A DNA stretch of 64,000 bases, from the NCBI GenBank assembly GCA_017527415.1, contig JAFXQA010000022.1, positions 79,091-143,090 on the forward strand, in the 5' to 3' direction. This DNA is from Bacteroidales bacterium (lineage in GTDB: Bacteria > Bacteroidota > Bacteroidia > Bacteroidales > UBA932). Each line of letters opens with the position of its first letter. Position 1 is the stretch's first letter. A program made the position numbers and the translations under genes. The notes below the pieces were generated by a model. It made no database searches. It was not told the origin of the DNA and was given only the letters and a program-made list of their open reading frames with translations. Of this stretch, positions 1 to 64,000 are shown in pieces.

Positions 1-1
1 G

Positions 2-868
2 GCTCCATGGCTTTCGGGAGGCCCCTCCGTGCTGGCCTGGCTCAGGCATCTGCCTTTCATCCTCCGCATCGCTGCCCTCTGCCTGCTCATCGTGGCGCTG
101 GCACGGCCCCGTTCATCTACTGAAACCGAAAAGGTGGATACGGAAGGAATCGACATCGTGCTGGCGATGGACGTTTCCACATCCATGCTTGCGAGGGATT
201 TTGAGCCGGACCGCATCAGCGCTGCCAAGGACATAGCCATAGAGTTTATCGCCCAGCGGCCCTCGGACCGTATGGGAATCGTGGTTTTTGCGGGGGAGAG
301 CTACACCCAGTGCCCGCTGACTACCGACCGTGCTACGCTCATCAACCTGATGAAAGACGTGCAGACGGACCTCATCGAGGACGGCACTGCAATCGGCAAC
401 GGCCTGGCGACAGCAGTGGCGCGGATGAAGGATTCAGATGCCAAGAGCCGGGTGATTATCCTCCTCACCGACGGCGTGAACAACCGTGGAGAGATCGCTC
501 CTGCGACTGCCGCGGAGATAGCCAGAACCTATGGCATCCGCGTTTATACGATAGGCCTTGGCACTCGTGGGGAAGCTCCCTATCCGGTGATGACTCCCTG
601 GGGTGTCGAGGTGCGAAAGGTTCCTGTGGAGATAGATGAGGGCCTGCTCAAGGCCATCGCGGAGACAACCGGAGGCCGCTACTTCCGGGCCACCGACAAT
701 ACTAAACTGTCGGAAATCTATTCCGAAATCAACCAGATGGAGAAGGTGCGCACTACGATTGACAGCTTCCCTGTATATAAAGAACTGTTCGGCAAATATG
801 CCGTCTGGGCGCTGGTATGCCTGCTGCTCGAACTGGCATTGCGCTTATTCATAAGGAGACTCCCGTAA
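2..868 (+). CDS. batA: BatA-type von Willebrand factor A membrane protein, 5' end outside window
   Basis: The frame is already open at the window edge, so the true start lies upstream; the GTG at 29 is only an internal codon. A membrane segment (LPFILRIAALCLLIVALA) is followed by a VWA domain with a complete metal-binding MIDAS: DVSTS, the Thr of DGTAIGNG and LLTDG. A closing membrane helix (YAVWALVCLLLELALRLF) anchors the C-terminus, as in BatA, whose VWA domain faces the periplasm. BatA to BatE are envelope proteins linked to oxygen tolerance in Bacteroides, though their biochemical role is unsettled. The stop codon overlaps the ATG of batB by one base (TAATG), indicating translational coupling. 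The moxR and DUF58 genes that usually precede batA would lie outside the window. Confidence 0.9.
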   Translation, partial: APWLSGGPSVLAWLRHLPFILRIAALCLLIVALARPRSSTETEKVDTEGIDIVLAMDVSTSMLARDFEPDRISAAKDIAIEFIAQRPSDRMGIVVFAGESYTQCPLTTDRATLINLMKDVQTDLIEDGTAIGNGLATAVARMKDSDAKSRVIILLTDGVNNRGEIAPATAAEIARTYGIRVYTIGLGTRGEAPYPVMTPWGVEVRKVPVEIDEGLLKAIAETTGGRYFRATDNTKLSEIYSEINQMEKVRTTIDSFPVYKELFGKYAVWALVCLLLELALRLFIRRLP

Positions 869-1866
869 TGCTGATATTTGCAAATCATCAATATCTGCTC
901 CTGCTGCTTCTGGTGCCGCTGATGCCCCTGATTTACGCTCTTGTGCGCTGGATGCGCAGGGCGCGTCTCCGCCGCTTCGGGGACGAGAGCCTGGTCCGCC
1001 AGCTGATGCCTTCCTGGTCGGCATCAAAAGGCTGGGTGCGGCTGGTTCTCTTCGACCTGGCATTTGCCTTCTTCGTGATAGGACTGGCGCGTCCCCAGAT
1101 CGGAGCCAAACTTCAGGAGAGGGAGACAAAAGGGGCGGAAATCATGATATGCCTCGACGTTTCCAACTCCATGCTGGCAAAGGATTATTCCCCCAACCGT
1201 CTGGAGCGGGCCAAACTGGCGATTTCCCGTATTACCGACAAGCTTCAGGACGACCGCATAGGCCTCATCATCTTTGCCGGGAGTTCCTTCGTGCAGTTGC
1301 CCATTACCAACGACTATGTTTCGGCCAAGATGTTCCTTTCGAGCATTTCCACCGAATCTGTGCCCGTGCAGGGAACGGCCATAGGCGATGCCATCCTGAC
1401 TGCGGCGCGCAGTTTCAGCGCGCAGAGCGAGAAGAGCCGCGCCATAATAGTGATTACCGACGGCGAGAACCATGAAGACGACCCGGTGGAAGCCGCAAAA
1501 CAGGCAGCGGAACTCGGCATAAAGATATATACGATAGGTGTGGGATCGCTTCGCGGGGAGCCTATCCCTCTGGATGGGGAATTGATGAAGGACAAGGACG
1601 GCAACATCGTGGTCACTCACCTGGACGAGGATACTCTTCAGAAGGTTGCCGCTGCGGGAGGTGGCGCCTATGTGCATGCAGGCAATGAGGAATTCGGCCT
1701 GAATCCGGTCATAAACGACCTCAAGCGTCTGGAAGCCGAGACTTTCAACTCGGTGGTGTTCGAGGAGTATGACGAGCAGTACATGTATTTCTTTGCCGTG
1801 GCACTTGTGCTGCTGGTAATAGAGCTGCTCATAGGTGAAAGGCGTTGGAAAAGGAGGATGTTCTGA
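868..1866 (+). CDS. batB: BatB-type VWA membrane protein
   Basis: This 332-residue protein starts at the ATG that overlaps the batA stop; the frame extends further upstream but only inside batA. Two N-terminal membrane helices (LLLLLLVPLMPLIYALVRW and VLFDLAFAFFVIGLA) precede a VWA domain with MIDAS residues DVSNS, QGTAIGDA and ITDGEN. One C-terminal helix (YMYFFAVALVLLVIELLIG) follows. It resembles BatA in layout, as expected for the paired BatA/BatB proteins that are thought to form a membrane complex with BatC. Its stop overlaps the batC start by one base (TGATG). Its assignment as BatB rather than a second BatA rests on gene order. Confidence 0.9.
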   Translation: MLIFANHQYLLLLLLVPLMPLIYALVRWMRRARLRRFGDESLVRQLMPSWSASKGWVRLVLFDLAFAFFVIGLARPQIGAKLQERETKGAEIMICLDVSNSMLAKDYSPNRLERAKLAISRITDKLQDDRIGLIIFAGSSFVQLPITNDYVSAKMFLSSISTESVPVQGTAIGDAILTAARSFSAQSEKSRAIIVITDGENHEDDPVEAAKQAAELGIKIYTIGVGSLRGEPIPLDGELMKDKDGNIVVTHLDEDTLQKVAAAGGGAYVHAGNEEFGLNPVINDLKRLEAETFNSVVFEEYDEQYMYFFAVALVLLVIELLIGERRWKRRMF

Positions 1867-2573
1867 TGAGGAAGTTATTGTGTATATTGCTGATATTCAG
1901 CGCATTGCCACTGTCTGCGCAGGTAGACAGGGCAGAGGTGCGTGCGGGCAATCGCAAGTTCCGCAAGGCAGATTACAAGAATGCCGAGATAGATTACCGG
2001 CGTGCCGTCGTCAAGGACAGCCTGTCGGTGGCAGGGGAGTACAATCTCGCATCTTCCCTTTATCGCCAGCAGAATTATGAAGAGGCCGGAAAGGCTCTGG
2101 AAACTGTAAAGGATGTGGCGCCCGGGGGAGTCCATGCGGCCGACTATTATTTTAATCTGGGCGATGTGGCCCTGCAGAAAAAGGATTACGGCTCTGCCGT
2201 GAAGGCCTTCCGGGAGTCGTTGCTTCGTAATCCCGGGGACCTGGATGCCAAGGAGAACTATATCTACGCCAAGAAGATGCTGCAGAACCAGCAGGGACAG
2301 CAGGGTCAAAACGGCGATAATGGCCAGAACGATCAGAATCAGGACCAGGATCAGAATCAGGACCAGGATCAACAGCAGCAGCAAAACCAGCCGGACCAGC
2401 AACCGGACAGGAATCAGGATCAGCAGCAACAGGACCAGCAGCCGCAGATATCTCCCCAGCAGGCCCAGCAGATGCTGCAGGCTGTTCAGGCCAAGGAAAA
2501 GGAAACCCAGGACAAGGTGAACAAGCAGAAGGCGGCGGTGTTGCAGTCGCGCCAGAAAGAGAAGAATTGGTAG
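1866..2573 (+). CDS. batC: BatC-type periplasmic TPR protein with Gln/Asn/Asp-rich linker
   Basis: The ATG at 1866 overlaps the batB stop and gives a clean signal peptide (MRKLLCILLIFSALPLSAQ); 235 residues. The body carries TPR-like helices (GEYNLASSLYRQQNYEEAGK, then DYYFNLGDVALQKKDYGSAV). The C-terminal third is very rich in Gln, Asn and Asp and is probably disordered. BatC proteins of Bacteroidetes have the same plan, a short TPR block with a low-complexity tail, and act next to BatA and BatB. An 18-base tandem duplication lies inside the acidic-glutamine tract. The stop is one base before batD, so the whole cluster reads as one operon. Confidence 0.85.
   Translation: MRKLLCILLIFSALPLSAQVDRAEVRAGNRKFRKADYKNAEIDYRRAVVKDSLSVAGEYNLASSLYRQQNYEEAGKALETVKDVAPGGVHAADYYFNLGDVALQKKDYGSAVKAFRESLLRNPGDLDAKENYIYAKKMLQNQQGQQGQNGDNGQNDQNQDQDQNQDQDQQQQQNQPDQQPDRNQDQQQQDQQPQISPQQAQQMLQAVQAKEKETQDKVNKQKAAVLQSRQKEKNW
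2337..2372 (+). repeat. 18-base tandem repeat inside batC
   Basis: Two adjacent copies of AATCAGGACCAGGATCAR encode the Asn-Gln-Asp tract of BatC. The period is a multiple of three, so gain or loss of a copy keeps the frame and would only change linker length. Confidence 0.8.
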
Positions 2574-2574
2574 T

Positions 2575-5169
2575 ATGAAAAGACTTATCGCAATATGTGT
2601 GTCCATCCTCATGGCGCCTGGCCTCCATGCGCAGAGCGTAAAAGTGGAGGCGCCTAACCTCGTGGCGGCGGACGAACAGTTCAACGTGAGTTTCTCGGTG
2701 GAGGGAGAACACACCCCCAGCGAGTTCGAGTGGACCCCGGGGGACGGATTCCGCCTGGTGTGGGGGCCCCAGAAGGGCACGTCCACATCGATCAGCATAG
2801 TCAACGGCAAGCGTTCCAAAAGCGTCACCAACTCATATACTTACGTGCTGATGCCTTTGCGCACAGGATCTTTCACCCTTCCCGCCGCGACGGCGACCGT
2901 GCAAGGAAAGAAAGTGAGCAGCCGCAGTTTAACCATCGAAGTCGTGGCCGGCACTGCGTCCAGGAGCGGTTCAGCGCAGCAGTCTCCCTCATCCGGAAGC
3001 AGCGCCCGGGCCGCTCAGGCGGCAGGGTCGGTTTCGTCGGACGATATTTACATGCGCCTGATAGTAAACAAGACCCGTGCTGTGGTTGGGGAAGGCATTT
3101 CTGCAACCCTCAAACTCTATCAGCGCGTGAACATCGCCGGCTTTGAAGATGCACATTTTCCCAGTTTCAATGGTTTCTGGAGCCAGGAACTGGCGGCTCC
3201 GTCTAACATTGAGTTCAAGCGTGAGAACGTGGGCGGGGAAATCTTCAATACCGCGATACTCCGCAGCTGGAACCTGATCCCGCAGAAGGCGGGAGATGTG
3301 ACGATTGATCCCGCCGAGTTGGTGTGTCTGGTGAATGTGAGGGCTGCATCTTCGTCTTCCGGAAGCATTTTCGACAGTTTCTTCCAGGACAGCTACCGGC
3401 AGGTGCGCAAGCGCGTGGCCACCCAGCCGGTCACGCTTCATATATCTGCCCTTCCCTCAGGCGCTCCGGCTTCGTTCGGGGGCGGTGTGGGCAAGTTCGA
3501 GATGAAGGCGGAACTGACAAAGGATTCGCTGAAGACCCATGACGCCGCTTCGCTTAAGGTGACCATCTCCGGCACAGGTAATCTGGCACTGCTTACGGCG
3601 CCCAAAGTATCTTTCCCGCCCGATTTCGAACAGTACGATATGAAATCCTCCGATGCCGGCCGCAGCCGCGTGTTCGAGTATCCCTTCATTCCCCGCAGCC
3701 ACGGTGAGTTCGAGATCGGACCGGTGGAGTACAGTTACTACGATATCGCCTCCGGGCGTTATGTGACACTGACTTCCGGGCCGCTGCATCTCTCTGTCGC
3801 CAGGGGGGCGGATCTGGATAGTGTTGTGCCCGCCGGGGGGCAGCTGGTGCAGAACCGCCGGGACGTCAAGGATCTCGGAAGCGACATCCGTTTCATCTAC
3901 AGCAAGTTGCCTTCCCTTTCCGGCGCCGGCCGCTTCTTCGTGTGGTCGCCCCTGTTCTGGGGCCTTGCCGTGCTCTTGCTGCTGGCGGCGGCAGCCCTGT
4001 GGTTCATCCTCCGCAGGCGCGCAGCGCTCCGTGCGGATGTTGCTGGCAGCCGTAACCGTGCCGCGACCAAGATGGCCCGCAAACGCCTGGCCCTGGCGGG
4101 AGATTTCCTCCAGAAGAACCTCTATACTGCCTTCTATGAGGAATTGCACAAGACCCTGCTGGGCTTCGTGTCGGACAAGCTGAACATGGACGCCGGGGAT
4201 ATGAGCCGCGAGAATATCTCGGCGCGTCTGGTCGAATCCGGCGTTTCCGAGGGCCTTGCGGCGGATTTCTCCGCCTTGCTGGATGCCTGCGAATATGCCC
4301 GCTACGCGCCCGATGCCGGGCATGATGCCATGAACAGCCATTACGAGAATGCAGTCTCTGTGATATCTGCAATAGATTCTTCCATGAAAAAGAAAAAAAA
4401 CACCGGCGGCGCAATGGTTCTCGTGCTTCTGCTGATGCTGGTGCCTTTCGGCGGGCATGCCTCGGATGCATATCTCGATTCCCTCTGGAATGCAGGCGTG
4501 GCTGCCTATTCCGATGGCCGCTGGCAGGATGCCTCGCAGGCATGGGGGGCAATAGAGAGTGTCGGGATAGCATCTCCGGAGTTATACTGCAACCTTGGGG
4601 ATTCGTATTTCCGGCAGAGCATGCTCTCCGAATCCATCCTGTATTATTCCCGAGCGCTGAAGCTGGATCCATCCTATGCCGATGCCCGTTACAATCTGGA
4701 ATTCGCCCGCTCTCTTACCCAGGACAGGATTGATTCCGTGCCGGAGTTCTTCCTGAGGAGTTGGATGCGTAAACTGTGCTGGACTTTGCCTTCAGACACT
4801 TGGGCCTGGATTTCGCTGGCGCTCCTGGCCGGAGTGCTGGCACTGGCTCTGACTTTCCTTCTCTCTCGCGGATCTGCTGCCCGCAAGTGGGGATTTTTTG
4901 GCGGAATAGTGGCCCTTGTCCTGCTGGTATTCACCATAATATTCGCCTCATGGCAGAGGCGGGATTACCTCCGTGCAGATGACGCCGTGGTCATGCGTCC
5001 GGTGGTGCCTGTGAAGAGCGCTCCGTCAGGTGCGGACACTAAGGATCTGTTTATCCTGCATGAAGGTACCTGTGTCGAGGTTTTGGACAGCGTTGGGGAC
5101 TGGTGCAGGGTAAAACTTTCCGACGGGCGGGAAGGCTGGCTCAAAAAGGATGGAATTACGATAATATAA
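2575..5169 (+). CDS. batD: BatD-BatE fusion protein (oxygen tolerance)
   Basis: This 864-residue protein looks like two Bat proteins in one frame. Residues 1-about 600 match BatD: signal peptide ending at HAQ, large beta-rich periplasmic domains, a membrane helix near 455-478 (LFWGLAVLLLLAAAALWFIL) and a cytoplasmic helical tail. At Met604 a second signal-like segment begins (MKKKKNTGGAMVLVLLLMLV), followed by a TPR repeat (ELYCNLGDSYFRQSMLSES), two membrane helices and a C-terminal SH3-like domain ending GREGWLKKDGITII, which is the layout of BatE. Topology stays consistent in the fusion, because the internal hydrophobic segment would return the chain to the periplasm. An ATG followed by A-rich codons at 4384 could also start BatE separately. 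I know batD and batE as separate genes in Bacteroides; a sequencing indel is unlikely because no frame change is needed. Confidence 0.85.
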   Translation: MKRLIAICVSILMAPGLHAQSVKVEAPNLVAADEQFNVSFSVEGEHTPSEFEWTPGDGFRLVWGPQKGTSTSISIVNGKRSKSVTNSYTYVLMPLRTGSFTLPAATATVQGKKVSSRSLTIEVVAGTASRSGSAQQSPSSGSSARAAQAAGSVSSDDIYMRLIVNKTRAVVGEGISATLKLYQRVNIAGFEDAHFPSFNGFWSQELAAPSNIEFKRENVGGEIFNTAILRSWNLIPQKAGDVTIDPAELVCLVNVRAASSSSGSIFDSFFQDSYRQVRKRVATQPVTLHISALPSGAPASFGGGVGKFEMKAELTKDSLKTHDAASLKVTISGTGNLALLTAPKVSFPPDFEQYDMKSSDAGRSRVFEYPFIPRSHGEFEIGPVEYSYYDIASGRYVTLTSGPLHLSVARGADLDSVVPAGGQLVQNRRDVKDLGSDIRFIYSKLPSLSGAGRFFVWSPLFWGLAVLLLLAAAALWFILRRRAALRADVAGSRNRAATKMARKRLALAGDFLQKNLYTAFYEELHKTLLGFVSDKLNMDAGDMSRENISARLVESGVSEGLAADFSALLDACEYARYAPDAGHDAMNSHYENAVSVISAIDSSMKKKKNTGGAMVLVLLLMLVPFGGHASDAYLDSLWNAGVAAYSDGRWQDASQAWGAIESVGIASPELYCNLGDSYFRQSMLSESILYYSRALKLDPSYADARYNLEFARSLTQDRIDSVPEFFLRSWMRKLCWTLPSDTWAWISLALLAGVLALALTFLLSRGSAARKWGFFGGIVALVLLVFTIIFASWQRRDYLRADDAVVMRPVVPVKSAPSGADTKDLFILHEGTCVEVLDSVGDWCRVKLSDGREGWLKKDGITII

Positions 5170-5192
5170 ATGTGGATAAATTGTTGATAATG

Positions 5193-5223
5193 TTTGTTTA
5201 TTGCGGAATTCTTTCTATATTTG
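5193..5223 (+). promoter_or_regulatory. Bacteroidetes-type promoter of the OmpA-family gene
   Basis: TTTG at 5193-5196 and TATATTTG at 5216-5223 are 19 bases apart, matching the -33 and -7 elements of Bacteroidetes sigma-ABfr promoters. An AT-rich leader of about 70 bases follows before the ATG at 5299. Confidence 0.75.
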
Positions 5224-5298
5224 CAGCGCAATTGTGCCCTCTTGGGCGTGTTTTGCCAGTTTAGTTTGTAGTTTAATTTTAGTTAACTAATAAAAAGT

Positions 5299-6498
5299 AT
5301 GAAAAAGTTTTTTGCAATTGCAGCAGCTGTTCTGATCAGTGTTGCCTCCTTCGCGCAGGAGACCAATATCGATAAGAATGGTAACTACAAGTATGGTCCC
5401 TATGAGACCAACGCTTTCACCGACAACATGTTCTGGGGTGTTGGCATCGGCGGAAATTCTATTTGGAACTGGACCAACAAGGCTCCCAGGTTTCCTTTAG
5501 TGACTATGCCCGGCCTCGCTCTCGAAGGCTATGTCGGAAAGTGGTTTACTCCCGGTGTGGGTGCCCGCGTAGGTTACTATGGCCTCACTCAGAATGTTTT
5601 CAAGCAGGGACAGCACGTTCTTGCTGCTGACCTCATGTGGAACTTCTCCAACAGCGTTTACGGTTACAGCGAGACCCGCAAGTGGTTCTGGGCTCCCTAC
5701 CTCCGCGCTGGCCTCGAGATGTATTGCAACAATGGTCTCGTTAAGGGCACCAACCGTGAGTGGGTCCTTGGTTTCGGCTCCATGCTGATCCATCCCCTCA
5801 ACGACAAACTTAATTTGACCATTGACAACCCCATCCTCGTCACCAAGACCGCAGAATCCACCCAGATGACTCCCGTCGTATCCGACGGCACCACCAAGGG
5901 TAAGATTGCAGCTGTTGCTTCAATGTTCTCCTTCCCCTTCAGCATGATGGTTGGTCTGCAGTGGAATATCGGCAGGTCCACCTGGACCCGTACCGCTACC
6001 ACCGCCGCCGCTGCCGCTGCTGCTATTGCTGCCGCAAACGAGGCTGCTAAGAAGGCACAGGACGACGCACAGAAGGTCGCCGACAATGCCAAGAAGGAAG
6101 CTGACAATGTCAAGAACGAAGCTGCTCAGCTCGTAGACGAGGCTAAGAAGGCCGCCAGCACCAATGTTGATGGTCTCTTCGATGAGCCCGTCGTGGTTTA
6201 CTTCCAGATTGGCCAGAGCACTCTCTCCAAGGCTGAGAAGGCACACGCCGAGTATGCTATCAAGAACATCATCGCCCGTGGCGAGAACGTGAAGTTCACC
6301 CTCAATGGTAGCGCCGATACCGGCACCGGTTCCAAGGCTCGCAACAAGCAGCTCTCCAAGCAGCGTGCACAGACCGTTTACAACCTCGTTGATGAACTCG
6401 GCGTAAGCCGTGAGAACATCACCGTGGTCGAGTGGGATGGCACCGAGAGGTTTGCTACTCCTGAACTCAACCGTGCTGTTATCATCGAGAAACAGTAA
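5299..6498 (+). CDS. OmpA-family outer membrane protein
   Basis: A signal peptide (MKKFFAIAAAVLISVASFAQ) leads to a beta-barrel-like region of roughly 210 residues. An Ala/Lys/Glu-rich linker (AAAAAAIAAANEAAKKAQDD) then probably forms a coiled coil. The C-terminal OmpA domain contains VVVYFQIGQSTLS and KQLSKQRAQTVYNLV, the peptidoglycan-binding part. At 399 residues it fits the two-domain OmpA proteins that are major surface proteins in Bacteroidales, tying outer membrane to cell wall. It stands alone between a strong promoter and a clear terminator. Codons such as AAC, GGT and CTC are favoured more than in its neighbours, consistent with high expression. Confidence 0.88.
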   Translation: MKKFFAIAAAVLISVASFAQETNIDKNGNYKYGPYETNAFTDNMFWGVGIGGNSIWNWTNKAPRFPLVTMPGLALEGYVGKWFTPGVGARVGYYGLTQNVFKQGQHVLAADLMWNFSNSVYGYSETRKWFWAPYLRAGLEMYCNNGLVKGTNREWVLGFGSMLIHPLNDKLNLTIDNPILVTKTAESTQMTPVVSDGTTKGKIAAVASMFSFPFSMMVGLQWNIGRSTWTRTATTAAAAAAAIAAANEAAKKAQDDAQKVADNAKKEADNVKNEAAQLVDEAKKAASTNVDGLFDEPVVVYFQIGQSTLSKAEKAHAEYAIKNIIARGENVKFTLNGSADTGTGSKARNKQLSKQRAQTVYNLVDELGVSRENITVVEWDGTERFATPELNRAVIIEKQ

Positions 6499-6523
6499 TT
6501 TCAAGTTCGAATTACAAATGAAA

Positions 6524-6551
6524 AGCCAGCTCGAAAGGGTTGGCTTTTTTA
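6524..6551 (+). terminator. Rho-independent terminator after the OmpA gene
   Basis: The stem AGCCAGC/GTTGGCT, with an 8-base loop, is followed by six T and then a T-rich run. Confidence 0.85.
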
Positions 6552-6560
6552 TTTTTTACG

Positions 6561-6568
6561 TATCTTTG
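6561..6568 (+). promoter_or_regulatory. -7 box (TATCTTTG) for typA
   Basis: TATCTTTG directly follows the OmpA terminator and lies 19 bases before the typA ATG. No perfect TTTG occurs at the expected distance; TTGG at 6540-6543 is the nearest candidate. Confidence 0.6.
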
Positions 6569-6587
6569 CGCGTTAATTAGTAGAACG

Positions 6588-8393
6588 ATGCAGGAAATCA
6601 GAAATATAGCGATCATCGCCCATGTCGACCACAGCAAGACCACCCTGGTAGACCGTATGATCTATCAGGCCAATCTGGTGCGTCAGCCGGAGAACCTTGG
6701 GCAGCTCATCCTCGACAACAACGACCTGGAGCGCGAGCGCGGCATAACCATCCTCGCCAAGAACGTTTCGGTCACCTATAAGGATGTTAAAATCAATATT
6801 ATAGATACTCCGGGGCACAGTGATTTTGGCGGTGAAGTCGAGCGCGTGCTCAATATGGCGGATGGCGTGCTGCTGCTGGTGGACGCTTTCGAGGGCTGCA
6901 TGCCACAGACGCGTTTCGTGCTGCAGAAGGCCCTCCAGATGGGCAAGAAGCCCATCGTTGTAATCAATAAGGTAGATAAGCCCAACTGCCGTCCGGACGA
7001 GGTGCAGGAGGAGGTCTTCGACCTGATGTTCAATCTGGATGCGACCGAGGAGCAGCTGGATTTCAAGACAGTTTACGGCTCCGCCAAGCAGGGCTGGATG
7101 TCGCTGGACTGGCACAACCCCGGCACCGACATCACCCCTCTGCTGGATGTCATTCTGGAGGAGGTGCCCGCCCCCGCAGTGGTGGAAGGCACGCCCCAGA
7201 TGCTGATATCGTCGCTGGAATACTCTCCTTACGTCGGGCGCATCGCCGTCGGCAAGATCACCCGCGGGTCGCTTCGCACCGGGCAGCAGATCAGCCTCTG
7301 CAAGCGCTACGACATAGTCCAGAAGCATAAGATCAAGCAGCTGATGACCTTCGAGGGCCTGGGTAAGACCAACGTGGATGCCGTCGGCTGCGGAGATATC
7401 TGCGCAGTCGTGGGTATCGAGGGCTTCGAAATCGGGGATACCATAGCCGATCTGGAGAATCCGGAGGCACTGCCTCCCATCGCTGTGGATGAGCCTACGA
7501 TGAGCATGCTATTCACCATCAACAACTCTCCTTTCTTCGGCAAGGACGGCAAATACGTGACATCCCGCCACATCAAGGACCGTCTGGAGAAGGAACTGGA
7601 GAAGAATCTTGCACTTCGCGTGAAACCAGGCCTGAGCGCAGATTCCTTCGTGGTCTACGGGCGCGGTGTGCTGCATCTTTCAGTGCTGATAGAGACCATG
7701 CGCCGTGAAGGTTTCGAGCTTCAGGTAGGCCAGCCGAAGGTTCTGGACAAGACCATAGGCGGCCAGCGCTGCGAGCCTATCGAAGAGATGAGCATCGAGG
7801 TCCCGGAAGAGTTCGTGGGCGCTGCAATCGAGATATCTACCCGCCGCAAAGGCGCGTTGCTCAGGATGGAGCCACGCGGGGACCGTACCCTGCTGGAGTT
7901 CGAGATTCCTACCCGCGGCCTGATGGGGCTCCGGAGCAATCTGCTGACGGCTACCCAGGGCGAAGCCATCGTGGCTTACCGCTTCAAGGATTATCAGCCT
8001 TTCAAGGGCGATATAGAGCACCGTAACAACGGTTCGCTGGTGTCACTGGAGACTGGGGAGGCGAAGGCATACTCAATGAACAAACTGCTGGACCGCGGTC
8101 GCTTCTTCGTGGAGCCCGGTGAGGAGATTTACGCCGGCCAGGTGGTAGGTGAACATACGCGCGAGCGCGACCTTAATATAAATATCTGCAAAGCGAAGCA
8201 GCTTACCAACGTCCGTGCTGCCGGTTCGGATGAGAAGATTCTTCTCCCTCCGGCCATCAAGTTCAGTCTGGAAGAGGCACTGGAATATATCCAGGAGGAT
8301 GAACTTGTAGAAGTGACGCCACATTATATGCGTATCCGCAAGATTTTGCTCGACCCTCTGGCGCGCAAAAGAAATAGTGATATCGCTGATTGA
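6588..8393 (+). CDS. typA: TypA/BipA ribosome-associated GTPase
   Basis: The ATG at 6588 gives [19 protein letters not shown], the usual TypA start; the frame is open upstream but only into the promoter. The protein has 601 residues, normal for the family. The GTPase domain shows [11 protein letters not shown] (switch I), [16 protein letters not shown] (switch II) and [13 protein letters not shown] (guanine specificity), followed by EF-G-like domains and the TypA C-terminal domain. TypA binds 70S ribosomes and helps large-subunit assembly and stress adaptation. The P-loop reads HVDHSKT where the family normally has HVDHGKT: the codon is AGC in place of GGC. The rest of the protein is intact, so I call it functional with an unusual P-loop. 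Confidence 0.93.
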
Positions 8394-8926
8394 TAATAGA
8401 AAAAAAATTTGTACCTTTGCAACCCTTTGTTATACCCTTACATGGATTGGCACAAGGCGGTACCCGGTTTAACTGGCGTGCCGACGGAAAGTTCTTTGGC
8501 AATTCCGGTAATTCGGAGATTCTCGATGCGGATCTCGAAGTGAACGTTTATGTGGAAAAGGCCTCGCGCTTTTTCGGCGTAGACGCCACGATTTCAGGCT
8601 GGGTTAAAGTGCTTTGTGACAGATGTCTCGAAGAACTCCGCCTGCCTGTGAGTACGGGATTCTGCTTGAGCGTCAAATTCGGTGAGAATGCAGAGACGGC
8701 CGATGCAGGGGACAGGGAAATCGTTATGCTTCCCGATGGCTCCCAGGAGCTGGACCTCTCACAGTTCGTCTATGACTATACCTGCATTTCCCTGCCGATG
8801 AGAAGGGTTCATCCCGAAGGGGAGTGCAATCCCGAGGCGCTGAGGTATCTGAATTCGGAGGAAACTGCAGGCGCGGCACCCGCAGCCGGGAGCCCGTTTG
8901 CAGCGCTGAAGGACATTTTGAAATAA
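8390..8926 (+). CDS. DUF177 (YceD-like) protein, start uncertain
   Basis: The protein matches DUF177: IPLHGLAQGGTRFNW near the start, then LCDRCLEELRLPVSTGF and a C-terminal RYLNSEE region. DUF177 genes sit directly before rpmF in many bacteria, and YceD proteins are linked to 23S rRNA processing. No ATG or GTG start is available before the conserved core. TTG at 8390 overlaps the typA stop by four bases; TTG at 8417 would give MQPFVIPLHGL, a better match to family length. However, a strong -7 box covers 8412-8419, so a transcript from it would begin after both TTG codons. Product call is firm; start is not. Confidence 0.8.
   Translation: MIIEKKFVPLQPFVIPLHGLAQGGTRFNWRADGKFFGNSGNSEILDADLEVNVYVEKASRFFGVDATISGWVKVLCDRCLEELRLPVSTGFCLSVKFGENAETADAGDREIVMLPDGSQELDLSQFVYDYTCISLPMRRVHPEGECNPEALRYLNSEETAGAAPAAGSPFAALKDILK
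8412..8419 (+). promoter_or_regulatory. -7 box (TACCTTTG) overlapping the DUF177 N-terminal codons
   Basis: TACCTTTGCA after an A-run is a typical Bacteroidetes -7 element. If used, transcription would begin near 8425 and serve the DUF177-rpmF pair, conflicting with both upstream TTG starts. Confidence 0.5.
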
Positions 8927-8947
8927 CAAATAATAAAATATAGTACA

Positions 8948-9130
8948 ATGGCACATCCGAAACACAAACTTTCAAAGCAGCGCAGGGACAAGCGTCGTAC
9001 TCACGATTTCGCTCCTGTTCCTACCCTTGCAACTTGCCCTAACTGCGGTGCAACCGTAATGTATCACAGGGTATGTCCTGAGTGCGGCTACTACCGCGGA
9101 CGTCAGATTATCGTAAAGGACGCGCAGTAA
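8948..9130 (+). CDS. rpmF: 50S ribosomal protein L32
   Basis: The 60 residues begin MAHPKHKLSKQRRDKRRTHD and contain CPNCGATVMYHRVCPECGYY, the two CxxC pairs of zinc-binding L32. It follows the DUF177 gene by 21 bases, the conserved arrangement, and precedes tRNA-Arg by 16 bases. L32 sits near the peptidyl transferase region of the large subunit. Length and motifs are normal. Confidence 0.97.
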   Translation: MAHPKHKLSKQRRDKRRTHDFAPVPTLATCPNCGATVMYHRVCPECGYYRGRQIIVKDAQ

Positions 9131-9146
9131 GCACGTCCTTCGGTTT

Positions 9147-9218
9147 GGCCTCTTAGTTCAACGGATAGAACGGAGGTTTCCTAAACCTTAAATACAGGTT
9201 CGATTCCTGTAGAGGCTA
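9147..9218 (+). tRNA. tRNA-Arg (anticodon CCT)
   Basis: The cloverleaf folds from sequence: acceptor GGCCTCT/AGAGGCT (first pair G-T), D arm GTTC/GAAC, anticodon arm GAGGT-TTCCTAA-ACCTT with CCT in the loop, T arm ACAGG-TTCGATT-CCTGT, discriminator A. CCA is not encoded. It reads AGG codons. Confidence 0.92.
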
Positions 9219-9272
9219 CGAGAATTGCTGGCTGCGGCCAGCATTTTTCGTTTGACGCCTCTACAGGAATCG
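9201..9272. repeat. Mirrored copy of the tRNA-Arg 3' end
   Basis: CGATTCCTGTAGAGGC (9201-9216, T arm and acceptor strand of the tRNA) recurs as its exact reverse complement at 9257-9272. The 40 bases between hold the terminator. The 16-base perfect inverted repeat could refold the tRNA 3' half if both were transcribed. Confidence 0.85.
9227..9248 (+). terminator. Terminator after tRNA-Arg
   Basis: GCTGGC/GCCAGC with a short loop is followed by ATTTTT. It lies 8 bases after the tRNA. Confidence 0.75.
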
Positions 9273-9501
9273 GGTCGGCTGAGGCCGACTCCGTCGCTTC
9301 GCTCCGAAATCTGCGTTTTACGCAAGTGCTTAATTATTAATGCTTTACTAAAACAGGTCGGCTGATTTTAACGACCTGTTTCAGCAAATGGCTCACTATC
9401 AACCATTTAGCTATTACGCCCGCCCTTCGAGGGCCGCGTTACCACGGCCGTCCATCCAGGTTGCGCCTATACCAAAGATGCCGGCTTTTCCGGGGATTCT
9501 A
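9273..9501. other. Gene-free spacer with hairpins before the AraC-type gene
   Basis: I see no gene here. The spacer holds GTCGGC/GCCGAC (9275-9290 region), the ACAGGTCG hairpin listed separately, and a GCCC-TTCGA-GGGC hairpin near 9422-9434. The rest is unremarkable. Confidence 0.5.
9316..9400. repeat. Dispersed ACAGGTCG hairpin, copy 1 of 4
   Basis: The arms CTAAAACAGGTCG (9348-9360) and CGACCTGTTTCAG (9372-9384) pair with one mismatch. The A-rich and T-rich outer ends make it look like a bidirectional terminator. The left flank (GCAAGTGCTTAATT) resembles that of the copy at 44560-44640. Confidence 0.75.
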
Positions 9502-9532
9502 TTTGTTTTCTTGCCAATTTGATTTATTTTTG
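9502..9532 (+). promoter_or_regulatory. Promoter of the AraC-type regulator, probably leaderless
   Basis: TTTG at 9502-9505 and TATTTTTG at 9525-9532 have the 19-base spacing. Only four bases separate the -7 box from ATG 9537, so transcription would begin at or next to the start codon. Confidence 0.7.
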
Positions 9533-9536
9533 TAAC

Positions 9537-10493
9537 ATGGTATCAGAAACACAATCGGTTAATGCCACTGCTGTCAGCCCTGCAGACAGCTCAATGTGGA
9601 TTGCTACTTCGGCCCGCGGGCTTGTCCGGGTTGGGAAAAACGGCAAGGCATTCAATTATTCGGTCGAAAAGGGAGACCTTGCGTGCAACAATGTTGTTGC
9701 TTTATCCTTTGATAATGAGGGGGTTCTATGGGTAAAAGACGCCGAAGGCACCGTTTTTTCCTACACTTCTTTCTCTGGATTTGTAAAGCAGTCCGAAGTG
9801 CCTCAATCCATCGCCGAGGCTTTTGCCGAGCCTGTTTTGGCTGAAGAACAGGAGGTGGCTCCCCAGCCGGAACCTGCGTCCCGCCCATGGTATGGGTCCT
9901 GGCCCATGCTTCTGATAACAATTGTGTTGTCTGCCCATCTGATATGGCGGGTTTTCAAGCGTTTTTCGGCAGAAAAACCTGTTGCTGATGCCGCCTCGGC
10001 CCCGTCTCCTGTTTTGGAACCTGTTGTTTCAAAACCGAAACCTGCAGAACCGCAGCCGGAAGGGGAAACCCTTCCTGGAGCATTTTCCCGGAACGGGTTG
10101 CGGAGCAACGCGGAAGGAAAGGTTTCCCCTTCCGGCGCTAAGTCCTCAGCTCCGAAACCCGTAATAACGGCACCCGGAACAGGCACATTCTACGACAGGG
10201 TTTACGCAATTGTCAAAGACAACTACACCAATTCAGTTTTCGGTGTCGAAGATGTCGCAAACGCCCTTGGCATGAGCCGCGTGCACCTTAACCGCAAGCT
10301 CAAGGCAGAAAACAGTCCATCCCCATCTGATTTGATAAAAAAGATGAGGATGGATCTTGCTGTGGAAATGCTGAAGGAGGGGAGCGCCAGCATCAGCGAA
10401 ATCGCTGCGAAGTGCGGTTTCTCCTCCGCTTCCTATTTTTCCAGCGCTTTCAAAGAGTACTTTGGAGTAGCTCCGGCAGCGTACGGGAAATAG
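9537..10493 (+). CDS. Short membrane-anchored AraC-type regulator with two propeller-like blades
   Basis: ATG 9537 is chosen because it directly follows a good promoter. The 318 residues hold, in order: a region with two repeats resembling two-component-regulator propeller blades (SSMWIATSARGLVRVGKNGK and NNVVALSFDNEGVLWVKD), a membrane helix at about 121-141 (WPMLLITIVLSAHLIWRVF), a disordered Pro-rich linker and a C-terminal AraC DNA-binding domain (VEDVANALGMSRVHLNRKLK, then ISEIAAKCGFSSASYFSSAF). This is the outline of a Bacteroidetes hybrid two-component system without histidine kinase, receiver and nearly all of the propeller. It may be a one-component membrane regulator or a decay product; the intact frame favours the former. 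No signal peptide is evident. A palindromic element is inserted in frame at residues 173-200. It converges on the phosphodiesterase gene with no spacing. Confidence 0.75.
   Translation: MVSETQSVNATAVSPADSSMWIATSARGLVRVGKNGKAFNYSVEKGDLACNNVVALSFDNEGVLWVKDAEGTVFSYTSFSGFVKQSEVPQSIAEAFAEPVLAEEQEVAPQPEPASRPWYGSWPMLLITIVLSAHLIWRVFKRFSAEKPVADAASAPSPVLEPVVSKPKPAEPQPEGETLPGAFSRNGLRSNAEGKVSPSGAKSSAPKPVITAPGTGTFYDRVYAIVKDNYTNSVFGVEDVANALGMSRVHLNRKLKAENSPSPSDLIKKMRMDLAVEMLKEGSASISEIAAKCGFSSASYFSSAFKEYFGVAPAAYGK
10055..10136. repeat. Palindromic element copy 1, in frame inside the AraC-type gene
   Basis: Perfect 16-base arms (GCCGGAAGGGGAAACC at 10055-10070 and its complement at 10121-10136) enclose a 50-base centre. 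Bases 10079-10117 are identical to 17736-17774. The centre holds two triloop hairpins, CCCG-GAA-CGGG and GTTGC-GGA-GCAAC, so the element can fold as a multi-branched cruciform. Confidence 0.9.
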
Positions 10494-11411
10494 TTACTTG
10501 TAAATCTGTTTGTAGGGTCTGCCTCGCCAGTCTTCGGGAATCTTTGCCCCGAGGATGTCGAGGATGATGGCCGGGGTGTCGTACTGCATCATGGGTGCGG
10601 TAATCTCATATCCGGCCTTGATTTTCTTTCCGTAGACGATGAAGGGGGTTTCGAGCTCCAGCATGGTGAACTTGCCGTGGCCCTTGCCCTTTCCGCCATG
10701 GTCGGCAGACATGATGATGACCGTGTCTTCGAAGATGCCTGCATCCTTGAGAGCCTGGATGAGCATGCCCACACCCTTGTCGAGCTCTCTCTGGCACTGC
10801 ATGTATTCGGGGCCGTACCAGCCTTTGGAATGGCCGGTATGGTCCAGCACACCATAGTAGAAGGTAAAGAAGAACGGCTTCTTTTCCTTGATATAGTTCA
10901 CACCCAGCTTAGTGTATTTTTCCACAGGCACATCATTGCTTCCGTAAGTGCCGATGTACTTCCAGTAGTTCACTGCATTCGTGTCGCAGACTGCGCCGAT
11001 TCCGTTCCAGTCGAAGACGATGCCGGTCTCGGCATTGGGGAACTGCTCACGCAGCACGGTGAATACGGTGGGAGGGATGCCGTGGCCATTGTCCGAGGTG
11101 GAAGGGATGGTCCCCTTGGTGGAGTTCCACTTGTCGAAGCCATGCATCTCTGTGGGCACTCCGTTGAACATGGAAGCCCAGTTGATTGCAGATGCGGAAG
11201 GCATTACGGAACGTTTTGTGAGTGTCCAGCTGCCGTTGTCCATCAGGAACTTGATGTTAGGAAGCTCGGACATGTCCGCCTGGCGTATGCCTTCGGCGGC
11301 CCATCCGTCGATGCCTATCATCACGACGTGCTTCGCCTTCTTGCGGGCGGCGTCGGAATCCAGCGAGCTGATGCAGCAAAGGGCGATCAGCAGAATGGCA
11401 AATCTTTTCAT
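10494..11411 (-). CDS. Secreted type I phosphodiesterase/alkaline phosphatase superfamily protein
   Basis: The Met at 11411 starts a signal peptide (MKRFAILLIALCCISSLDSDA); upstream in-frame codons lie inside the partner gene. The mature part carries VVMIGIDGWAAEGIRQADM (first metal-binding Asp), NWASMFNGVPTEMHGFDKWN (nucleophile region), YYGVLDHTGHSKGWYGPEY (Asp and His ligands) and IIMSADHGGKGKGHGKF (metal-binding DHG). At 305 residues it fits periplasmic nucleotide pyrophosphatase/phosphodiesterase-type enzymes. Substrate cannot be told. It lies two bases after an outer-membrane-protein gene, probably the second gene of a two-gene operon. Confidence 0.85.
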   Translation of the reverse strand: MKRFAILLIALCCISSLDSDAARKKAKHVVMIGIDGWAAEGIRQADMSELPNIKFLMDNGSWTLTKRSVMPSASAINWASMFNGVPTEMHGFDKWNSTKGTIPSTSDNGHGIPPTVFTVLREQFPNAETGIVFDWNGIGAVCDTNAVNYWKYIGTYGSNDVPVEKYTKLGVNYIKEKKPFFFTFYYGVLDHTGHSKGWYGPEYMQCQRELDKGVGMLIQALKDAGIFEDTVIIMSADHGGKGKGHGKFTMLELETPFIVYGKKIKAGYEITAPMMQYDTPAIILDILGAKIPEDWRGRPYKQIYK

Positions 11412-11413
11412 AA

Positions 11414-12781
11414 TTAGAAGATGTAGTTGAGTCCGATATTGATGCCGAGTCCGGTGCCGTCGTTGGGATCGAAGCATTTGCCGAACTCAAAGTTGATGTT
11501 GAAATTCTGGTTCATGATCACGTGCAGACCGATACCTGCGCTGCAGTGGAGCCCCTGCTTGACATCGTTATAGAAATCTTTCGCCTGGTAGTTGCCAAGG
11601 CCGCCGTTTTTCTCAGTTACGATATTCACCGATGTGATATCGCTGGCAAGAGACTTCATGGCATCGGCGTTGTAAGGCTTTACAATCATACCCATGTCGA
11701 AGAACGGGTTGGTGGCAAGGGTCCAGTTCTGGTTGATCCAGCGGAATTTGGCGAAGCTCCAGCGGAGTTCCGTGTTCATCCACGCGTAGCTGTTACCCTG
11801 CAGGCGGTTGTTGATGGTGCCTCGGAGGGTGCAGGTGGAGCCAAGGCCCTCGGTATTGATCTGCTTCATGTTGATGCTCTGGATGGTCTGGAGCATGTAA
11901 TAAGGAGCATTTCCTGCGATCAGCCCCTGGAATGCGAGGTGCGCTCCGAAGGTGAGTTTGTCCTGAATTACAGGGAAGAACTGTTTGAAGTGCACGGCCA
12001 GTTTAAGGTAGGAATTGTTGTGCTTTGAGATTATGTCGGGCGATCCGAACATGTAGACCTCGAGATTGGTTCCGCGGGTAGGATTGTTCTCATGGTCGCG
12101 GGTGTCGTAGACAACGCCTGCCTTGAATTCGAGGTGCTGTCCGCCGTACTTCTCGGCATCCGGGATGATGCCGTTGTTTACATAAAGGTCGTAAAGGGAA
12201 ACATCGGTAGTGGTGCCGTTAAGTCCTTTGTTCTCGGCATGTCCGGTCTTGATATTCCAGTAGGTTATGCCTCCGGCCCAGCCCCAGTTGCCTCCGATCT
12301 CGCCCTGCACGCAGGTCTGGATGCGGAAGATGTCGCGGCGCATCAGGTAGAAGCCCTGGCCTTCGATCAGATAAGAATAGTCGTTGTTGTCTGCGGTAAT
12401 CCTGTCGAGAGCAGGCACATAAACCGAATTTGCCCCGTTGAAACCATAGAAACTGGTGGTCTTGTTGCCGAACCAGGAAATTGCACCTGAAATGCGAAGA
12501 CCGGGAAGGAGGTACTTGCTGTCGAAGAAGCTGTGCAGCACGGTGTTCCCCTTCGAATACTTGGAAATCTCCACATTCGCCTTCCACATGTATTCCGGAT
12601 AAGTGGAACCGTCACCATACCAATAAATGTCCGACAGAGCCCCGTAGTGCCATCCAAGGTCAGAAGAATAGCCGACGGCTGGGAGGGGGCCGAAGTTCAG
12701 GCCGGTCTTTGCGACTTCTCCCTGTGCAGCTGCGGAAAATGCTGCGGCGCAGAGAAGAATGATAGTAAGAATTCTTTTCAT
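11414..12781 (-). CDS. Outer membrane beta-barrel protein, BamA/surface-antigen-like
   Basis: A signal peptide (MKRILTIILLCAAAFSAAAQ) precedes 435 residues of alternating beta-strand character, ending with GLGINIGLNYIF, a typical barrel-closing strand with terminal Phe. The middle contains KAGVVYDTRDHENNPTRGTN, the DTRD/NPTRG pattern seen in BamA/TamA-like surface antigens. No POTRA domains are present, so it is a barrel-only member, perhaps a channel or receptor. It is the first gene of an operon with the secreted phosphodiesterase, which suggests uptake or release linked to phosphoester cleavage; that link is inferred. Confidence 0.75.
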   Translation of the reverse strand: MKRILTIILLCAAAFSAAAQGEVAKTGLNFGPLPAVGYSSDLGWHYGALSDIYWYGDGSTYPEYMWKANVEISKYSKGNTVLHSFFDSKYLLPGLRISGAISWFGNKTTSFYGFNGANSVYVPALDRITADNNDYSYLIEGQGFYLMRRDIFRIQTCVQGEIGGNWGWAGGITYWNIKTGHAENKGLNGTTTDVSLYDLYVNNGIIPDAEKYGGQHLEFKAGVVYDTRDHENNPTRGTNLEVYMFGSPDIISKHNNSYLKLAVHFKQFFPVIQDKLTFGAHLAFQGLIAGNAPYYMLQTIQSINMKQINTEGLGSTCTLRGTINNRLQGNSYAWMNTELRWSFAKFRWINQNWTLATNPFFDMGMIVKPYNADAMKSLASDITSVNIVTEKNGGLGNYQAKDFYNDVKQGLHCSAGIGLHVIMNQNFNINFEFGKCFDPNDGTGLGINIGLNYIF

Positions 12782-12804
12782 GAAATAGTGTTTGATTTAG
12801 CATA

Positions 12805-12834
12805 CAAAATTAGAAAAAATACTTCGTATATTTG
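12805..12834. promoter_or_regulatory. Divergent promoters between the barrel-protein and lipoprotein genes
   Basis: On the plus strand TATATTTG (12827-12834) lies 8 bases before ATG 12843. On the minus strand TAATTTTG (12805-12812) serves the barrel gene starting at 12781. The -33 elements are weak. Confidence 0.55.
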
Positions 12835-12842
12835 TAAGTTAT

Positions 12843-14087
12843 ATGAAAAGAGCACCCCTGATAGCTGCAATATTGCTGGTCTCCTGCGCCCGGGTATCAG
12901 CCCCGGAAGAGGCTCCGTTGCTGCGCACGGTCCCCTCCAGGGCGGTTGCCGTGATGCATTTCGGCCGCCTCGAACCTGCGCTGGAGTTCCTCTTGGACTC
13001 CACCTCGGTGTTCCGGCAGCTGGATTACGGCCGCTTGGGTGATTCGGAAATGGTTCTTTCCTACGACTACAGTGCCGGTCTGATCCCTCTGCTTGCCGTG
13101 GATGCAGGGCGTGCAGGCGCAGATACATCTTCCGTAGTCCGTAAGGTCCTGCAGCAGGCAGAGGATCTTAAATTGAACGCACTTTACACAGCAGAACTTC
13201 TTCCCAGAAGAGCGGCTCTTCTTCTCAGTACATCTCGTGCTGCAATCGACGAGGCTCTGATGCACATCGAATCCGGAGTGTCCGTGCTGGATGCGGCCGA
13301 TTTCAAAGAGGCCTCATCCCTGGCAGACGGCACGGCGGGAAACATCATCCTCAAGAATGAAAGTGCCAGCCGCTGGCTGCCGGCCAAGTTGCTCAAGGCT
13401 CAGGTAGACCGACGGGAGATGGTGAAGTTCGTGAGCGGCGCTGCCCAGTGGACGGCGCTGTGCTTCAATGATTTGAGCCGCGAGGGTATCAGGGTCCGCG
13501 CTTTCACCGGCGACAAGCGGAAGTATCTCGCCGAATTCATCTCCGCTCTGCCTGCAGGGAACAGCAGGCTTGCCGCGGCGCTGCCGGATACCGCACATTT
13601 CATAGTGGACCTGCCACTTAAGGATTATAAGCAGTACACCGAGGGCTGGAAGGAATGTCTGGACGCACGGGCGGATCTTTCGAAATACAGGGGCCGTCTT
13701 GCGGGGCTGAAGAAACGCTTTGGCAAGAGCCCGGAAGCCTGGCTTGCAGATATGGCACCGCTCGAACTGGCCCTGGTGCGCTGGGAATCCAGCGAACTGC
13801 TGCTCCTGCGCAGCGGCCACAGGCGCAAGGGCGTTTTGGCGGAGAACCCGTTCCCGGGTTACATCCCCGCCATTTTTGGGGAGCTTTTTCGCATTGCGGA
13901 CGATTCCTGCGTGGCCTTCTGGGAAGGATGGACGTTGTTCGGCTCTGCCGATGATATAGCTGCATGGGAAGACGCTGCCCGCAGCGGAATGCTGAAAAGT
14001 ATGCCCCGAAGCTCAAAGTTTTATATGAATAACGATGCCTTCTGTCTGGTTGCAGATGGCAAAAACATATTGATGGATGTCAACTGA
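12843..14087 (+). CDS. Lipoprotein of unknown function
   Basis: The 414 residues start with a lipoprotein signal (MKRAPLIAAILLVSC, lipobox LVSC). I do not recognise a catalytic domain. The body alternates helices and strands, with repeated motifs such as FVSGAAQWTALCFND and FIVDLPLKDYKQYTEGWKEC, and ends in a region with LVADGKNILMDVN. It resembles large conserved Bacteroidales lipoproteins of unknown role. Its 3' end overlaps the acyl-CoA synthetase gene by 11 bases, so the two are probably translationally coupled. The position of the promoter predicts a leaderless or nearly leaderless mRNA. Confidence 0.7.
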   Translation: MKRAPLIAAILLVSCARVSAPEEAPLLRTVPSRAVAVMHFGRLEPALEFLLDSTSVFRQLDYGRLGDSEMVLSYDYSAGLIPLLAVDAGRAGADTSSVVRKVLQQAEDLKLNALYTAELLPRRAALLLSTSRAAIDEALMHIESGVSVLDAADFKEASSLADGTAGNIILKNESASRWLPAKLLKAQVDRREMVKFVSGAAQWTALCFNDLSREGIRVRAFTGDKRKYLAEFISALPAGNSRLAAALPDTAHFIVDLPLKDYKQYTEGWKECLDARADLSKYRGRLAGLKKRFGKSPEAWLADMAPLELALVRWESSELLLLRSGHRRKGVLAENPFPGYIPAIFGELFRIADDSCVAFWEGWTLFGSADDIAAWEDAARSGMLKSMPRSSKFYMNNDAFCLVADGKNILMDVN

Positions 14088-15744
14088 ACTTGAATACAGA
14101 TCCGTAAACAAACTCTTTGAAAAAAGTTTCAAGGAGCATTGGGAGAGGGAAGCCCTTTCGAACTATCAGGGCAGGACCGTCACTTACCGCGAGCTGGCTG
14201 AACGTATTGCGATGCTTCACATCTGCTTTGAGCAGTGCGGCCTCCAAAAAGGAGACAAGGTGGCACTTTGCTCACGTAACCAGGCCAACTGGGGGGTATG
14301 TTTCCTGGCTGCGCTCACTTATGGTGCGGTGCCCGTCCCCATCCTGCATGAATTCAAATCGGCCAACGTGCATTACCTTGTGAACCACTCCGAATCCAGG
14401 GTGCTGTTCGTGGGCGAGACCGAGTGGGAGGGCCTTTCCGAAGCCGAAATGCCCAACCTGTCTGTGGTTGTCCTCATGAACAACTTCAACTTCCTCTATT
14501 CCAGGAATGAATCCCTGACAGCGGTTCGCGAAAATATTACCAGGACGTTCAACGAAAAGTATCCGGACGGATTCAAGCCCGGGGACATCCATTATTATGA
14601 GGACAGCCCGGAAGAGCTGGCGCTGATCAATTACACCTCCGGCACCTCCGGTTTTTCGAAGGGTGTGATGTTGCCGTACCGCTCGTTATATACCAACATC
14701 AATCTGGCATTTGCCGCCGAACCGCAGATGAGCTGCGCCTCCGAAGTTGTGGCCATGCTGCCTTCCGCGCACATGTACGGGCTTATGTTCGAACTCATGT
14801 ACGAGATGGTGATAGGTGCGCACGTGCACTTCCTCACCCGTCTTCCCAGCCCTAAGATCATAATGAAGGCCTTCCAGGAGATACACCCGGACATCATCAT
14901 CGCGGTGCCCCTGATTATGGAGAAGGTCTACAAGACCCAGCTGAAGCCCATTGCCGACCGCACCAGGACCATGATGTACGTGCCCCTGCTCGGACAGGCC
15001 ATTCAAAAGAAGATCCGCGACGGGCTCATCAACGCTTTCGGCGGCCGTTTCGAGGAAGTCATCCTTGGCGGGGCGGCGTTCAACCCGGAAGTTGAGGATT
15101 TCCTGCGCAGGATACATTTCCCCTTCACCGTCGGCTACGGCATGACAGAGTGCGGCCCCATCATCACTTACGAGAAATGGTCCCGCACGCGCCGGAATTC
15201 CTGCGGCAAGGCCATCCCCGGCTGCGAAATACGGATAGATTCCGCGAACCCCCACAGAATCCCGGGCGAAGTTCAGATAAAGGGCGGGAACGTCTTCCTC
15301 GGATACTACAAGAACAGGGAAGAGACCCGAAAGTGCTTCACCAATGACGGATGGTTCAAAACCGGAGACATGGGAGTGATGGATGCGGACGGTTATCTGT
15401 ATCTGCGCGGTCGTTCCAAGTGCATGATCCTGGGTACCAACGGCCAGAATGTGTATCCGGAGGAACTTGAGGCAGTCATCAACAATGCATCCTATGTGGT
15501 GGAGTCGCTGGTGGTAGAGGATGCCGGAGGCCTCACGGCCCTGATCTATCCCGATTATCAGCAGGGGCAGAACGATGGCCTCGACCGCGAACAGCTGGAG
15601 CAGCGGCTGCTGGAGAGCCTGCCTGAATTCAACAAACTGCTTCCCTCTTATGCTCAGCTCAAGAAGATAGAGGTCATGCCCGAAGACTTCGAACGCACCC
15701 CCAAAAAGAGTATCAAACGTTACCTGTATCAGAGAAACAAATGA
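14077..15744 (+). CDS. Long-chain acyl-CoA synthetase (AMP-forming)
   Basis: This 555-residue enzyme belongs to the adenylate-forming family. Motifs seen: INYTSGTSGFSKGVMLPYRS (ATP-binding P-loop), VGYGMTECGPIITYE (A5 motif), GDMGVMDADGYLYLRGRSK (A7/A8) and the C-terminal Lys in TPKKSIKRYLY. It activates a carboxylic acid, most likely a fatty acid, to acyl-AMP and then acyl-CoA at the membrane face. Start ATG 14077 overlaps the lipoprotein gene, and the stop overlaps the deaminase start by four bases. Exact substrate is unknown; o-succinylbenzoate-CoA ligase is less likely given the FadD-like length and opening. Confidence 0.88.
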   Translation: MSTELEYRSVNKLFEKSFKEHWEREALSNYQGRTVTYRELAERIAMLHICFEQCGLQKGDKVALCSRNQANWGVCFLAALTYGAVPVPILHEFKSANVHYLVNHSESRVLFVGETEWEGLSEAEMPNLSVVVLMNNFNFLYSRNESLTAVRENITRTFNEKYPDGFKPGDIHYYEDSPEELALINYTSGTSGFSKGVMLPYRSLYTNINLAFAAEPQMSCASEVVAMLPSAHMYGLMFELMYEMVIGAHVHFLTRLPSPKIIMKAFQEIHPDIIIAVPLIMEKVYKTQLKPIADRTRTMMYVPLLGQAIQKKIRDGLINAFGGRFEEVILGGAAFNPEVEDFLRRIHFPFTVGYGMTECGPIITYEKWSRTRRNSCGKAIPGCEIRIDSANPHRIPGEVQIKGGNVFLGYYKNREETRKCFTNDGWFKTGDMGVMDADGYLYLRGRSKCMILGTNGQNVYPEELEAVINNASYVVESLVVEDAGGLTALIYPDYQQGQNDGLDREQLEQRLLESLPEFNKLLPSYAQLKKIEVMPEDFERTPKKSIKRYLYQRNK

Positions 15745-16148
15745 ACAAATTCGACGACAAGTACATAAGGATGGCCAAGATATGGGCCACGAACTCATAC
15801 TGCAAGCGCCGTCAGGTCGGCGCCCTGCTGGTGAAGGACAAGATGATAATCTCGGATGGCTATAATGGCACCCCCTCCGGTTTTGAAAACGAATGCGAAG
15901 ATGGAGATGTTACAAAACCTTATGTGCTTCACGCCGAGGCGAATGCCATTACCAAGGTTGCAAAATCCGGAAATTCATCGGCAGGAGCCACCCTTTACGT
16001 TACCGCTTCTCCATGCATCGAGTGCTCCAAACTGATCATCCAGTCCGGCATCTCCCGTGTGGTTTACAGTGAAGAATACCGTCTGGACGACGGCATCAAG
16101 CTGCTTCGCCGTGCCGGAATCGAGGTAGAAAAAATAGACGTGGAATGA
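15741..16148 (+). CDS. dCMP deaminase family protein
   Basis: The 135 residues carry the zinc-dependent cytidine/deoxycytidylate deaminase signature: HAEANAITKVAKSG (His ligand and catalytic Glu) and ASPCIECSKLIIQSG (the two Cys ligands). The opening WATNSYCKRRQVGALLVKD is typical of ComEB-type dCMP deaminases, which make dUMP for thymidylate synthesis. The start overlaps the acyl-CoA synthetase stop (ATGA), and the stop overlaps the ctpA start (ATGA), so it sits inside a tightly coupled operon with functionally unrelated genes. Confidence 0.9.
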   Translation: MNKFDDKYIRMAKIWATNSYCKRRQVGALLVKDKMIISDGYNGTPSGFENECEDGDVTKPYVLHAEANAITKVAKSGNSSAGATLYVTASPCIECSKLIIQSGISRVVYSEEYRLDDGIKLLRRAGIEVEKIDVE

Positions 16149-17737
16149 GACAGTATTCATCAGTCCTGATAGCCTTGCTGGGAGTGCTCGTCGGCGCCCT
16201 TGCCGTCCTGACCTTTCAGAAAGCCCAGGAGAACAAACACCTGATGCGCACCGAACTCCGGGACTGGCGTAAGCTTAATCTCGTGCTTCAGTCGCTGGAC
16301 GAGCATTATGTGGATACGGTGGACCGCAAGGCCGTCACCGATGCTGCCATTACTGCGGCGTTGGGTGCGCTTGATCCCCATTCCGTATATATGCCTCCGG
16401 CAGTCCTCGAGGAATCTGAAACCGAACTGGCCGGGAATTTCGACGGTATAGGCATACAGTTCAACGTGCCCAACGACACGGCGATAGTCCTGGAAGTAAT
16501 CCCCGGCGGCCCGTCTGAAAAGATTGGTTTGCAGCCCGGAGACCGCATTCTCAAGGTGGACGAAAAGAATATAGCAGGAGTCAAGTTCCCCCAGGACAGC
16601 ATGGTCCGCAAGATGCGCGGTCCGTCCGGGTCGAAAGTAACCATCACCGTGCTGCGCGACGGCGAAACCGTTCCTTTCGAGATTACCCGCGGCAAGATCC
16701 CCATGAATAGCCTCGATGCCGCATTCATGGTTAACGACACGACAGGATACCTCCGTTTGAGCAAGTTCGCCAGGACGACCTACGAAGAAGTGCTGCATGC
16801 AAGTGACAGACTTCTTGACCAGGGAATGAAACGCATGATCTTTGACCTCCGAGACAATGGCGGCGGCTTTTTCGACCAGTCTTTCCTTCTTGCGGACATG
16901 TTCCTGCCTAAAGGCGCCGGCGTGGTTTATCTGGAAGGGCGTGCACAGCCCCGCCAGGATTTCAAGGCCACCGGAAGGGGCAAACTCCAGGATGTGGAAC
17001 TGGTGGTGCTGATCAATGAGAATTCGGCATCTTCCAGCGAAATATTCGCAGGAGCGATCCAGGATAATGACCGTGGTACTATAGTCGGCCGCCGTTCATT
17101 CGGCAAGGGCCTGGTGCAGGAGCCCCTTTATTTCAACGACGGCAGCGGTCTTCGGATCACAGTTGCGCGCTACCACACTCCTTCCGGCCGTTGCATACAG
17201 AAACCCTATTCCAGCGGTGAGGATTATGCATATGACCTGTACTACCGCTACCGCGACGGCGAAATGCTGAGCGCAGACAGTGTCAAGGTAGACAAAAGCG
17301 AGGAATATCACACGGTAGGCGGTCGTACGGTCTACGGTGGCGGCGGAATCGTGCCGGACGTGTTCGTTCCGATAGATACTACCCGCGCATCCGACTTCTA
17401 CCTTGCCTGCAACAGGAAGGCTACCGCCATGCGCTTCGCTTCGTCCTATTTCGATTCGCACAAAGCAGAGTTGCAGAAGATAGATGATTTCGGGAAATTG
17501 GAGCGTTATCTCGATGGCGCGGGCCTCGAGAGAAGTTTTCTCGCTTTTGCGGCGTCAAGGGACGGGTTGCGTCCGAAATCAGCCGCTGAATGGGCATCGG
17601 AAAAGGATTATATGATGACTGCCGTGCGTGCGCTGGTAGGCCGTTACTCAAAACTTGGCGACAGCGCTTTCTATCATTTATATTTGGCAATAGATAACGT
17701 ATATCAGGTGGCTGCAGGAGATATGCCCTCCCTGTAG
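16145..17737 (+). CDS. CtpA-type carboxy-terminal processing protease (S41)
   Basis: The 530 residues begin with a signal anchor (SVLIALLGVLVGALAVLTF). An S41 N-terminal helical region follows, then a PDZ domain (VIPGGPSEKIGLQPGDRIL) and the protease core with the catalytic Ser in NENSASSSEIFAGAI and the Lys in RRSFGKGLVQ. Family members degrade or trim envelope proteins in the periplasm. The C-terminal extension after about residue 400 is common in Bacteroidetes homologues. The last residues (AAGDMPSL) are encoded by the left arm of a palindromic element, and the TAG stop lies in the element's centre, so the native C-terminus may have been altered. Confidence 0.9.
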   Translation: MRQYSSVLIALLGVLVGALAVLTFQKAQENKHLMRTELRDWRKLNLVLQSLDEHYVDTVDRKAVTDAAITAALGALDPHSVYMPPAVLEESETELAGNFDGIGIQFNVPNDTAIVLEVIPGGPSEKIGLQPGDRILKVDEKNIAGVKFPQDSMVRKMRGPSGSKVTITVLRDGETVPFEITRGKIPMNSLDAAFMVNDTTGYLRLSKFARTTYEEVLHASDRLLDQGMKRMIFDLRDNGGGFFDQSFLLADMFLPKGAGVVYLEGRAQPRQDFKATGRGKLQDVELVVLINENSASSSEIFAGAIQDNDRGTIVGRRSFGKGLVQEPLYFNDGSGLRITVARYHTPSGRCIQKPYSSGEDYAYDLYYRYRDGEMLSADSVKVDKSEEYHTVGGRTVYGGGGIVPDVFVPIDTTRASDFYLACNRKATAMRFASSYFDSHKAELQKIDDFGKLERYLDGAGLERSFLAFAASRDGLRPKSAAEWASEKDYMMTAVRALVGRYSKLGDSAFYHLYLAIDNVYQVAAGDMPSL

Positions 17738-17794
17738 CATTTTCCCGGAACGGGTTGCGGAGCAACGCGGAAGGGAGGGCATATCTCCCGCAGC
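17711..17794. repeat. Palindromic element copy 2, spanning the ctpA stop codon
   Basis: Twenty-two-base arms (17711-17732 and 17773-17794) match at 21 positions and enclose a 40-base centre. Bases 17736-17774 are identical to 10079-10117 of copy 1, but the arms differ in sequence from those of copy 1. The left arm codes for the end of CtpA; the centre gives its stop. Confidence 0.92.
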
Positions 17795-17814
17795 ATACAT
17801 AAAACCATGTAATT

Positions 17815-18681
17815 ATGAAAATGAACGGACGTCGCGAAAGCGGCAATGTAGAAGACCGCAGGCGGCTAAGCGGCGGTGCAGCGACCGGGCTTGGCCTCGG
17901 AGGCGTACTGATTGTCGGACTTATCACCCTCCTCATGGGAGGGGACCTGGGAGATGTGATACAGAATGTTTCCAGTTCCGGCGGAATTGGCACCGAAACG
18001 GCGCAGACCCGTGAATTCACTGCCGAGGAAGAAGCTCTCGCCAAGTTTTCCCGCCAGATCCTGGCCAGCACCGAAGATGTGTGGACGGCCTATTTCAAAG
18101 CGGCTAAAATCGGGGCATACCGCAGTCCTACACTCGTGCTATACACAGATGCCACGGCAACAGGATGCGGCACCGGCCAGGCTGCGATGGGCCCGTTCTA
18201 CTGCTCTTCGGACCAGAAACTCTACATAGATCTGAGTTTCTTCTCTTCCATGAAAAAGAAGTTGGGTGCCGACGGCGACTTCGCCTATGCATACGTGATT
18301 GCCCATGAAGTCGGACATCACGTGCAGAACCTGCTGGGCACTCTTGGCCAGGCGCACCAGCAGATGGCCCGGATGAGCAAGGCGGATGCCAACAGGGTGA
18401 GCGTGCGCATCGAGCTCCAGGCGGATTTCTATGCCGGAGTATGGGCACACTATGAGAAAGAAATGTTCAGTTCCATTGAAAGGGGCGATCTTGAAGAGGC
18501 CATAAACTGTGCCTCGGTGATTGGCGACGACTACCTGCAGAAAAAGTCCCAGGGATATGCTGTAGAAGAATCATTCACTCACGGAACAGCCGCCCAGCGT
18601 ATGCGCTGGCTCAAGAAGGGAATGGACACGGGAGACATCTCTCAAGGCGATACTTTCTCCCTGAGGGACAGTCAGTTATAG
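17815..18681 (+). CDS. ypfJ: YpfJ-type neutral zinc metallopeptidase
   Basis: The 288 residues begin with a charged segment (MKMNGRRESGNVEDRR) and a membrane helix (GLGLGGVLIVGLITLLMGGD). The rest matches the YpfJ neutral zinc metallopeptidase family: CGTGQAAMGPFYCSSDQKLY, the zinc site in IAHEVGHHVQNLLG, and VRIELQADFYAGVWAHYE (third ligand Glu). The family is common and membrane-anchored; its substrates are unknown. It is 77 bases after ctpA, with the palindromic element between. Its last six bases overlap the end of the convergent C69-sialidase gene. Confidence 0.9.
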   Translation: MKMNGRRESGNVEDRRRLSGGAATGLGLGGVLIVGLITLLMGGDLGDVIQNVSSSGGIGTETAQTREFTAEEEALAKFSRQILASTEDVWTAYFKAAKIGAYRSPTLVLYTDATATGCGTGQAAMGPFYCSSDQKLYIDLSFFSSMKKKLGADGDFAYAYVIAHEVGHHVQNLLGTLGQAHQQMARMSKADANRVSVRIELQADFYAGVWAHYEKEMFSSIERGDLEEAINCASVIGDDYLQKKSQGYAVEESFTHGTAAQRMRWLKKGMDTGDISQGDTFSLRDSQL

Positions 18682-20910
18682 CATCTTCTTGCCGAACAGA
18701 TAGTATTTCTGGTCGCCGAACCACAGGACTCCTTCTCCGCGCAGCGCAGTATAGCTCGTGTAGAAGGAGTTTCCAGTATCCCTGGGCGAGAAGATTCCTT
18801 TGTTGCTGAACCACACCGGCTGGTGGGCGCCCGGCACGAAGGCCCCATCCAGACGGTACATGGGCCCGCGCATCTGGTACGAAGTCATTCCGTTGAAATC
18901 GAAGCTGTCGTGCACCAGCAGGAAGTAGCGCCCGCTGCGTGCTTCCGGCCCCGCGTAGTCGTAGATGGGGCAGGGGGAACGGGGTTGGAGGATGGCAGGA
19001 CCGCCGTCGCGCATGCGCAGTATCTCCGGGCGGCTCCAGTGGAGGCCGTCATCTTCGCTCTCCGCCCAAACCGGATGCCCCAGCGACGAGCGCATCACCG
19101 CGAACAGGCGCCCGTCCGGCAGGCCCACGATGCAGGCTTCTTCTATTGAATGCGGCTCCCTGGCCACGTAGACCACGTCATTCTCCACCTTCTCGCCGTC
19201 GAACGCCTCATCCCCTGTGTTGAAGAAGGAGATGCGGATATCCCTCACTTCTGGGTCCTCGTCTATATTCTCGTACTGCCAGAATTCCACCCGGCTGACG
19301 CCGATGCGGTCGTAGCGCGAGCATCCGGCAAGATACCTCCCGTCCTGCCCGAAGCGCAGCGGCCTCTGCCACATGCACCAGACAGGGGGTATTGCGGGAT
19401 CTTCAGGATCCTCCTTGAAGCGGATTGGGAAGGGGATGGTTTCCGGGGCGGACCAGGTCTCCCCACAGTCATCGGAATACCTGCCCTGCATTATGCCGCA
19501 GAGGTGTTTTTTGAGGATGGTTTCCTGGTTCCAGAGGCAGTACAGGCGTCCGCTCTTGCTCAGCATAGGCTGCTGCCAGGCCGCCACCGGTCTGGGGTCG
19601 GCGAGGGTAGGGGAACCGGCGATTATCTTCGGCTCCGTCCAGGTCCGTCCTCCATCCGCGCTGCGGGAGAAGACCACGTGCTCGTCGTTTGCCGTTTCGA
19701 AGGATCCCTGGGTCCAGAAGGCATACAGCAGGCCGCGCACCGGGTCTTCCAGCACGTGGAAATGGTCGTTGAAGCTGTCTCCTACCTTGCTGCCGTCCCT
19801 GCCGGATTCGGATTTGGGCTGTTTCGGCACATAGACGGTGAAGTCGTGCGGAATGACGTCGATGTCCGTCGAGGGATCTACGTAGTGCCAGTAGAAGTGC
19901 TCCGGCCAGCGCTTGCGGAAGTCTCCCACATCGCTGAAATGCTTCTCCAGAGCCTCATCGGCAGTGGAGTAACGGTGGCAGGATTCGGGGGATTTGGTGA
20001 ATACCGTCCACTGGCTCTGGCTGGCCGCATCCTGGTTCGGTAATCCTACCCAGATGACCGTACCGCGCTTAGGAGGGAAGGCCGGATTCATCGTGAAGAT
20101 TGTCGTGAGGGCCGTGTTCTTGTTGCAGATAGGCTCCTGAGTTAGGAGCAGAGAGAGATGCCTGCGGTGGAACTTCTGCCTGGGTTTGCGGGAGAAGGAA
20201 TACAGGTCGGTGTTGCCGAAAAACATGTTCTGCGCGAGCGTATGGCGCTTGATGTTATGGCTGTCGGTAAGAGTCCCTGGGTCTGCATAGGCCTTGCGGA
20301 AGCTGAAGGCTCCGTCACGACGCGGCTTATACCATCCGCGCTTGCGCGCATATTTTATTATATCCTTGCTGCCCAAGAAGTTAGCCGTGTCTTTCAGATT
20401 GATTTCCCCGATTGTGTAGTAGTTTGGGATGGTGGCGATTTCGTCGTCCGGCACGCGCTGAGCAACCCAGTGCCTGCCCTTCACCACGGCCACCACCCAT
20501 CCTTCCTTCTGGTCGGCAACCAGATACGAGCGGCCGGAATCTGCATAGCCGAATCTCTCTACCAGCGAGCCTATTATGTGCACTGCCTCGCGGGCGCTGC
20601 GGGCTTTCTGGATGGCCGTGGTGCGCACTTCGTAGATTATGCTGCCCTGCGCCCGGTCTTCGCGGGATTTGCACTGGTCGGATGAGATGCAGACCCCGTA
20701 TTCGTTGGCGTAGCTGTCGCCGGACGCCTGCCCCGGAAACTCGAACCAGAGGTACGCTGCGCGGTCTTTCGTGGCCGGCACGTTGTAGATATTGAGCATC
20801 TGCTCGCCCCACTGGTCTTCGTTGTGGCCAAGGTAGACGTATCCGTCGGTGGTCGCGTTCCGCCCGGCGATTATGCCGAAGCACAGTATGGATATCAGGA
20901 GGGTGTTCAT
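18676..20910 (-). CDS. C69 peptidase fused to a sialidase-like BNR domain
   Basis: The 744 residues join two enzyme families. Residues 1-about 360 resemble C69 (PepD-type) peptidases: after a very short signal-like start comes CFGIIAGRNATTDGYVYLGH, where Cys10 would be the N-terminal nucleophile freed by processing and NED follows, and later PPKRGTVIWVGL. From about residue 370 the chain resembles a six-blade sialidase: DSFNDHFHVLEDPVRGLLYA, then Asp boxes SRSADGGRTWTEP, SDDCGETWSAP and SEDDGLHWSRP. Each half alone is common in gut Bacteroidales; I do not know this combination. If the Cys must be exposed, the sialidase half would ride on a processed peptidase. It might also come from loss of a stop between two genes. 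It converges with ypfJ. Confidence 0.75.
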   Translation of the reverse strand: MNTLLISILCFGIIAGRNATTDGYVYLGHNEDQWGEQMLNIYNVPATKDRAAYLWFEFPGQASGDSYANEYGVCISSDQCKSREDRAQGSIIYEVRTTAIQKARSAREAVHIIGSLVERFGYADSGRSYLVADQKEGWVVAVVKGRHWVAQRVPDDEIATIPNYYTIGEINLKDTANFLGSKDIIKYARKRGWYKPRRDGAFSFRKAYADPGTLTDSHNIKRHTLAQNMFFGNTDLYSFSRKPRQKFHRRHLSLLLTQEPICNKNTALTTIFTMNPAFPPKRGTVIWVGLPNQDAASQSQWTVFTKSPESCHRYSTADEALEKHFSDVGDFRKRWPEHFYWHYVDPSTDIDVIPHDFTVYVPKQPKSESGRDGSKVGDSFNDHFHVLEDPVRGLLYAFWTQGSFETANDEHVVFSRSADGGRTWTEPKIIAGSPTLADPRPVAAWQQPMLSKSGRLYCLWNQETILKKHLCGIMQGRYSDDCGETWSAPETIPFPIRFKEDPEDPAIPPVWCMWQRPLRFGQDGRYLAGCSRYDRIGVSRVEFWQYENIDEDPEVRDIRISFFNTGDEAFDGEKVENDVVYVAREPHSIEEACIVGLPDGRLFAVMRSSLGHPVWAESEDDGLHWSRPEILRMRDGGPAILQPRSPCPIYDYAGPEARSGRYFLLVHDSFDFNGMTSYQMRGPMYRLDGAFVPGAHQPVWFSNKGIFSPRDTGNSFYTSYTALRGEGVLWFGDQKYYLFGKKML

Positions 20911-20973
20911 GGTAGTTTCGCTGCTGTTTTCCCAAAGATAATGATAATTTTTATATCCCTTCTTGGTTTCCTG

Positions 20974-21065
20974 GGTGCTGTTAACGTCCGGTTTTTACGG
21001 ACGTCGACGTCAAATAAGGCCGAAAATGCTTTTGACGTCCTTTTTTTCCGGACGTCGACAGCACC
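20974..21065. repeat. Multi-arm palindrome with AGGCCGAAAATG box (GACGTC arms, copy 1)
   Basis: Outer arms GGTGCTGTTAACGTCCGG (20974-20991) and 21048-21065 pair at 16 of 18 positions. Inside, ACGTCC and GGACGT recur so that a second stem, GACGTC/GACGTC, holds AAGGCCGAAAATG in its loop. The copy at 63285-63376 has the same plan. Confidence 0.8.
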
Positions 21066-21108
21066 TGAAAACCCTGAAAGACCTAGAGAGATCGGTGGAG
21101 GTTGGCCC

Positions 21109-21195
21109 GTATTTGCTAAGTCGATGATATTCAATCAATTGCTAAAACAGGTCGGCAGATTTGGACGAGCTGTTTTAGCAAAATGCTGATAATCA
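21109..21195. repeat. Dispersed ACAGGTCG hairpin, copy 2 of 4
   Basis: TTGCTAAAACAGGTCG (21139-21154) pairs with 21166-21181 at 15 of 16 positions. The left flank GTATTTGCTAAGTYG is shared with the copy near 63570-63642. Confidence 0.8.
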
Positions 21196-21239
21196 AGTAA
21201 TTGCGTATAACGCTGCTACAAATGTTAAAGCAGCGCATT

Positions 21240-21477
21240 GTGTGCCGCTGATTCCGGATGGGCTGTGGGATTCAGGGAGTGTTGGGGATAGGAGGGATTA
21301 GCCCGCACTGCGTGCGGCCTTTTCCCTCGAACACCGAGAGCAATCAGAATACAGGTGCGTGGCTGCGCCACGCTTTTTGCGTGCTGCCGTGCCCTTATGA
21401 AAGCAAGCTTTCAACGGCCACACCATCACGCAAAAACGCCGCACTGTTGTGCGGCGCCTGATTATGATTGCATAGCG
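21240..21477. other. Gene-free nested palindromes downstream of tRNA-Ser
   Basis: No gene is seen. The stretch holds CCGCAC-TGC-GTGCGG near 21303, GCGTGGC-TGC-GCCACGC near 21355, TTTTTGCGTG paired with CACGCAAAAA, an AAAGC/GCTTT palindrome between them, and GCAATCA/TGATTGC as an outer pair, so about 130 bases can fold as nested stems. Confidence 0.6.
21432..21455 (-). terminator. Terminator of tRNA-Ser
   Basis: On the minus strand GCCGCAC-AACA-GTGCGGC is followed by GTTTTTG. It lies 23 bases past the tRNA 3' end. Confidence 0.85.
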
Positions 21478-21562
21478 CGGTGAGAGAGGGATTCGAACCC
21501 CCGGTACGTTGCCGTACACCTGTTTTCGAGGCAGGCTCCTTCAACCACTCGGACATCTCACC
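21478..21562 (-). tRNA. tRNA-Ser (anticodon CGA)
   Basis: On the minus strand the acceptor GGTGAGA/TCTCACC, a long variable arm (TGTACGGCAACGTACC region), T arm GGGGG-TTCGAAT-CCCTC and discriminator G give a class II serine tRNA. The anticodon loop is CTCGAAA, so it reads TCG codons. The last anticodon-stem pair is a C-A mismatch. Confidence 0.92.
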
Positions 21563-21610
21563 TGGTGAAAGGGACTGCAAATATAGCAATTTATCTGCAA
21601 TCCCAAATAC

Positions 21611-22573
21611 TTACATCCTTTTCACCTTGTCGAGGAAGGCGCGGACGTGCTCCGTGTATTCTTCGGGGTGTTTGGCATAGGAATTTGCATGGACGGCGCC
21701 CTTGCCGACCCACATTTCCTTGTAGCCGTGAATCTTGGCATCATAGTTCTTCTGCAGGTGGCTGAAAGGCACAAAATCGTCGGCATCGCCGTGGATGAAC
21801 AGCATGGGGCGTTCGCACTTGGCGAGTTGCTTGACGGAAGATGCTTCCTTGAAGCCCCAGCCATAGCGGTTCTTGCAGACTATGGATGCAGAATTGAGGA
21901 TGGGGAAGGGGGGAAGATGGAAGGAATCCTTCAGGTTGTGGGCAAACTGGTCCCAAACCGATGAATAGCCGCAGTCCTCCACGAAAGCCTTCACATAGGC
22001 AGGCAACTCGTCACCGCTCATCATCATAGTGGTGGCGGCGCCCATCGATACTCCGTGAACGACCATGAAGTCGTTGTGCCACAGATCATTGGCAAGTGCA
22101 GCCCAGCGCTCCACATCGAGGCGGTCGAGCCATCCCATGCCGGCGGCGCGGCCTTCGGAATAGCCGTGATACTGCAGGTCCGGCACCATCACGTTGTAGT
22201 TGAACTCGTCCCGGTACATCTTGACCAGATAAAGGAACACGAGGTGATTGTCGGTATAGCCGTGCACGACCACCGCGGTGCCTTCGGCCTTGGATGGATT
22301 CTTTGCAGGCGCGTAGACTGCGTGAATCTTGAATCCGCCCTCTCCGATTATGGTAGTGTCTTTGAAAACGCCGGCATTGTGCAGATTGTCGTACCAGGCG
22401 ATCACGCCGGGGCAGAGGGAATCCGCTTTGTGACGGGTGCGTTCGATGTCATCTACTCCGTGGGGAGTAGGCTTGAGTGCATAGTTGCACATAAACTTGC
22501 CTGCCAGGCAGCCCGTAAGCAGGGGAGCGGCGAGCAGAATGGCCATCAGCGGCCTCATAATTGACTTTCTCAT
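21611..22573 (-). CDS. Lipoprotein alpha/beta hydrolase
   Basis: The 320 residues begin with a lipoprotein signal (MRPLMAILLAAPLLTGC, lipobox LLTGC). The alpha/beta hydrolase fold is clear: VVVHGYTDNHLVFL (oxyanion region), VVHGVSMGAATTMM (nucleophile Ser in GVSMG), IHGDADDFVPFSHL (acid) and GAVHANSYAKHPEEY (catalytic His). Such envelope hydrolases act on small esters or peptides; substrate unknown. It follows the TonB-like gene by 16 bases and is probably the last gene of the asnS-udk-tonB run. Confidence 0.85.
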   Translation of the reverse strand: MRKSIMRPLMAILLAAPLLTGCLAGKFMCNYALKPTPHGVDDIERTRHKADSLCPGVIAWYDNLHNAGVFKDTTIIGEGGFKIHAVYAPAKNPSKAEGTAVVVHGYTDNHLVFLYLVKMYRDEFNYNVMVPDLQYHGYSEGRAAGMGWLDRLDVERWAALANDLWHNDFMVVHGVSMGAATTMMMSGDELPAYVKAFVEDCGYSSVWDQFAHNLKDSFHLPPFPILNSASIVCKNRYGWGFKEASSVKQLAKCERPMLFIHGDADDFVPFSHLQKNYDAKIHGYKEMWVGKGAVHANSYAKHPEEYTEHVRAFLDKVKRM

Positions 22574-22589
22574 ATTAGCTTAAGTGTTA

Positions 22590-23297
22590 TTATTGTGCTA
22601 CAAACTGGTAAATTATATATCCTTGCTGGCGGTCGGGTGCCGTGGTGCTCATACTGAACTTGCTCATCCTGGCGGCGCGCACTGCAAAGGCGCGCAGGCA
22701 TCCGTCAGGAGAAGACGAGCTCTCGTCCACCTTGGCGCCCACTACCGTGCCCTGCTTGTCTACAGTGATGATTATCCTTACTTCCCCTGCGCCGATGCAG
22801 CGGTAGGCGGGGATTGGAAGTCTGCTGGCCTTGCGGCCTTCCAGTTCATATTCAAGTACTGAAGGCCCGCTATACTTGACTTCTTTGCGCACTTCCTCTT
22901 TCTTTGGCGTGGGAGCCGCCACGATCTCATGCTCCACCTGCACTTCCTCGGCGGGGCGTTGCAGGTCCTGCTTGAGCTTTTCGGCCTCCTCATACAGTTC
23001 CCTTGCATCTTCCGCCGAATGGCGGTCGTCCTTCAGTTCGGAACGGTCCACCGCTATGTTGCGGATTGGCTCATATCCGCCGGCTAGCATCTCGTTGAGC
23101 CTGTCGTTTATTGCCTGCTTCAACTCCAGCTCCTTCTGGAGCTTCTCTATCTGCTCCATCTTGGTGAAATCCAGAACGAAAGAACTTTCCTTCTTCCAGG
23201 TCGCCCCAAGCTGGATCGCCATCAGCACGATCAGCACCACCAGGTGCACGATCACGGTGATGTAGATTCCGGCCCTGTCGTCTCTGGAGATGCGCAT
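22590..23297 (-). CDS. TonB-like energy transducer
   Basis: The 235 residues have one N-terminal membrane helix (AGIYITVIVHLVVLIVLMAI), a charged coiled-coil-like stretch (KMEQIEKLQKELELKQAIND) and a short proline/lysine segment (VAAPTPKKEEVRKEVKYSG). The C-terminal domain, GAGEVRIIITVDKQGTVVGA then QQGYIIYQFVAQ, matches TonB C-termini. Such proteins carry energy from ExbB/ExbD to outer-membrane transporters or to TolA-like tasks. An exbB/exbD operon lies 2.5 kb away on the same strand, so they may work together; that is inferred. It is 9 bases downstream of udk. Confidence 0.75.
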   Translation of the reverse strand: MRISRDDRAGIYITVIVHLVVLIVLMAIQLGATWKKESSFVLDFTKMEQIEKLQKELELKQAINDRLNEMLAGGYEPIRNIAVDRSELKDDRHSAEDARELYEEAEKLKQDLQRPAEEVQVEHEIVAAPTPKKEEVRKEVKYSGPSVLEYELEGRKASRLPIPAYRCIGAGEVRIIITVDKQGTVVGAKVDESSSSPDGCLRAFAVRAARMSKFSMSTTAPDRQQGYIIYQFVAQ

Positions 23298-23306
23298 AGC
23301 CTTAGT

Positions 23307-23933
23307 CTAACCGTTGGCCTTGTTCCTGCGCAGGGCCTTCTCAACAGTGTTCATTATCATGTTGATGGCAACCTTGTTATGTCCGCCCTGGGGGATGATT
23401 ATGTCGGCGTATCTCTTGCTGGGTTCGATGAACTGCAGGTACATGGGCTTCACCGTGCGGCTGTAGCGCTCGATCACCCACTCCACGTTCTTTCCGCGTT
23501 CGCGGATGTCGCGTGCCATCACGCGCATCAGCCGGTCGTCGTCATCCGCATCCACGAACAGTTTGATGTCCAGCTGGTCACGAAGCTTCTTGCAGGTGAA
23601 GATGAGGATGCCTTCGATGATAATGACATCTGCAGGTTCAACCTTCACGGTTTCTGTCTTGGAACGCGAGCAGCTGATGTAGGAATACACGGGCTGCTGC
23701 ACGGTCTTGCCCTCTTTGAGTTCGCTGAGCTGTTTGCAGAGCAGTTCCCAGTCGATGGCATCCGGATGGTCGAAATTCTGATTGCGCTTCTGTTCGTCCG
23801 TAAGGTTACTGGAATCTTTGTAGTAGGCATCCTGCGGGATGACCACCACATCTTCCTTGAGGCGGTCTTTGATCGCCTTCACCACTGTGGTTTTTCCTGA
23901 GCCGGAACCACCGGCAATACCTATCACCAACAT
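23307..23933 (-). CDS. udk: Uridine kinase
   Basis: The 208 residues open with MLVIGIAGGSGSGKTTVVKA, the P-loop of uridine kinase. FDHPDAIDWELL and IIEGILIFTCKKLRDQLDIK (Walker B-like) are also family signatures, as is SRSKTETVKVEPADV. It phosphorylates uridine and cytidine in pyrimidine salvage in the cytosol. It lies 3 bases after asnS and 9 bases before the TonB-like gene. Length is normal. Confidence 0.95.
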   Translation of the reverse strand: MLVIGIAGGSGSGKTTVVKAIKDRLKEDVVVIPQDAYYKDSSNLTDEQKRNQNFDHPDAIDWELLCKQLSELKEGKTVQQPVYSYISCSRSKTETVKVEPADVIIIEGILIFTCKKLRDQLDIKLFVDADDDDRLMRVMARDIRERGKNVEWVIERYSRTVKPMYLQFIEPSKRYADIIIPQGGHNKVAINMIMNTVEKALRRNKANG

Positions 23934-23936
23934 ATT

Positions 23937-25346
23937 CTAGAATTCTGCGTTTTTCGGAGTTCTCGGGAAGGGTATGACGTCGCGGATATTCTGCATGCCG
24001 GTCACGAAGAGCAGCAGCCTTTCGAAGCCGAGGCCGAAGCCGCTGTGGGGGCAGCTTCCGAAGCGGCGGGTATCCAGATACCATTCCAGGGTACGGTGGC
24101 TCATCCCGAGCTCGTCGATGCGGGCGTTCAGCTTTTCGAAACTGGCCTCACGCTCGCTTCCGCCGATGATTTCGCCGATCTTCGGGAAGAGCACGTCCAT
24201 TGCGCGCACAGTCTTCCCATCCTCATTCTGTTTCATGTAGAAGGCCTTGATGTCCTTGGGATAATCCGTGAGGATGACGGGGCGGCCGAAGTGCTGCTCC
24301 ACAAGATACCTTTCGTGCTCGCTCTGCAGGTCCACTCCCCAGCTGACGGGATACTCGAACTTATGTCCGTCCGCCACGGCCTTCTCGAGGATTTCGATAC
24401 CTTCGGTGTATGTGAGGATCTTGAATTCTGTATTCACGACACCCTGCAGGCGGTCCAGAAGCTCGCCGTCGTAACGGTCGTTCAGGAACTTGAGGTCGTC
24501 GTAGCAGTTGTCGAGGGCGTACTTGACCAGGCTCTTGATGAAGTCTTCTGCAAGGGCCATGTTGTCCCGGATGTCGTAGAAGGCCATTTCAGGCTCTATC
24601 ATCCAGAACTCTGCCAGATGGCGGGGAGTATTGGAATTCTCTGCCCGGAAAGTGGGACCGAAGGTGTAGATTTCACCAAGCGCGGTGGCCCCGAGTTCGC
24701 CTTCAAGCTGTCCGCTGACGGTGAGCGAAGTCCTGCGGCCGAAGAAATCCTTGCTGTAGTCTATTCCACCCTTCTTGTCGCGGGGGAGAGGGGCGTTGAG
24801 GTCCAGAGTGGTTACCTGGAACATGTTGCCGGCGCCCTCTGCATCCGCAGCGGTAATGAGCGGTGTGTGCAGATAAACGAATCCTTTCGAATGGAAATAC
24901 TCATGGATGGCAAAGGCCATCTGGCTGCGCAGGCGCAGCACTGCGCCGAACGTATTGGTTCTGGGGCGCATATGTGCCACGGTGCGAAGATACTCGAAAC
25001 TGGTATCCTTCTTCTGGAGAGGATAGCGCACCGGATCGCATTCCCCGTAAACCTCGATTTCCGAAGCCTGGATCTCGACCGCCTGGCCGCTGCCGATGGA
25101 TTCGACAAGCTTTCCCCGGACGGAAATGCAGGCACCCGTGGTCACCTTGGCCAGAAGGTCTGCATCCGTCGCGGTCTTGTCGACCACGATCTGTATATTA
25201 TTAATGGTGGAACCATCGTTCAGTGCGATGAACGCGATTTCCTTGTTTCCTCGCTTTGTGCGCACCCAGCCTTTTGCGAGAACCTCTTCCCCGGGTGCTT
25301 TTGCAAGAAGGTCCTTGACCTTCATACGCAGTATTTCCTTAGACAT
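23937..25346 (-). CDS. asnS: Asparaginyl-tRNA synthetase
   Basis: The 469 residues start with an OB-fold anticodon-binding domain ([20 protein letters not shown]) and continue into a class II catalytic core: motif 2 [20 protein letters not shown] and motif 3 [20 protein letters not shown]. The asparagine-specific form is indicated by the length and by features such as [20 protein letters not shown]. It charges tRNA-Asn in the cytosol. It is the first gene of a minus-strand run with udk, a TonB-like gene and a hydrolase, behind the terminator of the exb operon. Confidence 0.96.
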
Positions 25347-25361
25347 TCCTTTTATTGCATT

Positions 25362-25392
25362 TTAAAAAGCAGCCCTCATAAAGGGGGCTGCT
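25362..25392 (-). terminator. Terminator of the exb operon
   Basis: On the minus strand AGCAGCCC pairs with GGGCTGCT (25368-25375/25385-25392) and is followed by TTTTTAAAA. It lies 20 bases after the last exbD gene. Confidence 0.88.
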
Positions 25393-25411
25393 CTATAGAA
25401 GCTGGGCGGGT

Positions 25412-25876
25412 TTATTCGCCCTTCCTTGCTGAGTACATGATCTTAAGCGCGGAGCAGCGCCGCAACTCCTGCTTAACATCGGTGATGATACCCATACGTA
25501 CATCCTGGTCCGCCCTGATGCAGATCTGCATGAAAGCACGGTCGTTCTCGCTCTTTGAGTCACGCTCTGCAGCAACGAAGTCGCGGATATCATCCACGGT
25601 CTTGAAAGAGTCGTTGAGCTGGATACGTGCATCGGTTCCATACTGGGCCTGGAGGCTGCGGATAGGAGTTCCGATGTTGATGTAGGAAGCGAGATCCTTG
25701 CGCTCAAGCTTCACTGATTCCGATGCCTGGGGGATCTTGACAACGACCTTGTTTTCGGTTTCCCTCATCTGGGTCGTCACCATGAAGAAGAACAGGAGCA
25801 TGAACACGATATCGGAGAGCGAACCGGAAGCGATTCCCGGCATTTCTTTCTTTTCGCCTTTCTTGAACATTGACAT
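25412..25876 (-). CDS. exbD: ExbD/TolR-type biopolymer transport protein (second copy)
   Basis: The 154 residues have the ExbD plan: a short cytosolic start, one membrane helix (GSLSDIVFMLLFFFMVTTQM) with the conserved Asp in SLSDIVF that takes part in proton movement, and a periplasmic domain. It is 12 bases after the first exbD. Two different ExbD genes behind one ExbB are common in Bacteroidetes and may form a mixed stator for TonB. Confidence 0.92.
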   Translation of the reverse strand: MSMFKKGEKKEMPGIASGSLSDIVFMLLFFFMVTTQMRETENKVVVKIPQASESVKLERKDLASYINIGTPIRSLQAQYGTDARIQLNDSFKTVDDIRDFVAAERDSKSENDRAFMQICIRADQDVRMGIITDVKQELRRCSALKIMYSARKGE

Positions 25877-25888
25877 AGCTAAATCCTC

Positions 25889-26470
25889 CTATCTTCTTCT
25901 TTTACCAACATCCTTAGGCTCGGCCTCGGAGATCTGCTGAGGAACGAGATCCTTGATGATTTTTTGTCCATCTTCGTCAAGAGCAAGGAACTTCTTGCCG
26001 AATTCCCTCATCGCAGCCTCATCGCGGAGTTCGTTGACGGCTTTCACAAGCTCGTTCTGCACGGCGATGTATGCCTGATAACTGGTACCACGGTCGTTCT
26101 GGAGGGAAATGACGCCCTTCGAAACCTTGCGGGTGCCGAGACCTGCGATCTCAGTGGATTCCATGACGGGAAGGTTGGGATCGTCGGTGGGGTTGGTAAG
26201 GAAGATCTTGATCTTGTCCTTGAGCTGGCTAACGTCTATGGGTTCACTACCGGCCAAAATTCTGTCGGCGGAGTTAATCTTCACAATGATGATATTGCGG
26301 CGATTAACTTTCTGGTCCTCTACCTTCTGGTTGGGGTCGGGCATAGGAGGCAGACGACGGCTCAGTCCGGTCTGCGTTCCCATGGTTGTGGTCATGAGGA
26401 AGTAGCAGAGCAGGAGGAAAGCTATGTCGGCCGTTGAACTCGAATTGATCGCGGGTGTTTTCTTTGCCAT
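25889..26470 (-). CDS. exbD: ExbD/TolR-type biopolymer transport protein (first copy)
   Basis: The 193 residues start MAKKTPAINSSSTADIAFLL; the membrane helix carries the conserved Asp in TADIAFL. The periplasmic part is longer than in the second copy and ends in a basic tail (EPKDVGKRRR). It follows a four-helix membrane protein by 6 bases. Along with ExbB it should use the proton gradient to drive TonB. Confidence 0.92.
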   Translation of the reverse strand: MAKKTPAINSSSTADIAFLLLCYFLMTTTMGTQTGLSRRLPPMPDPNQKVEDQKVNRRNIIIVKINSADRILAGSEPIDVSQLKDKIKIFLTNPTDDPNLPVMESTEIAGLGTRKVSKGVISLQNDRGTSYQAYIAVQNELVKAVNELRDEAAMREFGKKFLALDEDGQKIIKDLVPQQISEAEPKDVGKRRR

Positions 26471-26476
26471 AGTCCG

Positions 26477-26908
26477 TTAACCTTTTTTGTTCGTGATTGC
26501 AAGACGGATTTCTCCGACAACAATGGAAAGCACTGCCACGATGCCGGCGAAATATGTCAGGTAGAGAATCGTATCGGTAAGTTTAAGTGTGGCCTGAGAA
26601 GGCTGTTCCAGCATGCCCATTGCAGGTGCGCCGGGGGCGATCAGGTATGCGATGAAGCATATGACGGCCACCGCCACGAGCCCGAGGCCTAGCTTGACCA
26701 GGCTCTTGGGATCGTTGATGGCGCCCACCACGAGGCCTACGATGACAACGGCTGCAAGTGCGAGGCCCACCATGCAGTAGGTCCAGCCGAGCAGGGTGTC
26801 AACGCTGCCCTCTTTCCAGCCGCCGGTGAAGCCCAACACGAGGAGGACCACACTGACGACGATGAGGATCACCATCGCCCATTTGAATATCTTGTTATAG
26901 CTTTTCAT
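26477..26908 (-). CDS. Four-helix membrane protein of the exb operon, function unknown
   Basis: The 143 residues consist largely of four predicted membrane helices (WAMVILIVVSVVLLVLGFTG, TYCMVGLALAAVVIVGLVVG, LVKLGLGLVAVAVICFIAYL, TYFAGIVAVLSIVVGEIRLA). I recognise no catalytic motif. Its start codon overlaps the exbB stop by one base and it is followed at once by exbD. Its fixed place between exbB and exbD suggests an accessory role in the ExbB/ExbD complex, which is inference from position. Confidence 0.75.
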   Translation of the reverse strand: MKSYNKIFKWAMVILIVVSVVLLVLGFTGGWKEGSVDTLLGWTYCMVGLALAAVVIVGLVVGAINDPKSLVKLGLGLVAVAVICFIAYLIAPGAPAMGMLEQPSQATLKLTDTILYLTYFAGIVAVLSIVVGEIRLAITNKKG

Positions 26909-27702
26909 TATTTCTTTCCGTATTTGGTGAGTACATCGATGAGGCTGATGGAGCTGTCTTCCATGTCGATGGTGATGCTCTCGATCTTAGCAAGGATGTA
27001 GTTGTAGAACACCTGAAGGATCATAGCGACGATAAGACCCGCCACAGTGGTGATAAGAGCGACCTTCATACCGCCTGCAACAACGTTCGGGCTGATATCG
27101 CCTGCTGCCTGGATGGCGTCGAATGCCTGGATCATACCGATAACGGTTCCGAGGAATCCGAGTGAAGGGGCGATTGCGATGAAGAGGCTGATCCAGCTCA
27201 GGCCGCTCTCAAGCTCGCTGTTCTGCACGGAGCCGTAGGAGACGATGTTCTTCTCGACCACGTCGATTCCCTGGTCGTAGTGCAGCAGACCCTGATAATA
27301 AATGCTTGCCACAGGGCCGCGGGTATTGCGGCATACTTCCTTTGCCTTTTCGATTCCACCTTCCTCAAGAGCCTTCTCTACTTCGGCGATGAGCTTCTTG
27401 GTGTTGGTCTTGGAGAAGGAAAGATAGAGGATACGCTCTATAGAGAGGGCGAGACCTATCACAAGGCAGATGATGATGAGGGACATGAATCCGGCACCAC
27501 CTTCGATGAATTTGGTCTTGAGGGCCTGGGTGAGCGGAACCTCGGGAGCACCGGCGGTAAGGGCTGCCAGATCGTTGGCGGGAGCCTGTGCTACTTCTTC
27601 CGTTGCAGCCTGCTCAGGAGCGGCGGCATCCTGTGCAGAAGCAATGTTGGCAGTGAAAGCCATGAGGGCCATTGCTGCGAGAATCATGAAAAACTTTTTC
27701 AT
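26908..27702 (-). CDS. exbB: ExbB/TolQ/MotA-type proton channel protein with signal peptide
   Basis: The 264 residues begin with a cleavable-looking signal peptide (MKKFFMILAAMALMAFTANIASA) and an acidic, Ala-rich extension, as in many Bacteroidetes ExbB proteins. Three membrane helices follow, with GVQNSELESGLSW-like and IAPSLGFLGTVIGMIQAF segments of the MotA/TolQ/ExbB family. It forms the pentameric channel of the TonB energising complex. It is first in an operon with the four-helix protein and two exbD genes. Confidence 0.93.
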   Translation of the reverse strand: MKKFFMILAAMALMAFTANIASAQDAAAPEQAATEEVAQAPANDLAALTAGAPEVPLTQALKTKFIEGGAGFMSLIIICLVIGLALSIERILYLSFSKTNTKKLIAEVEKALEEGGIEKAKEVCRNTRGPVASIYYQGLLHYDQGIDVVEKNIVSYGSVQNSELESGLSWISLFIAIAPSLGFLGTVIGMIQAFDAIQAAGDISPNVVAGGMKVALITTVAGLIVAMILQVFYNYILAKIESITIDMEDSSISLIDVLTKYGKK

Positions 27703-27782
27703 AACTTGTTTTAAGTGATTTAATTGATAATGTTTATTTGATCGATATTATTTCTCAAATGCATAAAATCAACGCAATTTAG

Positions 27783-27790
27783 CAAAAATA
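27783..27790 (-). promoter_or_regulatory. -7 box (TATTTTTG) for the exb operon
   Basis: On the minus strand TATTTTTG lies about 80 bases before the exbB ATG at 27702. No perfect -33 TTTG is seen. Confidence 0.45.
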
Positions 27791-27806
27791 TTTCATTTGC
27801 CAATAC

Positions 27807-28841
27807 TTATTTTGATATTTCCCCCTTGAGGTTTTTCTCCAGAAGGCGCTTTACTTTTTCATTATCAGCGTATTCCCCCATCAAAACAAACAGTTTTGCA
27901 AGCCCACCTTCGGTGGTGATGTCGCTGCCGGACACAACCCCTGCTTCCTTGAGGGCTTTGCCTGTGGCATACAGGTTCATGTTCACATCGCCGGCAAGGC
28001 ACTGGGTGATGTTGAGCAGGATCTTCCCGCTCCCGACGCTCTCGCGGATGATATCGGTGAACCATGGTTTGGAGATGGCGTTGCCGGAGCCGTAGGTCTC
28101 TATGATGACCGCTCGTATGCCGCTTCCCAGCAGCACGTTACGCGCCACCTGCTCGGTAATGCCGGGATGCACTTTGAGAATGGCTACGCGGGTATCCAGC
28201 CTGGTATGTATGGCCAGCGGAACAACCGAAGAGGGATATCGTATCAGCGCCTTGTTGTATCGTATGCGTATGCCCGCTTCCGCGAGAGGAGGGCAGTTGG
28301 GAGAGCGGAAAGCGTCGAACGCCGTGGCGTTGACCTTTGTCGCCCTGTTCCCGCGCAGCAGCTGGGAGTTGAAATAGATGGCTACCTCCGGCACCATGGC
28401 CCGCCCGCGGTCATCCTTTGCCGCAGCCACCTCGATGGCTGATACCAGGTTTTCCTTTCCGTCTGTGCGAAGGCTGCCGACAGGCAGCTGGCTACCTGTA
28501 AAGATGACGGGTTTGGCCAGGCCGTCGAGCATGAAACTCAGCGCCGACGCGGAATATGCCATCGTGTCCGTGCCGTGCAGGACCACGAATCCGTCGTAGT
28601 CATCGTATTTTTCCTTAATCAGAACGGAGAGTTCCTTCCACATGGCAGGTTCCACGTCGGAAGAGTCTATCAGCGGATCGAAGGTATAAGAATCTATCTT
28701 GAAGGTGAACTTTTGCAGCTCAGGCACTTCGCTGAGTATCTGCGAGAAATCGAACGGCACCAGGCCTTGCCCGCTTTCTTTCATTCCGATGGTGCCTCCC
28801 GTATAGATGAGGAGGATGGCGGATTTTTCCTTGTTGCTCAT
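27807..28841 (-). CDS. ansA: Type I (cytoplasmic) L-asparaginase
   Basis: The 344 residues carry AILLIYTGGTIGMKESGQGL with the nucleophile Thr of TGGTIGM and VVLHGTDTMAYSASALSF with the second Thr and Asp (HGTDTM). There is no signal peptide, so this is the AnsA-type enzyme making aspartate and ammonia in the cytosol. It overlaps the tatD-type gene by four bases (ATGA). Length is normal. Confidence 0.93.
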   Translation of the reverse strand: MSNKEKSAILLIYTGGTIGMKESGQGLVPFDFSQILSEVPELQKFTFKIDSYTFDPLIDSSDVEPAMWKELSVLIKEKYDDYDGFVVLHGTDTMAYSASALSFMLDGLAKPVIFTGSQLPVGSLRTDGKENLVSAIEVAAAKDDRGRAMVPEVAIYFNSQLLRGNRATKVNATAFDAFRSPNCPPLAEAGIRIRYNKALIRYPSSVVPLAIHTRLDTRVAILKVHPGITEQVARNVLLGSGIRAVIIETYGSGNAISKPWFTDIIRESVGSGKILLNITQCLAGDVNMNLYATGKALKEAGVVSGSDITTEGGLAKLFVLMGEYADNEKVKRLLEKNLKGEISK

Positions 28842-29608
28842 AGTGCGAACAGTTTTTCGGCATTTGCAGTAGTGACGGCTGCAACCGTTTCAATATCAAC
28901 CCCTTTCACTTCCGCTACCTTGGCGGCTATGAGGGGAATGTTTGCGCTTTCATTGCGCGTCCCCCGCAGGGGTGTGGGGGCCATGTATGGGGAATCGGTT
29001 TCCAGGAGTATGCACTCCAGCGGGATCTGTTTCACCGTTTCCGGAAGGGAGGCGTTCTTGAACGTGATGACCCCGCCTATGCCGACCGACCAGTCGCCGT
29101 AACGGCGGATGCGGCGGAAGGTCTCTATGCTGCCGCTGAATGCGTGCAGGTTCCCCCTCAAAGCCAGGTGCCGGCAGTCGTCCAGCACTTTGAAAAAGTC
29201 TTCCGTGGCGTCGCGCAGATGGATGTTTACGGGCAGATCCCAGGCTGCTGCCAGTTCGAACTGCACCCGCAACGCCTCTTTCTGCTCCTCTTTGAACTCC
29301 GCCCCGTAGTGATAGTCAAGGCCGATTTCCCCTATGGCGACGGCTCCGCGCCCCTTCCATGCCTCCAGGGCGTCGATCTCGTCCCTCCAGTTGCCGTCTA
29401 CCGACCCCGGGTACAGCCCCAGCATGGGGTAGAGCACGCCGGGATGCCTTCCCACGGCTGCATACATGGCATCCCGCTCATGGGTATCGATGTCTGCGAG
29501 CAGCATCCTGGAAACTCCGGCGGCAAGGGCCCTTTCCACGAAAAGGTCCTGCTCTGCACCCGGGAAAGCCTCGTCGGTGCAGTGGGTATGCGTGTCGATG
29601 AACACCAT
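28838..29608 (-). CDS. tatD: TatD family metal-dependent hydrolase
   Basis: With ATG 29608 the protein has 256 residues and begins MVFIDTHTHCTDEAF, the usual TatD opening with HxH metal ligands. Further motifs are IGEIGLDYHYGAEFKEEQ, LPVNIHLRDATEDF and LLETDSPYMAPTPLRG. TatD proteins are 3'-to-5' exonucleases on DNA or RNA. An ATG nine codons upstream exists, but a strong -7 box lies between the two, which favours 29608. The gene starts just past the dprA stop. Confidence 0.92.
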   Translation of the reverse strand: MVFIDTHTHCTDEAFPGAEQDLFVERALAAGVSRMLLADIDTHERDAMYAAVGRHPGVLYPMLGLYPGSVDGNWRDEIDALEAWKGRGAVAIGEIGLDYHYGAEFKEEQKEALRVQFELAAAWDLPVNIHLRDATEDFFKVLDDCRHLALRGNLHAFSGSIETFRRIRRYGDWSVGIGGVITFKNASLPETVKQIPLECILLETDSPYMAPTPLRGTRNESANIPLIAAKVAEVKGVDIETVAAVTTANAEKLFAL

Positions 29609-29613
29609 TTCTG

Positions 29614-29621
29614 CAAAGTTA
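29614..29621 (-). promoter_or_regulatory. -7 box (TAACTTTG) for tatD, leaderless arrangement
   Basis: On the minus strand TAACTTTG ends five bases before ATG 29608 and covers the dprA stop codon. Confidence 0.65.
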
Positions 29622-30788
29622 CGATTTTCTTGCATTGATGGTACACCGCCCGGTCAGGTCCGTGCAGATGAATCCGTCAGATTCCAACCGCACTGCAATG
29701 CGGGCGACTTCATTGTATGGCTTTCCGCTGAGATAGCATAGTTCTTCGAGGCCGATGCCGCGCCTGAGGGCTATCATGTCTGCCAGGCTGCAGATGGAAT
29801 CCAGCTCCGATGCGCCGGCACGTGTGCGGTAGAACTCCTCCACGAGGCTGCGGAAATCTTTTCTCCTGCGAAGCTCGTATCGCCCCAGCCCGAGTTGTTC
29901 TCCGAGCCCCGCCAGACCGGTTATCGCCTCCGCAGTGCGAGCGCGGATCAGGGCGTTGCATCCTGCCGAACGCGGGTCGTCCACCCGTCCCGGAAGGGCG
30001 AAGACATCGCGCCCGTAACTGTCTGCCAGCCTGCATGTTATGAGCCCTCCTCCACTAGCTTTCGATTCCACCAGCACCGTGCATCCTGCAAGCCCGGCGA
30101 TGATGCGGTTCCTGCGCACGAAAGTGAAGGCAACCGGAGACGTGCCCGGAGGATAGTCGGTTACCAGTGCGCTTCCGGGGGAGGATGCAATCCTTTCTGC
30201 CGCCATTCTGTGTGCAGCGGGATAGAGATCGTCGATACCGCATGGCAGCACTGCGATGGTGCCAAGGCCTCCGTCCAGGGCAGCCAGATGCGCCGTGATA
30301 TCCACCCCGAAGGCCAGGCCGCTGACGATGACAGGTTTTGCGGGCGCCTGGGAGCATGCGTCCACGATTTTCCTTGTCCACTCCCTCCCGTAAGGGGAAA
30401 TGTCCCGCGTGCCCACGACTGCAATCGCCGGCCTGTCGGAAAACAGCTCTTCCGCAGAGGAAGAACTCCTGTAATAGAGACCTGCAGGGCAGTCCGGACA
30501 GTCCCGGAGCAGGGAAGGAAAGCTTTCCTCCGTGCAGGCTATGAAACGGCATCCCATGCTCTCCAGCCTGTGCAGTTCCTCCGCTGCCCCCTCGAACGCG
30601 GCCCGGTTGATCTTCCCCCTGTATTTGCTGTGCGGGCCCAGCACCTCGTCCGCCTCCCTGGCGGAGAGGTCGAATACCGAAGATGCTGAGCCAAGCCTGG
30701 AGATTATGCCGGATACATACAGGGGCTCATATCCGAAAATCCTTCCGAGCGCGGCGGCGCCGATTCTTTCCTTCACCATGTCTTCCAT
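29619..30788 (-). CDS. dprA: DNA-processing protein DprA
   Basis: The 389 residues have a helical N-terminal part (SAM-like) and the Rossmann-like DprA core: AVVGTRDISPYGREWTRKIV, VSGLAFGVDITAHLAALDGG, TIAVLPCGIDDLYPAAH and FVRRNRIIAGLAGCTVLVES. The C-terminal winged-helix region (GIGLEELCYLSGKPYNEVAR) is also present. DprA loads RecA on incoming single strands during transformation; it is widespread even in bacteria not known to be competent. Canonical GRTLAMALS-like text is altered but the core is intact. Met at 30788 or 30779 may be the start. Confidence 0.93.
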   Translation of the reverse strand: MEDMVKERIGAAALGRIFGYEPLYVSGIISRLGSASSVFDLSAREADEVLGPHSKYRGKINRAAFEGAAEELHRLESMGCRFIACTEESFPSLLRDCPDCPAGLYYRSSSSAEELFSDRPAIAVVGTRDISPYGREWTRKIVDACSQAPAKPVIVSGLAFGVDITAHLAALDGGLGTIAVLPCGIDDLYPAAHRMAAERIASSPGSALVTDYPPGTSPVAFTFVRRNRIIAGLAGCTVLVESKASGGGLITCRLADSYGRDVFALPGRVDDPRSAGCNALIRARTAEAITGLAGLGEQLGLGRYELRRRKDFRSLVEEFYRTRAGASELDSICSLADMIALRRGIGLEELCYLSGKPYNEVARIAVRLESDGFICTDLTGRCTINARKS

Positions 30789-30804
30789 GCCGGCAAGATA
30801 TACA

Positions 30805-30840
30805 GAAAAAAAGAAACCCCCGGGGGTAAGACCGGGGGTA
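30805..30840 (-). terminator. Terminator of queA
   Basis: On the minus strand ACCCCCGG pairs with CCGGGGGT and is followed by TTCTTTTTTTC. It lies about 30 bases past the queA stop. Confidence 0.85.
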
Positions 30841-30867
30841 AAAACTCAAATTCATGTTTGCCCTATG

Positions 30868-31920
30868 CTAATCCACTATCAATAAGGCATCTCCGTAAGG
30901 GCCGAAGCGATAGTCTTCCTCAAGGGCGACCTCGTAGGCGTGCATTACGTTTTTGTAACCTCCGAAAGCTGCGACGCACATGAGCATGGTCGATTCGGGA
31001 CGGTGGAAATTCGAAACGAACGCATCCGGAATGGAATAGGAGTAGGGAGGGAAGATGAACTTGTTGGTCCAGATATCGTTCGCCTTGACCTCGTTGGTGG
31101 TAGTGACATATGTCTCCAGCGCACGGGCAACGGTAACACCGACCGCAAGGATCTTGTGCCCCGCCCTCTTGGTTGAATTGATCATCTGGGCAGCTTCTTC
31201 CGAGATAATCATGCGTTCCCCGTCCATCCGGTGCTTCGAAAGGTCTTCCACGTCTACTTTGCGGAAGTGCCCGATGCCCATGTGAACGGTGATGAACGTT
31301 TTCTCTATATCCTTGAGGATCATGCGGTTGAAGAGCTCGCGACTGAAATGCAGGCCTGCCGCGGGAGCGGAAACCGCACCTTCGTGCTCGGCGAAGATGG
31401 TCTGGAAATTCTCCACATCCTCGGGGGTGGGATCTTCCTTCACCCATTCGGGGACCGGTGTCTTGCCAAGGGCGAACAGATTCGCTTTGAATTCATCGTA
31501 CGGCCCGTCGTAGAGGAAACGCAGGGTGCGGCCGCGGGAAGTGGTATTGTCGATAACTTCGGCCACCATACTCTCGTCTTCTCCGAAATACAACTTGTTG
31601 CCGATGCGTATTTTGCGTGCGGGCTCCACTATCACGTCCCAGAGCTTCTGCTCCTTGTTGAGTTCGCGAAGCAGGAAAACCATGATGTCTGCTCCCGTCT
31701 TCTCCTTTTTCCCAAGAAGCTTGGCCGGGAAGACCTTGGTGTTGTTAAGCACGAAAAGGTCTCCTTTTCCGAAATAATCTATGATATCCTTGAAAATCCT
31801 GTGCTCGATTTCTCCCGTCTTCCTGTGGAGAACCATCAACTTGCACTCATCCCTCCAGCGTGTAGGCTCGGTTGCAATACGCTCCTTCGGAAGGTCGAAT
31901 TTGAATTGCGATAATTTCAT
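30868..31920 (-). CDS. queA: S-adenosylmethionine:tRNA ribosyltransferase-isomerase QueA
   Basis: The 350 residues begin MKLSQFKFDLPKERIATEPT and include FGKGDLFVLNNTKVFPAKLL, SAPAAGLHFSRELFNRM and HMGIGHFRKV, all hallmark QueA segments. It moves the ribosyl part of SAM to the queuosine precursor in tRNA. Length is normal. It stands alone between the dprA gene and the NUDIX gene, with its own terminator. Confidence 0.96.
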   Translation of the reverse strand: MKLSQFKFDLPKERIATEPTRWRDECKLMVLHRKTGEIEHRIFKDIIDYFGKGDLFVLNNTKVFPAKLLGKKEKTGADIMVFLLRELNKEQKLWDVIVEPARKIRIGNKLYFGEDESMVAEVIDNTTSRGRTLRFLYDGPYDEFKANLFALGKTPVPEWVKEDPTPEDVENFQTIFAEHEGAVSAPAAGLHFSRELFNRMILKDIEKTFITVHMGIGHFRKVDVEDLSKHRMDGERMIISEEAAQMINSTKRAGHKILAVGVTVARALETYVTTTNEVKANDIWTNKFIFPPYSYSIPDAFVSNFHRPESTMLMCVAAFGGYKNVMHAYEVALEEDYRFGPYGDALLIVD

Positions 31921-31988
31921 TGTTCAGAAGATAATAGCTTTTATTATACGCCTGAACGATGGTAAAAGTTTCAGTCTTGCAACACTTT

Positions 31989-32600
31989 TTACACCCTTGC
32001 CTCGCGGAATACTTCCAGAATGGAAGGATAAGTGTCTGCAAGGAAGGGCGGAAGGCTCGATTTCGCCACCCAGCTTGCCTTCGTTATATCTTCTTCGCGC
32101 TGGGGAGTGAGGTCCACAGGATCGGTGTAGAGCATGTCGTACCACCAGGTATGCTTGAGATGCCAGATGCCGTCCCGCAGATAGCAGTGGTCGGTGACAC
32201 AGAGAAGGCCGCGCAGCTCCAGCTTGTCCACTCCGGTTTCCTCCTGAACCTCGCGCAGGGCCGTCACCTTAATGTCTTCCCCATCTTCCTGATGGCCCTT
32301 CGGCAGGTCCCAGAGGCCGTTCCGCTTTATGAGCAGGTAGTCGCCCCGGCGGTTGCTCACCAGCCCTCCGGCTGCATTCACCTCCTTGAATTCCGCGCAC
32401 AGGCGGTGATATACTTTATTGGTGTTGGAAGCGGGGATATAAATACGGCTCAGCTCGGCGCTGCTTTCGAACATCAGCACCAGGGTGTGGATGTCGATTT
32501 TCTCCCCGAGATGGAACTCTACGGCGTTGGGGTCGGAGAGGGCCTGGTCTTCCGGGTCGCAGATGATTATGCAGCGTTTTTCGAAGTATATCCTGTGCAT
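31989..32600 (-). CDS. NUDIX hydrolase
   Basis: The Met at 32600 gives 203 residues (MHRIYFEKRCIIICDPEDQA); the frame runs further upstream but only through other genes. The NUDIX box is complete: GHQEDGEDIKVTALREVQEE followed by TGV. The first 60 residues precede the domain and resemble an N-terminal extension found in Bacteroidetes homologues. Members split nucleoside diphosphate-linked compounds; the substrate here is unknown. It has its own -7 box (32630-32637) in a divergent promoter region. Confidence 0.88.
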   Translation of the reverse strand: MHRIYFEKRCIIICDPEDQALSDPNAVEFHLGEKIDIHTLVLMFESSAELSRIYIPASNTNKVYHRLCAEFKEVNAAGGLVSNRRGDYLLIKRNGLWDLPKGHQEDGEDIKVTALREVQEETGVDKLELRGLLCVTDHCYLRDGIWHLKHTWWYDMLYTDPVDLTPQREEDITKASWVAKSSLPPFLADTYPSILEVFREARV

Positions 32601-32611
32601 GTAAAAATTGC

Positions 32612-32637
32612 TATCTTTGTGCCTGATTGCAAATTTA
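32612..32637. promoter_or_regulatory. Divergent promoters for the NUDIX and SRPBCC genes
   Basis: TATCTTTG at 32612-32619 (plus strand) serves the gene at 32652. TAAATTTG at 32630-32637 (minus strand) serves the gene starting at 32600. The boxes face outward past each other, so the two promoters overlap. Confidence 0.65.
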
Positions 32638-32651
32638 GCAAAATTACTCTT

Positions 32652-33056
32652 ATGAGCGCACAATACAGCAGCAAACACGGCATCGTGCCCCGTCCCCAGG
32701 CTGAGCTTTACATGGCATTCACCGACATGCGGTCTTTCCTTGCCATGCTTCCCGAAGACAAGAAGGAGGGAGTGACCGCCGATTTCGACACCATTTCCGC
32801 CACGGTCCAGGGCTTCACAATCGGGGTGAAGGTCACGCGTCGCGAACCTTATAGTTATATCGAGCTCCAGGACAACGGAGCCCCGTTCCACTTCATGGTT
32901 TCGTTTCATTTCGACCAGGCCGACGACCCCGGCAGGACGGATTTCCATATCGATCTGCTGGCCGACCTGAACCTTATGATGAAGATGATGATAGGGAACA
33001 AGCTGCAGGAAGCTCTCGACAAGGTGGTGGATGGACTCTGCGGTAACATCGGTTAG
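32652..33056 (+). CDS. SRPBCC-fold (polyketide cyclase-like) protein
   Basis: ATG 32652 follows a good -7 box and yields 134 residues. The sequence shows MAFTDMRSFLAMLPEDKKEG, VQGFTIGVKVTRREPYSYIE and a C-terminal helix NKLQEALDKVVDGL. This is the pattern of small single-domain SRPBCC proteins conserved in Bacteroidetes, whose fold binds hydrophobic ligands. Function unknown. The last 26 bases overlap the start of the rRNA methyltransferase gene. Confidence 0.75.
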   Translation: MSAQYSSKHGIVPRPQAELYMAFTDMRSFLAMLPEDKKEGVTADFDTISATVQGFTIGVKVTRREPYSYIELQDNGAPFHFMVSFHFDQADDPGRTDFHIDLLADLNLMMKMMIGNKLQEALDKVVDGLCGNIG

Positions 33057-34215
33057 GCTCAATCCCTTCAAGGGCTGCGACGGTCCGGACGGCGCTCCGG
33101 TGCCGTGGAACCGTTATGGCCGCATCCTTTCCGAACGCCCCAACTTCACCCTCGACCCCCTCTTCCACGCCGGCTGCTACTACGTGCAGGACAGCAGCGC
33201 GATGTTCGTCGGTCACTTGTTCAGGAAACTGGCACTTGCAACGGCGGAAGGTATGCTCCCTTCGGGCGCCATATCCGCCCATGGATGTAGTGGGAGGGGC
33301 CCAGCTCTGCTGGGAGGGGCCGCGAAGCGGTCGGCTCGAGAAGGGAGTATGCCTTCCGCCGCGCTGCGGGTACTGGATTTATGCGCCGCTCCCGGCGGCA
33401 AGACCACCGACATCGCCACCTCCTGCCGCGAAGCCCTCGGCGATGCCTTCGAACTTACAGCCAACGAAGTCATCAAGTCCCGCGCTTCCGTCCTCGCCGA
33501 CAACGTGGCCGTCTGGGGGGACCCCAACGTAATCGTAACCAGCGTGGACCCCTCTGTCATAGGCCGCACCATGAAGGGCTATTACGACGTGATCGTGGCC
33601 GATGTTCCCTGCAGCGGCGAGGGAATGTTCCGGAAAGACCCCCGCGCGGTGGCCGAATGGACCCCGCAGCTGCCCGCCATCTGCGCCTCGCGCCAGAAAC
33701 GCATACTCGCAGACGCCTGGCCTGCCCTCAGGCAGGGCGGCATCCTCATATACTCCACCTGCACCTATGAAGACTGCGAGAACGACAGCAATCTCGAATG
33801 GGCAGCCAGTGAACTCGGGGGAGAGATCATCGCTGCGGAAGATGAATTTGCACAGTATGGCGTGCGCCTTACCCGCTGCGGCAGTCTGCTGAAGGCGGGC
33901 GAAGTGCCCGGTGAGGGGCAGTGGGCCGGCGCCCTCGTGAAGACATCAGAAGCACTTTCGGCCAGATGCAGGACAGCGGACTTGAAGCCCCTGGAGAGCC
34001 GCCTGCAGGATTTTGCCGGCGGTGAGCCAAGAGTGGAACTGGATTTGCAGCAGGCATTGAGATATCTGCACAGGGACACGCTGTTCCTGCCGGATGCCCC
34101 CCTTGGAATGCTGGTGGTATGCTACCGCTCGCATCCCCTGGGATTTGTCAAGAACCTTGGCTCGAGGTGCAATAACCTGTATCCGAAGAGCCGCAGGATC
34201 CAGATGGACGTATGA
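33031..34215 (+). CDS. RsmF-like rRNA (cytosine-5) methyltransferase, shortened N-terminus, with palindromic insertion
   Basis: Motifs of NOL1/NOP2/Sun m5C methyltransferases are clear: DLCAAPGGKTTDIA (SAM binding), VADVPCSGEGMFRKDP (motif IV Cys) and IYSTCTYEDCENDSN (motif VI catalytic Cys). The C-terminal RNA-binding part is also present (LGMLVVCYRSHPLGFVKN). At 394 residues it is shorter than the 440-490 I expect, because the usual first 40 or so residues before SVRLNPFKGC are missing; the ATG lies inside the SRPBCC gene. Residues 71-110 are low-complexity Gly/Ala/Ser text encoded by a palindromic element placed between the first helices and VLDLCAAPGG. The frame is intact, so activity is likely but not certain. 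Confidence 0.82.
   Translation: MDSAVTSVRLNPFKGCDGPDGAPVPWNRYGRILSERPNFTLDPLFHAGCYYVQDSSAMFVGHLFRKLALATAEGMLPSGAISAHGCSGRGPALLGGAAKRSAREGSMPSAALRVLDLCAAPGGKTTDIATSCREALGDAFELTANEVIKSRASVLADNVAVWGDPNVIVTSVDPSVIGRTMKGYYDVIVADVPCSGEGMFRKDPRAVAEWTPQLPAICASRQKRILADAWPALRQGGILIYSTCTYEDCENDSNLEWAASELGGEIIAAEDEFAQYGVRLTRCGSLLKAGEVPGEGQWAGALVKTSEALSARCRTADLKPLESRLQDFAGGEPRVELDLQQALRYLHRDTLFLPDAPLGMLVVCYRSHPLGFVKNLGSRCNNLYPKSRRIQMDV
33243..33360. repeat. Palindromic element copy 3, in frame inside the rRNA methyltransferase gene
   Basis: Arms 33243-33263 and 33340-33360 pair at 19 of 21 positions and enclose a 76-base centre. The centre holds three short hairpins: GGGCG/CGCCC, CCCAGC-TCT-GCTGGG and CCGC-GAA-GCGG, plus a direct repeat TGGGAGGGGCC. 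The core differs from copies 1 and 2 but the plan and the GAA triloop are alike. Confidence 0.85.
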
Positions 34216-35033
34216 AAAGACTGATGGCGATAATACTGGCGATGTTGAGTCTGGGTGCAGCGGCCCAGACCGCAGCCCAGTTCAAGGAAAAATACGACCG
34301 GCAGGTCCGCAGTGTCGGCTCTGACGGAGTCGGAGTGGAATATATCCTGGGCAGATGGTCCGCAGCATATCCCGACGACACCGACATGCTTGAGGCCCGG
34401 TTCAACTACTATCTCGCCAAATCCCGCACGGAAGAGGTTCAGAAGATTGACGCCGCCAGATACCTTGGGCAGAAACCCGTCCTCTCCCTGAAGGACTCCC
34501 TGGGACGGAATGTCAACTATTTCACCGTTCCCGTTTTCAACGATTCCCTGTTCCGGATCAGCCAGAAAAGCATAGACCGGGCGATAGAACTCGCTCCGGA
34601 CGCCCTTGTGTACCGCTTCGACAAGATCGGAGCCCTGGCGATCTACGAAAAAGACAGCCCGGACATGGCGGCCACCGCTATGCTCGACCTGATAGATTAC
34701 GATGCCTCCGCCCACCCCGGCTGGACCTTCAAAGGAGAGAAGGTCAGCAGGGAAGACTTTGAGTCTGCGGTTCAGGAATACTGCTATCTTTTCTACAGGA
34801 CAGGCAGCGCCAATTCCTACGAATCCTTCCGCATTCTTTCAGAGCGTATGCTGAAGGAAAACCCGAAAAGCGTGCTTTTCCTGAATAATATGGGCGCCTA
34901 CTGGCAGGTCGCTAAGCGCGACGATAAAAAGGCAGCCAAATACTACAGGAAGGTGCTGAAGTTGAATCCCGGGGATGAAACAGCCAGGTCCAACCTCGCA
35001 ATTATTGAAAGAAACAAGCGTAAAAACAAGTAG
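34212..35033 (+). CDS. Secreted TPR protein
   Basis: The 273 residues begin with a signal peptide (MKRLMAIILAMLSLGAAAQ). Helical repeats include SQKSIDRAIELAPDALVYRF and a C-terminal TPR (VLFLNNMGAYWQVAKRDDKK, then KYYRKVLKLNPGDE). No catalytic residues are evident. It probably acts as a periplasmic protein-binding scaffold. The start overlaps the methyltransferase stop (ATGA) and pepO follows after two bases, so the genes share a transcript. Confidence 0.75.
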   Translation: MKRLMAIILAMLSLGAAAQTAAQFKEKYDRQVRSVGSDGVGVEYILGRWSAAYPDDTDMLEARFNYYLAKSRTEEVQKIDAARYLGQKPVLSLKDSLGRNVNYFTVPVFNDSLFRISQKSIDRAIELAPDALVYRFDKIGALAIYEKDSPDMAATAMLDLIDYDASAHPGWTFKGEKVSREDFESAVQEYCYLFYRTGSANSYESFRILSERMLKENPKSVLFLNNMGAYWQVAKRDDKKAAKYYRKVLKLNPGDETARSNLAIIERNKRKNK

Positions 35034-35035
35034 AT

Positions 35036-37054
35036 ATGAAAAAGTTAGTTTTGTTTATGATTCCACTGATGATGCTGGCAGCCTGCCAGAACAAGGGTGC
35101 CGCCGAAAAGGTTCCCGCCATCGACCTGAACAATCTGGACACTTCCGTCTCTCCCGGTCAGGATTTTTATAAATATGCCACTCACGGTTGGCAGGAAGCC
35201 AATCCCCTCGGTGCCGAATATGCCCGTTTCGGCTCATTCGACCAGCTCCGGGAAAATAATGTCACCCGCCTGAACGACCTCTTCGCATCCATGGCCACCA
35301 TGGAGACCAAAAAGGGCACCGTAGAGCAGAAAATAGTCGATCTCTACAAGCAGGGCCTGGATTCCACCCGTCTGAATAACGAGGGCGCGGCTCCGCTCCA
35401 GAAGTATATTGCAGAGATAAAGGCCATCTCCAGCAAGAAGGAGTTTGCCGAAGCCCTTGCCAAGCAGCACCTCGAAGGTGAAGGCGGTTTCTTCGGCGCG
35501 TTCGTCGAGGCTGACCTGATGGACAGCAACAACCAGATACTCTATATCAGCCAGGGCGGCCTCGGCATAGGCGACCGCGACTATTACGTGAAGGCGGAAA
35601 ATGCAGCTCTCAAGGAAGGCTATCGCATTTTCCTGGCCAAGACTCTCGCCCTTGCAGGCGTGGAGAACGCCCAGGAGGTGGCAGACAATACGGTTGCGGT
35701 CGAGGATTATCTTGCACAGAATTCCTGGACCCGTGAGCAGGAACGCGACTACACCAAACTCTACAATCCAATGAGCACCGCGCAGATCGTAGCCGCCTAT
35801 CCCGGATTCGATTTCGCCGCCTTCTTCGAGGCCGGAGGAATCCCTGCACAGGAGAAGATCATAGTAGGCGAGCCTTCCTTCTTCAAGGCATTCAGCAACT
35901 TTGTTGAAACAACAGACCTGCAGGTTCTTAAAGATTACATGCTGGCCCATCTTGTAAGCGGCGGCTGCGGCTCGCTGAGCGATGATTTCTATGCAGCCAA
36001 CTTTGACTTCTATTCCCGCCAGATGGCCGGCATCCAGGAGCACAAGCCCCGCTGGAAGAGGGCAATGGCAGTGCCTAACGGAGTGCTCGGAGAGGCAGTG
36101 GGCAAAATGTATGTGGAGCGCTACTTCCCTGAATCTTCCAAGAAGAAGATGCTGAAGCTCGTCAAAAACCTCCAGGCCGCCCTCGGCGAGCACATCGACA
36201 GCCTCGACTGGATGGGCGACGAGACCAAGGCCAAGGCCCACGAGAAGCTCAGCAACTTCACCGTCAAGATAGGATATCCCGACAAGTGGAAAGACTACAG
36301 CACCCTCGAGGTGGATCCCGAGAAGAGTTACTACGAGAACCTGCGCGCCGCAAGCCGCTGGTATGTGGCCGACAATCTCTCCAAACTCGGCAAACCCACG
36401 GACAAGACCGAGTGGGGCATGACTCCCCAGACCGTGAATGCCTACTACAATCCCACCACCAACGAGATATGTTTCCCTGCAGCCATCCTGCAGCCCCCGT
36501 TCTTCAATCCGGATGCGGATGAGCCCGTCAACTACGGCGCGATCGGCGTGGTCATAGGCCACGAGATGAGCCACGGCTTCGACGACCAGGGCCGCCTCTT
36601 CGACAAAGACGGCAATATGACCAACTGGTGGACCGATGAGGACGATGCCAAGTTCCGTGCAAAGGCAGAGGTCCTGGCAGCCCAGTTCGATGCAGTCGAG
36701 ATACTGCCCGGAGTGCATGCCAACGGCCATTTCACCCTCGGCGAGAATATTGGCGACCACGGCGGACTCAGCATCGCCTACACCGCTATGGAGAATGCCT
36801 TGAAGGGCAGGAAGACCGAACTTATCGACGGCTTTACCCCCGCTCAGCGCTTCTATCTCGGTTATGCCACCGTCTGGGCCCAGAACATTACCGACGAAGA
36901 GAAGGCACGCCTCACCAACACCGATCCCCATTCCCTCGCAGAAAACAGGGTGAACGTGTCGATACGCAACTTTGAATCCTTCTTCGAGGCCTTCGGCATA
37001 AAGGAAGGAGACCCCATGTTCCGTCCGGAAGAAGAGCGTGTCCACATCTGGTAG
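35036..37054 (+). CDS. pepO: M13 family metallopeptidase (PepO/neprilysin type), lipoprotein
   Basis: The 672 residues have a lipoprotein signal (KLVLFMIPLMMLAACQ) and the M13 plan: N-terminal domain with PGQDFYKYATHGWQEANPLG, catalytic domain with NAYYNPTTNEICFPAAILQP, the zinc site VIGHEMSHGFDDQG and the third ligand with Asp in LGENIGDHGGLS. The closing VNVSIRNFESFFEAF and RVHIW match neprilysin-type C-termini. It should cleave oligopeptides in the periplasm or at the surface. Length is as expected. Confidence 0.95.
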   Translation: MKKLVLFMIPLMMLAACQNKGAAEKVPAIDLNNLDTSVSPGQDFYKYATHGWQEANPLGAEYARFGSFDQLRENNVTRLNDLFASMATMETKKGTVEQKIVDLYKQGLDSTRLNNEGAAPLQKYIAEIKAISSKKEFAEALAKQHLEGEGGFFGAFVEADLMDSNNQILYISQGGLGIGDRDYYVKAENAALKEGYRIFLAKTLALAGVENAQEVADNTVAVEDYLAQNSWTREQERDYTKLYNPMSTAQIVAAYPGFDFAAFFEAGGIPAQEKIIVGEPSFFKAFSNFVETTDLQVLKDYMLAHLVSGGCGSLSDDFYAANFDFYSRQMAGIQEHKPRWKRAMAVPNGVLGEAVGKMYVERYFPESSKKKMLKLVKNLQAALGEHIDSLDWMGDETKAKAHEKLSNFTVKIGYPDKWKDYSTLEVDPEKSYYENLRAASRWYVADNLSKLGKPTDKTEWGMTPQTVNAYYNPTTNEICFPAAILQPPFFNPDADEPVNYGAIGVVIGHEMSHGFDDQGRLFDKDGNMTNWWTDEDDAKFRAKAEVLAAQFDAVEILPGVHANGHFTLGENIGDHGGLSIAYTAMENALKGRKTELIDGFTPAQRFYLGYATVWAQNITDEEKARLTNTDPHSLAENRVNVSIRNFESFFEAFGIKEGDPMFRPEEERVHIW

Positions 37055-38204
37055 CTTCATAGCGTCCAAACTCCGTTTCAAAGGAAGACTGGCAGTGATT
37101 TCCATCGCTGTCAGTTTCCTCATCATCATTCTGTCCCTCGCCATATCCGCCGGATTCCGGAAGGAGATACGCGGGGGAGTATCTTCCCTGACCGGGGATA
37201 TCCAGCTCACATCTCCCTCCGCAAATATCTACAACAGCGATGTCTGCATAAGCGCAGACTCGGCGTTGATAGCCGGGCTGGTTGAACGCAAGGGCGTGGT
37301 GGCGGTCTCTCCCGCCATCTACCGCGCGGGTATCGTCCAGAACGGCGGAGAACTGCAGGGCGTGCTTTTCAAGGCCGTGCCGTCGCGCGACAGCGCATCC
37401 CTTCAGATAGCCATCCCCCGGAGCCTTGCCCGCACCCTCCGGCTGAAGGAAGGAGACAAGCTGAGAGCTTATTTCATAGGGGAGAGGGTGCAGGTGCGCA
37501 ACTTCACCGTCAGCAGCATCTACGACGGCCTCGCCGACAATTCCGGCAATCCGGTGGTGTTGGCGTCATACGAAGACATACGTCGCGTGAACGGATGGGA
37601 AGAGGGGAAGGCCTCCGCACTGGAAGTCACCCTCTCCGACCGCTTCCGGGACCGCCGTTCACAGAAAACGAAGGCCGTAGAGATAGCCGGATTCGCCTAC
37701 GGGCGGGCCTCCGGCGAGGATGATCCCACTCTTGCAGTCGCAGCTGCCGACAAGTACTACAACCTGTTCGACTGGCTGGACCTCATTGATTTCAACGTGC
37801 TGGTCATCCTTATACTGATGGTGCTGGTGGCTGGTTTCAATATGATATCGGGGCTGCTCATCATGCTCTTCCGCAACATCTCCACTATAGGTACGCTGAA
37901 GGCGCTGGGGATGAGCGACAGGGGCATTTCGGGAGTTTTCCTCAGGGTATCCGCCCGCACCGTGCTGAAGGGGATGCTGATAGGTAATGCGGCGGCGCTC
38001 CTTTTCTGCCTCGTGCAGCATCTCACGCACTTCATACGCCTGAATCCGGACAATTACTTCGTATCCTTCGTGCCGGTCAGCGTGAACTGGGCAGGTGTGC
38101 TTGCAGTGGATGCGGCGGCGTTCGCTGCAATTATGCTTTTGCTGATGATACCGTCGCTTTTCATAGCGCGCGTGGATCCCGCGGATACGGTACGTGTGAA
38201 ATAA
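37038..38204 (+). CDS. LolC/LolE-type ABC transporter permease (FtsX family)
   Basis: The GTG at 37038, inside the end of pepO, is the earliest start and gives 388 residues. A first helix (LAVISIAVSFLIIILSLAIS), a large periplasmic domain and three C-terminal helices (FNVLVILILMVLVAGFNMIS; LLFCLVQHLTHFIR region; WAGVLAVDAAAFAAIMLLLM) match the MacB/LolC permease fold. The segment STIGTLKALGMSDRGISGVF is a hallmark of this family. It probably exports lipoproteins from the inner membrane with an ATPase encoded elsewhere. Confidence 0.85.
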   Translation: MSTSGSFIASKLRFKGRLAVISIAVSFLIIILSLAISAGFRKEIRGGVSSLTGDIQLTSPSANIYNSDVCISADSALIAGLVERKGVVAVSPAIYRAGIVQNGGELQGVLFKAVPSRDSASLQIAIPRSLARTLRLKEGDKLRAYFIGERVQVRNFTVSSIYDGLADNSGNPVVLASYEDIRRVNGWEEGKASALEVTLSDRFRDRRSQKTKAVEIAGFAYGRASGEDDPTLAVAAADKYYNLFDWLDLIDFNVLVILILMVLVAGFNMISGLLIMLFRNISTIGTLKALGMSDRGISGVFLRVSARTVLKGMLIGNAAALLFCLVQHLTHFIRLNPDNYFVSFVPVSVNWAGVLAVDAAAFAAIMLLLMIPSLFIARVDPADTVRVK

Positions 38205-38208
38205 TTGT

Positions 38209-38216
38209 TAACTTTG
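38209..38216 (+). promoter_or_regulatory. -7 box (TAACTTTG) for the porin gene, leaderless arrangement
   Basis: TAACTTTG ends six bases before ATG 38223 and begins five bases after the permease stop. Confidence 0.65.
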
Positions 38217-38222
38217 CAGGTT

Positions 38223-40913
38223 ATGTCCATGCTCTCCAGAATGTGGTTCCCGGCTGCGATGGTGTCTCTCGCCATCGCGGCGACGGTCGCGACCACCGAT
38301 CCCGTGGAGAGTACATATTCCTTCGCTGAATCGCCGGTGGCCTTCCAGGATACCGTCAAGTATCCCCTCGGAGCCTACAAACTCCGCCGCAGGGGCAACT
38401 TCGACGCGGCATCCCTCCCGGACAGCGTGCTGAAGGCCCTGGGCATTACCCTTAGTTTCGAAGAAGAAGACACCCTCCCCCGTATCTTTGCTAGGGACAC
38501 CATGGTTGTGCCGGATTCCCTCCGGGAGACGGATCCCTTCCGTTACAAGTATTACGTAGCCCTCATCGATTCGCTCACCCACCGCATCGTGAGCGACTCC
38601 CTTAAAAAATCGTACGACAGCCTCATGGTTGCGCTCGACACCCTCCAAGCCCGTCTGGACTCGGCCGACCGCCACATGCTGGACTCCCTCTACTACAGGG
38701 ATTCAACTATCCGTGCACGGGAGGCATTCCTTGCCTGGTACAACGGCCTGAGCAAGGAGGAACGCAAGAAATACGACTACGAGCAGAAAGTGAAGCGGAA
38801 GATGGCAGAGGCCGACTCGATCAAGACGATTAAGGAAGAAAAGCAGGCCGTCCGCGACAGCATACGCGAAAACACCCCCAGGGTGCTCCTGACCTTCGCC
38901 ATTCCGGATTCCCTGAAATACAAGCGCATCGTCACCTGGAACGTGGACCCCGAATTCCACGACGTGAAGGCCCGGGTGCCGGACACCACCTACAATCACT
39001 ATTTCTACGATTACGCCTTCCGGCGCGAAGACGTGAATGCCACCTGGCTGGGTGTGGCGGGATCCGCGGTACAGCCCTACAATTATTTCAAGCGCCGGGG
39101 AGGGGAGAGCCCGGAATTCTACTCCTGGTATGAACCCTGGACCCAGAGTGCGAAGAACATGCAGATGTTCAACACCAAGACTCCCTACACTGAGCTCGCC
39201 TACTGGGGAACCCTGATGGCGGACGACGCCAAGGAATCCGACAACCTCCACATCTTCACCACCAACAACATCCTCCCTTCCTGGAACTACTCCATACTGT
39301 ATGAGAGATGGGGAGGCGGGGGAATGCTGAACAACGAAACCGTGAAGAACAAGACCCTGGCGCTGGGAACCAACTTCATCGGCGAGCGCTACCTGATGCA
39401 TGCCGGATACATCTCCAACAACATCACCCAGAATGAGAACGGAGGCATAGTGGACATAGTCGATGTGCGCGATACCACCATCGATGCCCGCGAGATGAAG
39501 GTCGCACTCGGCAAGGCTTCTTCGCAGATAAAGAAGAAGACCCTGTTCCTGAACCAGCAGTACCGCATCCCCTTCACGTTCATCAATAAATGGAGGGCCC
39601 GCAGGGATTCCACCTTCGTTCCGGACACCACCGACGACATCACCACCGCGTTCATCGGGCACAGCACCGAATGGACCAGATACGGCAGGCACTACACGGA
39701 TGCCATATCCGCTTCCGATGCTGCAGGGCGCGCCCTGTACGACAATGTCTTCAACTACAATCCTACCGCTTCCAACGATTCTCTCGGGCTTTCCGAACTG
39801 GACAACAAGGTGTTCATCCGTCTGCAGCCATGGTCTGCCGATGCAGCGGTAGCCAAGCTGGATGTGGGGATAGGCGACAAGGTGCAGACATACTTCGACA
39901 GCACCGCCACCGGCAACCGCTTCCGCGGGAATTCGGTCTATGCCTACGCGGGTGCCAATGGCCGGCTGTTCCGCAATATGACCTGGAATGCCCGCGGGCA
40001 GCTGTATTTTGCCGGGTACCATGCCGGCGACTTCAATATCAGGGCGAACGCGGACTACCGTTTCTATCCTTTCCGCAGGGCACGTACCAGCCCCGTGGCG
40101 TTCGGCGCCACGTTCAGCACCACGCTGAGCGATCCGGATTATTATCAGCAGAACGTCTATTCCAACCACTACCGTTGGGCCAACAACTTCGGAAAGGCTT
40201 CCGTTACCAAAATCGGAGGGAATATCGACATCCCGTATTGGAAGTTCTCCGCCGGCCTGAACTACGGCCTGCTTGCGAACAATGTCTACTACGACACCCT
40301 TTCCATCGCCCGTCAGAATGCTTCTGCTATGAGTGTGCTGTCCGCCAGCATCCGTAAGGATTTCGTGATTGCGGATTTCCTGCACCTGGACAACCAGGTG
40401 CTGTTCCAGGTATCCTCCAACGAAGAGGTCCTGCCTCTCCCCAGGCTGGCTCTGAACGGGAAGTATTTCATACAGTTCATAGTCCAGCGCGACGCCCTGA
40501 AGCAGCGGGTGCTGGAAATGCAGATCGGAGCGAACGTTCTTTACAATACGCCGTGGTATTCTCCTGCGTGGAATCCGGCCCTGGGAGTCTTCCACAACCA
40601 GAACAAGGTCCGCTATGAGAACGGTCCGATAATCGACCTGTTCGTGAATGCCCAGTGGAAACGTGCATGCATCTTCATCAAGATAGAGAATGCTGCCATG
40701 CGTTGGTTCGACACGGCGGATTACTTCACTGCACATCATTACATCAATACCCAGAGGATTATTAAGTTCGGTCTCTTCTGGCCGTTCTACACACAGCCCG
40801 GAAAGGGAGGCACTTCCTCAGGCAGGCCTGCTTCGGGCGGGATGGACAGCGGTTTTTCCGATGCCGGCTTAGGGGGCGGAAGGGATGGCCGCACAAGACA
40901 GAGCATGAGATGA
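38223..40913 (+). CDS. Putative outer membrane porin of Bacteroidetes type
   Basis: ATG 38223 (or 38229) is chosen since the upstream TTG falls in the promoter; 896 residues. The first 230 residues are helical and Asp/Ser/Lys-rich (DSLRETDPFRYKYYVALIDS and onward), and the rest forms a large barrel with aromatic-ended strands (SWNYSILYERWGGGGMLNNE, RIIKFGLFWPFYTQPG). It resembles the large Bacteroidetes putative porins of the Porin_10 type. The Gly/Ser-rich C-terminal tail (SGRPASGGMDSGFSDAGLGG) after the last strand is unusual for a barrel protein. A hydrophobic start (MWFPAAMVSLAIAATVA) serves as signal peptide. Confidence 0.8.
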   Translation: MSMLSRMWFPAAMVSLAIAATVATTDPVESTYSFAESPVAFQDTVKYPLGAYKLRRRGNFDAASLPDSVLKALGITLSFEEEDTLPRIFARDTMVVPDSLRETDPFRYKYYVALIDSLTHRIVSDSLKKSYDSLMVALDTLQARLDSADRHMLDSLYYRDSTIRAREAFLAWYNGLSKEERKKYDYEQKVKRKMAEADSIKTIKEEKQAVRDSIRENTPRVLLTFAIPDSLKYKRIVTWNVDPEFHDVKARVPDTTYNHYFYDYAFRREDVNATWLGVAGSAVQPYNYFKRRGGESPEFYSWYEPWTQSAKNMQMFNTKTPYTELAYWGTLMADDAKESDNLHIFTTNNILPSWNYSILYERWGGGGMLNNETVKNKTLALGTNFIGERYLMHAGYISNNITQNENGGIVDIVDVRDTTIDAREMKVALGKASSQIKKKTLFLNQQYRIPFTFINKWRARRDSTFVPDTTDDITTAFIGHSTEWTRYGRHYTDAISASDAAGRALYDNVFNYNPTASNDSLGLSELDNKVFIRLQPWSADAAVAKLDVGIGDKVQTYFDSTATGNRFRGNSVYAYAGANGRLFRNMTWNARGQLYFAGYHAGDFNIRANADYRFYPFRRARTSPVAFGATFSTTLSDPDYYQQNVYSNHYRWANNFGKASVTKIGGNIDIPYWKFSAGLNYGLLANNVYYDTLSIARQNASAMSVLSASIRKDFVIADFLHLDNQVLFQVSSNEEVLPLPRLALNGKYFIQFIVQRDALKQRVLEMQIGANVLYNTPWYSPAWNPALGVFHNQNKVRYENGPIIDLFVNAQWKRACIFIKIENAAMRWFDTADYFTAHHYINTQRIIKFGLFWPFYTQPGKGGTSSGRPASGGMDSGFSDAGLGGGRDGRTRQSMR

Positions 40914-41608
40914 TGAGCGCGATAAGGAAAGAACCCCACAGCATTGCGATGATCATCCTCGTCCTGATTCTGATTGCCGGGTCGGTCGTCGCTGACGGAT
41001 ATGCGAAGAAGTTGAGGCTGTCCCGTGTGGAGCCGGTGGTTACCGACACCCTTCCGCGCGGTATGTGCGCCAACTACATAATCAGCCCTTACGATTCCCT
41101 GATAAAGGTTTACTCCGATTCCGCCGGGCTCGACTGGAGGCTGGTCGCCGCTATTATCTACCATGAATCCGGCTTCGACAACGATGTCCGTTCGCACCGG
41201 GGCGCGACAGGGCTCATGCAGATGATGCCCTCCACCGCCGAATGGCTGGGTGCGGGTGACATCTCCGATCCAATTGAAGGAGTGCGTGTAGGAACATTGT
41301 ATCTGAAGCGCATCCACAATTCCTACAGGAATCACACCGACGATCCTGTTGAAAGGCTGAAGTTCGCCCTCGCCGCCTATAACGCCGGTGTAGGGCGCAT
41401 CCAGGACTGCATAAAGTTCGCCGCAATCCGCGGCGTGGATTCCTCCAGCTGGGACAACATAGTCGCGTTGATCCCCGAGATGAACGACGACTCCATCCTC
41501 GAGATAGATACCATAAAATTCGGCAAGTTCAAGGGCGACGAAACAATCGCCTACGTCGAGAACGTCCTCTCCAAATACGAGCAGTACAAGCGCCGCGCCG
41601 CCCGCTAG
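40910..41608 (+). CDS. Lytic transglycosylase (SLT domain)
   Basis: The 232 residues begin with a signal anchor (HSIAMIILVLILIAGSVVA). The SLT core is clear: AAIIYHESGFDNDVRSHRGA (catalytic Glu in HESGF), TGLMQMMPSTAEWLGAGD and KFALAAYNAGVGRIQDC. It cleaves the peptidoglycan glycan strand with formation of anhydro-muramic ends. It overlaps the porin stop by four bases and its 3' end overlaps the convergent divIC gene by four bases. Confidence 0.92.
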   Translation: MMSAIRKEPHSIAMIILVLILIAGSVVADGYAKKLRLSRVEPVVTDTLPRGMCANYIISPYDSLIKVYSDSAGLDWRLVAAIIYHESGFDNDVRSHRGATGLMQMMPSTAEWLGAGDISDPIEGVRVGTLYLKRIHNSYRNHTDDPVERLKFALAAYNAGVGRIQDCIKFAAIRGVDSSSWDNIVALIPEMNDDSILEIDTIKFGKFKGDETIAYVENVLSKYEQYKRRAAR

Positions 41609-41928
41609 CGCGTCAGGTAGACATCATCCCCCGGCTCGGCGAAGAGATATTGCTCGCGGGCGAGGGTTTCGAGGGTGTCGCGGTCGTTGCTGAGTACGCG
41701 GATCTGGCGGTCCAGGTCATTGATCTGCTTCTGGTAGTAGCGCATCTCCCTGTTCTGAGAGTGGATGGTGAATCCGGTGCCGATCAGGCGGATCACACTG
41801 TCTTTCTTGACAAAGAGGATAACTATGCAGATTGCTGTGGAAATGATGAAATACCGGAGGAAGGAACGCTTCTCGTGGTTGTTCCCGTCCTTCTCCCTGT
41901 TCCATATATCTTTGCTGACCTTCGACAT
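41605..41928 (-). CDS. FtsB/DivIC-type septum formation initiator
   Basis: With ATG 41928 the protein has 107 residues: a short basic cytosolic start, one membrane helix (YFIISTAICIVILFVKKDSV) and a periplasmic coiled coil (NREMRYYQKQINDLDRQIRV). It ends with LAREQYLFAEPGDDVYL, the usual DivIC closing. Members form the FtsQLB-type complex in the divisome. A GTG two codons upstream lies in the -7 box, so ATG 41928 is the better start and implies a leaderless mRNA. Confidence 0.9.
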   Translation of the reverse strand: MSKVSKDIWNREKDGNNHEKRSFLRYFIISTAICIVILFVKKDSVIRLIGTGFTIHSQNREMRYYQKQINDLDRQIRVLSNDRDTLETLAREQYLFAEPGDDVYLTR

Positions 41929-41933
41929 TGTCA

Positions 41934-41951
41934 CAAAAATAATTAAATTTG
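41934..41951. promoter_or_regulatory. Divergent promoters for divIC and the nucleotidyltransferase gene
   Basis: On the minus strand TATTTTTG (41934-41941) ends five bases before the divIC ATG. On the plus strand TAAATTTG (41944-41951) lies 22 bases before ATG 41974. Confidence 0.65.
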
Positions 41952-41973
41952 TAGAGAATAACTAAAAAAGATC

Positions 41974-42906
41974 ATGAAACCTACACTCTTAGTTCTTGCT
42001 GCCGGAATGGGCAGCCGTTACGGCGGACTCAAGCAGATGGACGGCCTCGGCCCCTCCGGAGAAACCATCATCGATTATTCCATCTATGACGCCGTGAAAG
42101 CCGGATTCGGCAAGGTTGTTTACATAGTGCGCGAGTATTTCCTCGAAGACATGAAGGCTCTTGTGGCCAAGAAGTATTCCAACGTCAAGTGCGTGGACGG
42201 CACTCCTCTGGAGTTCGTTTTCGTGACCCAGGAACTGGACAAGATCCCTGCCGGCTTCACCCTCAACCCCGAGCGCCAGAAGCCCTGGGGCACCGCGCAT
42301 GCAGTACTCATGGCGAAAGATGTGATAGACGGACCCTTCATCATCATCAACGGCGATGACTACTATGGCAAGGATTCCTTCAAGGTGGCCGCCGACTGGT
42401 GCCATGCCCATGAGAACACCACCGGGCAGTATGCCATAATCGGCTTCGAACTGGACAAGACCCTCTCCGAGAGCGGCAGCGTCTCCCGCGGCATCTGCCA
42501 CTACGATGCGAAGGGCGTGCTCACCAGCGTTGAGGAGCATCTGAACATCGCCAAGGAGGCCGACGGCAAGATCTACGGCGACAATTCCGTGAATGGCGAC
42601 ACCCATATCGTGCTGGACGGCAAGGCCCTCTGCTCCATGAACATGTGGGGTTTCACCCCGGATTATTTTGCTAAGAGCGAGGCCATCTTCAACGGCTTCC
42701 TGAAGGCAAATATCGGCGAGTTGAAGAAGGAGTTCTACATCCCTTACGCAATCGACTGCATGATCAAGGACGGCAGCGCTGCCACCGAGGTGCTCTCCAC
42801 TCCTTCGAGCTGGTTCGGCGTGACATATAAGGAAGACCGTCCCGGCGTAGTCGCAAAGTTCGCACAGCTTGTCGCCGACGGAGTTTATCCTTCACCCCTT
42901 TATTGA
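41974..42906 (+). CDS. NTP-transferase family (NDP-sugar pyrophosphorylase-like) protein
   Basis: The 310 residues start MKPTLLVLAAGMGSRYGGLK with the nucleotide-binding LAAGxGxR motif. The sugar-phosphate side has NGDDYYGKDSF, where the Asp-Asp pair would bind metal, and KPWGTAHAVLMAKDVIDGPF. It probably makes a nucleotide sugar or amino-alcohol conjugate; the substrate cannot be read from sequence. The stop is followed after one base by a CPBP protease gene, so these two may be co-transcribed. Confidence 0.85.
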   Translation: MKPTLLVLAAGMGSRYGGLKQMDGLGPSGETIIDYSIYDAVKAGFGKVVYIVREYFLEDMKALVAKKYSNVKCVDGTPLEFVFVTQELDKIPAGFTLNPERQKPWGTAHAVLMAKDVIDGPFIIINGDDYYGKDSFKVAADWCHAHENTTGQYAIIGFELDKTLSESGSVSRGICHYDAKGVLTSVEEHLNIAKEADGKIYGDNSVNGDTHIVLDGKALCSMNMWGFTPDYFAKSEAIFNGFLKANIGELKKEFYIPYAIDCMIKDGSAATEVLSTPSSWFGVTYKEDRPGVVAKFAQLVADGVYPSPLY

Positions 42907-42907
42907 T

Positions 42908-43801
42908 ATGGCGCGCCGCGGAAACTTCGATGTGCTTGGAAAGTTCTCCTGGTGCATTCCTTCGGGAGGGGATATCGTCATCCTTGTCCTGATGTTTCTC
43001 CTGGGTGCGCTGATAGGCTCCGGAGTGGTGCTGGTCGTGTCTCTTTTCATGGGCGAGAATTCAGCTGCTTTCGTGACAGCGTACTCCACCCTCATCTCCT
43101 ACCCTATCATGTTCATCCCTCCTATGATGTGGGCTGCAGGGCAGAGCCGCCGCAACCGCATGGAATACAAGGGCCTGGCGCTGGACAACGGCAATGTGGC
43201 GCCTCTTGGCTGGCTTTCCTGCGTGCTGATGGTGATGGCGGCCACCCTTGCCGCGGGGATAGTAGGTGACCTGTCCACTTCCTTGCTGCCGCCCATGCCT
43301 GCGTGGCTGGAGCAGGCTTTGAAGGGTCTTACGACAGGCAACTTCTGGATCAACTTCATCTGCGTGAGCCTCTTCGCCCCGTTCTTCGAGGAGTGGCTCT
43401 GCCGCGGAATGGTTGAGCGCGGCCTTCTCGGACGCGGCGTCAAGCCGGTCTGGGCCATCGTACTCTCGGCACTGTTCTTCGCAGTCATCCATCTTAACCC
43501 CTGGCAGGCTGTTCCAGCTTTCCTGCTTGGATGCCTGTTCGGATATGTCTACTATAAGACCGGCTCGCTGAAGCTCACCATGCTGATGCACTTCACGAAC
43601 AATACTTTCGCCCTGATGATCGGGCACGTGGATTCGCTGGAGAATGCCGAGACCTGGATGGATGTGCTCGGCCCCGGCTACTGGTACTGTTTCGCTGCCG
43701 CGGTGCTGCTTCTGGCGCTGGTGGTGATGGCTTTCGCCAAGATTCCTCTGGAAGGCAGCAAGGGCGCCTTCGAGGTGCTCCCTTCGGCATTCGAAGACTG
43801 A
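42908..43801 (+). CDS. CPBP family intramembrane metalloprotease
   Basis: ATG 42908, one base after the previous stop, gives 297 residues; a TTG start upstream is less likely. Eight or so membrane helices are seen. The CPBP motifs are present: FEEWLCRGMVERGLL (EExxxR), FFAVIHLNPWQ (motif 2 His) and MLMHFTNNTFALM (motif 3 with Asn). Members are Abi/Rce1-like proteases in the inner membrane, some of them linked to processing of peptides or bacteriocin immunity. The substrate is unknown. It abuts folP convergently with no gap. Confidence 0.87.
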   Translation: MARRGNFDVLGKFSWCIPSGGDIVILVLMFLLGALIGSGVVLVVSLFMGENSAAFVTAYSTLISYPIMFIPPMMWAAGQSRRNRMEYKGLALDNGNVAPLGWLSCVLMVMAATLAAGIVGDLSTSLLPPMPAWLEQALKGLTTGNFWINFICVSLFAPFFEEWLCRGMVERGLLGRGVKPVWAIVLSALFFAVIHLNPWQAVPAFLLGCLFGYVYYKTGSLKLTMLMHFTNNTFALMIGHVDSLENAETWMDVLGPGYWYCFAAAVLLLALVVMAFAKIPLEGSKGAFEVLPSAFED

Positions 43802-44521
43802 TCAGTGGATTCGCAGGATATCGGCGCCTCGCTCTACGGCGAGGCGTTCTGCGTATTGGGAGCCGGTATCCTGACCGGGAGCGAACGGATTGGGCGTGCG
43901 GGTGAAGCGCTTGTCGGCGACACCCACGAGTATGGGCCGGCCGAAGTGCTTGAATAAGTGCAGGTTTTCCAGCAATTCCCAGTTCTGCTCCGCCGTCTTT
44001 GCGAACCCGAATCCCGGATCCAGAATCCATTCGGTGATGCCTGATTTTTCAGCCTTGGCTGCAAACTGCTCGAAGTATTCATCCACCGCCTTCACAACAC
44101 CCTGGGGATAATCGGCGAGGGCATCCATGGAGCGGGGGTTGCCGCGTTTGTGCATGGCGATGTAGGGGAGTCCGAGTTCCGCGACGGTGGGTAGCATCGC
44201 CGGGTCGTCTTCTCCTGCGGAGATGTCGTTCACTATGAAGCGCCCTATCCTCCCGTATACGCGCCGGACGATTCCCGCATTGGTAGTGTCGATTGAAACG
44301 GCCGTTTTAACCAGAGCCAATGCCGGTTCCAGGCGCTGCCATTCGGTTTCGACAGGCACATCGGCCGCTCCAGGCCGGGTGGAGACGGCCCCGAAGTCGA
44401 TGATGCCGCAGCCTCGGCCCAGAAGCGTCTTCACACGCCGCCTGATGGCCGCCGGCGTCATCGCCCGCGTTTCCTCGCGGAAAGAATCCGGCGTCAGATT
44501 GACAACTCCCATCAGAATCAT
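43802..44521 (-). CDS. folP: Dihydropteroate synthase
   Basis: The 239 residues begin MILMGVVNLTPDSFREETRA and contain IIDFGAVSTRPGAADVPVET, both pterin/diphosphate-binding signatures, plus FIVNDISAGEDDP, PYIAMHKRGNPRSM and LDPGFGFAKTAEQNWELLEN. It joins p-aminobenzoate to the pterin pyrophosphate in folate synthesis. At 239 residues it is about 30 shorter than usual: the loop after PDSF lacks the Ser-Asp-Gly-Gly text and is compact. Key residues are retained. Confidence 0.92.
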   Translation of the reverse strand: MILMGVVNLTPDSFREETRAMTPAAIRRRVKTLLGRGCGIIDFGAVSTRPGAADVPVETEWQRLEPALALVKTAVSIDTTNAGIVRRVYGRIGRFIVNDISAGEDDPAMLPTVAELGLPYIAMHKRGNPRSMDALADYPQGVVKAVDEYFEQFAAKAEKSGITEWILDPGFGFAKTAEQNWELLENLHLFKHFGRPILVGVADKRFTRTPNPFAPGQDTGSQYAERLAVERGADILRIH

Positions 44522-44525
44522 AATA

Positions 44526-44533
44526 CAAAGGTA
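44526..44533 (-). promoter_or_regulatory. -7 box (TACCTTTG) for folP, leaderless arrangement
   Basis: On the minus strand TACCTTTG ends four bases before the folP ATG at 44521. Confidence 0.65.
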
Positions 44534-44559
44534 ATGAATTCTTTTGGGAATAGGAGACC

Positions 44560-44640
44560 GTTTTTTGCAAGTCTTTAATTGTCAGTCATTTACACAAACA
44601 GGTCGCTTATTTTTAAGCACCTGTTTGTGTAAATACTTAT
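44560..44640. repeat. Dispersed ACAGGTCG hairpin, copy 3 of 4
   Basis: ATTTACACAAACAGGT (44588-44603) pairs perfectly with 44619-44634. The left flank GCAAGTCTTTAATT resembles copy 1. It lies between the divergently placed folP promoter and the end of the ECF-S-like gene. Confidence 0.82.
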
Positions 44641-45170
44641 GAATCAGCAGTTTGCCGGAAACGGTCACTACGCCAAAAAAGGACGAAGCCGGCGGAAATC
44701 AGCACAGCCACCACCAGCTGGACCCAAAGGGCGGTGGAAACCAGTTCCATCTGCATCAGGCCGGCGCCAAGCACCAGAGCTTTCAGCCCATAGTAAAAGG
44801 CCTTGCTCAGCAGGATGGATGCGAATGCGGCGATGCCGACTCCGAATCTGCGACCGGAGAACATCCTCTCCAGCCAGACGAAGAGCAGAACGTTCACGCT
44901 AAGCTCCGCGGCAATCACAAGGCATTTCGGGAACACCGGATGCCCGGAAATGGCGAACGACACCAGCGGCAGGGCCACGCCAAGTACCAGTCCGTTGACC
45001 CGGCTGCGGCTGGCAATAAGCGCTCCAAGCACTGCCAGGCGCATGGGATCCAGCAGATAGAACGGCACGGCGGTCATGTGCGACAAAGCCGGAACCACAA
45101 GTACGAACAATAAAGCGACGGCATCGGTCAACCCGATGCCGATCGCTCTTTTACTTGCAACAACTGCCAT
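44637..45170 (-). CDS. Six-helix membrane protein, ECF transporter S-component-like
   Basis: ATG 45170 overlaps the rubrerythrin stop by one base and gives 177 residues with about six membrane helices. The segment GALIASRSRVNGLVLGVALP then LVSFAISGHPVFPKCLVIAA resembles S-components of energy-coupling-factor transporters, which bind a vitamin and share an ATPase module encoded elsewhere. Substrate unknown. It is coupled to rubrerythrin. No ECF ATPase gene lies nearby. The call rests on the hydrophobic pattern and one motif, so confidence is moderate. Confidence 0.6.
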   Translation of the reverse strand: MAVVASKRAIGIGLTDAVALLFVLVVPALSHMTAVPFYLLDPMRLAVLGALIASRSRVNGLVLGVALPLVSFAISGHPVFPKCLVIAAELSVNVLLFVWLERMFSGRRFGVGIAAFASILLSKAFYYGLKALVLGAGLMQMELVSTALWVQLVVAVLISAGFVLFWRSDRFRQTADS

Positions 45171-45709
45171 TAGTAGTTCTCCTTGTGAACCTCGAAATAG
45201 GACTGAGGATGTGCACACACGGGGCACATGGCGGGAGCTTTTGTGCCGACCACGATGTGGCCGCAGTTGCGGCATTCCCACACCTTGACCTCGGATTTCT
45301 CGAACACCTGTGCAGTCTCGACATTCTTAAGAAGTGCACGATAGCGCTCTTCGTGCCTCTTTTCGATGGCGGCGACCATACGGAATTTGGCTGCAAGGGG
45401 CTTGAAGCCTTCGGCCTCGGCCGTCTTGGCAAAGCCCTCGTACATGTCGGTCCATTCGTAGTTTTCGCCTTCTGCAGCGGCTGCAAGGTTGGCGGCGGTG
45501 TCGCCTATGCCCTCGAGTTCCTTGAACCACATCTTGGCGTGTTCTTTTTCGTTATCGGCAGTCTCCAAAAACAGGGCTGCGATCTGCTCGAAGCCTTCTT
45601 TCTTGGCTGCGGATGCGAAATAGGTGTACTTGTTGCGTGCCTGGGACTCTCCGGCGAATGCGGCCTGGAGGTTCTTCTCGGTCTGGGTTCCAGCGTATTT
45701 GTTTGCCAT
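45170..45709 (-). CDS. rbr: Rubrerythrin
   Basis: The 179 residues have a ferritin-like diiron domain ([57 protein letters not shown]) and a C-terminal rubredoxin domain with two Cys pairs ([24 protein letters not shown]). It reduces hydrogen peroxide in anaerobes. A -7 box (45739-45746) stands 29 bases upstream. It is the first gene of a pair with the ECF-S-like protein. Confidence 0.97.
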
Positions 45710-45738
45710 AATATTGAATGATTGGTTTTGTCTCTTTG

Positions 45739-45786
45739 CAAAGATAAAAAAATAATCGGGTTTCAGTTCGGAAAATGCTATCTTTG
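45739..45786. promoter_or_regulatory. Divergent promoters for rubrerythrin and sppA
   Basis: TATCTTTG occurs on the minus strand at 45739-45746 for rubrerythrin and on the plus strand at 45779-45786 for sppA. Leaders are about 29 and 22 bases. Confidence 0.7.
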
Positions 45787-45808
45787 CACAAAAGATAATT
45801 CACTGCGC

Positions 45809-47530
45809 ATGAAACAGTTTTGGAAAATGCTCCTGGCCGTCATCTGCGGCCTCCTTATCGTAAACCTGATTGTGTTCTTCATTTTTGCAGGCATCTTCGG
45901 TTCTGCCGCATCCGGAACCTCAGGAAGCACCGTGCTCCCCAGGACAGGCGTCCTGGCCATAGACCTGTCTGAAGTCACCATCACCGAGCAGGAACTCCCT
46001 GCCGATCCCATGGCTATGATGCAGGGGCAGATGCAGACTACGCTCGGCATCTATAAGGCAGTCCAGGCCATAAATATTGCTGCATCCGACCCCGGCGTCA
46101 AGTACATTTACCTGAAAGCCGACGGCAGCACCACGGGCATCTCCACGATTGGAGAGCTTCGAAAAGCTCTGGATAATTTCCGCCGCAGCGGCAAGGCCGT
46201 CATTGCCTGGACCGAGGCTCCGGGCATCGGCAGCTTCTACCTCAACTCCGTGGCCGACAAGATATATCTGTCTGAATATCAGGGAGGCAACATTGCCATG
46301 GTGGGTCTCTGCGCCCAGTCTTTCTACCTCAAAGACCTGCTGGACAAAGCGGGGCTCAACATGCAGCTCATCCGTCACGGCAAGTATAAATCGGCAGGCG
46401 AAATGTATGTGCGCAACTCTCCCAGCGAAGAGAACAAGGAGCAGTACGACCGTATGGTGAACGCCATGTGGGAAACCATAGGCAAGACCATAGCCGAAAG
46501 CCGGGGTATCTCTTTCGATGCCCTTAACAGAATGGTAGACAACCTGGAGCTCTGCCTGCCCGAAGATTTTCTCGCCGCAGGGCTGGTGGATGGCGTTTTC
46601 AGCCGCGATTCCCTCAAGCAGCGCCTGGCAGCCCTCGCCGTGGAAAAGGACTTCAAAGACGTGAAATTCATCCCCTTCGCCGATTATGCCAATGCCAAGG
46701 TAGTGCCCAATTTCCGCGCAAAGGACAAGATTGCCGTTCTCTACACGAATGGTGAGATCATAGACGGCAAGGAGCTGAACAATGTTGCGGGAGACCGCTT
46801 CATCAAGGTCATCGACCAGATCCGTGCCGACAAGGGCATCAAAGCGGTGGTGCTGCGTGTGAATTCCCCTGGCGGAAGCGTGATGGCATCCGAAAAGATC
46901 AAACATGAACTCGATCTGCTGGAGGTCCCCGTCATCGCCTCTTATGGCGAACTCGCAGCATCCGGCGGATACTGGATCTCCAATGGCTGCGACAAGATAT
47001 TCTCCGATCCCACGACCCTCACGGGTTCGATCGGTGTGTTCGGCATGATCCCCGAAGCCAGCAAGACCTTGAAGAACGTGGCACACGTGGGCGTCTACTC
47101 AGCAAAAACCCACAAGCATGCAGACATGACACGCCTCACCCGTCCCTTCGACCAGGCGGAATACAACTACATGCTGCGCAGCATAGAGGCCATCTACGAC
47201 AAGTTCACCACCATCGTTGCAGAAGGCCGGAACCTGGAGAAGAAGCGTGTGGATGAAATCGGCCAGGGCCGGGTCTGGGCCGGAACGGATGCTCTTCAGA
47301 TAGGTCTGGTAGATGAAATCGGGACCCTGGAAGATGCCATCAGCTATGCTGCTTCATCCATCGGCGCAAGCGAGTTCTGCGTGCTGGAGTATCCGAAGCC
47401 TCTCACCACCATGGAAAGCCTGATGGCCGCCTTCGGGCAGACCACTGAGCATGACTATGTGAAGGCCTTCCAGAAACTGGCGGAGCCCCAGGTCATTGCA
47501 CGCATGCCTTATCAGGTGGTGGTTTACTAA
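45809..47530 (+). CDS. sppA: Signal peptide peptidase SppA, long (67K) type
   Basis: ATG 45809 after the -7 box gives 573 residues; the frame is open upstream but untranslated. One membrane anchor (MLLAVICGLLIVNLIVFFIF) leads two tandem S49 domains. The general-base Lys lies in SVADKIYLSEYQGG of the first domain, and the nucleophile Ser in GELAASGGYWISNGCDKIF of the second, the split active site of long SppA. It degrades leftover signal peptides in the inner membrane. Its last four bases overlap the convergent DoxX-like gene. Confidence 0.94.
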   Translation: MKQFWKMLLAVICGLLIVNLIVFFIFAGIFGSAASGTSGSTVLPRTGVLAIDLSEVTITEQELPADPMAMMQGQMQTTLGIYKAVQAINIAASDPGVKYIYLKADGSTTGISTIGELRKALDNFRRSGKAVIAWTEAPGIGSFYLNSVADKIYLSEYQGGNIAMVGLCAQSFYLKDLLDKAGLNMQLIRHGKYKSAGEMYVRNSPSEENKEQYDRMVNAMWETIGKTIAESRGISFDALNRMVDNLELCLPEDFLAAGLVDGVFSRDSLKQRLAALAVEKDFKDVKFIPFADYANAKVVPNFRAKDKIAVLYTNGEIIDGKELNNVAGDRFIKVIDQIRADKGIKAVVLRVNSPGGSVMASEKIKHELDLLEVPVIASYGELAASGGYWISNGCDKIFSDPTTLTGSIGVFGMIPEASKTLKNVAHVGVYSAKTHKHADMTRLTRPFDQAEYNYMLRSIEAIYDKFTTIVAEGRNLEKKRVDEIGQGRVWAGTDALQIGLVDEIGTLEDAISYAASSIGASEFCVLEYPKPLTTMESLMAAFGQTTEHDYVKAFQKLAEPQVIARMPYQVVVY

Positions 47531-48546
47531 AGCAGCATCAATACTGCAAACACACAGAGGGTGAACCCCTGGAACAGGGCCCTGGTGCGATTCTGCCGCG
47601 CAAGCAGCACATCCATCGGGGCTTTCTCTTTTATGCCGGCCAGTTCGTCGGAAGAGGGCAAACTGCGGAAAGCCCATTTGCGTATGATCTGTCCGTCGGA
47701 GATATAGGTCGCGCCCCCGTTGGAACGGTTCAGAGTGAGGAGTTCCTTGCGATCGGCAAAGTAAGTTCTGGCCAGAAGGGCGGGATTTACCCCCTGCTCC
47801 GCCATCTCATCAGGCGTGGTGGCCATCAGGAGCAGCGTTGTAAAGCCGTTTTCCGAAGCCATCCGGGCGAATTCGGCAAGGCGGTCTGTATCTTCTTTTT
47901 TCAATTTGTCGTAGGCAGATACCACCAGCACATTTCCTCCTGATGCCAACGAATCCGCATACACATAGTTGGCATCGTAGAAGAAGAGCGGCTGTTCATC
48001 CAGCTCCACACCCGGCTTGAAGTCCGTATAGTCCCGAAGGGGGATGGAAAGGCTGCTGAACAGCAGGAACAATACCAGTGAAACCGCCGCAAGCGAAAAA
48101 CTTACGTACTTGATACGCTGGGGCAGGCCCAGACTGCCGACAGGAATGAAGGCCAGGCACCAGAGGGCATCCAGGATCAGGTTTTTCAGCAGAGTCTGGG
48201 CATGGCTGAGATGGATGATCTCCCCGAAACAGCCGCAGTCCATCGCTGGTTTTGCGAGGTAGAGGATTATGGTGAGAATGGTGAAAAGGGCCAGCATACT
48301 GCCGCTGGCGATGGCAATCACCTTGCGCCATACACCCGCTATGAGGGCGGCGCCGAGCAGGCTCTCGACCAGGGCAAGGGCGCAAGCTATGAACCTGGAG
48401 GCTTCTTTCAGGAAGCCCAGATGGAAGAACTTAAGATACTCTTCCATCACCAGGCCGGAGCCCACCGGGTCCATCATCTTGAGGATGCCTGCTACGAGCA
48501 GGACCATCCCTATGATAACCGCGCAAATCCTTTTGAATCCATTCAT
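47527..48546 (-). CDS. DoxX/MauE-like membrane protein (BT_3928-type)
   Basis: The 339 residues begin with a four-helix DoxX/MauE-like part: RICAVIIGMVLLVAGILKMM, then EASRFIACALALVESLLGAA and LALFTILTIILYLAKPAMDC with the paired Cys in DCGCFGE. A periplasmic thioredoxin-like domain (NVLVVSAYDKLKKEDTDRLA) and a final helix follow. Such proteins of Bacteroidales are thought to act in envelope redox, since MauE-type proteins are linked to disulfide chemistry. Function here is not shown. It overlaps tmk by four bases. Confidence 0.75.
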   Translation of the reverse strand: MNGFKRICAVIIGMVLLVAGILKMMDPVGSGLVMEEYLKFFHLGFLKEASRFIACALALVESLLGAALIAGVWRKVIAIASGSMLALFTILTIILYLAKPAMDCGCFGEIIHLSHAQTLLKNLILDALWCLAFIPVGSLGLPQRIKYVSFSLAAVSLVLFLLFSSLSIPLRDYTDFKPGVELDEQPLFFYDANYVYADSLASGGNVLVVSAYDKLKKEDTDRLAEFARMASENGFTTLLLMATTPDEMAEQGVNPALLARTYFADRKELLTLNRSNGGATYISDGQIIRKWAFRSLPSSDELAGIKEKAPMDVLLARQNRTRALFQGFTLCVFAVLMLL

Positions 48547-49220
48547 AACACGCTTTCTACCAGGGTTCTGATTTTGGCGAAGATGTCGTCCGGAGGGAGC
48601 ATTCCACCATCGGCATCGGAGCAGTCCACCACCTGCAGGCTCCTGTCTACCTCCGCTTGGCGCAGATACATCGCCCGCACGCGCTTCTGGAACTCGATAT
48701 CCGCTTCGTGGATGTCCTGCGCATGATGCAGGTATGCCCGGTCGGCGCCTTTGCGCTCAGACTGTATGTTCTTCTCGACGAATCCTATGGGGACGTTCAG
48801 GAAGATGTTGAGGTCCGGACGCGGCTCGTCGAACTCACCGAATTCGGTATTGATGATCCACTCCCGAAGTGCCTCCGCTTCATTTTCATCAGGCAGTTTT
48901 GCGCACTGATAGGCAATGTTGGAATATACATATCGGTCCAGCAGCACAGTGGCCCCGTCGGCAATCGCCTTCCTGATCTGAGGAGCCGCGCCATGGCGGT
49001 CTTCAGCAAAGAGCAGGGCCACAAGCTGTGGGTGCACCTGGTCTATCGGTCCGAATTCCCCGCGAAGGAAACGGCTTATCAGCCCGCCGTATACGGGTGC
49101 CTCGTAGCGCGGGAAATGAATGTATTCCAGCTTCGGGCACTTCTGCCCGAGATAATCGCGGAGTTTTTGCACCTGGGTGGATTTTCCGGCCCCATCCAAG
49201 CCTTCGAGTACGATGAGCAT
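48543..49220 (-). CDS. tmk: Thymidylate kinase
   Basis: ATG 49220 gives 225 residues starting MLIVLEGLDGAGKSTQVQKL with the P-loop; the frame upstream is untranslated. LLDRYVYSNIAYQCAKLPDE is the DRY motif, and the LID region follows (IGFVEKNIQSERKGADRAYL). It converts dTMP to dTDP. Insertions relative to the E. coli enzyme (about 213 residues) are minor. It has a leaderless-type promoter and overlaps the DoxX-like gene by four bases. Confidence 0.95.
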   Translation of the reverse strand: MLIVLEGLDGAGKSTQVQKLRDYLGQKCPKLEYIHFPRYEAPVYGGLISRFLRGEFGPIDQVHPQLVALLFAEDRHGAAPQIRKAIADGATVLLDRYVYSNIAYQCAKLPDENEAEALREWIINTEFGEFDEPRPDLNIFLNVPIGFVEKNIQSERKGADRAYLHHAQDIHEADIEFQKRVRAMYLRQAEVDRSLQVVDCSDADGGMLPPDDIFAKIRTLVESVL

Positions 49221-49226
49221 AGAGTA

Positions 49227-49234
49227 CAAAGTTA
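49227..49234 (-). promoter_or_regulatory. -7 box (TAACTTTG) for tmk, leaderless arrangement
   Basis: On the minus strand TAACTTTG ends six bases before the tmk ATG at 49220. Confidence 0.65.
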
Positions 49235-49263
49235 AGCGAGAGCCGAGAGAAATGCAAATAAAA

Positions 49264-50388
49264 CTATAGCCTGAATCCGAGCCGGGCGAGGCGCTCTGCC
49301 ATTTCGGGGGTGCCGCCAAGCAGGTGCACCGTAAATGAGGTAAACTCGCGGCGCACTGCATAGTCCCCGCGGAGTCTCTCGAATGCACGCAGATCAGCAC
49401 GCAGTGCATTGCTGTCAGCGCTGATATCATAAGTGTGCAGCACTGCTTCGGTGAGTACTTCCTGTGCCGTCTTTCCGGCAGCATCTATTTCAAAATCAAG
49501 CGTTTGCGGCGGATCTGGAATGTCTGTAGCCTTCCAGTCCGTCAGGGGCAGGCCAAGCACTTCGGCAACCACCCGTACCGCCGCGGTGGTGCCGTTTGCC
49601 TTGCCGTCGGCGGAATAACCCGCAATATGAGGAGTGCTTAAATCCAGCAGCTTTACCAGCTCCGGATCCAGATCCGGTTCACCTTCCCATACATCCAGGC
49701 AGGCGCCGGCAAGATGCCCGGAGGCCAGCGCGGCCTTCAGCGCCCTGTTGTCCACCACCGGGCCGCGGGAAGAGTTGATGAGTATCTGCGTCGGCCGCAT
49801 CTGCGCCAGCCTGGCCTCGTCAAAGAGGTGCCAGGTGGCATCGGGTCCGTCTTTCTGCAAAGGCACGTGGAGGGTAATGATATCGCTGTGGGCCACCAGA
49901 TAATCCAAGTCAACGAAAGCGGATGGCCCTTCGCGTCGTTCGCGCGGCGGATCGTTCAGCAGCACTTTCATCCCCAGGATGGAGGCGGCTTCCGCCACCT
50001 TGCTGCCAACGTTGCCGACACCCAACACGCCAAGCGTCATTTTGGACAGGTCCAGCCCGCGGTTCCGGGCAAGTGTAACCAGCAGGGCGGTGATGTACTG
50101 CTTTACGCTCCAGCTGTTGCATCCCGGGGCGTTCCGCCAGATGATGCCGTTGGCCTCACACCAGGCGGTGTCGATGTGATCGAACCCTATGGTGGCGGTG
50201 GCAATCACCTTCACCCTGGAGCCGGCCAGAAGAGCTTCATTGCATATGGTGCGGGTTCGGGTTATCAGTGCATCCGCATCTTTTACCACTTCCGCCGTCG
50301 TTTCCTTTCCGGGGAGATAGACCACGTCCGCGTAAGGCTCCAGGGCCCCGTGGAGAAAAGGTATTTTATTATCTGCGATTATTTTCAT
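49264..50388 (-). CDS. pdxB: Erythronate-4-phosphate dehydrogenase PdxB
   Basis: ATG 50388 overlaps the larA-type stop (TGATGA) and gives 374 residues starting MKIIADNKIPFLHGALEPYA. The D-2-hydroxyacid dehydrogenase fold is evident: NAPGCNSWSVKQYI, the NAD-binding GVLGVGNVGSKVAEAA, INSSRGPVVDNRAL and TPHIAGYSADGKANGT with the catalytic His. The C-terminal PdxB dimerisation domain is present, which separates it from SerA. It acts in pyridoxal phosphate synthesis by the deoxyxylulose-independent opening steps. Other pdx genes are not in the window. Confidence 0.93.
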   Translation of the reverse strand: MKIIADNKIPFLHGALEPYADVVYLPGKETTAEVVKDADALITRTRTICNEALLAGSRVKVIATATIGFDHIDTAWCEANGIIWRNAPGCNSWSVKQYITALLVTLARNRGLDLSKMTLGVLGVGNVGSKVAEAASILGMKVLLNDPPRERREGPSAFVDLDYLVAHSDIITLHVPLQKDGPDATWHLFDEARLAQMRPTQILINSSRGPVVDNRALKAALASGHLAGACLDVWEGEPDLDPELVKLLDLSTPHIAGYSADGKANGTTAAVRVVAEVLGLPLTDWKATDIPDPPQTLDFEIDAAGKTAQEVLTEAVLHTYDISADSNALRADLRAFERLRGDYAVRREFTSFTVHLLGGTPEMAERLARLGFRL

Positions 50389-51668
50389 CAGTCCTTGAAT
50401 CTGTCGGGATGCGCCCAAAGGCCCAGGGCGGGGTTGGATATGTAGTAGATCTCTTCACCGTCCGGCATGGTGTTCCAGCCGTCTTTCAGGCTTGAGACAG
50501 GGTATCTGGCCACCATATCATCGTAGCTGCAGTAGCCGAATCCCACCCCCTCGATCTCCTCGCGGGTCATGCCGGAACCAGGGCAGTAGGTGATGGAAAA
50601 GCGGCCCTCGGATGAGCCGTGGATGAGATGGGCGGATGCCCCCAGGTTCTCCTGCAGGTCCGCATTCTCCTCGGTGCACTTCAGCGTGTGCGGGGTGCCC
50701 TTGTAGCCGTATTTCCGGATGAGGCGGTCAATGGTCTTGTCTTCGCCGAACTCCTTAAGGGCGGGGGCGAGGATAATGAGTTCCGCCCCGTCGGCAAGCG
50801 CCATGCGTGTGCGGTAAACAGCCTTGTTGCCCAGCCAGGTGCTTTTGAATTCTTCCGGATCCAGATACACAACGCATTTTTTGATAGGCTTCTCCACCAT
50901 TATGAAGTTGGTCTCCAGCGAGAGGTCTGCAGCCTTCTGGAAGCACTCGAAATCATCCCCGATAAAGAGGCCCTTGAGGTCCATCTTTCCGGTGAATTCG
51001 TTCTTTGCAAGCACCGTAAGTACGTAAACTATAGGCAGTTGGCTGATGAAATGCTGCTTTGCATATTCCAGTATGGCACGCACCGGCCCTCCTGCACGTC
51101 CCATTATGCGCTCCATGCCGTAGGATGCGCCCACGAAGTGACTCTTGTTGATGCCCTCGCTGCCGCCGGCTCCCACAAAAATGTTCTTTGTGTAGTTGGC
51201 CATGCCGATGACCTCGTGGGGAACAACCTGGCCTATGGACAGGATCAGGTCGAACGACGGGTCCAGCAGGAGTTTGTTCACTTGCGCGGGCCAGTCATAG
51301 TGCACCTTGCCTTCAGAGACTTCTTCCACGTAAGATGCCGGCACGGTGCCTACAGTCACCACGTCGTTGCGCCAGTCGTGCACGCGGAAGCGGTCTGCAG
51401 GCACATGCCCGAACATAGTCGCAATCTGCTCAGGAGTCATGGGGGAGTGGGTGCCCAGGGCGGGCAGCACGTCGGTGAGGGCATCCCCGAAGTAATCATA
51501 AACCATTTCGGTGATTGGCCCTGCGTAAGAATTAAACCTCGTGAAATCCGGCGGAATGGCGAGCACCCGTTTGCGGGTTCCCATCTTGTCGAACACCTGT
51601 TTAAGCGCCGCACGCACCTCTTCCGGGCTGATGCAGTCGCTCTTTGACCCTCTGGCGTAGTATAGCAT
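50388..51668 (-). CDS. LarA-like nickel-dependent lactate racemase family protein
   Basis: The 426 residues match LarA/DUF2088: RVLAIPPDFTRFNSYAGPIT, ALGTHSPMTPEQIATMFG with the catalytic His, IGQVVPHEVIGMANYTKNIF and GAGGSEGINKSHFVGASYG. LarA-type enzymes use a nickel pincer cofactor made by LarB, LarC and LarE and racemise or epimerise hydroxy acids. No larB, larC or larE lies in the window. Coupling to pdxB might hint at a different 2-hydroxyacid substrate; that is inference. Confidence 0.87.
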   Translation of the reverse strand: MLYYARGSKSDCISPEEVRAALKQVFDKMGTRKRVLAIPPDFTRFNSYAGPITEMVYDYFGDALTDVLPALGTHSPMTPEQIATMFGHVPADRFRVHDWRNDVVTVGTVPASYVEEVSEGKVHYDWPAQVNKLLLDPSFDLILSIGQVVPHEVIGMANYTKNIFVGAGGSEGINKSHFVGASYGMERIMGRAGGPVRAILEYAKQHFISQLPIVYVLTVLAKNEFTGKMDLKGLFIGDDFECFQKAADLSLETNFIMVEKPIKKCVVYLDPEEFKSTWLGNKAVYRTRMALADGAELIILAPALKEFGEDKTIDRLIRKYGYKGTPHTLKCTEENADLQENLGASAHLIHGSSEGRFSITYCPGSGMTREEIEGVGFGYCSYDDMVARYPVSSLKDGWNTMPDGEEIYYISNPALGLWAHPDRFKD

Positions 51669-51691
51669 GTGAATAAAGTTTCGCTTAATTG

Positions 51692-51766
51692 CAAAAATAG
51701 CAAAAAAGGTTTAATACACAAAGTGAATGAAGGCTGTCGCAGATTCAGAATATAATGTTATATTTG
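51692..51766. promoter_or_regulatory. Divergent promoters for the larA-type gene and abrB
   Basis: On the minus strand TATTTTTG (51692-51699) lies 23 bases before the larA-type ATG. On the plus strand TATATTTG (51759-51766) lies 28 bases before ATG 51795. Confidence 0.6.
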
Positions 51767-51794
51767 TGGGAAATTTCTAACAAGTATAACTTTT

Positions 51795-52004
51795 ATGACT
51801 GAAAACGACGGCAAATACATCTTCGGTGTAGTGAAGGTGGGAGACAAGGGGCAGATCGTGATTCCGCGCGATGCCCGCAAAGTATACGACATCAAACCGG
51901 GCGATGCCCTGCTGGTTCTGGGAGACCAGAGAGGCATGGCATTGCTTAAGACGGAAATCTTCCAGAGTGTAATCAACCAGGCCATGGAGGGCCTTACGAA
52001 ATGA
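51795..52004 (+). CDS. AbrB/SpoVT-type DNA-binding protein
   Basis: The 69 residues begin MTENDGKYIFGVVKVGDKGQ and carry IVIPRDARKVYDIKPGDALL, the swapped-hairpin AbrB fold. It is a small dimeric DNA-binding protein. The stop overlaps the acyltransferase start by four bases (ATGA), so the regulator and the acyltransferase are made together and it may control their joint promoter. Target sites are not evident. Confidence 0.88.
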   Translation: MTENDGKYIFGVVKVGDKGQIVIPRDARKVYDIKPGDALLVLGDQRGMALLKTEIFQSVINQAMEGLTK

Positions 52005-53134
52005 GAAAGAACTGGCTGGACAATCTGCGTTGGGTAACGGTGCTGCTTGTGCTGTTCTACCACGTAATATACTTCTATAACAACAAGGGTGTATTCGGCG
52101 GAATAGGCGGATTCGGCCCCTATCCGGAATGGCACCAGTATCAGGATGTGGTAATGTACATCCTTTACCCCTGGTTTATGCCTTTGCTCTTCATGCTGGC
52201 CGGCATCAGCGCACGTTATGCCCTGGAGAAGCACTCCGGCAGGGAGTGGTCCGGCGCCCGCACACGCAAGTTGCTGGTCCCCGGTACGATAGGCCTGTTC
52301 GTTTTCCACTGGATGGTGGGTTATTTCAACACGGTGGTTTCGGCCAGGACCGGTGCTTTCGAGGGGATGCCCGGTGTGGCCAGGTATGTTATGATGGCCA
52401 TCAGCGGCACAGGCCCTCTCTGGTTCATACAAGACCTGTGGCTTTTCTCGCTTGTTCTTCTGATCATCCGTCCTCTGGACAGGAAGAACCGCTTTCACGA
52501 CTGGTGCGGAAGAGTATTCGGCGGCAAGGCCGGCATAGTCTGGACAATACTCCTTGGTGTCCTTTTCTGGGCAGGTGAGCAGCTGATCATCAAAAATCCC
52601 AGGCCGGAAAGCCTGGACGGACTGTATAACCTGTATAAGCCGCTATTCTATCTGATTCCGTTCCTGATGGGCTATTTTATCTTCGCGAACGACAGCGTGC
52701 AGGATGTCCTGAGCCGCGCATGGGCCCCGCTTCTCGGCTGCGCCGTTGCGGTTGGCGGAGTGCTTGTCGGCACCACCTTCGGTCAGGACAATACCTCCCC
52801 GGCATATCTGGGGAGCCCGCTGAACAGTCTCTACGGCTGGATGGCATGCCTGGCCATGATGGGCTGGTTCAAGGCCAGGTTCGACCGCACCGGAGCCTTT
52901 GCAGGTTATATGACCCGCTCCAGCTACGGCCTCTATATAGTTCACTATCTGGTGGTTGCCAGCCTGGGATACATGATGAAGACTTATACCCAGCTGCCGC
53001 CTGTGGCCATGTATGCCATACTCGCGGTGGCTGTCTTCACACTGTCTCCGCTGATTTACGAACTCATCCGCCGTATCCCCGGAGTGCGCTGGTGCGTGCT
53101 GGGGGAGAAGAGGGTCAAGGCATCCGCACGATAA
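52001..53134 (+). CDS. Acyltransferase family 3 membrane protein
   Basis: The 377 residues contain about ten membrane helices and open MRKNWLDNLRWVTVLLVLFYH, the family signature with the catalytic His. MPLLFMLAGISARYALEK is another conserved segment. Such proteins O-acylate sugars of cell-surface glycans. It is co-expressed with the AbrB-type regulator and its 3' end overlaps the convergent kdgK gene by 20 bases. The acceptor is unknown. Confidence 0.88.
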   Translation: MRKNWLDNLRWVTVLLVLFYHVIYFYNNKGVFGGIGGFGPYPEWHQYQDVVMYILYPWFMPLLFMLAGISARYALEKHSGREWSGARTRKLLVPGTIGLFVFHWMVGYFNTVVSARTGAFEGMPGVARYVMMAISGTGPLWFIQDLWLFSLVLLIIRPLDRKNRFHDWCGRVFGGKAGIVWTILLGVLFWAGEQLIIKNPRPESLDGLYNLYKPLFYLIPFLMGYFIFANDSVQDVLSRAWAPLLGCAVAVGGVLVGTTFGQDNTSPAYLGSPLNSLYGWMACLAMMGWFKARFDRTGAFAGYMTRSSYGLYIVHYLVVASLGYMMKTYTQLPPVAMYAILAVAVFTLSPLIYELIRRIPGVRWCVLGEKRVKASAR

Positions 53135-54131
53135 TCTCGTCCTCCGTCACCAGGTTGAAGTCTCCCACGATGGAGTTCTTCATCATGGCTGCGGCGGTGC
53201 TGAAATCAAGACAGCGCTGGGGCTGTCCCGGCCATTTCTGCGAGGCGTGGATGTAGGCTGCTACAAAGGCGTCCCCAACGCCCACGGAGTCGATTATATC
53301 GTTGATGTCGAATATCCTGGTCCGGAAGATGGTGCCCTTGCACCAGAGCAAGGCGGAAAGGGTGTGGTGGCTTGTGGATATCTGGTTTCGAAGGCCCAGC
53401 ATCATCTCCCCGCAATGAGGGAACTGGCGGTGCATCTGCTCGAAATAGCGCCCGTAGGCCTCCATGTCCAGCTGTGTGTCCTCGAACATCCCGTCTTCCG
53501 GAATCTTGGGTACGCCCGTGGCTACCTCCCACTCATCCTGGTCGCCGAAGATGTAGTCGCTGAATTGCATCAGGGCGTTCAGCGTGCCGTGGGCATCCGC
53601 CCCTTCGTATTTCCAGAGGTTGCGGCGGTAGTTGATGTCGCAGGTGATGCGGAGACCCATCCCGCGTGCCGTGCGCACCGCCTCGAAGGTGGCGTCCGCG
53701 GCAGACCGGGATACGGCGCAGGTGATGCCCGAGCAGTGAAAGGTGTCGGTGCGGCCGAAGATGTCTTTCCAGGGGAACATGCCGGGCGCGGCGGACCAGA
53801 AGGAGGAGCCTTCGCGGTCGTAAACGACGAGGGCCTTGCGCATGTCGGCAGCCTTTTCAAAGTAGTAGGTGCCCAGACGTCCGCCTCCGCGGACCACGTC
53901 CGAAACATCGATCCCGTAGTACCTTAGCGTGCGCAGGCAGGCATCTCCAACTACGTTCTGAGGGATGCGGGACACGTATCCTACCTCATCGCCGAGGGTG
54001 GCGAGGGAAACGGCTACATTGGCTTCGGAGCCGCCGAACTGGCCCTCCCACATGCCTGTCTGTCCAATGCGGTTCGCCCCCCGAGGCGACCACCGCTGGA
54101 GGATTTCCCCGAAAGTGACGGTCTTTCCCAC
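53115..54131 (-). CDS. kdgK: PfkB-family sugar kinase, 2-keto-3-deoxygluconate kinase type
   Basis: The 338 residues include GQFGGSEANVAVSLATLGDE (sugar-binding), CDINYRRNLWKYEGADAHGT and DSVGVGDAFVAAYIHASQKW, the last being the ATP/catalytic Asp motif, where GVGD replaces the usual GAGD. This layout is typical of KDG kinases of Bacteroidales, which feed uronic-acid breakdown products into the Entner-Doudoroff route. The aldolase that usually accompanies it is not in the window. The start lies 1 base after the upstream secreted-protein stop, so the two may be one transcript. Confidence 0.85.
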   Translation of the reverse strand: MGKTVTFGEILQRWSPRGANRIGQTGMWEGQFGGSEANVAVSLATLGDEVGYVSRIPQNVVGDACLRTLRYYGIDVSDVVRGGGRLGTYYFEKAADMRKALVVYDREGSSFWSAAPGMFPWKDIFGRTDTFHCSGITCAVSRSAADATFEAVRTARGMGLRITCDINYRRNLWKYEGADAHGTLNALMQFSDYIFGDQDEWEVATGVPKIPEDGMFEDTQLDMEAYGRYFEQMHRQFPHCGEMMLGLRNQISTSHHTLSALLWCKGTIFRTRIFDINDIIDSVGVGDAFVAAYIHASQKWPGQPQRCLDFSTAAAMMKNSIVGDFNLVTEDEIIVRMP

Positions 54132-54680
54132 TTACTGCTGTTTGGGATGAAGCCTCTTGTAAATCTTAACTGATGAAAGCAGGCTGCCGAATTCGGCCTT
54201 GCCGATGTGCGTTGCACGCACTATGCCATCTGTCCCGGTGGGAAGGCTGAATTCCAGTATCTTGGAAGCGAGGAGCCTTCTGGAAGTAACTTTTATGGAA
54301 ACAGGATCGCCGCCGGGGTATGCAAGACTGAAAAACCCTGAGAGTTCATGCTCGGTGAGCCTTTCTTCCTTGAACCAGGTTTTGATCTCTTCCATTTTGG
54401 CTATTGCCTCCTGGATTGTGCCTCCGAGGGGGACGAACAACTCGAAAACGGGGTCAAAATCCACCTGTACGATATCTGTGCCTATACCGATGTGCCCAAG
54501 CGACAGATAGTACATACGGGGCGATTCGTCATCCATGTAGAAAACCTCCATCTCTATGGCATCGACCGTTACGTCGTTTTCGAGTTCGGCAATTTCTATC
54601 CTGGGACGGAGAAGCTTGTTCTGGGAAAAAGCGGTCACCGCCACAAAAACGAGTGCAATAGTAAGTAAAAGGCGTTTCAT
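54132..54680 (-). CDS. Secreted protein of unknown function
   Basis: ATG 54680 gives 182 residues with a signal peptide (MKRLLLTIALVFVAVTAFS). The mature part is beta-rich with DAIEMEVFYMDDESPRMYYL and QVDFDPVFELFVPLGGTIQE. I do not recognise a family. It may be a small envelope protein. It lies between the dehydrogenase and kdgK on the same strand; the dehydrogenase stop is 17 bases upstream. Confidence 0.6.
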   Translation of the reverse strand: MKRLLLTIALVFVAVTAFSQNKLLRPRIEIAELENDVTVDAIEMEVFYMDDESPRMYYLSLGHIGIGTDIVQVDFDPVFELFVPLGGTIQEAIAKMEEIKTWFKEERLTEHELSGFFSLAYPGGDPVSIKVTSRRLLASKILEFSLPTGTDGIVRATHIGKAEFGSLLSSVKIYKRLHPKQQ

Positions 54681-54697
54681 GTTATTGTGATTATGCA

Positions 54698-55657
54698 TTA
54701 ATACTTGTAGAAACCCTCTCCGGAACTTCTTCCCAGTTTGCCTTCGTCTATCATTTTCTTGAACACTGCTATCATACCCTTGAAATTGTAGGGCATCATC
54801 ATCTTCTTAAGCAGCGGGCTGAAGAGTCCGGGCACCTTCTGGTACTGGAGAACAATATTGTAGGCGGTGTTGATTCCCACCACGTCGAAAATCTCGAAGG
54901 GGCCGCGGGGGGCACCGGTGCCGAATTTCCACGCCTTGTCGATGCTGGCAGGATCGCTGACACCGTTCACATACAGGTCGAGTCCGGAAAGCAGGAAGGG
55001 TACAAGCATGGAATTGAGCAGGTAGCCGTTCTTCTCTTTATTGACTGGCAGTGCGACCATGCGTATGTCGTTCGCGAAGGCCATCACGGCGTCGAAGGCC
55101 TCCCTGGATGTTTCGCTCTGGGCCATGACCTCGGCAGTGTTGTTCTTCCAGATGGCGTTTGCAAAGTGCAGGGAGAGGTACTTTTCCGGACGCCCGGTGT
55201 ATTTGGCGAACGTAGAGGGAAGCAAGGTGGACGAGTTGGTGCAAAGAATGGTCTTTTCGCTCATCAGAGGGGCCAGGGCCGTGTAGAAGGCGATTTTGTC
55301 TTTCACGTTTTCGGCGACAGATTCGATGATGATATCTGCATCTGCGGCCGCTTTGGCAAGATCCAGCTCGAGTTTCAGGCCGGAGAAGGCCTTTTCAACA
55401 AGCTCTTCGCACTTTTTTGCATCGAAGGAGTCTGCATCGGCAATACCGCGGCACCAGTTTGCTTCAGCAGAAGGGGAATCCATCAGTTTGATGGCATCGA
55501 GATAAGATTTTTTGAGGCCCTCGATCTTGGGCTGGGTGCGGCCTATGCTTCCCTGGCTGCGGAGCCAGATAGTTACATCGAAACCGCAATACGCTGCCTG
55601 AAAAGCAATCTGGCTTCCAAGCACGCCGCCACCGGCGACAACAACTTTTTTATTCAT
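54698..55657 (-). CDS. 3-hydroxyacyl-CoA dehydrogenase family protein
   Basis: ATG 55657 gives 319 residues starting MNKKVVVAGGGVLGSQIAFQ with the Rossmann GxGxxG. ILCTNSSTLLPSTFAKYTG, LHFANAIWKNNTAEVMAQS and the C-terminal domain segment EIFDVVGINTAYNIVLQYQ fit 3-hydroxybutyryl-CoA dehydrogenase. The catalytic His sits in LSLHFANAIW. It uses NAD(P) to oxidise the 3-hydroxy group. The promoter places its -7 box four bases before the ATG. Confidence 0.88.
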   Translation of the reverse strand: MNKKVVVAGGGVLGSQIAFQAAYCGFDVTIWLRSQGSIGRTQPKIEGLKKSYLDAIKLMDSPSAEANWCRGIADADSFDAKKCEELVEKAFSGLKLELDLAKAAADADIIIESVAENVKDKIAFYTALAPLMSEKTILCTNSSTLLPSTFAKYTGRPEKYLSLHFANAIWKNNTAEVMAQSETSREAFDAVMAFANDIRMVALPVNKEKNGYLLNSMLVPFLLSGLDLYVNGVSDPASIDKAWKFGTGAPRGPFEIFDVVGINTAYNIVLQYQKVPGLFSPLLKKMMMPYNFKGMIAVFKKMIDEGKLGRSSGEGFYKY

Positions 55658-55661
55658 GACA

Positions 55662-55710
55662 CAAAGATAATAGTTATTTGAGAAATAAAACCACGAAATG
55701 CTTATCTTTG
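55662..55710. promoter_or_regulatory. Divergent leaderless-type promoters for the dehydrogenase and menA
   Basis: TATCTTTG on the minus strand (55662-55669) and on the plus strand (55703-55710) each end four bases before their ATG (55657 and 55715). TTTG at 55677-55680 is a fair -33 for menA. Confidence 0.75.
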
Positions 55711-55714
55711 TACT

Positions 55715-56617
55715 ATGTCTAAACACAGCTTCAAAGAATGGGTGGCAGCCACCCGATACTGGTCTTTCCCGGTTTCATCCATGCCGGTCATCGCGACTTA
55801 TGCTTATTTGTTCAGCAAAGGCCTGGTGCCCCTCGAATGTCGCAGCCTGCTGGTTTTTCTGCTTTCGGTCCTGGGCGTGATAGTGCTTCACTCGGCAGGC
55901 AACCTGCTGAGCGACTGGGCCGATTATCGCAGCGGAGTCGACAATGAACAGGCCTATGCCGTGCCGAACCTGGTGTTCGGGCATTTCCGACCGGAGGAAT
56001 ATCTTCGCATGAGCATCGTCCTGTTCGTGCTCGGATGCCTTATCGGGGCAGGCGTGGTGCTGCTCAGCGGCCCTGTGGTGCTGTTTGTTGGCGTGGCCGG
56101 AGTCCTTCTCACCGTGCTGTATTCCTTCTTGAAATATCACGCGCTGGGAGATCTGGACATATTCATCATCTTCGGCATACTGACCGTCCTCGGGTCTACT
56201 GCCGCTGCCACTGGGGCTATCGTGTGGGATGCGCTGGTGCTGTCGGTCCCGCTGGGAATCATCACCGTTTCGGTGCTTCACGCCAACAATACCGTGGATA
56301 TAGAAACTGACGGTGCCGCCGGCATCAAGACCTTTGCAATGCTGCTCGGCGCAAGGGTTTCCTCTATACTCTACAGGGTTTATATGGTGCTCCCTTTCCT
56401 CTGCATCGTGGTTTCCGTCTGTGTGGGATGGCTTCATCCGCTTGCGCTGATCTGCCTGATAGCGGCCGTTCCGGCCTGGAAGAACTTCGCACAGGCTGGC
56501 CAGTTTACGCAGAAGGGCCTGGATGCCATGAAGGGGCTTGACCAGGGGAGTGCGCAGATGCAGCTTGTCTTCTCCGGGCTGCTCTCCATCGGCCTTCTCG
56601 TTGCAGGCCTGATATGA
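55715..56617 (+). CDS. menA: 1,4-dihydroxy-2-naphthoate prenyltransferase (MenA/UbiA family)
   Basis: The 300 residues have about eight membrane helices and the two UbiA prenyl-diphosphate sites: NLLSDWADYRSGVDNEQA (N/DxxxD) and NNTVDIETDGAAGIKT. Opening SFKEWVAATRYWSFPVSSMP is typical of MenA in Bacteroidetes. It attaches the isoprenoid tail in menaquinone synthesis at the inner membrane. The stop overlaps the CPBP gene start by four bases. Confidence 0.88.
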   Translation: MSKHSFKEWVAATRYWSFPVSSMPVIATYAYLFSKGLVPLECRSLLVFLLSVLGVIVLHSAGNLLSDWADYRSGVDNEQAYAVPNLVFGHFRPEEYLRMSIVLFVLGCLIGAGVVLLSGPVVLFVGVAGVLLTVLYSFLKYHALGDLDIFIIFGILTVLGSTAAATGAIVWDALVLSVPLGIITVSVLHANNTVDIETDGAAGIKTFAMLLGARVSSILYRVYMVLPFLCIVVSVCVGWLHPLALICLIAAVPAWKNFAQAGQFTQKGLDAMKGLDQGSAQMQLVFSGLLSIGLLVAGLI

Positions 56618-57246
56618 AAAATCGCCTGATAGCGGCCCTTGCCGTCGCAGCCCTGCTCTGGTTCTATATGTTCAGCCCCTGGACTGCCGGGCTGACCAAT
56701 TTCTGGCTCACCATGGCGGCATCGGCCCTGATCCTGACAAGCCTGGCTGTGTTTTTCTCTCCCGAAAAACTGCCGAAGGTGGAGAAGCCGTTCTTGCAGA
56801 TTCTTGCAGGTGCCATCATTGCGGTATTTCTGTGGGGCGTTTTCTGGGTTGGCGACAGGGTGTCGTCCCTGATCTTCGACTTCGCCCGCCCGGAGGTGGA
56901 TTCCATCTATTCCATGAAGGATGGACTGCCTCCTGCTGTTATTGCCGCCTTGCTGCTTCTTTTGATAGGCCCTGCGGAGGAATTCTTCTGGCGGGGGTAT
57001 GTGCAGCGGACTATGGAGAAGCTGCTGGACGGCCGTAAATGGCATGAGGACAAGGCGTTCCTGCTGACAGCGGTAATCTATGCGCTGGTGCACGTCTGGT
57101 CCCTGAACTTCATGCTGGTGATGGCCGCTCTGGTGGCCGGCTGCGTATGGGGATTCCTCTATCGCCTGCGCCCGCAGATGCTGCCGGCCCTGATCGTGAG
57201 CCACGCCCTCTGGGATGCCCTGGTCTTTATCTGGATGCCGCTATAG
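56614..57246 (+). CDS. CPBP family intramembrane metalloprotease
   Basis: The 210 residues have roughly six helices and the CPBP site: GPAEEFFWRGYVQRTMEKLL (EExxxR), AVIYALVHVWSLNFM (motif 2 His) and IVSHALWDALVFIWMP (motif 3). It is shorter than the other CPBP protein at 42908, as many single-domain members are. It is co-transcribed with menA. Substrate unknown. Confidence 0.87.
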   Translation: MKNRLIAALAVAALLWFYMFSPWTAGLTNFWLTMAASALILTSLAVFFSPEKLPKVEKPFLQILAGAIIAVFLWGVFWVGDRVSSLIFDFARPEVDSIYSMKDGLPPAVIAALLLLLIGPAEEFFWRGYVQRTMEKLLDGRKWHEDKAFLLTAVIYALVHVWSLNFMLVMAALVAGCVWGFLYRLRPQMLPALIVSHALWDALVFIWMPL

Positions 57247-57403
57247 TTTCTTCGACAATGGCGTGAAGGGCGATTGCAGCGGGAAACAGCCACAGCCATC
57301 TGCCACCCTTGGGGACAGCCGCCCAAACCATCAGGGAGAAGCCCAGATGAAGCAGTAGGGCGGAGAACACCAGGTTGCTGATCATAGAGATGCCGAAGAC
57401 CAT
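57227..57403 (-). pseudogene. Remnant of a YhfC-like intramembrane protease
   Basis: A 58-residue frame on the minus strand reads MVFGISMISNLVFSALLLHL followed by GFSLMVWAAV, GRWLWLFPAAIALHAIVEE. This resembles the C-terminal helices of YhfC-type intramembrane proteases, with conserved His residues in LLHLGFS and IALHAIVE, but the usual catalytic EEGGR-type segment and the first helices are missing. In-frame stops lie upstream. Its 3' end overlaps the CPBP gene by 20 bases. I read it as a truncated leftover; a small standalone protein cannot be excluded. Confidence 0.5.
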
Positions 57404-57481
57404 AATCTCAATTAATAATCATTTTATAGGTTTCAAAGTTTTAAAAAAATGTAAATTTACCAGAAAAAAAACTTCAAAAGC

Positions 57482-57820
57482 GTGATTACCAAAAGATTAT
57501 TCATCATTATGGCAGCAGTGATGGCGATTACCTCCTGCTCAGGCAAAAAGATCGATGTGAAGTTCCTCGGGCAGCACGGCTTTGCATATCAGGGAATGGA
57601 TCTTTCCGGCTCGTCCCTTGTCCAGACAATATTCTACGACGATGTGAACAAGGACTTCGGCTATGCCCTGCTGTGGGTGATTGACCAGGAAAACTACCTG
57701 ATCGAGGATGTGAGCGATTTCCGTTTCAATCCCATAGGTCAGGGCCTGTTTCCCTCGGGGACGCTGCGCCTGAGAATCGAAAGCATTACGTTTGATTTAC
57801 TCAAAAAGAATTGGACGTGA
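57482..57820 (+). CDS. Small lipoprotein of unknown function
   Basis: The GTG at 57482 gives 112 residues with a lipoprotein signal (MITKRLFIIMAAVMAITSC). An ATG at 57509 is internal to the signal and less likely. The mature part is short and beta-like (VKFLGQHGFAYQGMDLSGSS, DFRFNPIGQGLFPSGTLRLR). I recognise no family. It is preceded by a 78-base AT-rich stretch and followed by two broken genes of similar AT-rich character. Confidence 0.55.
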   Translation: MITKRLFIIMAAVMAITSCSGKKIDVKFLGQHGFAYQGMDLSGSSLVQTIFYDDVNKDFGYALLWVIDQENYLIEDVSDFRFNPIGQGLFPSGTLRLRIESITFDLLKKNWT

Positions 57821-57849
57821 TGCAAGATTAGACGATGTTGATCGTTTAG

Positions 57850-57874
57850 ATAATGTTGTTTAACTAAACATTAT
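57850..57874. promoter_or_regulatory. Dyad upstream of the broken outer-membrane-protein gene
   Basis: ATAATGTT (57850-57857) and AACATTAT (57867-57874) form a perfect 8-base inverted repeat with a nine-base centre, ten bases before the TTG start. It may be an operator or a weak terminator. Confidence 0.4.
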
Positions 57875-57883
57875 TCGCTCAAT

Positions 57884-58331
57884 TTGAAAAGAACGCTTTG
57901 TGCTTTAGCAGCTATCCTTGTCACGGTTGCCATATATGCCCAGAATGTTGAGAAGGTCAGATGGTCACCCGAGTTTTCAGCGAAAGCATTCGTGTCTGTG
58001 TTTCACGGTTCGTACGAAATCACGGCAGGGGCTCGTCTTAACGACAGTGTATTCGGTTTAGGGAGTGGTTATGGTATGGAGTTTTGGGATGCATATCCGG
58101 CTCATGTCAGGAAAATCCCTGTCTACGGTTTCTATCGTCGATATGCTCCGTTAGGAGAATGGAGATATCATCAAAAAAACACCATACTGGAACTGGAGAA
58201 CCAGTCTCACTCCTGGTATTGCCTTACGTCTATTTGGGAATACCAGCATTTACATTGCTCCGACGTTTGAGCTTCTTCGTCCTATTGATTTTTTGCCGGC
58301 CGTTACAGCTGGTGTAAATGTGGGACTCTAA
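57884..58331 (+). pseudogene. Outer membrane barrel protein interrupted by a frameshift
   Basis: From TTG 57884 the frame gives a signal peptide (MKRTLCALAAILVTVAIYAQ) and barrel-like sequence to RYAPLGEWRYH. At the A7 run 58173-58179 the reading must shift by one to continue: QKTPYWNWRTSLTPGIALRL and then IAPTFELLRPIDFLPAVTAG, ending VNVGL at the TAA of 58329-58331, a typical barrel C-terminus. Six A in place of seven would restore one protein of about 148 residues. As it stands the first frame ends in a short tail at 58270. Error, decay and slippage-based switching cannot be told apart. Confidence 0.7.
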
Positions 58332-58756
58332 CATAATTATTCGCTCTGGCGCTTTCACGCTTTTGTTGGCGGCGGTATTGGTTTCGTGCAACAAGTCTGG
58401 TTCACATTCCGACAATGCATTCAGGACCCGGATGGCCGAGCTGGACTGGGGGGATGGCGTCTGCCGCTCTCATGCGTGAACTGGGCTATGACTGCGAAGC
58501 CTTCGTATGCAGCAAGACGAACAATGAGACGAATTTCATCAGCAGTTACTTCGGATTCGATCTTCCCGAACTGAAACCTTCAGTGCCGGAGGGTACCTAT
58601 ATCCTGTATTACGGCGAAGGGGCCCGTGAAACGGCGGAAGAGGCTTACGGTGCCAGCCTTCGCGATGGCGTATGCTACAGCGAAGAGCGCCTGGGCCGCA
58701 AAAACGCTTTTGTGCCGACCATCGAGAGAATCCTCAGTAAAGCTATTGAAGTATGA
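58318..58756 (+). pseudogene. Lipoprotein gene interrupted by a frameshift
   Basis: ATG 58318 starts MWDSNIIIRSGAFTLLLAAV followed by LVSCNKSGS, a lipoprotein signal. The frame reads to MAELDWGDGVC and then stops. After the G6 run 58448-58453 another frame continues for about 100 residues (MASAALMRELGYDCEAFVCS, YFGFDLPELKPSVPEGTYIL, YSEERLGRKNAFVPTIERIL). Five G in place of six would join them. The joined product would be about 145 residues of unknown function. It overlaps the upstream broken gene by 14 bases and the convergent blaR1-type gene by 14 bases. Confidence 0.65.
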
Positions 58757-59966
58757 AGATGACCGGGAAGGTGTATCTGACTGGAACGGCCTTGCCGTCT
58801 TGCCGGCCCGGTTCCCACTTGGGAGAAGACGACACCACCCTGACAGCTTCGGCATCAAGGAGTTTGTGGACCCCGCGAAGCACATCGACATCGCGCACCA
58901 CGCCATCGGATCCCACGGTAAACTGAATTAGCACGCGGCCCTGGATTTGGTTCTTTTTGGCCTCCTCGGGATACTTTATCTGGCTGTAAACCCATTGGGA
59001 GAATTCGTTGGCATCTCCTCCTTTAAAGGATGGTTTGTCTTCGGCAAGCTGGAAAGGGACGGCTTCTTGAGCGGGCTCAGTTTCCGTTACGGCAGCGGCG
59101 TCTTTCTGATTTTTGGAATTGCGTGCCGGATTGCAGGCGAACATAAATAACGCCAGAATAGGGATGATGGCCAGATACGACCATCGCATCCAACTGGAAG
59201 AATTTGATTTGAGCATCATGGTGATTCTGTTTTTAAGTTTAGCGTGCTGAAATCCGCTGGCCAGGGAGAATTTTTTTTCTCCCGCGGCTTTCCGCACAAG
59301 AAGTAATTGATATTGGGTAACATCGATGCCATTTTTAATAACGTCTTCATCGGCCTCGAATTCATGCAGCAACCTCAGTTCCTCACGTGCAATCCAAGTC
59401 AGGGGGTTCCACCAAAAGAGAGCCTGAAGTGGAAGGAAAAGGACAAGGTCCGCCGAGTGGCGGTGCCTCACATGCATCAGTTCGTGAGTGAATATGGCCG
59501 GATTCTGCTCCAGGTCGCACCTGCTCATAACCACTTTGCGGGCCCAACTGAACGAAGGAACATTACCATCCAACAATACGAGAGTGCACCCGTCGCGCTT
59601 CTCGGCCGCGCCGCTTCTGATGATTCTCCCCATCCTCCATACCGAAATCACATATAGAGACAAGGTGACAACTGCGCCGAGCAGATAAATGCCGAGCATG
59701 ACTCCGCCCCACGGGAAAGGCGAAACTTCCGGGGAGGGTAGGGCTTGAGCGTTCATCGTCACAGCTGTACTGTGGGCGATTCCTGCTGCCTCCGATGCCG
59801 TCTTGAGCCGGATAAATGGCAGTATCAGGCAGAGATAGCTCCCGGCCAGCAGCAAAACCCGGTTCAGCCGGAAAAATGTTGTCCGGCGCATCACCAGGAG
59901 ATAAAAGGCGAAGAACACTGCCAAATACAGCCCGGCCCTTGCAATGTATAAAAGGAACGGCGTCAT
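58743..59966 (-). CDS. M56 BlaR1-type metallopeptidase with TonB C-terminal domain
   Basis: The 407 residues have four membrane helices around an M56 domain: FTHELMHVRHRHSADLVLFL is the zinc site, with WWNPLTWIAREELRLLHEFE and ADEDVIKNG following. After a fourth helix (WSYLAIIPILALFMFACNPA) comes a linker and a TonB-like C-terminal domain (IKYPEEAKKNQIQGRVLIQF to VPVRYTFPVIFI). M56-TonB fusions paired with BlaI are frequent in Bacteroidetes and are thought to cleave the repressor upon an envelope signal. It overlaps blaI by four bases. Confidence 0.9.
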   Translation of the reverse strand: MTPFLLYIARAGLYLAVFFAFYLLVMRRTTFFRLNRVLLLAGSYLCLILPFIRLKTASEAAGIAHSTAVTMNAQALPSPEVSPFPWGGVMLGIYLLGAVVTLSLYVISVWRMGRIIRSGAAEKRDGCTLVLLDGNVPSFSWARKVVMSRCDLEQNPAIFTHELMHVRHRHSADLVLFLPLQALFWWNPLTWIAREELRLLHEFEADEDVIKNGIDVTQYQLLLVRKAAGEKKFSLASGFQHAKLKNRITMMLKSNSSSWMRWSYLAIIPILALFMFACNPARNSKNQKDAAAVTETEPAQEAVPFQLAEDKPSFKGGDANEFSQWVYSQIKYPEEAKKNQIQGRVLIQFTVGSDGVVRDVDVLRGVHKLLDAEAVRVVSSSPKWEPGRQDGKAVPVRYTFPVIFILQ

Positions 59967-60328
59967 TTCTTATTCTTTTCAATTATAGAGATCAGATCCT
60001 TAAGTTCCTGAAGGTCCATCTTATCCTCCTCTACGAACTGCGACACCAGGCTCAGGTAAGAATTGTCATAGTAACGTGCCACCACCTCAGACACCGTGTC
60101 TCCGTGGTACTGCCGCTCACTGATTCTTACCTTGTAGCGGAAGGAGTTGGCCATAGGCTCACGCTCCACGAATCCTTTTTCTTCCAGGAATTTAACCAGT
60201 GTGGCCACAGTGTTGTAATGAGGCTTCGGATCTGGTATGTAGCTGATTAAATCTCTGATAAACAGGGGTTCATGAGCCCAGAAGATGTTCATCAACATTT
60301 CTTCTTTTGCAGTAAGTTTCTGCTTCAT
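59963..60328 (-). CDS. BlaI/MecI-type transcriptional repressor
   Basis: The 121 residues begin MKQKLTAKEEMLMNIFWAHE, a winged helix, with HYNTVATLVKFLEEKGFVER (recognition helix) and a dimerisation tail. KISERQYHGDTVSEVVARYY-like text is typical of BlaI. It should repress its own operon with the M56 gene and perhaps others until cleaved. The promoter (60357-60364) and an inverted repeat lie just upstream. Confidence 0.93.
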   Translation of the reverse strand: MKQKLTAKEEMLMNIFWAHEPLFIRDLISYIPDPKPHYNTVATLVKFLEEKGFVEREPMANSFRYKVRISERQYHGDTVSEVVARYYDNSYLSLVSQFVEEDKMDLQELKDLISIIEKNKK

Positions 60329-60356
60329 CGTCTAATTTGCATAAGGTGTTACGGTG

Positions 60357-60421
60357 CAAATATAACGATAATTTTTAATTCTCCTAATCTTTTTAGTAGA
60401 TATCCGTTATTATTTAGGAGA
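60357..60421 (-). promoter_or_regulatory. Promoter and possible operator of the blaI-blaR1 operon
   Basis: On the minus strand TATATTTG (60357-60364) lies 28 bases before the blaI ATG. TCTCCTAA (60380-60387) and TTAGGAGA (60414-60421) form an inverted repeat around the -33 region, a candidate BlaI site, although the 26-base centre is wide. Confidence 0.5.
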
Positions 60422-60454
60422 TTTACTGCGCAAGAGCCCTGTCGTTGTTGAAAG

Positions 60455-60802
60455 TCATTCCCCGTAGTATCCGTAATTCCAGAAGTCATACTCGAACTGG
60501 AGAGAGGTAAGGAACTGGGCGGTCATGGCGTCCCGGGTCTGTTTATCTTTTTCGGCGGCCCATTCGTCAATAACCTCCAACATATAGTCCACTTCCCGGG
60601 TATAGGCCTCGTCTCCATAGGCTTCTATCCAGTCGCGGTATGGATTCCCCTCCAGCTTGGCTATTCCCAGAATGTACAGTCCCACACGGTTGTATATCCA
60701 TATGCACGGTAGCATGGCGGCCATGGGGTTCTCGTACTGGGCTATCAAGTCTGGGTATGTGGCTTTTCTGATTGCTGTGATTCGAATCTTCTTTATGATA
60801 TT
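60455..60802 (-). pseudogene. C-terminal half of a TenA-family (aminopyrimidine aminohydrolase) gene
   Basis: The frame matches the second half of TenA: YPDLIAQYENPMAAMLPC with the catalytic Cys, then IWIYNRVGLYILGIAKLEGN, and QFEYDFWNYGYY with the conserved Glu. The N-terminal half, which carries another active-site Asp, is absent. Homologous reading goes upstream without an ATG to the TAA of the flavin reductase gene, which is in the same frame. So a deletion seems to have joined the two genes at this stop codon. No full-length TenA lies in the window. Confidence 0.65.
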
Positions 60803-61369
60803 TTATTTCTTCCAGACATGCAGAATCTCTCCGATGTACATATAGTGAATACCCAAGCCTGTCCTCTCATACCATGCACGTTGTTCGGCTGGCATCAAAT
60901 TAGGATCAAACTGTTGGCCATAGAGTTTCTTGCATTCAATGGCAAGATCCGCTTCTGCATATATCGGATTGCCAAGTTCCGTAAACTCAACAGTAAGTCC
61001 AGCGCCAGCTACTTTGTCCTCATCACGTCCGGATATACGGCCCAGATATGATAGCTTATCCCGGAATGAAGCAGGAAAATGTGTAATGGTGAAGTAGTCG
61101 TTTTCTTCCATGAACTTATGCGTATACCGGCTTGTGGACACATATACAGTGAATACAGGCTTTCCCCACAATTCACCGATACCGCCCCAGGAAATCGTCA
61201 TCAAGTTCATGTTGCCTTCCTTTCCGGCCGATACTTCCAACCAGTCCTCGTCTATCATCTGGAGGGGATTAAGCTCAATATCAGTCGGTGCTATTTCTTG
61301 CCAGGTTTTGTTTTTGCCGCAACTCATAATGGTAATTGCAATAAGTAGGACGTTGATAATCTTTTTCAT
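60803..61369 (-). CDS. Flavin reductase-like lipoprotein
   Basis: The 188 residues start with a lipoprotein-like signal (MKKIINVLLIAITIMSCGKN). The rest fits the flavin reductase-like FMN-binding barrel: NLMTISWGGIGELWGKPVF, VYVSTSRYTHKFMEENDYFT and FRDKLSYLGRISGRDEDKVA. Family members are normally cytosolic and bind FMN; a lipidated envelope form is uncommon. The -7-like box TATCTTCG lies six bases before the ATG. Downstream in the same frame is the TenA remnant. Confidence 0.75.
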   Translation of the reverse strand: MKKIINVLLIAITIMSCGKNKTWQEIAPTDIELNPLQMIDEDWLEVSAGKEGNMNLMTISWGGIGELWGKPVFTVYVSTSRYTHKFMEENDYFTITHFPASFRDKLSYLGRISGRDEDKVAGAGLTVEFTELGNPIYAEADLAIECKKLYGQQFDPNLMPAEQRAWYERTGLGIHYMYIGEILHVWKK

Positions 61370-61712
61370 AATACTGCGAAGATAATGAAAATGCCTGATT
61401 CCTCCATATCCAGCCCTGTTTTCCTTATCTGTGACTTTTGATTATCATATTATGCAAGCCTACAGTCGTGAGATTCTGGGTCCTGCTTTTGTTTTGTCGA
61501 TTCTGAAATGACTTGATTTAGGAATAATGGCCAATATTGCCCTAATAAATGTAATGAAAACCAATAAGTCAGGGAATTATGACGGGAAATAATGACAGAA
61601 GGATAGGGACTGTCCTAAAAAAATAGGACAACCATAGATGTAAAGGCCGTCGAGTGCTTCAGCGCGAACGGCCTAAGGCAAGGTATGTTGAAGAAGGTCT
61701 GATTCTAAACCG

Positions 61713-61857
61713 GGGACCTGTAGAGTTTTTATGCCATTTTCTCTACAGGTAGGCCGAAAAATGGCCGACCCGTAGAGGTTAGGCCGGAAAACCTTGACGA
61801 GTAGGGGGTAAAAAGGGGGTACCTGTATAGATATAGCGGTTTTCCTCTACAGGTCCC
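61713..61857. repeat. Four-arm palindrome with AGGCCGAAAATG-like box (ACCTGTAGAG arms)
   Basis: GGGACCTGTAGAG (61713-61725) and its exact complement (61845-61857) bound the element. Inside are CTCTACAGGTA (61741-61751) and TACCTGTATAG (61820-61830). CTCTAC/GTAGAG also pair around AGGCCGAAAAATG at 61751-61763. Confidence 0.8.
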
Positions 61858-62070
61858 AGGGGAATTTCCCAACACTGTGGGAACGAAGCAGGTATGCCGG
61901 TGGAATATGGAAATGAGCGCTTCAGCGCGAACCGCCGCGGCCGGTCCGAAGGACGAAGGCCGGGAGCCGCGGTGAGCGTAGAATAGAAGGACGTTCGGAG
62001 GCCTTCAGGCCAACAAAGCCCCTCCCCGAGGGAGGGGTTTGGGGAGGGGTAGAAGGATGGCAAAGCCCCG

Positions 62071-62122
62071 CTACTAAACAAAACCGGCAGCCGAAAAGGC
62101 TGCCGAAAGTTTTGTTTAGTAG
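62071..62122. terminator. Long perfect hairpin, probable bidirectional terminator
   Basis: CTACTAAACAAAAC (62071-62084) pairs with 62109-62122. The inner stem CGGCAGCC/GGCTGCCG has a GAAAA loop (62085-62105). T-rich outer strand on either side makes it terminator-like in both directions; it lies 140 bases past the hydrolase stop. Confidence 0.8.
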
Positions 62123-62262
62123 ACTACGGTGAATAATTATCGATCCTTCTGGAGGGCTTTATGAAACCAGTTAATTAGCCATTCTATTTGTTGGGCGCCC
62201 ATAGACACCTCTGACTGAGACTCTTCAGCTTTTCTAACGAAAAATCCTTTCGTCAATAATAA

Positions 62263-63009
62263 TCAGCCCAAAATATGTTGAATGCGGGTTATCCTTTCCG
62301 CTACCTCCTCCGGATGATCGATCAGGAACTGTCCATGGTTCATTCCTGGGAACACCTCAACGTAAGTGTCGGGGTGGAGGGAGCACAGATGTCTCGCCTG
62401 CGGTTTGGCCACGAAGGCCTCTTTGGTTCCGTACCAAAAATGGATATCAGCCCCTTGAATGGACTCCAATTTGTTGGTATAGACATCCTTGTATCCGTCG
62501 CGAACCGCCTTCCCCTTGCCATAAGGCCACACTTTTCGGCATTCATCCAGCAGTACGTCGAAGTAATGTGAATGGAAAACCCGCTTCCAGAAACCGGTCC
62601 AGTGGTAGCAAGTCCAGACATTGAGGCTCTGATAGTAGCGAAGGGGATTCACCAGCCATTTTGGGAGCGACAGGAGCGGTGCGGCGTCAAGGATGGCGTG
62701 GTCGATATCAATCTCGCCGCGCTCCATTATGCGTGAGAGGATTTTCCCGCCAAGCGACAGCCCATAGGCGACATCCAGGTGGCCTCCCAGGTTTCTCTGA
62801 ACGTATGTTATGATCTGTCCGGCTTGATCGTCAACCGAAGTGAAGGCAGATTCCTTCCCGATCAGGAAGCCATCAATCCCGACAGCAACGATATGGAACC
62901 GATTTTTCAGGTTTTCGATCAGAGGCAAGAAAATCTCATAAGATACCCCCAGCCCTGGAATCAGGAGCAAACTGGGATTCGAATCATTTCCGTAGGTGTT
63001 GTAAGTCAT
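62263..63009 (-). CDS. Alpha/beta hydrolase
   Basis: The 248 residues open MTYNTYGNDSNPSLLLIPGL and show the alpha/beta hydrolase plan: IPGLGVSYEIFLPLIENLKN, AYGLSLGGKILSRIMERGE with nucleophile Ser, DIHFWYGTKEAFVAKPQARH (acid region) and PGMNHGQFLIDHPEEV (His). No signal peptide, so cytosolic. The start overlaps the small membrane protein stop by four bases. Substrate unknown. Confidence 0.85.
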   Translation of the reverse strand: MTYNTYGNDSNPSLLLIPGLGVSYEIFLPLIENLKNRFHIVAVGIDGFLIGKESAFTSVDDQAGQIITYVQRNLGGHLDVAYGLSLGGKILSRIMERGEIDIDHAILDAAPLLSLPKWLVNPLRYYQSLNVWTCYHWTGFWKRVFHSHYFDVLLDECRKVWPYGKGKAVRDGYKDVYTNKLESIQGADIHFWYGTKEAFVAKPQARHLCSLHPDTYVEVFPGMNHGQFLIDHPEEVAERITRIQHILG

Positions 63010-63203
63010 TTCTTGTCTGATTTCTTGCCGATCCTTTTTTGAATCAGCCTCATAACTAAGGAGAAAAGCAGTCCAAAAATAACGGATGATATCAGGTAGA
63101 ATCCAACTGCTTTGAACTGGTGGCCGGGCCTGGCATCTTTAACGAGGAGGCCTATACAATATACAGCACCAGCAACAAGGGACTCAGTGATGTATTTCTT
63201 CAT
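63006..63203 (-). CDS. Small membrane protein coupled to the hydrolase
   Basis: The 65 residues from ATG 63203 hold two membrane helices (LVAGAVYCIGLLV and YLISSVIFGLLFSLVMRLI) and a basic tail (QKRIGKKSDKK). A start seven codons upstream is possible. I recognise no family. Its stop overlaps the hydrolase ATG, so the two are translated together. Confidence 0.6.
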   Translation of the reverse strand: MKKYITESLVAGAVYCIGLLVKDARPGHQFKAVGFYLISSVIFGLLFSLVMRLIQKRIGKKSDKK

Positions 63204-63284
63204 TTCAAATACCAATATATCCATGCGAATATAACGATAGACTGTCTTTTTTCCAAACCTTCCTCCAGGCTGGCTGGGTGCCGC

Positions 63285-63376
63285 AGTGCTGCTGACGTCC
63301 GTTTTTCCGGGACGTCAACGTAAAAAAAGGCTGAAAATGCTGTTGACGTCCGATTTTTCAGGACGTTAACAGCACT
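63285..63376. repeat. Multi-arm palindrome with AGGCTGAAAATG box (GACGTC arms, copy 2)
   Basis: AGTGCTGCTGACGTCC (63285-63300) pairs with 63361-63376 at 14 of 16 positions. Inner GACGTC arms enclose AAGGCTGAAAATG. The whole aligns with 20974-21065. Confidence 0.8.
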
Positions 63377-63402
63377 TGAAGGGTAGGGGCAGAGCCCTCG
63401 TT

Positions 63403-63488
63403 GGTTGTTCCGAAAATTGCCGGTTTTTCGGAACAAACCTATAAATTTGGAGCATTTGTTCCCGTTTTCGGCCTTTTCTCGGAACAAA
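63403..63488. repeat. Multi-arm palindrome with AGGCCGAAAACG box (GTTCCG arms)
   Basis: GGTTGTTCCGAAAA (63403-63416) pairs with TTTTCGGAACAAACC (63425-63439), one base bulged. TTTGTTCC (63455-63462) pairs with GGAACAAA (63481-63488) and holds CGTTTTCGGCCTTT, the box on the other strand. Confidence 0.75.
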
Positions 63489-63564
63489 TCTTCATTCTCA
63501 TCAAATCGACAGTGCTATTCAGTGCCAGGTCAGCCGAATAACGACCGATGGTTGACGGTTACAC

Positions 63565-63650
63565 AAAGCGTATTTGCTAAGTTGTTGATGTTCAGCTAAT
63601 TACAGAATCAGGTCAGAAAAAATAACCGACCTGATTCTGTAAAGTCCTAA
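63565..63650. repeat. Dispersed ACAGGTCG-type hairpin, copy 4 of 4
   Basis: TTACAGAATCAGGTC (63600-63614) pairs perfectly with 63628-63642. The flank GTATTTGCTAAGTTG matches copy 2. Confidence 0.8.
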
Positions 63651-63720
63651 CAACCAAATAGTTCGCTCATCAGACCTCTGACCCTGTCCGCCGGGGGAGC
63701 GATATGGACTTTCTTTAGAT

Positions 63721-63761
63721 TTTATGTAAATCGTAAAATAAATTTATGTTTTTCGTAAAAT
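63721..63761 (+). promoter_or_regulatory. Tandem operator-like repeats before the last gene
   Basis: TTTATGTNNNTCGTAAAAT occurs at 63721-63739 and 63743-63761, 22 bases apart or two helical turns. Each half is an imperfect dyad (TTTAYG/CGTAAA). They sit directly before the -7 box, where a dimeric regulator could bind twice. Confidence 0.65.
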
Positions 63762-63767
63762 TGGCAC

Positions 63768-63775
63768 TATCTTTG
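63768..63775 (+). promoter_or_regulatory. -7 box (TATCTTTG) of the last gene
   Basis: TATCTTTG begins seven bases after the second operator-like repeat and ends 33 bases before ATG 63809. Confidence 0.65.
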
Positions 63776-63808
63776 TCTATCGATACCGCAAACAAAAACA
63801 ACAAGGAT

Positions 63809-64000
63809 ATGAACAATTCTACGCAAAAGAGCATCAAGAGGCTCTCCATCGCCATCCTTATCATAGGTGGCATTACGCTTATCTACACCTACGTTCAGAT
63901 GATTTCACAGTTGTGGCTGAACAACTTTATCATACCCATAACCTGGAATCCTGACATCAAGGGTTGGCAGATCTTCATTCTGGCGGCCCGTTTCGTCGGC
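63809..64000 (+). CDS. N-terminal part of a membrane protein, DUF2975-like (runs past window)
   Basis: From ATG 63809 the frame stays open to the window end, giving 64 residues: MNNSTQKSIKRLSIAILIIG, GITLIYTYVQMISQLWLNNF, then IIPITWNPDIKGWQIFILAA. The basic start, first helix and second hydrophobic segment resemble small DUF2975 membrane proteins, which often are followed by a Cro-type regulator gene. That neighbour would lie outside the window. The assignment is tentative. Confidence 0.5.
   Translation, partial: MNNSTQKSIKRLSIAILIIGGITLIYTYVQMISQLWLNNFIIPITWNPDIKGWQIFILAARFVG

Follow-up and report, generated by a model that had tools for sequence, protein, structure and literature searches.

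A multicopy palindromic element with a common core and private arms lies in frame within genes of a Bacteroidales genus

A palindromic element that lies in frame in an AraC-type regulator gene belongs to a real and unusual multicopy hairpin family that is widespread within its genus. We consider it likely that this is a genus-specific, dispersing hairpin of about 80 nucleotides (nt) that is tolerated in frame within genes, and that template switching repairs its arms and inverts its core; a putative enzyme recognizing the core may spread its copies. Below, we describe the two copies from which the analysis started, the family across the genus, and the patterns of change that bear on how it is maintained.

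Results

Two copies share a core and differ in their arms. The 64,000-nt stretch of DNA analysed here (the window) contains two copies of the element, with the following features:

10055..10136, + strand: element copy 1, in frame in an AraC-type regulator gene; encodes about PEGETLPGAFSRNGLRSNAEGKVSPSG
10055..10076, + strand: left arm of copy 1, 22 nt, private sequence
10077..10114, + strand: core of copy 1, 38 nt, common to the family
10087..10097, + strand: small hairpin H1 within the core, CCC GGAAC GGG
10098..10108, + strand: small hairpin H2 within the core, TTGC GGA GCAA (TCGC/GCGA in other copies)
10115..10136, + strand: right arm of copy 1, the inverted left arm with 1 mismatch in 22
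9519..10493, + strand: host gene of copy 1, an AraC-type regulator, with the element in a low-complexity linker ahead of the helix-turn-helix (HTH)
17711..17794, + strand: element copy 2, at the 3' end of a peptidase-like gene
17734..17771, + strand: core of copy 2, in which a G-to-T difference gives TAG (17735-17737) and stops the upstream frame
16145..17737, + strand: gene terminating within copy 2

The gene that ends within copy 2 presumably encodes a CtpA peptidase. The palindromes measure 82 nt (copy 1) and 84 nt (copy 2), and their cores are the same except at the second base; the 39-nt identity between 10079-10117 and 17736-17774 given in the initial annotation is exact. That annotation had also placed perfectly paired 16-nt arms at 10055-10070 and 10121-10136. 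The pairing there is indeed perfect, and the full arms are longer, at 22 nt with one mismatch. Copy 2 has arms of 23 nt, also with one mismatch, that are quite unlike those of copy 1; arms are private to each copy, and what the family shares is the core only. The 31-nt centre of the core occurs twice in the window (at most 3 mismatches allowed), versus no occurrence in 100 shuffles. Predicted RNA folding of both strands is far stronger than that of shuffles (z of -5.8 to -9.4), as does DNA folding of copy 1 (z of -6.0 and -6.6), and a search of the window with Rfam gave the element no match at the gathering threshold.

The AraC frame, which had been described as open through the element, runs uninterrupted across copy 1 to an intact HTH_AraC domain at the end of the gene. 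The annotation had suggested a comparison with orthologues, and the inserted motif is absent from all nine aligned same-genus homologues (38-67% identical, some partial). Because the linkers of these homologues are too variable, no exact empty site can be defined in them.

The family is widespread within the genus. Further copies in the same genome, for which the annotation had suggested a search, are numerous. Neither of the outcomes that it had named as refuting, a lack of further copies and orthologues with the same residues but no palindromic DNA, came about. An initial search by pattern recovered four copies from the genome to which the window belongs (the source genome), and with a shorter pattern copies were detected in 7 of 300 genomes of the genus, the source genome included. 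A covariance model built from 28 copies gave 16 matches in the source genome, which is 67% complete; copy 1, itself part of the building set, was recovered genome-wide by model R1 with an E value of 2.7e-23. We count these as 15 distinct copies, since two of them, L138 and L140, lie where contigs C7 and C24 end, overlap by 60 nt or more and probably represent a single copy. The other 11 carriers chosen for study have 6-32 model matches each, by the same fuller scoring of candidates that gave the 16. The model matched at least 109 of 400 same-genus genomes, and in an order-wide sample of 393 genomes from 206 genera the source genome was the only one with a match; both surveys applied strict filters and scored no more than 10 or 11 candidates per genome, so these counts are lower bounds.

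Exact-pattern searches of sequence records returned 47 stretches, 41 of them titled Bacteroidales or Bacteroidia. Some titles name reticulum samples, and we take the RUG record names to denote rumen assemblies. The genus is possibly the one that GTDB calls Cryptobacteroides. The other six (from Pseudomonas, Azotobacter and one Proteobacteria metagenome-assembled genome) had no palindromic arms by eye and were set aside as unrelated. Two exact patterns found no match in viral contigs, and a blastn search with one copy found none in phages and plasmids. Many of the sequences used here are metagenome-assembled genomes, in which palindromes might be mis-assembled. The catalogue for the comparisons below comprises 128 copies with distinct surroundings, after leaving out duplicates, copies less than 45 nt from the end of a locus, and copies outside two core patterns; arm and core comparisons were restricted to 37-letter matches. 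The annotation knew of no such family in Bacteroidales, and among the open-access titles and opening lines of abstracts listed, which are weak evidence, none describes one.

Several other repeats were observed in these genomes. A second palindromic family (L249, L250 and L067) has a different 39-nt core (GGAAGTTTTTTGAG...GGCGGTAGCGGA) and private arms, and lies in frame in the same ileS loop in L249 (genome G170) and L250 (source genome). A third, larger GC-rich element (L323 and L051) has loop parts common between loci and perfect arms of 20-23 nt, and in L323 it is in frame in a SpoU methylase gene. Long-core variants (L175, L244 and L299) carry roughly 36 extra nt in the core that could form more hairpins, and L345 holds a tandem pair of elements, one of them degraded. 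The loops that receive the element in RsgA, IleS and one other protein can also hold different in-frame repeat peptides, of the CHSERSEES, IPxQAGND and SRLDRESP types (L204, L214, L227, L235, L246 and L308).

The two arms of a copy change together. Aligned arms are about 20-24 nt long in most copies. Among the 28 aligned copies, double changes occur in all 26 arm pair columns, with 213 such cells versus 70 in shuffles. At the inner 16 positions of 118 arm pairs, 1764 of 1888 pairs are Watson-Crick, 48 are G-T and 76 are other. An RNA-level or mutational effect is possible, because G-T mispairs outnumber A-C mispairs in the arms (48 versus 27); G-U makes up 2.6% of paired cells. Within genomes, no two catalogued copies share an arm, and the nearest arms differ at 2-12 of 18 positions. 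The arms nevertheless have a weak family consensus, with a mean of 8.5 of 18 differences within genomes versus 13.2 when shuffled.

Orthologous copies give a second view of arm matching. Across 87 pairs at 35 sites, which share genomes and are non-independent, the arms show 368 matched double changes versus 150 single changes. Between close orthologues, some arms are almost unchanged, while others carry 8-12 matched changes next to an identical core. The initial annotation had credited selection or the insertion mechanism with keeping the structure; the structure is kept, and arm matching is better explained by DNA-level copying than by selection on RNA.

Both small hairpins, H1 and H2, can form in all 41 distinct cores, with 287 of 287 cells paired, although the collecting pattern fixed 6 of the 14 core-hairpin positions and so partly forced this pairing, mispairs being allowed at the four varying pairs. 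Both-side changes are found at three of the seven core pairs, in 22 cells, 20 of which come from one pair. Folding of the minus strand as DNA gives a long stem plus both small hairpins. When single-stranded, the element is predicted to adopt a T shape, in which the arm stem is capped by the two small hairpins of the core.

The core occurs in both orientations and tends to follow the genome. For orthologous comparisons, copies were assigned to the same site when both flanks (24-330 nt out) were matched by blastn, not by base-exact position. By this definition, the core stands in both orientations relative to its flanks at 14 of 35 shared sites; 31 of 87 pairs are inverted, and no pair conflicts. 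In nine inverted pairs from six sites, the arms differ at no more than 4 of 40 positions. The frame was still kept in 27 of the 31 inverted pairs, at 12 of the 14 sites, by gapped alignment (the ungapped version of the test passed 12 of 31), and the four pairs that failed come from the other two sites. A gene would survive either orientation, because most cores lack stops in all six frames and inversion leaves the length unchanged. The peptide read from one core orientation is mostly GAFARTGLRSNAE-like, and that from the other SALLRNPVRANAP-like.

The core variant appears to depend on the genome more strongly than on the site. When two genomes have different majority cores, their orthologous copies differ by 2.15 letters on average, versus 1.05 letters between a copy and the majority of its own genome (39 pairs). 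Catalogued cores are identical in 11 of 11 copies in genome G019 and in 13 of 15 in G270. At eight sites common to G270 and one of G140, G019 or G309, G270 has CCCGGACAG and its partner has CCCGT; at one of these eight sites and at one further site, partners G183 or G382 have CCCGGATAG. Genome G179 is not homogeneous, with two core types in 7 and 3 of its 11 copies. A core that tracks the genome would need parallel change, conversion among copies, or re-insertion. A bolder reading holds that a dedicated enzyme maintains an invertible coding hairpin, which switches housekeeping proteins between GAFARTGLRSNAE and SALLRNPVRANAP peptide types within living populations while cores stay alike genome-wide; we regard this as unlikely.

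Candidate enzymes and a possible site-specific system. Y1_Tnp-like genes are found in 296 of the 400 genus genomes. Many of the listed hits (L350-L379) are frames of 300-340 amino acids with weak scores, and are RAYT-like. If the same 400 genomes are assumed for both counts, such genes occur in 96 of 109 carriers versus 200 of 291 noncarriers (Fisher P = 6e-5, a value that ignores phylogeny and completeness). The core is absent within about 1 kb of 20 of 20 Y1/RAYT-like loci from carriers, and on this account a RAYT/Y1 transposase was set aside as a demonstrated partner of the element, although it may still be one. Stray pieces were present at 5 of the 20 RAYT-like loci, an 11-nt piece in L376 and the 8-nt GAGCATTT in four. 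No Y1 hit was obtained in 13 carriers, one of which, G165, has 19 model matches.

An inverted-repeat scan of five RAYT-like loci found AT-rich palindromes unlike the element at two of them. The window itself has an AT-rich palindromic repeat in three copies (9324-9419, 21118-21213 and 44569-44664; 64-71% alike), which resembles in style the palindromes beside two RAYT-like genes.

These observations bear on a site-specific system, in which a nuclease, a recombinase or an HUH (Rep/TnpA-like) enzyme would recognize the core hairpins, move and flip the core, and convert cores to one sequence while the arms are rebuilt at each event. Such a system is possible, and we hold it only tentatively. It is consistent with cores that are nearly identical within genomes while arms differ, with the retention of H1/H2 pairing in all distinct cores (read with the caveat of the collecting pattern), with the excess of Y1_Tnp-like genes in carriers, and with the L338/L343 pair, in which the arms were replaced (11 matched changes, at 93.8% flank identity) and the core is unchanged. 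The lack of a nearby core at all 20 carrier loci and the 13 carriers without Y1 argue against it.

Under the reading that we prefer, template switching would account for the arms and the orientation of the core, and an enzyme for dispersal. The stem would let the nascent strand switch template during replication; the switch would copy one arm onto the other and invert the core. A putative trans-acting enzyme would recognize the core, spread the element and keep cores alike within a genome.

Empty alleles and the origin of the arms. At ileS, G179 is filled and G288 and G183 are empty, and the 57-nt difference between the alleles amounts to the core together with the neighbouring 19 nt copied in inverted orientation. 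The dnaX site is similar, as the 17-nt sequence of one arm stands alone in three relatives. Both cases suggest that insertion delivers the core and duplicates the flanking host sequence as an inverted repeat, so that the arms would derive from the target. This explanation seemed decisive in ileS and dnaX, but was weakened because the empty alleles of ileS, dnaX and an A2M-like gene are all palindromic themselves, as slippage deletions would be. For that reason, we read these alleles as probable deletion remnants and not unused sites. Moreover, the arms of the G179 copy in a SpoU methylase gene are absent from three aligned relatives, and the weak arm consensus across the family does not fit arms taken from each target. 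Target-derived arms seem improbable to us, and copying between the two arms of an existing element remains the preferred reading.

The filled/empty pairs show neither a target-site duplication nor a clean de novo insertion, and the empty alleles may be deletions. A search for a parent element with a gene between the core halves, made with one half of the core in 12 genomes, gave 89 places versus 0 in a reversed-pattern control, and no gene-sized insert was found in the 25 loci inspected. Among the ordinary copies, these loci included one long core and three letter variants; for the remaining places, coordinates compared by eye were the only basis for assigning them to known copies.

The element appears to be read as part of its host protein. 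In 80 of 87 orthologous copy pairs, a single open frame encodes homologous protein before and after the element, and by our reading most of the seven failing pairs lie near gene ends or are intergenic. We relied on the homologous frame because open reading frame length alone barely discriminates: an open reading frame of at least 150 amino acids surrounds 125 of 128 copies versus 92% of stretches taken at random from the loci that hold them, which is no evidence by itself. None of the six frames of the core contains a stop in 98 of 128 copies, versus 10% of shuffles of one core.

A Pfam scan of 20 host open reading frames, from whose families we assigned the presumed gene names, placed the insert between matched domains in aroB, ileS, a tyrA-like gene (prephenate dehydrogenase) and polA; within a matched domain in fmt, radA, murE and a SpoU methylase gene (MRM3-like domain); and beyond the matched domains in dnaX, infB, rsmA, a U32 peptidase gene and a glycosyltransferase gene. 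Another host gene is presumably rsgA. In an AlphaFold model of RsgA (24 sequences, mean pLDDT of 75), the insert falls in a low-confidence loop, with residues 67-78 under 50, flanked by strands at 51-56 and 83-88; residues 227-240 are likewise low in confidence. Judged from these alignments and domain matches, the element appears to be read as an extra protein segment, often in loops or linkers. In the source genome, rsgA (L205) has a core-less palindrome (GGCTGCAGGGT...ACCCTGCAGCC) where relatives have the element, perhaps a remnant.

The range of hosts also bears on whether the element is a structured RNA motif, such as a regulatory hairpin of mRNA, that was kept by selection and later dispersed. 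Strong RNA folding, covariation and the excess of G-T over A-C would all suit such a motif; however, both core orientations occur at one site, the coding hosts are unrelated, G-U pairs are few and the window search found no Rfam match, and we judge this explanation very unlikely. Least credible of all is that the element is skipped rather than translated, as PMC6649704 mentions for bypass elements in Magnusiomyces mitochondria: it is a GC-rich hairpin within conserved genes, but a skipped element needs neither a length divisible by three nor open frames, so the conservation of frame in 80 of 87 pairs counts against it.

Discussion

Palindromes in coding frame have been known chiefly from Rickettsiales that live inside cells; the family described here is large and belongs to a gut genus of Bacteroidales. 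Each of 12 chosen genomes has 6-32 model matches and there are many related species, which makes spread, arm repair and inversion measurable by comparison. If template switching is the mechanism, the family preserves a natural archive of it within protein-coding DNA, and it illustrates how new protein segments can arise and be rewritten in blocks. The question that it poses is what copies the core.

The initial annotation had been reminded of Rickettsia palindromic elements (RPE), for which, to our knowledge, no transposase is known. That likeness holds for a multicopy palindromic element in frame within genes, and the interpretation as an RPE-like in-frame multicopy palindrome is supported. 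RPE are described as palindromes of 105-146 bp fused in frame within Rickettsia genes (PMC2229807), and with their Wolbachia counterparts they share with this family multiple copies in frame in conserved protein genes (PMC2229807, PMC6649704). The element here is shorter, at about 82 nt, some long-core variants aside. Repeat identity of RPE is described as declining over time (PMC6649704), whereas here matched double changes exceed single ones. A conserved core, private self-matching arms, core inversion, a core that follows the genome, and residence in a Bacteroidales genus also set the present family apart. The resemblance to RPE is one of features and need not reflect kinship with the Rickettsia elements.

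The dynamics have a closer parallel elsewhere. In yeast genes, template switching is described as homogenizing arms and inverting spacers, with ten spacer inversions of 2-5 substituted bases (PMC8604942), and loop inversions in rRNA have been attributed to the same process (PMC8794818). Both patterns expected of template switching, arm homogenization and spacer inversion, are present in our sequence comparisons; in contrast to the short inversions of yeast, they involve dispersed 38-nt cores found in both orientations at many sites. Nematomorpha mitochondria likewise keep perfect inverted repeats within coding genes, but these reach 284 bp, and no common core is reported for them (PMC6649704).

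REP/REPIN sequences, with their RAYT partners, resemble the element in being dispersed hairpins; REPs inside genes are on record (PMC3733652), and RAYT-like genes are common in the genus studied here. Unlike them, the element has no constant GTAG/CGTC end tag or any constant tetranucleotide, its arm ends are private, and its core is absent from the 20 RAYT-like loci. It differs from MITEs in having no constant terminal inverted repeats, in that no two catalogued copies of a genome share an arm, and in that a limited search found no parent transposon. The terminal repeats of parvoviruses form a T-shaped hairpin with two small inner hairpins and occur in flip and flop orientations. The likeness to the predicted shape and two orientations of the element is an analogy only, and the element differs in that it is chromosomal, bacterial and part of a coding frame. 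We do not assign it to RPE, REP or MITE; on the evidence of its sequence, the element would work like an RPE with the dynamics of template switching.
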